A DNA stretch of 9,823 nt, taken from the NCBI GenBank assembly GCA_001701065.1, contig DAAL01000177.1:1-9823 (forward strand), written 5' to 3'. The notes under the pieces were generated by a model. It did no database searches. It was not told the DNA's origin and saw nothing but the letters and a program-made list of their open reading frames with translations. A program made the position numbers and the translations under genes. This document shows, piece after piece, positions 1 through 9,823 of the stretch. Source of the DNA: Bacteroidales bacterium GP4 (GTDB lineage Bacteria > Bacteroidota > Bacteroidia > Bacteroidales > Muribaculaceae). Every line of letters begins with the position of its first letter. Within the stretch, counting starts at the first letter, position 1.

Positions 1-48
1 TTTCACGACACCACTGTGATCCGCCTGGGATTCACAATATATCTTTAA
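1..48 (+). CDS. Possible C-terminal end of a rightward gene (partial)
   Basis: Reading from base 1 in frame 1 gives 15 residues, FHDTTVIRLGFTIYL, followed by TAA at 46-48. The alternating polar and hydrophobic residues resemble the last beta-strand of a Bacteroidota outer-membrane barrel protein. That is an inference from a very short peptide. The opposite strand shows no better reading. Most of the gene would lie outside the window, so neither identity nor reality can be established here. Confidence 0.3.
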   Translation, partial: FHDTTVIRLGFTIYL

Positions 49-211
49 AACATTGAGTATCAAGTTGATATTTCAGCCTTCCTTTATGCGTACACGTCAC
101 GCACACTATCGAGCTTCAATGTTCTTCGTCGTTTTTCTTTCGACGCTGTAAAATTAGTCATTTTTGCTGATGTACACAACAGTCTCGGAGTTAAGAAATG
201 TTAATAGTAAA

Positions 212-1015
212 TTATTTTGTGGAAATTTCTTCTTCATAAATACGGCTGAAAATCTCGGAAATGCCAAATTTGTTATTGATAAGAACACGCAGATTCTTTA
301 GATTTACGGCGTTTTCACTCCACGGAATCCACACTTTCAGATACCCCTTGGGGCCATATTTCTCATTGAGATGTTGAATCGTTCTTTCAAAATGCCCGGA
401 TTCGTCAAGGTCCGGATAGTTGGATAGGCCGTACTGTATAGTCCTGCGTATTATAGTTTCAGCATCTATGAATCGGTCGGCTTCGGCGACTATCATTCCA
501 TATCCATTCCTCGGTCTCTTTTGATTTGATGCGCGATGATCCTCCACGGCTCTGCCCATCGTCACAATCTGCTTCCGGTTGAAATGCGCCTTGATAAAAT
601 CATCCGTCTCAAGAATCTTCCGTGAATCTTTGTGATGGTTTTCACGGCCGTTGACAAGACCAAGGTCATGGAATGCGGCGATGATATATACCATATCCAA
701 ATTATAGGACGGCGTATGTTCGGCAAGTTTAAGGCTTTGCTCAATTACCATTCTCACATGGTCTTCCTGATGAGCCTTGTCAAATCCGGCGTAGCGAGGA
801 ATTATCTCCTTCTCGACATATTCAACAACCTCCGGTGAAAGCGGCTTCTGCACAATGGGAGGAATCTCCCCACGCTCCCGCCTCTGTTTCAGTATCTCAC
901 GGCGATGTGCGCGTTCTTCCGCCATGCATTTCTTGCAGATATGCCGTGCATGACCTTTTCCGGAATACTTTTCGTTTGCGAGATACTGTCCGCATTTCCA
1001 ACAATAGTGTGACAT
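212..1015 (-). CDS. HD-domain metal-dependent phosphohydrolase with N-terminal C4 zinc finger
   Basis: This is the last gene of the leftward cluster, 267 residues. Residues 5-30 carry two CxxC pairs (C5/C8 and C27/C30), a likely zinc-binding knuckle. A basic linker (about 31-58) follows, then an HD domain from about residue 72. The metal-binding pattern is intact: H86, H116-D117 and D180, with further conserved-looking HH at 127-128 and EDH at 158-160. HD proteins of this type are metal-dependent phosphohydrolases or phosphodiesterases, often acting on nucleotides; the substrate here is unknown. From memory, Bacteroidales carry a stand-alone housekeeping HD protein that resembles residues 72-260, so the zinc finger looks like an addition. 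Its ATG lies 2 bases after the stop of the RloB-like gene, which implies translational coupling and a shared job, probably defence. No clear terminator follows it. Confidence 0.85.
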   Translation of the reverse strand: MSHYCWKCGQYLANEKYSGKGHARHICKKCMAEERAHRREILKQRRERGEIPPIVQKPLSPEVVEYVEKEIIPRYAGFDKAHQEDHVRMVIEQSLKLAEHTPSYNLDMVYIIAAFHDLGLVNGRENHHKDSRKILETDDFIKAHFNRKQIVTMGRAVEDHRASNQKRPRNGYGMIVAEADRFIDAETIIRRTIQYGLSNYPDLDESGHFERTIQHLNEKYGPKGYLKVWIPWSENAVNLKNLRVLINNKFGISEIFSRIYEEEISTK

Positions 1016-1017
1016 AA

Positions 1018-1632
1018 TCAGACAATTCCCAGTTCTTTGAACATTGAGCCTATCTCGGAATAGGTATGATCCCGTTCTCCGTCAGTCAGGCATTTCTCAG
1101 ATTTCAATGCGTTTTCAATGGCATTGAATAAATCTCCCCCTTTCTTCCGGAAGTATTGATGTAATGGATGTGTCCTGAAAAAGCGTTGGGTTTTCTCGTA
1201 GCCGCATATTCGGCATAGTTCGTCCTCGATGCTTTTTGAATCGGCATAGTTTTGTCCGGTATATTTGAAATAATAAAGGAAGAACAGTTCGGTGCAGCGG
1301 TCAGTCTCAAAGAAACGGACTTCATAATTGATTCCCTTTTTCTCATTGTTGACTTTCTTGCCGTGATATTTCCTTTTCAATTCAGAATATGCCGCCCAAC
1401 TCGTCGGGTCTTTCTTCTTATTGTCCATGTCAATCAGACAGAAAATCCTGTCATAACCCATTGAAATTGCTAACTCGATCGAGCGTTCCAATTCGCGCAG
1501 ACTCGTATTCTTCGGAGTGTCCGGCTTGATGCTCTGCAACTGACGGAATTCATCCTTCAATGAATTGAGATAGAAAAACTCCGTCGGTCCTTCACCGATA
1601 ATCACGGTGGTTTGCTTCCTGACTTTTGGCAT
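1018..1632 (-). CDS. RloB/AbiLii-like TOPRIM-fold protein
   Basis: A 204-residue protein. The N-terminal strand and turn read VIIGEGPTE, placing the TOPRIM-type glutamate at E14. A second acidic motif, LIDMDN, gives D68 and D70. About 40 residues later comes RFFETDRCTELFFLYYF (106-122), which corresponds to the NPCFExWxLLHF-like segment typical of RloB, with E115 in the conserved position. RloB proteins pair with an AAA ATPase (RloA; AbiLi/AbiLii in lactococci) in restriction-linked and abortive-infection loci, and the TOPRIM fold suggests a nuclease or nucleic-acid-processing role. Here the ATPase gene sits 3 bases upstream, and the HD gene follows 2 bases downstream. The family call rests on motif order and the partner gene. 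The toxic activity itself is inferred. DUF4435/AriB-type TOPRIM (PARIS) is an alternative. Confidence 0.8.
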   Translation of the reverse strand: MPKVRKQTTVIIGEGPTEFFYLNSLKDEFRQLQSIKPDTPKNTSLRELERSIELAISMGYDRIFCLIDMDNKKKDPTSWAAYSELKRKYHGKKVNNEKKGINYEVRFFETDRCTELFFLYYFKYTGQNYADSKSIEDELCRICGYEKTQRFFRTHPLHQYFRKKGGDLFNAIENALKSEKCLTDGERDHTYSEIGSMFKELGIV

Positions 1633-1635
1633 GGC

Positions 1636-2835
1636 TCAATCCTGATTTAAGATGAAAGGCGAACCCAATACGGGCTTCGAGCCGAATCGTCCTATACGGT
1701 AAGAATTGTAAAGGGAGTGATTCTTGTGAAGTCCAAGCTTGTCAGCTCTTGTGTATTCAGAAGCAGCGGTTTCTGATAATTTCTCAACAAACCACACAGA
1801 TTGGCGGTTTTCATTAAACTGATCCTCTGAGAGCAACGTCATCTCCTGAGTGGTGAAGAACAGTTGAGACTGCCGGGAGTTGGCGAGAAACACCTGTATA
1901 TAATATAGAAGCAGATCATAATGCAAATCCTCGCCTAATTCGTCGAGCATATAGATATGGTCTCCGGTTATGGCATCATACAGATAACTGAGGTCTGTCA
2001 GATATTTTATTGTTCCGGCGGATTGCGTTGATAGCGGCAACATAAAATTACCATCTTCCGACGTATTGACAAACTCAATATGATTGGTCATACCATCTGA
2101 GAGGACATTGAAATTCGAAATGTTGAAATCGGCCTTTTTAAGCATTTCTATAAAGAAACGCTTCTTTCGGGTATCCTCATTCACCTCTTTAAGAAGGGTT
2201 ATTATTTGAGCGTTGTCATTGTTGACACCATGGACATGGGTCTTTATCCAATTGTATAGAGCAGCTATCTTTGCAGCATCATCAGGCAAGGCAACCTTTC
2301 CGTATGTTGAGAGCACAGAATGATTGTTCAATGTGTTCTCACGGAGAACCCTGAGAGTTTTTGTCTTGATTCCGACGCTTGTTCCGAATTTGATTTCACA
2401 TTGACTGTCATCATCTACAAAATTTCTCTCATAGAAAAGCGACTTACTCTTATTGGGATAGTAATAAAGTTCCTCCTTTATAATATGACTTGCATGATAT
2501 GAGACCGTGTAATCATATCTAATGCCGGAAGCATAAAATGAAACGTGCATCTTGGTCGGTTGTTCTGCGGTCAAGGCAAATGGCATTTCAGAATAAACCT
2601 TCTCATTTCTGTCCTTTCGGTCAATAAAGAGCAGTTCAAAGACATTTAGCATGGCTTTGAGCATATTCGATTTACCGGAAGCGTTTGCTCCGAATATTAT
2701 GCCGACACGTCCGACATTAACACCTTGAGCAACTTCGGCACTCATCCAGTTCTCGTCATTGCCTTCTGTTTCAAAGTTCATTGTCTGACGTTCCCGAATC
2801 GACAGGTAGTTTTCAATCCAAAATTCGCGTATCAT
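1636..2835 (-). CDS. RloA/AbiLi-like AAA-family ATPase (ABC/SMC-type fold)
   Basis: A 399-residue ATPase. It opens with MIREFWIENYLSI, the usual start of AAA_15/AAA_21 family proteins. Walker A is GANASGKSN (49-57, K55). A signature-like segment, LSTQSAGTIKYL, lies at 268-279. Walker B is IYMLDE (294-299) with catalytic E299, followed by H305. The usual TTH switch motif reads FFTTQ (326-330), so the switch histidine appears to be glutamine. Such ATPases act as sensors or regulators of a partner effector in anti-phage systems (AbiL, RloAB, PARIS, Gabija-like). The RloB-like partner starts 3 bases after the stop codon. A -7 box at 2887-2880 and a 6-bp hairpin (2859-2864 with 2870-2875) precede the gene. 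The length fits RloA/AbiLi. Function is inferred from family and context. Confidence 0.88.
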   Translation of the reverse strand: MIREFWIENYLSIRERQTMNFETEGNDENWMSAEVAQGVNVGRVGIIFGANASGKSNMLKAMLNVFELLFIDRKDRNEKVYSEMPFALTAEQPTKMHVSFYASGIRYDYTVSYHASHIIKEELYYYPNKSKSLFYERNFVDDDSQCEIKFGTSVGIKTKTLRVLRENTLNNHSVLSTYGKVALPDDAAKIAALYNWIKTHVHGVNNDNAQIITLLKEVNEDTRKKRFFIEMLKKADFNISNFNVLSDGMTNHIEFVNTSEDGNFMLPLSTQSAGTIKYLTDLSYLYDAITGDHIYMLDELGEDLHYDLLLYYIQVFLANSRQSQLFFTTQEMTLLSEDQFNENRQSVWFVEKLSETAASEYTRADKLGLHKNHSLYNSYRIGRFGSKPVLGSPFILNQD

Positions 2836-2879
2836 TCGATGTTTTGTCTAAAATTGCCCTCACTTCCGTAGTGAGACTA

Positions 2880-2887
2880 CAAAATTA
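2880..2887 (-). promoter_or_regulatory. Candidate Bacteroidales -7 box for the ATPase-RloB-HD operon
   Basis: The minus strand reads TAATTTTG, an exact match to the Bacteroidota -7 consensus TAnnTTTG. It lies 44 bases before the ATPase start codon. No good -33 TTTG is visible at the usual spacing, so support is partial. The predicted leader includes a 6-bp hairpin (ctcact/agtgag, 2859-2875), which could be a weak terminator or attenuator after the upstream gene. Confidence 0.4.
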
Positions 2888-2938
2888 GCCATAATTTTCG
2901 ATATATCCAAGAAAATTGAGTCTAATCCCGTCAGTGCT

Positions 2939-3334
2939 TCATTCAACCTCGGGCGTAAACTTGAACTTGAACGTCGTCATGCAGGAATAGCCGGAGACAT
3001 TCAGATATTTCCAGTCCTCCTTTCCGTCGCAATTAAGTTCCCCCTCGACAACTTTCCCGGATCGTATGCTTTCAGTCATATAGGAGGTCAAGGAAAATCC
3101 ATTACCGGTGCAATCCTTGTTGTTGCATTCATAATGACAATACAATCTATCTTCGGGATTGAAAACGCGATGTATCTCCTGCTCGAATTTCCCAAGACCG
3201 GACAGAAATGTCATTTTCCCTGTCAAGACAACTCCACGGCATTCAGGATATTGCTCACGGATAGAGCGAGAGGTGAAATAATCATTCCATTGGTATTGAC
3301 TGCGTGCTTGCTTGAGTTTCTCTATATTTCTCAT
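2939..3334 (-). CDS. Hypothetical Cys-rich protein
   Basis: A 131-residue cytosolic protein that I cannot assign to a named family. It has no signal peptide and no membrane segment. The visible feature is a cysteine cluster: C66-x3-C70-x4-C75, with more at C32, C102 and C118. H67 sits inside the cluster, so a structural zinc site is plausible. The C-terminal half (CNNKDCTGNGFSL onward) has the look of a conserved Bacteroidales hypothetical protein. The start is supported by a poly-A leader next to ATG and a -7 box 13 bases upstream. It is on the same strand as the ATPase operon, 103 bases away, but a separate -7 box in that gap suggests partly independent expression. It could be an accessory gene of the defence cluster or an unrelated cargo gene. 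Confidence 0.75.
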   Translation of the reverse strand: MRNIEKLKQARSQYQWNDYFTSRSIREQYPECRGVVLTGKMTFLSGLGKFEQEIHRVFNPEDRLYCHYECNNKDCTGNGFSLTSYMTESIRSGKVVEGELNCDGKEDWKYLNVSGYSCMTTFKFKFTPEVE

Positions 3335-3347
3335 TTTTTTTTGGATG

Positions 3348-3355
3348 CAAAATTA
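3348..3355 (-). promoter_or_regulatory. Candidate -7 box for the Cys-rich gene
   Basis: The minus strand reads TAATTTTG, matching TAnnTTTG, 13 bases before the ATG at 3334. The transcript leader would be only about 7 bases, A-rich, with no Shine-Dalgarno. No convincing -33 box is seen. The flanking bases (gctaattttgc) resemble the box at 2880-2887. Confidence 0.4.
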
Positions 3356-3422
3356 GCTCATGACGCTGGCTAAATCTTGCACCGCAATGTTAATTAAAGT
3401 TATTTGGAACCGTAATTTTTTG

Positions 3423-3444
3423 CAATATAAACTCAATATAAACT
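3423..3444. repeat. Perfect 11-bp tandem repeat
   Basis: The unit caatataaact occurs twice without a gap (3423-3433 and 3434-3444). It ends 2 bases before the outer stem of the structured domain at 3447. It could be an operator or part of an AT-rich promoter for a structured transcript. Two copies alone are weak evidence of function. Confidence 0.6.
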
Positions 3445-3446
3445 TT

Positions 3447-3708
3447 AGAGAGGCGCGACGGCTGGGCATTGCGGTCGTATGGCGAAACATTTCAAGGGGG
3501 AGGACAATGCCGTCAGCGGTGTTTGGAGCGAGTCCGGCACTACCGCTGACCGCATTGCCAGATAACGAGAGCAGTCTGAACACCGAGTAACTGACAGCCG
3601 GAGTTGGTTGCGCCGGAGACGTCGCATTTCCAACTCTTGCTGTTTCAGTAACTCCGTGTTTTTTAACGCCCGCTCCATTACTCGTTACTTTTGCCGTCGC
3701 GCCACTCT
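3447..3708. ncRNA. Candidate large structured RNA (or DNA secondary-structure element), domain 1
   Basis: A 262-base block closed by an imperfect 16-bp inverted repeat, agagAggcgcgacggc at 3447-3462 with its complement at 3693-3708 (15 of 16 pair). Nested inside are three stems. The first is 3505-3520 with 3542-3557 (15 of 16). The second is 3563-3569 with 3681-3687 (7 of 7). The third is a compound stem: 3579-3594 with 3645-3660 (14 of 16), then 3595-3598 with 3639-3642, then 3601-3607 with 3630-3636. The loop of the first stem contains tggagcg (3524-3530), complementary to cgctcca (3671-3677), a possible 7-bp pseudoknot. This compatible nesting is what a folded RNA would show. The strand is unresolved because the mismatches are A-A or C-C rather than G-U. 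It matches no family I recognise. A DNA role such as a transfer origin or recombination site is the main alternative. Confidence 0.45.
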
Positions 3709-3719
3709 TCCGTTATCAG

Positions 3720-3813
3720 CACTCCACGATGCGAAAGAATGTGACGGCCTCCGTGCATTACGGCAAACCTCCATTTCCTGATTCCGTCACATACATTCGC
3801 TTTTCCGGGAGTG
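3720..3813. repeat. Long hairpin, domain 2 of the structured region
   Basis: The core is a 17-bp imperfect inverted repeat: gcgaaagaatgtgacgg at 3731-3747 pairs with 3784-3800 at 15 of 17 positions. It is extended at the base by cactcc (3720-3725) with ggagtg (3808-3813). A small apical hairpin, ccgt/acgg, sits at 3751-3763. It lies 12 bases after domain 1. It is not followed by a T-run, so a simple terminator is unlikely. Confidence 0.6.
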
Positions 3814-3871
3814 TGGCATTTCAAATTTCATGTAGGTAACACTTCGACTGATTTTAGAAAAAACATTTCCG

Positions 3872-4228
3872 TATGTCGGTTATTCTGTGTCTCCAAAGAG
3901 GCACTTCGGCTCTATGTTTATTCGGCAATTTCAGCATAATGCAATCAACTATTGGAAAGCATATTCGCTCGTGATGGAATAACGTGCCGGGAACGGGCTA
4001 TTCTTTTGCCGCCTGTCAGAAAAATCTCCACACAAAAAAGGTATTTGCCTACGCAAGCTCCGGCTAATACTTTTTCGGTAGTATTTTCCTGCCGTCGGCG
4101 AACAGCCCGCTATTTCCCCGTCACGCAGGGATAGTAAACGAGCGAACATACTTCAAACAGTGATTAGACGCATTAAGCGGAAAATCAAATAAAAAAATAT
4201 CGCCTTATGACACAGAATAACCGACATA
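3872..4228. repeat. Perfect 20-bp inverted repeat bounding a 357-base segment
   Basis: The left arm, tatgtcggttattctgtgtc (3872-3891), is the exact reverse complement of 4209-4228. The match stops sharply at both ends. The right arm begins at the G of the ATG (4207-4209) of the small membrane-protein gene and covers its first codons. In RNA, pairing of the arms would bury that start codon. In DNA, recombination between the arms would flip 317 bases and replace the AT of the start codon. No recombinase gene is in the window. Confidence 0.75.
3964..4146. other. Nested stems, domain 3 of the structured region
   Basis: Inside the 20-bp inverted repeat, ttcgctcgt (3964-3972) pairs perfectly with 4138-4146, and cgggct (3994-3999) pairs with 4104-4109. 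Between these, 3973-3977 can pair with 4118-4122, including a U-G wobble that favours the plus strand. The innermost hairpin is 4035-4045 with 4066-4075 (gtatt/aatac plus aaaaa/ttttt, one bulged G). The order is fully nested, as in a folded leader or RNA. Confidence 0.4.
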
Positions 4229-4422
4229 TTAGAAATACGAGCTTCACACCATCACCAGCTCATACCGCATTAAGACGGCTGACTAAGGTGGTCGGGATAA
4301 TACTCGGAATGATAATCGGGATTGTCCTTTGGGTGGTAGTGAAACCGATGATAAGAGGTATTGGCTGGCTCATCAGCATACTGACCCTTATCGCAATGAT
4401 ATACTTTGTATTAACATTCTAA
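4207..4422 (+). CDS. Small two-helix membrane protein
   Basis: A 71-residue protein with a basic, Ser/Thr-rich N terminus (1-27) and two hydrophobic stretches at about 29-48 and 53-71, separated by the short basic turn KPMIRG. It is therefore likely an inner-membrane hairpin protein with no enzymatic motif. It is the first gene of the rightward operon. PcfK starts 13 bases after its stop. Its start region is inside the right arm of the 20-bp inverted repeat, which suggests control by RNA folding or DNA inversion. Small membrane proteins beside PcfK/PcfJ-type genes are common on mobile elements, but I do not recognise a named family. Confidence 0.65.
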   Translation: MTQNNRHIRNTSFTPSPAHTALRRLTKVVGIILGMIIGIVLWVVVKPMIRGIGWLISILTLIAMIYFVLTF

Positions 4423-4435
4423 AATATACACGACT

Positions 4436-4891
4436 ATGGCAAACGAAATGAAATCATCAAACGCAGTTATGGAGGTTGTCCGTAACTATATGGAGGAGCG
4501 TTGCGCAAGCGACCCTATCCTCGCTATCAAGTACGCAAATCCGGCGAAGTCTTTGGAAAAGGCATTGAACTATGTGGCTCACGAGGTGCAGAAAAGCGGA
4601 CTCACCATTATGGACTCGGATAGCGTGTTCGGTCTAATCCTTCATTATTACGATGAGAATTTGGAGGATGTCCCCAATGTCAACTGTAAGATAGCGGTTG
4701 CAAAGGAACTCACCGACACCGAGAGAGCAAAAGCAAAGGAGCAGGCTATGGAGCAGTATAGGGAAGAACAACTCCGAGAAATCCGCAGACAGAACCAACC
4801 GAAGGCTACCGCACCCAAGCACACCGCCACCGCACCGAAAGCGGGTGAAGAAATCAATGTTCAACCCAATCTCTTCGGAGATGACTTCTAA
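4436..4891 (+). CDS. PcfK-like protein
   Basis: A 151-residue protein resembling PcfK-like proteins first named on the enterococcal conjugative plasmid pCF10 and frequent on Bacteroidales mobile elements. Residues about 1-82 form the family-like domain, with NPAKSLEKALNYVAHEV and a segment ending VFGLILHYYDENLED. A charged helix (92-120) and a Pro/Ala/Thr linker (121-138) follow. The C terminus, VQPNLFGDDF, contains QPNLF (143-147), which fits the QxxLF pattern of sliding-clamp-binding peptides. The molecular function of the family is unclear. Its gene sits directly before a PcfJ-like gene with an 11-base gap, the standard pairing. Both genes share acgactATG at the start. Confidence 0.8.
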   Translation: MANEMKSSNAVMEVVRNYMEERCASDPILAIKYANPAKSLEKALNYVAHEVQKSGLTIMDSDSVFGLILHYYDENLEDVPNVNCKIAVAKELTDTERAKAKEQAMEQYREEQLREIRRQNQPKATAPKHTATAPKAGEEINVQPNLFGDDF

Positions 4892-4902
4892 AGCATACGA
4901 CT

Positions 4903-6165
4903 ATGAAACCGAGAAATAAGAAGCAAGAGCAGATATTGGCAATGAGTGGGCAGCTTCGCCCACTCACCACCGCCCAAAAGCAGTGGGCACTGACCCATAC
5001 AATCGACAACTATGCCCTGAAATACAAGAAGGGTAAAGCCGTATGTCTGATATGCGGTCACGAGTGGGAAGCCGAGGAAGGAATGTGCCGTTGTCCACAT
5101 TGTGGAGCAAAGGTTGAAGTCAAGACTACCACCCAACGAGTATTAAGGGAAAAGTCATACTTCAACATCATCACGGCAGTAAAGGACTTCCAAGTAATCA
5201 GAATGTTCCTTATGATTGTGGAGTTCAGAAAGGGAATGAAGGCAAATCCGGCATTCATTGAGATAGGACAATATTGGATTGACAAGTATGGTCACGCCAC
5301 AGTCGTAGGACTTCAGCGCACTTTAGGCTTGTATCGTGATTGCTTCGCCTTTGGCTCACCATTGGAAATCAGACGCGACAATGACGCATTCCAACACATA
5401 GCCGACCAATGGGTTTATCCAAGGATAAGGGTAACTGACACCATCAAGCGCAATGGCTTCAAGAACTCCACATATCAAATTCATGCGGTTAAACTCTTCA
5501 AGGCTCTCCTTACCAACCCCAAGGCTGAGACCCTGATGAAAGCCGGAGAGGTGGAATTGGTGAGACACCTTACCTATCAACCTATGGAGGTGGATAAGTA
5601 TTGGAATACAATCAAGATAGCGATGCGCCACGGATATAGGTTTGACGATGTTCCCAAGTGGTTTGACTACATCCGGATGTTGGAAATAATGGATAAAGAC
5701 CTCCATTCCCCCACGCTGATAATGCCCGAAGACCTTACCTCCGCCCATGACCTATATGTCAGAAAGGTAAACCGCAAACGTGAGGATGAACGAAGAGAAG
5801 CCGACCGAAAGAGAGCCATCGAAGACCAAGCCAAGTTCATCGAACTAAAATCCCGTTACTTCGGTCTCTCAATGTCAGACGGACAAATCAACCTCCACAC
5901 CCTTGACACCATAGACGATTACTATGAAGTCGGAAGAAAAATGTCAATATGCGTCGGTAGTGCCCATTATTTCAACAAGTCTGAGTCATTGGTGCTTGTA
6001 GCCTATATCGGCACCAAGCAGATTGCGACAATCGAAATTGCGCTCTCAGATTGCAGTATAATCCAATGCCGAGGATACGCTAACGGAAGTTGCGAATATA
6101 CCAAGCAGATAGCCGACATCATCAAAGCCAACACCTCACTCATCGAGGAGCGCAAGAGAGCATAA
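4903..6165 (+). CDS. PcfJ-like protein
   Basis: A 420-residue protein of the PcfJ type. The N-terminal part has a C4 zinc ribbon (C48/C51 and C64/C67). A helical central region follows, then a charged, probably coiled stretch (about 285-315). The C-terminal PcfJ signature is present: MSICVGSAHYF (347-357), a beta-rich segment IATIEIALSDCSIIQCRGYAN (374-394), with C350, Q388, R390, G391 and N394 in the expected positions. PcfJ proteins accompany PcfK on conjugative elements, and their biochemical role is not established. The zinc ribbon suggests nucleic-acid binding. The gene is intact and ends at a hairpin terminator 18 bases downstream. No relaxase or coupling-protein gene lies nearby, so in this window the pair is detached from transfer genes. 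Confidence 0.85.
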   Translation: MKPRNKKQEQILAMSGQLRPLTTAQKQWALTHTIDNYALKYKKGKAVCLICGHEWEAEEGMCRCPHCGAKVEVKTTTQRVLREKSYFNIITAVKDFQVIRMFLMIVEFRKGMKANPAFIEIGQYWIDKYGHATVVGLQRTLGLYRDCFAFGSPLEIRRDNDAFQHIADQWVYPRIRVTDTIKRNGFKNSTYQIHAVKLFKALLTNPKAETLMKAGEVELVRHLTYQPMEVDKYWNTIKIAMRHGYRFDDVPKWFDYIRMLEIMDKDLHSPTLIMPEDLTSAHDLYVRKVNRKREDERREADRKRAIEDQAKFIELKSRYFGLSMSDGQINLHTLDTIDDYYEVGRKMSICVGSAHYFNKSESLVLVAYIGTKQIATIEIALSDCSIIQCRGYANGSCEYTKQIADIIKANTSLIEERKRA

Positions 6166-6183
6166 GTTGACCATATCTAATCG

Positions 6184-6220
6184 AAGAGGAGCAGTCCACA
6201 ACCGGATTGCCCCTCTTTTC
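6184..6220 (+). terminator. Intrinsic terminator of the pcf operon
   Basis: aagagg (6184-6189) pairs with cctctt (6212-6217), and gca (6191-6193) with tgc (6208-6210), around one A-C mismatch. The loop can close further with tcc/gga. The stem ends in a short T-run (6216-6219). It lies 18 bases after the PcfJ stop codon. Confidence 0.65.
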
Positions 6221-6242
6221 GTTGATAATCCCTAAAATTTTG

Positions 6243-6257
6243 GCCGCCAGAGGCGGC
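6243..6257. terminator. GC hairpin between convergent pcfJ and glmS units
   Basis: A 6-bp perfect stem, gccgcc/ggcggc, with a 3-base loop. T-runs flank it on both strands (gttttat on plus; the complement of aaaatttt on minus), so it can act in both directions. It lies between two convergent transcription units. Confidence 0.5.
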
Positions 6258-6308
6258 GTTCGGTTTTATGCAATTATTTATTAAGTTTATTGTATAACCG
6301 TTGTCATT

Positions 6309-6646
6309 TCAAGCCATTATGATAGAGACATCGGCAATACGAGAGTCTAATTTACAAAATTCAATCTCTTTAGGATTGAATTGCTTGTCATAGGTTTTAT
6401 GAAAACGTTGAACAATAATGTCTGCTACGTATGGACAATTACGATGATGAAATTCTTCTACAATAGAATACAAGTGTTTGATTATGTTTATTGTTTCAGA
6501 CATATGACCCATTGGAATTTCACGAGGTTCACAATGAATACCCGTTTTTATTTTACAAGCCTCAATTCCATCATCTACATAAACAACAAGATTACCTGCT
6601 TTACCTTATCTTTATCCGGTGAAATTTTTGCTATGATTTTCAACAT
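6309..6646 (-). pseudogene. Small hypothetical gene downstream of glmS, probably frameshifted
   Basis: An ATG at 6646, six bases after the glmS stop, begins MLKIIAKISPDKDKVKQ but meets a stop after 23 codons. A second frame opens in the same place and reads AGNLVVYVDDGIEACKIKTG onward through MGHMSETINII (Met at 6512) to the stop at 6309. The second frame has protein-like composition well before its first ATG. One lost base near 6595-6610 would join the two into a product of about 112 residues. I therefore read this as a frameshifted gene, co-transcribed with glmS. A short 67-residue protein starting at 6512 remains possible. The residues (Cys and His scattered, KEIEFCKLDSRIADVSIIM near the end) match no family I know. 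Confidence 0.45.
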
Positions 6647-6652
6647 AATGAA

Positions 6653-8497
6653 TCATTCTACGGTTACTGACTTGGCGAGATTGCGGGGCATATCAACATT
6701 GCAACCCTTTTGTACTGCGATATGATAGGCAAGTAATTGCATTGGGATAGAAGCAATTATTGGAGAAAGGCAATCAGGTACTTCCGGGATTTCCAATACC
6801 TCATCTGCCATTTCTGCAATCGCTTTATCACCTTCTGTAATAATGGCAATCACTTTCCCTCCACGAGCCTTGACCTGTTGAATATTAGAAATGATTTTAT
6901 CATGCATCGCATCATTAGGTGCAATGACCACTGTCGGCATCCTGTCATCAATTAGAGCAATAGGCCCATGTTTCATTTCTGCCGCAGGATACCCCTCTGC
7001 ATGGACGTAACTTATTTCTTTCAGCTTCAAGGCACCTTCTAACGCTGACGGGAAATTATATCCTCTTCCAAGATACAGAAAGTTATGTACATAAGTGTAA
7101 ACTCTTGATAGCTCCTCAACTTTTTCATTCAGTCTGAGAGTTTTTGTGATTAGTTCCGGCAATTCATCAATTGCCTTGGCTATTCTCTCTACTTCCATAT
7201 CATCAATAGTGCCACGAACATGGCCTACTGCAACGGCAAGCATAGCCAAAACAGTCACCTGCCCCGTAAACGCTTTGGTTGAGGCAACCCCAATTTCGGG
7301 GCCAACGTGAATATATGTGCCGGTATCAGCCTCGCGAGATATGGAAGAGCCAATCACGTTACATATTCCATATACAAACGCCCCACATTCATGCGCAATC
7401 TTTATAGCCGCGAGAGTGTCTGCTGTTTCTCCTGATTGTGAAACGGCGATAACTATGTCATTAGGAGTAAGGAGCATCTTACCATATCGAAACTCACTTG
7501 CATACTCCACTGTAACTGGAATCTCCGCAAGTTCCTGAAAAAGTCTTTTCCCTATCAATGAAGCGTGCCATGATGTTCCACAGGCCACTATAACTATACG
7601 GTTCACATTCAAAAATTTCTCCTTGAAATGATGGACTCCATTGAGAAATATCTTTGATCCATTATCATATATACGACCTCTCACACAATCCCGTATGGTA
7701 TTAGGTTGCTCCATAATCTCCTTCAGCATAAAATGGGGATAACCGCCCTTTTCCAATTGGGCAATATCGAGATCAAGTTCTTTCACCTCTATTGTACTGT
7801 GTTCTTTCTCAAGGTTCATGACCTCCAGTTCATGGTCACGTCTAATGATTGCAATTTCATCATCATTTAGATACACTACTTTGTTTGTGTATTCTATTAT
7901 AGGTGAAGCATCTGAACCAATAAATGTTTCACCCTCCCCAATGCCAATTGCAAGTGGAGAGCTCTTGCGTGCGGCAATTATCATATCCGGATTATCAATA
8001 TCCAGCACGGCTATTGCGTATGCGCCAATGACCTTCTTCAAAGCAATCCGTACTGCTTCCGTAAGTGAACAATCATTAGTTGTTTTCACGTATTCAATCA
8101 ACTCAACAAGCACCTCTGTATCCGTTTCACTATAGAAACAGCATCCATTATTTATCAGTGCTTCCTTCAAAACTCCGTAATTCTCAATTGTTCCATTGTG
8201 TACAATTGCAATTTTTCCGGAATTACTCAACTGTGGATGAGCATTAATGTCATTCGGTTCACCATGGGTTGCCCAACGAGTATGCGCTATCCCAATGGCA
8301 CCTTGAGTATTTTTACCTTCGCAATATTTATCAAGAGCAGAAACCTTTCCCTTGGTCTTAAACACATCCAAAGTGCCGTTTTCGTTCAAAAGTGCAAGCC
8401 CCGCACTATCATATCCCCTATATTCAAGGCGATAAAGACCCCCTATAAGAATAGGATATGCTTCACGATTACCAATATATCCAACAATTCCGCACAT
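6653..8497 (-). CDS. glmS: Glutamine--fructose-6-phosphate aminotransferase (isomerizing)
   Basis: Glucosamine-6-phosphate synthase makes glucosamine-6-phosphate from fructose-6-phosphate and glutamine, the first step to UDP-GlcNAc for peptidoglycan and LPS; it is cytosolic. The 614 residues are full length. The N-terminal glutaminase domain has the nucleophile C2 after Met removal, HTRWATHG (72-79), HNGTIEN (100-106) and D126. The first SIS domain has VACGTSWHASL (304-314) and SQSGET (353-358). The second has LGRGYNFPSALEGALKLKEI (476-495), with EMKHGP (507-512). The tail PRNLAKSVTVE carries the catalytic lysine K609. All key residues are present. A terminator-like hairpin ends 34 bases upstream, which leaves little room for a promoter. 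No glmS ribozyme is seen. Confidence 0.98.
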   Translation of the reverse strand: MCGIVGYIGNREAYPILIGGLYRLEYRGYDSAGLALLNENGTLDVFKTKGKVSALDKYCEGKNTQGAIGIAHTRWATHGEPNDINAHPQLSNSGKIAIVHNGTIENYGVLKEALINNGCCFYSETDTEVLVELIEYVKTTNDCSLTEAVRIALKKVIGAYAIAVLDIDNPDMIIAARKSSPLAIGIGEGETFIGSDASPIIEYTNKVVYLNDDEIAIIRRDHELEVMNLEKEHSTIEVKELDLDIAQLEKGGYPHFMLKEIMEQPNTIRDCVRGRIYDNGSKIFLNGVHHFKEKFLNVNRIVIVACGTSWHASLIGKRLFQELAEIPVTVEYASEFRYGKMLLTPNDIVIAVSQSGETADTLAAIKIAHECGAFVYGICNVIGSSISREADTGTYIHVGPEIGVASTKAFTGQVTVLAMLAVAVGHVRGTIDDMEVERIAKAIDELPELITKTLRLNEKVEELSRVYTYVHNFLYLGRGYNFPSALEGALKLKEISYVHAEGYPAAEMKHGPIALIDDRMPTVVIAPNDAMHDKIISNIQQVKARGGKVIAIITEGDKAIAEMADEVLEIPEVPDCLSPIIASIPMQLLAYHIAVQKGCNVDMPRNLAKSVTVE

Positions 8498-8531
8498 TAA
8501 TAACTTGTATTTTGAGATGAGTCAGTTAGTA

Positions 8532-8568
8532 AAAGGGGAGGAATCACCAGAGGCAATTCCTCCCCTTT
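8532..8568 (-). terminator. Strong hairpin between the lipoprotein gene and glmS
   Basis: A perfect 13-bp stem: 8532-8544 (aaaggggaggaat) with 8556-8568, 11-base loop. On the minus strand it is followed by TTTT running out of the stem. It lies 23 bases after the lipoprotein stop codon and 34 bases before the glmS start. It is most simply a terminator of the lipoprotein gene, or an attenuator if transcription continues into glmS. Confidence 0.7.
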
Positions 8569-8591
8569 ACTCGGTTATTTTGTAATGATGT

Positions 8592-9773
8592 TTACTGATT
8601 TCCGCTACCGTTATGCTGACGGTTGTATGAGCCGATAGTTACCGAAACCGTGCCGAATTGTGTTCCGGATACAGATCGATTGCGAGATGTAACTGTTACT
8701 GTAGTCTTAGCCTGTTTGCCAGTCAATCTAATGGCAGTGCCAACAGGAACAAGTGTATTAACGGGATACTCTCCCTTAACTTCTTTGTAGGTGGGGCCTA
8801 CTATAGAAGCAAGACGCTCAATCAAAAGTGCTTCAAGCGAATTTGCGCCACGAGCGTTATACTCGCTTCCCACTTTATATGTGTATGAAGCCACAGTTGC
8901 CATCACATCACTGCCGCCGTAGAGATTATTCCACTCATCAGGTGTGATTGTCAGAGGGTCCGAACTTGTAGTTTGTGTTATATTGACAGAGAAGAACAAG
9001 CCGATAGGCCCAAAATTTTTGGTAGAGACAACAACTCCATTCTCGTTGGTAGCATGGTCAACTGTAACCCATTGGCCATTCACATACTGTCGGGTTTCAA
9101 CACTCGCCGTTACGGTTTCATCAACATTGAATGAAACATTCAGCGGATTTGAAAGCTGAAGATTTGGGTCACTGCACGTTACATCCGCACCGATAAGCAT
9201 AGTCTCAGACGTGGCACGAGTAGATGCTCGTGAGATGATTGCACTCTCCTCAGTGTAGATAGGTGCGATTGTGATTTTAGTATCTTCCGGTACTGTATTG
9301 GCTGGCACATCAACGGTAATTTTAATCTCACCTTTGTCATTGCCGTCAATCGCCTCACTTTCAACCGAACCATTGCCACCATCATCAACTGTCACGTTAA
9401 CTTCCTCTACAATTTCCTTGGCGAGGGCGACGCTCCATGACAGATTCTGTGTAGTCGTGAGAGCTTCGACAACAAGCGATGCTTCCTGAGACACCATCCC
9501 TGTAGCCGAGGCTTTAATGGTATATGTGCCGGCTTGTAAATCTCTTATAAGATAGATACCCTCTGCATCAGTGGTTACAGAAGTACTTCCAAGCGATACG
9601 GTCGCGCCGCTTATAGGCTGTCCCTGCATCGTAGTTACGACTCCGGAAAGCGTATTGGGAGCAACCTCAACCTTGGGCGGTTGAACATCATCGTAGTTTG
9701 GGTCATCGCTGTGACAGGAAGTCACCGACAGACCGAGGAGCGTTAAGGCCCCCATGAAAAGTAATTTTTTCAT
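8592..9773 (-). CDS. Lipoprotein with carboxypeptidase-regulatory-like domain
   Basis: I place the start at the ATG at 9773 rather than 9812, because residues from there form a clean type II signal peptide: MKKLLF, a hydrophobic core and lipobox VTSC with C20. This gives 393 residues. After the cysteine comes HSDDPNYDD, an acidic patch like the Bacteroidota signal for surface export. Residues about 41-104 form a CarboxypepD_reg/CnaB-like beta-sandwich (SGVVTTMQGQPISGATVSL, then TTDAEGIYLIRDLQAGTY). A Thr/Val-rich, beta-strand-rich region (about 120-290) and a C-terminal domain rich in Thr, Ser and Val follow. No catalytic motif is visible. A role in surface binding or adhesion is an inference. 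It is followed by a strong hairpin. No convincing promoter is visible in the 50 bases left at the window edge. Confidence 0.85.
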   Translation of the reverse strand: MKKLLFMGALTLLGLSVTSCHSDDPNYDDVQPPKVEVAPNTLSGVVTTMQGQPISGATVSLGSTSVTTDAEGIYLIRDLQAGTYTIKASATGMVSQEASLVVEALTTTQNLSWSVALAKEIVEEVNVTVDDGGNGSVESEAIDGNDKGEIKITVDVPANTVPEDTKITIAPIYTEESAIISRASTRATSETMLIGADVTCSDPNLQLSNPLNVSFNVDETVTASVETRQYVNGQWVTVDHATNENGVVVSTKNFGPIGLFFSVNITQTTSSDPLTITPDEWNNLYGGSDVMATVASYTYKVGSEYNARGANSLEALLIERLASIVGPTYKEVKGEYPVNTLVPVGTAIRLTGKQAKTTVTVTSRNRSVSGTQFGTVSVTIGSYNRQHNGSGNQ

Positions 9774-9823
9774 TTGTAAAAAATTTAATTGTAATTTTTT
9801 AGTAGATGACAAAAAATGAATTT

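What the first reader, a model, noticed from the sequence alone, without database searches (positions are those of the whole stretch)
3447..3708. A 262-base block with nested helices and a possible pseudoknot in a gene-free stretch
Directly seen: an outer stem of 15/16 pairs (3447-3462 with 3693-3708), three mutually compatible inner stems, and a hairpin loop (3524-3530) perfectly complementary to 3671-3677. This many long, properly nested complementarities in 262 bases is far beyond chance. I do not see RNase P, tmRNA or group II domain V signatures. It may be an undescribed large non-coding RNA carried by a Bacteroidales mobile element, or a folded DNA site used in transfer.
Basis: partly seen in the sequence, partly recalled or inferred. 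Interest (0 to 1): 0.75.

Follow-up and report, generated by a model that had tools for sequence, protein, structure and literature searches.

The report
Folded transfer-strand switch beside pcfK
This stretch is one of three folded elements that stand in a conserved order, on one strand, beside the pcfK-pcfJ genes of mobile DNA in Bacteroidales; it likely folds when the element enters a new cell as single-stranded DNA and would there start expression or copying of the element.

Summary
The 262-base block (3447-3708) is real and strongly folded, and it is part 1 of a three-part array (block 1 3447-3708, block 2 3717-3816, block 3 3866-4234) upstream of a 71-aa ORF, pcfK and pcfJ. Relatives, mostly Muribaculaceae, keep the helices of blocks 1 and 3 through compensatory changes, best on the strand antisense to pcfK. 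No Rfam match reaches threshold. Block 3 lies 192-518 nt upstream of pcfK, antisense, in 64 of 83 places found. The proposed pseudoknot is not conserved and clashes with a covarying helix. Cargo genes beside block 1 mostly have the Bacteroides -7 box; the pcfK operon shows none at a shared place. Repeats before mobA in relatives with a relaxase suggest that the folded strand is the transferred strand (inferred from a recalled consensus). I therefore favour a single-strand promoter or priming site (working like Frpo/ssi/sso) over a non-coding RNA. No transcript, nick or activity was measured; RNA versus single-stranded DNA is the open question.

The parts
3447..3708 (-). Block 1: 262-nt fold, outer stem plus covarying hairpin arms; the folded strand is antisense to pcfK
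   Evidence: model R2
3717..3816 (-). Block 2: about 100-nt hairpin whose stem has two T.T mismatches around one pair (A.A on the + strand); the strict motif is met in 20 of 41 loci tested, the window included
   Evidence: no covariation claim is made for this block
3866..4234 (-). Block 3: about 370-nt long hairpin; core 3956-4154; apex AAAATAC / TGGAGATTTTT invariant in the 31 aligned sequences
   Evidence: model R1
4207..4422 (+). 71-aa ORF with hydrophobic stretch, first ORF before pcfK; its start lies in the outer stem of block 3
   Evidence: no Pfam match
4436..4891 (+). pcfK
   Evidence: PF14058, E 4.4e-28
4903..6165 (+). pcfJ, with a C-x2-C...C-x2-C zinc-ribbon-like N-terminal part (by eye)
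   Evidence: PF14284, E 1.6e-30
6242..6257 (.). small GC hairpin GGCCGCC..GGCGGC that marks the right end of the element; the flank after it in the window holds a glmS-like gene
3348..3355 (-). TAATTTTG, match to the Bacteroides -7 box, between block 1 and the first cargo ORF
   Evidence: consensus recalled
2939..3334 (-). 131-aa cargo ORF; with its flanks an extra 489-nt piece relative to L001
1636..2835 (-). AAA ATPase, AbiLi-like defence cargo
1018..1632 (-). RloB / AbiLii-like defence cargo

Best explanation
Blocks 3, 2 and 1 are a conserved, strand-biased folded array upstream of pcfK-pcfJ in Bacteroidales mobile elements, and they likely work as single-stranded DNA on the transferred strand, where block 3 would act as a promoter or priming site for the genes next to it. 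Shown: the predicted folds with compensatory changes (blocks 1 and 3), the strand bias, the order and the place. Inferred: that the folded strand is the transferred strand (repeats before mobA, gene order). Inferred and untested: on entry, before the second strand is made, the hairpin gives RNA polymerase or a primase a double-stranded landing site; the strand running 5' of it is the template of the 71-aa ORF, pcfK and pcfJ, so these would be expressed early and/or second-strand synthesis primed. Once the element is double-stranded the hairpins would disappear and cargo genes would run from ordinary promoters. Blocks 2 and 1 would be further sites of the same kind or would guard the boundary to the cargo; their role is least certain.
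For: Covariation: block 1, 24 of 41 pairs with both sides changed (slid controls 6-10), 95.2% of cells paired; block 3 core, 21 of 49 (slid 4-10), 95.4%. The models find relatives outside their training sets: six full-length for block 3 at 69-90 bits; eight full-length at 82-127 bits and two partial at 102 bits for block 1. Strand: on the folded strand non-Watson-Crick cells are G.T 144 versus A.C 10 (block 3) and 56 versus 20 (block 1); ssDNA z -9.8 versus -7.8 for block 3 and -7.8 versus -5.4 for block 1. Place: of 83 block 3 places in 397 genomes of the family of G001 (Heminiphilus faecis), 65 lie within 5 kb upstream of a pcfK match, all 65 antisense, 64 of them at 192-518 nt (16 weaker opposite-strand matches at the same places were dropped before the count). 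Order: in 19 genomes chosen because they had matches, 50 of 54 block 3 copies have block 1 on the same strand within 6 kb, 43 of them within 400 nt. Promoters: TAnnTTTG lies on the pcfK strand in the up to 500 nt before the operon in 4 of 27 loci, at four different offsets, but between block 1 and a same-strand next ORF in 18 of 25 (some of these are near-identical copies). Transferred strand: in 16 of 33 pcfK loci a relaxase match lies 15-25 kb downstream on the same strand; before mobA, 21 of 22 loci examined (of 30 returned) show a GCAAG/CTTGC repeat whose arm on the strand antisense to pcfK fits the IncP nick consensus YATCCTG^Y (recalled) at 6-7 of 8 positions, never worse than the other arm (4-6), two ties. 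Printed precedent: Frpo1/2 of F use the T-strand as template and are shut off by second-strand synthesis (PMC9849209, passages).
Against: No activity, transcript or nick was measured. No shared TAnnTTTG box was found in or near the hairpin, while F's Frpo rebuilds -35/-10 boxes. The transferred strand rests on a recalled consensus on a near-symmetric repeat that I chose after seeing three examples. Of the 16 linked elements only three have a full-length R1 match (G003:C4, G004:C37, G005:C9), one of these showed no repeat (L199), and several others match only at the apex. Under this strand the tra genes would enter first, unlike in F. The part of the element seen in the window has no relaxase or tra gene, and none was found near its close copies with L109 proteins as queries. 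Invariant G.T pairs (31 of 31 sequences at one position) are as expected of an RNA. 12 of 62 block 1 copies have no block 3 within 6 kb on the same strand in the whole-genome searches (one of them, G004:C75, does show one as L045). 51 of 117 pcfK matches have no R1 place upstream under strict filters. Structure and strand counts come from alignments on which the structures were predicted.
Confidence: 0.48

Rival explanations
1. The array is a large non-coding RNA of about 760 nt, or two RNAs, transcribed antisense to pcfK, which binds an element protein or regulates pcfK or transfer, as RteR or the SGI1 sgm-sRNA act in other elements.
For: Covariation, invariant G.U pairs and strand asymmetry are what an RNA shows. 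The order on one strand suits one transcript. RNAs in such elements exist: sgm-sRNA of SGI1 is needed for mobilisation (PMC9299015, abstract and passages); RteR is described in PMC7366714 (passages).
Against: TAnnTTTG on that strand lies within 500 nt to the right of block 3 in only 2 of 27 loci. In 7 of 50 copies 0.64-4.4 kb separate block 3 from block 1, and in L002, L008 and L010 ORFs lie between them, which would break one transcript. No Rfam match above threshold.
Confidence: 0.3
2. The blocks are insulators or terminators between the pcfK genes and the divergent cargo genes.
For: Block 1 sits 30-321 nt before a same-strand next ORF in 25 of 28 places.
Against: Such long covarying folds with invariant motifs are not needed for that (inference); the strand bias is unexplained; 3 of 28 neighbours point the other way.
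Confidence: 0.1
3. The blocks are folded single-strand recombination sites, like attC of integrons, for exchange of defence cargo.
For: Cargo varies left of block 1 and between blocks 3 and 2; block 1-2 recurs away from block 3, twice 3 kb apart in L171.
Against: No R box GTTRRRY (recalled) was seen by eye at 47 block 1 edges; the edge of conservation varies by tens of bases; some extra copies sit beside pcfJ remnants (L177). An integron integrase was not searched for.
Confidence: 0.07
4. Block 3 or the array is a second origin of transfer.
For: Close copies of the window's element carry an integrase, cargo, blocks and pcfKJ but no relaxase or tra match to L109 proteins within the 20-kb loci, so they may need a cis site for help in trans.
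Against: A separate conserved repeat lies before mobA in relatives, two of which (L194, L195) belong to elements with a full block 3.
Confidence: 0.05

Closest known systems
Frpo / ssi single-strand promoters of F and ColIb-P9
   Same: Hairpin upstream of genes whose template is the (here predicted) transferred strand; those genes lack a shared standard box here
   Different: No standard boxes found; about 370 nt plus two further blocks; Bacteroidales host; activity untested; sequence not compared
sso single-strand origins, e.g. sso1 of ICEBs1 (PMC4595007)
   Same: Strand-specific stem-loops in an integrative conjugative element; structure said there to matter more than sequence
   Different: sso1 lies just downstream of nicK in a Bacillus element; the array here is larger and stands beside pcfK
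sgm-sRNA of SGI1 and RteR of CTnDOT
   Same: RNAs of mobile elements that act on transfer
   Different: No transcript known here; RteR is 90 nt (PMC7366714 passage)
Large bacterial ncRNAs such as ROOL and GOLLD (recalled)
   Same: Long multi-domain folds in mobile DNA
   Different: No Rfam match above threshold; domains separated by 0.64-4.4 kb in 7 of 50 copies

Membership tests
Frpo/ssi single-strand promoter | Stable hairpin on the strand that is template for the genes next to it | tested here: met
   65 of 65 linked places antisense to pcfK; z -9.8 as DNA
Frpo/ssi single-strand promoter | Hairpin lies on the transferred strand | tested here: inconclusive
   repeat arm fits 6-7 of 8 in 21 of 22 loci, two ties; consensus recalled, nick not mapped
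Frpo/ssi single-strand promoter | Rebuilt promoter boxes in the stem | tested here: not met
   no shared TAnnTTTG in 27 loci; E. coli-type boxes not tested
Frpo/ssi single-strand promoter | Transcription from ssDNA | not testable with these tools
   needs in vitro or mating assay
Single-strand origin (sso) | Orientation-specific conversion of ssDNA to dsDNA | not testable with these tools
   needs plasmid stability or ssDNA assay
Structured ncRNA | Covarying helices | tested here: met
   blocks 1 and 3
Structured ncRNA | Transcript from the folded strand | not testable with these tools
   no RNA-seq at hand; no shared promoter box
Structured ncRNA | Match to a described Rfam family | tested here: not met
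   window and six relatives, Rfam 15; none in the array above gathering score; one chance-level match (mir-9256, E 0.18) in block 1 of L005
Integron attC site | R box GTTRRRY at the edge | tested here: not met
   47 block 1 edges read by eye; box recalled
Integron attC site | Integron integrase | not tested
   the nine window proteins scanned hold no integrase; that of L110 matches the general phage-integrase family

The most novel reading that the evidence does not exclude
A Bacteroidota-specific single-strand switch: a three-part fold of the transferred strand that turns on pcfK-pcfJ, and primes second-strand synthesis, only while the element is single-stranded, with no classical promoter boxes, and that is kept even by small defence-carrying elements without transfer genes.
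Probability: 0.35. Interest if true: 0.8.

Novelty: new variant of a known kind. Interest (0 to 1): 0.62.

Why it matters
Conjugative elements spread genes through the gut microbiota, but how they start up in a new Bacteroidales cell is little known, and the functions of PcfK and PcfJ are not known to me. A conserved fold at a fixed place, on the predicted incoming strand, with covariance models at hand, makes the question directly testable: is the incoming single strand read or primed there, or is an RNA made? Either answer adds an element family that has no match above threshold in Rfam 15.

Tried and rejected
Window block against phages and plasmids by blastn: no match. Viral contigs with PcfK and with the 71-aa ORF: no confirmed relative. 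PcfJ: no informative PDB sequence match; AlphaFold2 model of low confidence (mean pLDDT 69.7, pTM 0.45) and no fold match at E <= 0.001. Pseudoknot: rejected. Cassette array (attC-like): considered after extra block 1-2 copies were seen, set aside because no precise shared edge was seen. Model R3 (block 2) has a poor structure (6 pairs), so no covariation claim is made for block 2; a strict search for its double mismatch met 20 of 41, and in some loci the stem is fully paired or has one mismatch. End repeats of the element: no convincing direct repeat. Papers: one paper of the library holds both PcfJ and PcfK (listing only); a search for structured RNA or ssDNA promoters in Bacteroidales elements listed seven papers, none opened, none naming this array in the title or the start of the abstract shown. 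Peed et al. 2010 on the CTn341 oriT is not held.

Rows dropped before counts: 16 opposite-strand R1 matches; 10 R2 matches under 26 bits; all 32 relaxase rows with 190 bits or more and two weaker rows were used, the rest were not; of 30 loci, eight partial or weak ones (L193, L198, L207-L212) were not used.

Full report
What is there. The finding's block 1 (3447-3708) has the stated outer stem (15 of 16) and a second stem 3505-3520/3542-3557 (15 of 16). It is followed by block 2 (3717-3816) and block 3 (3866-4234), whose 20-bp perfect outer stem reaches into the start of a 71-aa ORF. Folded as DNA, block 3 has z -9.8 on the - strand and -7.8 on the + strand; block 1 has -7.8 and -5.4. To the right lie the 71-aa ORF, pcfK and pcfJ, then a small hairpin at 6242-6257 that ends the element, and a glmS-like gene. 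To the left, on the other strand, lie a 131-aa ORF and an AAA + RloB pair whose best PADLOC matches are AbiLi and AbiLii.

Relatives. A scan of genome contigs with PcfK gave 16 loci, mostly Muribaculaceae by record title. Folds of this kind recur with much sequence change. Alignments were made of block 3 cores (A3, 31 sequences), block 1 (A4, 23) and block 2 (A5, 22).

Covariation. Block 1: 24 of 41 pairs show changes on both sides, 151 such cells, covariation score 0.458 against 0.189 for shuffles, with 0 of 500 shuffles as high, and 6-10 pairs when partners are slid. Block 3 core: 21 of 49 pairs, 190 cells, score 0.340 against 0.134, 0 of 500, slid 4-10. One measure, the number of further pair types, is not clearly above shuffles in either (58 of 500 and 369 of 500 as high). 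The structures were predicted from these same alignments, which favours them. More independent support: the models find relatives outside training, L020, L105, L101, L025, L045 and L094 full-length for block 3 and L017, L104, L018, L019, L081, L080, L008, L010 full-length plus L014 and L095 partial for block 1.

Strand. On the folded strand (antisense to pcfK) non-Watson-Crick cells are mostly G.T: 144 against 10 A.C in block 3 and 56 against 20 in block 1; the structures were predicted on that strand, which leans the count. One G.T pair is kept in 31 of 31 sequences. A less biased look: the most stable 300-nt window in up to 1.5 kb upstream of 38 PcfK loci has z of -5 or lower in 21, and in 20 of these it lies on the antisense strand. 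Six distant loci shown (L048, L050, L053, L055, L049, L028) hold one long hairpin with the same apex.

Place and order. In 397 genomes of the family of G001, R1 finds 83 places in 47 genomes once 16 opposite-strand matches at the same places are dropped; 65 are within 5 kb upstream of a pcfK match, all antisense, 64 at 192-518 nt; 18 have no pcfK match on the contig, several at contig ends; 51 of 117 pcfK matches have no R1 place upstream, many of them distant PcfK types. That search used stricter filters: G004:C75 was missed there but matches (L045). Of 25 PcfK loci from the order-wide draw given to R1, 10 match at E <= 1, mainly at the apex. In 19 chosen genomes block 1 follows block 3 on the same strand within 6 kb in 50 of 54; block 2 sits 9-12 nt before block 1 in 40 of 62; 12 of 62 block 1 copies have no block 3 within 6 kb. 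Beyond block 1 the next ORF points the same way in 25 of 28, with a TAnnTTTG box in the gap in 18 of those 25. For the pcfK operon such a box lies upstream in 4 of 27, at four unrelated offsets, and for a possible antisense RNA to the right of block 3 in 2 of 27. The box consensus is recalled.

Which strand travels. In a Prevotella nigrescens plasmid the order is pcfK, pcfJ, then tra genes on the other strand, then mobB and mobC on the pcfK strand. In 16 of 33 pcfK loci a relaxase match lies 15-25 kb downstream on the same strand; 15 have none within 40 kb on the contig among the rows used; 2 have weak matches placed otherwise. Before mobA there is a repeat with GCAAG and CTTGC arms; the arm whose CTTGC is on the strand antisense to pcfK looks the more alike between elements and fits the recalled IncP consensus at 6-7 of 8 in 21 of 22 loci examined, the other arm at 4-6, with two ties. 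I infer that the transferred strand is the folded strand. This rests on a recalled consensus, not on a mapped nick.

Mechanism. F's Frpo sequences fold in the entering strand, use it as template for early genes and fall silent when the second strand is made, while other genes use conventional promoters (PMC9849209, passages read; PMC11541004, passages). ICEBs1 has a strand-specific sso made of stem-loops (PMC4595007, passages). The array here has the place, strand and contrast in promoters that such a site would have. It lacks recognisable boxes, so priming by a primase is as possible as transcription. The RNA reading keeps 0.3.

The window's element. L110 and L120 share a 9.3-kb stretch with a phage-type integrase, cargo, blocks, pcfK and pcfJ, and different flanks; no match to MobB, TraG or TraJ of L109 lies in these 20-kb loci. 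The left end is uncertain because ORFs that look like an IS21 pair (by eye) abut it in L110. So the array may be kept by small elements that borrow transfer functions (inference).

Noticed in passing
window about 4030-4090 and same spot in L005, L006, L008: The apex of block 3 carries about 40 extra nt that can form a hairpin in these loci but not in the close relative L001, as if a small hairpin had been inserted or exchanged.
   Followed up: no
window 2946-3434: The 131-aa ORF with its flanks is an extra 489-nt piece relative to L001; AATATAAACT stands twice at its right edge (about 3424-3444) and once in L001.
   Followed up: partly
window 6242-6257; L110, L120, L002, L003, L015: A small GC hairpin GGCCGCC..GGCGGC marks the right end of the element before differing DNA.
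   Followed up: partly
window 1018-2835: AAA + RloB pair, AbiLi/AbiLii-like by PADLOC with a weaker AriA match.
   Followed up: no
L171 8237-8568 and 11296-11627: Two block 1-2 copies 3 kb apart in the same orientation; whole-genome R1 found no block 3 on that contig.
   Followed up: partly
G470 contig C1: One genome holds seven block 3 places and nine pcfK matches.
   Followed up: no
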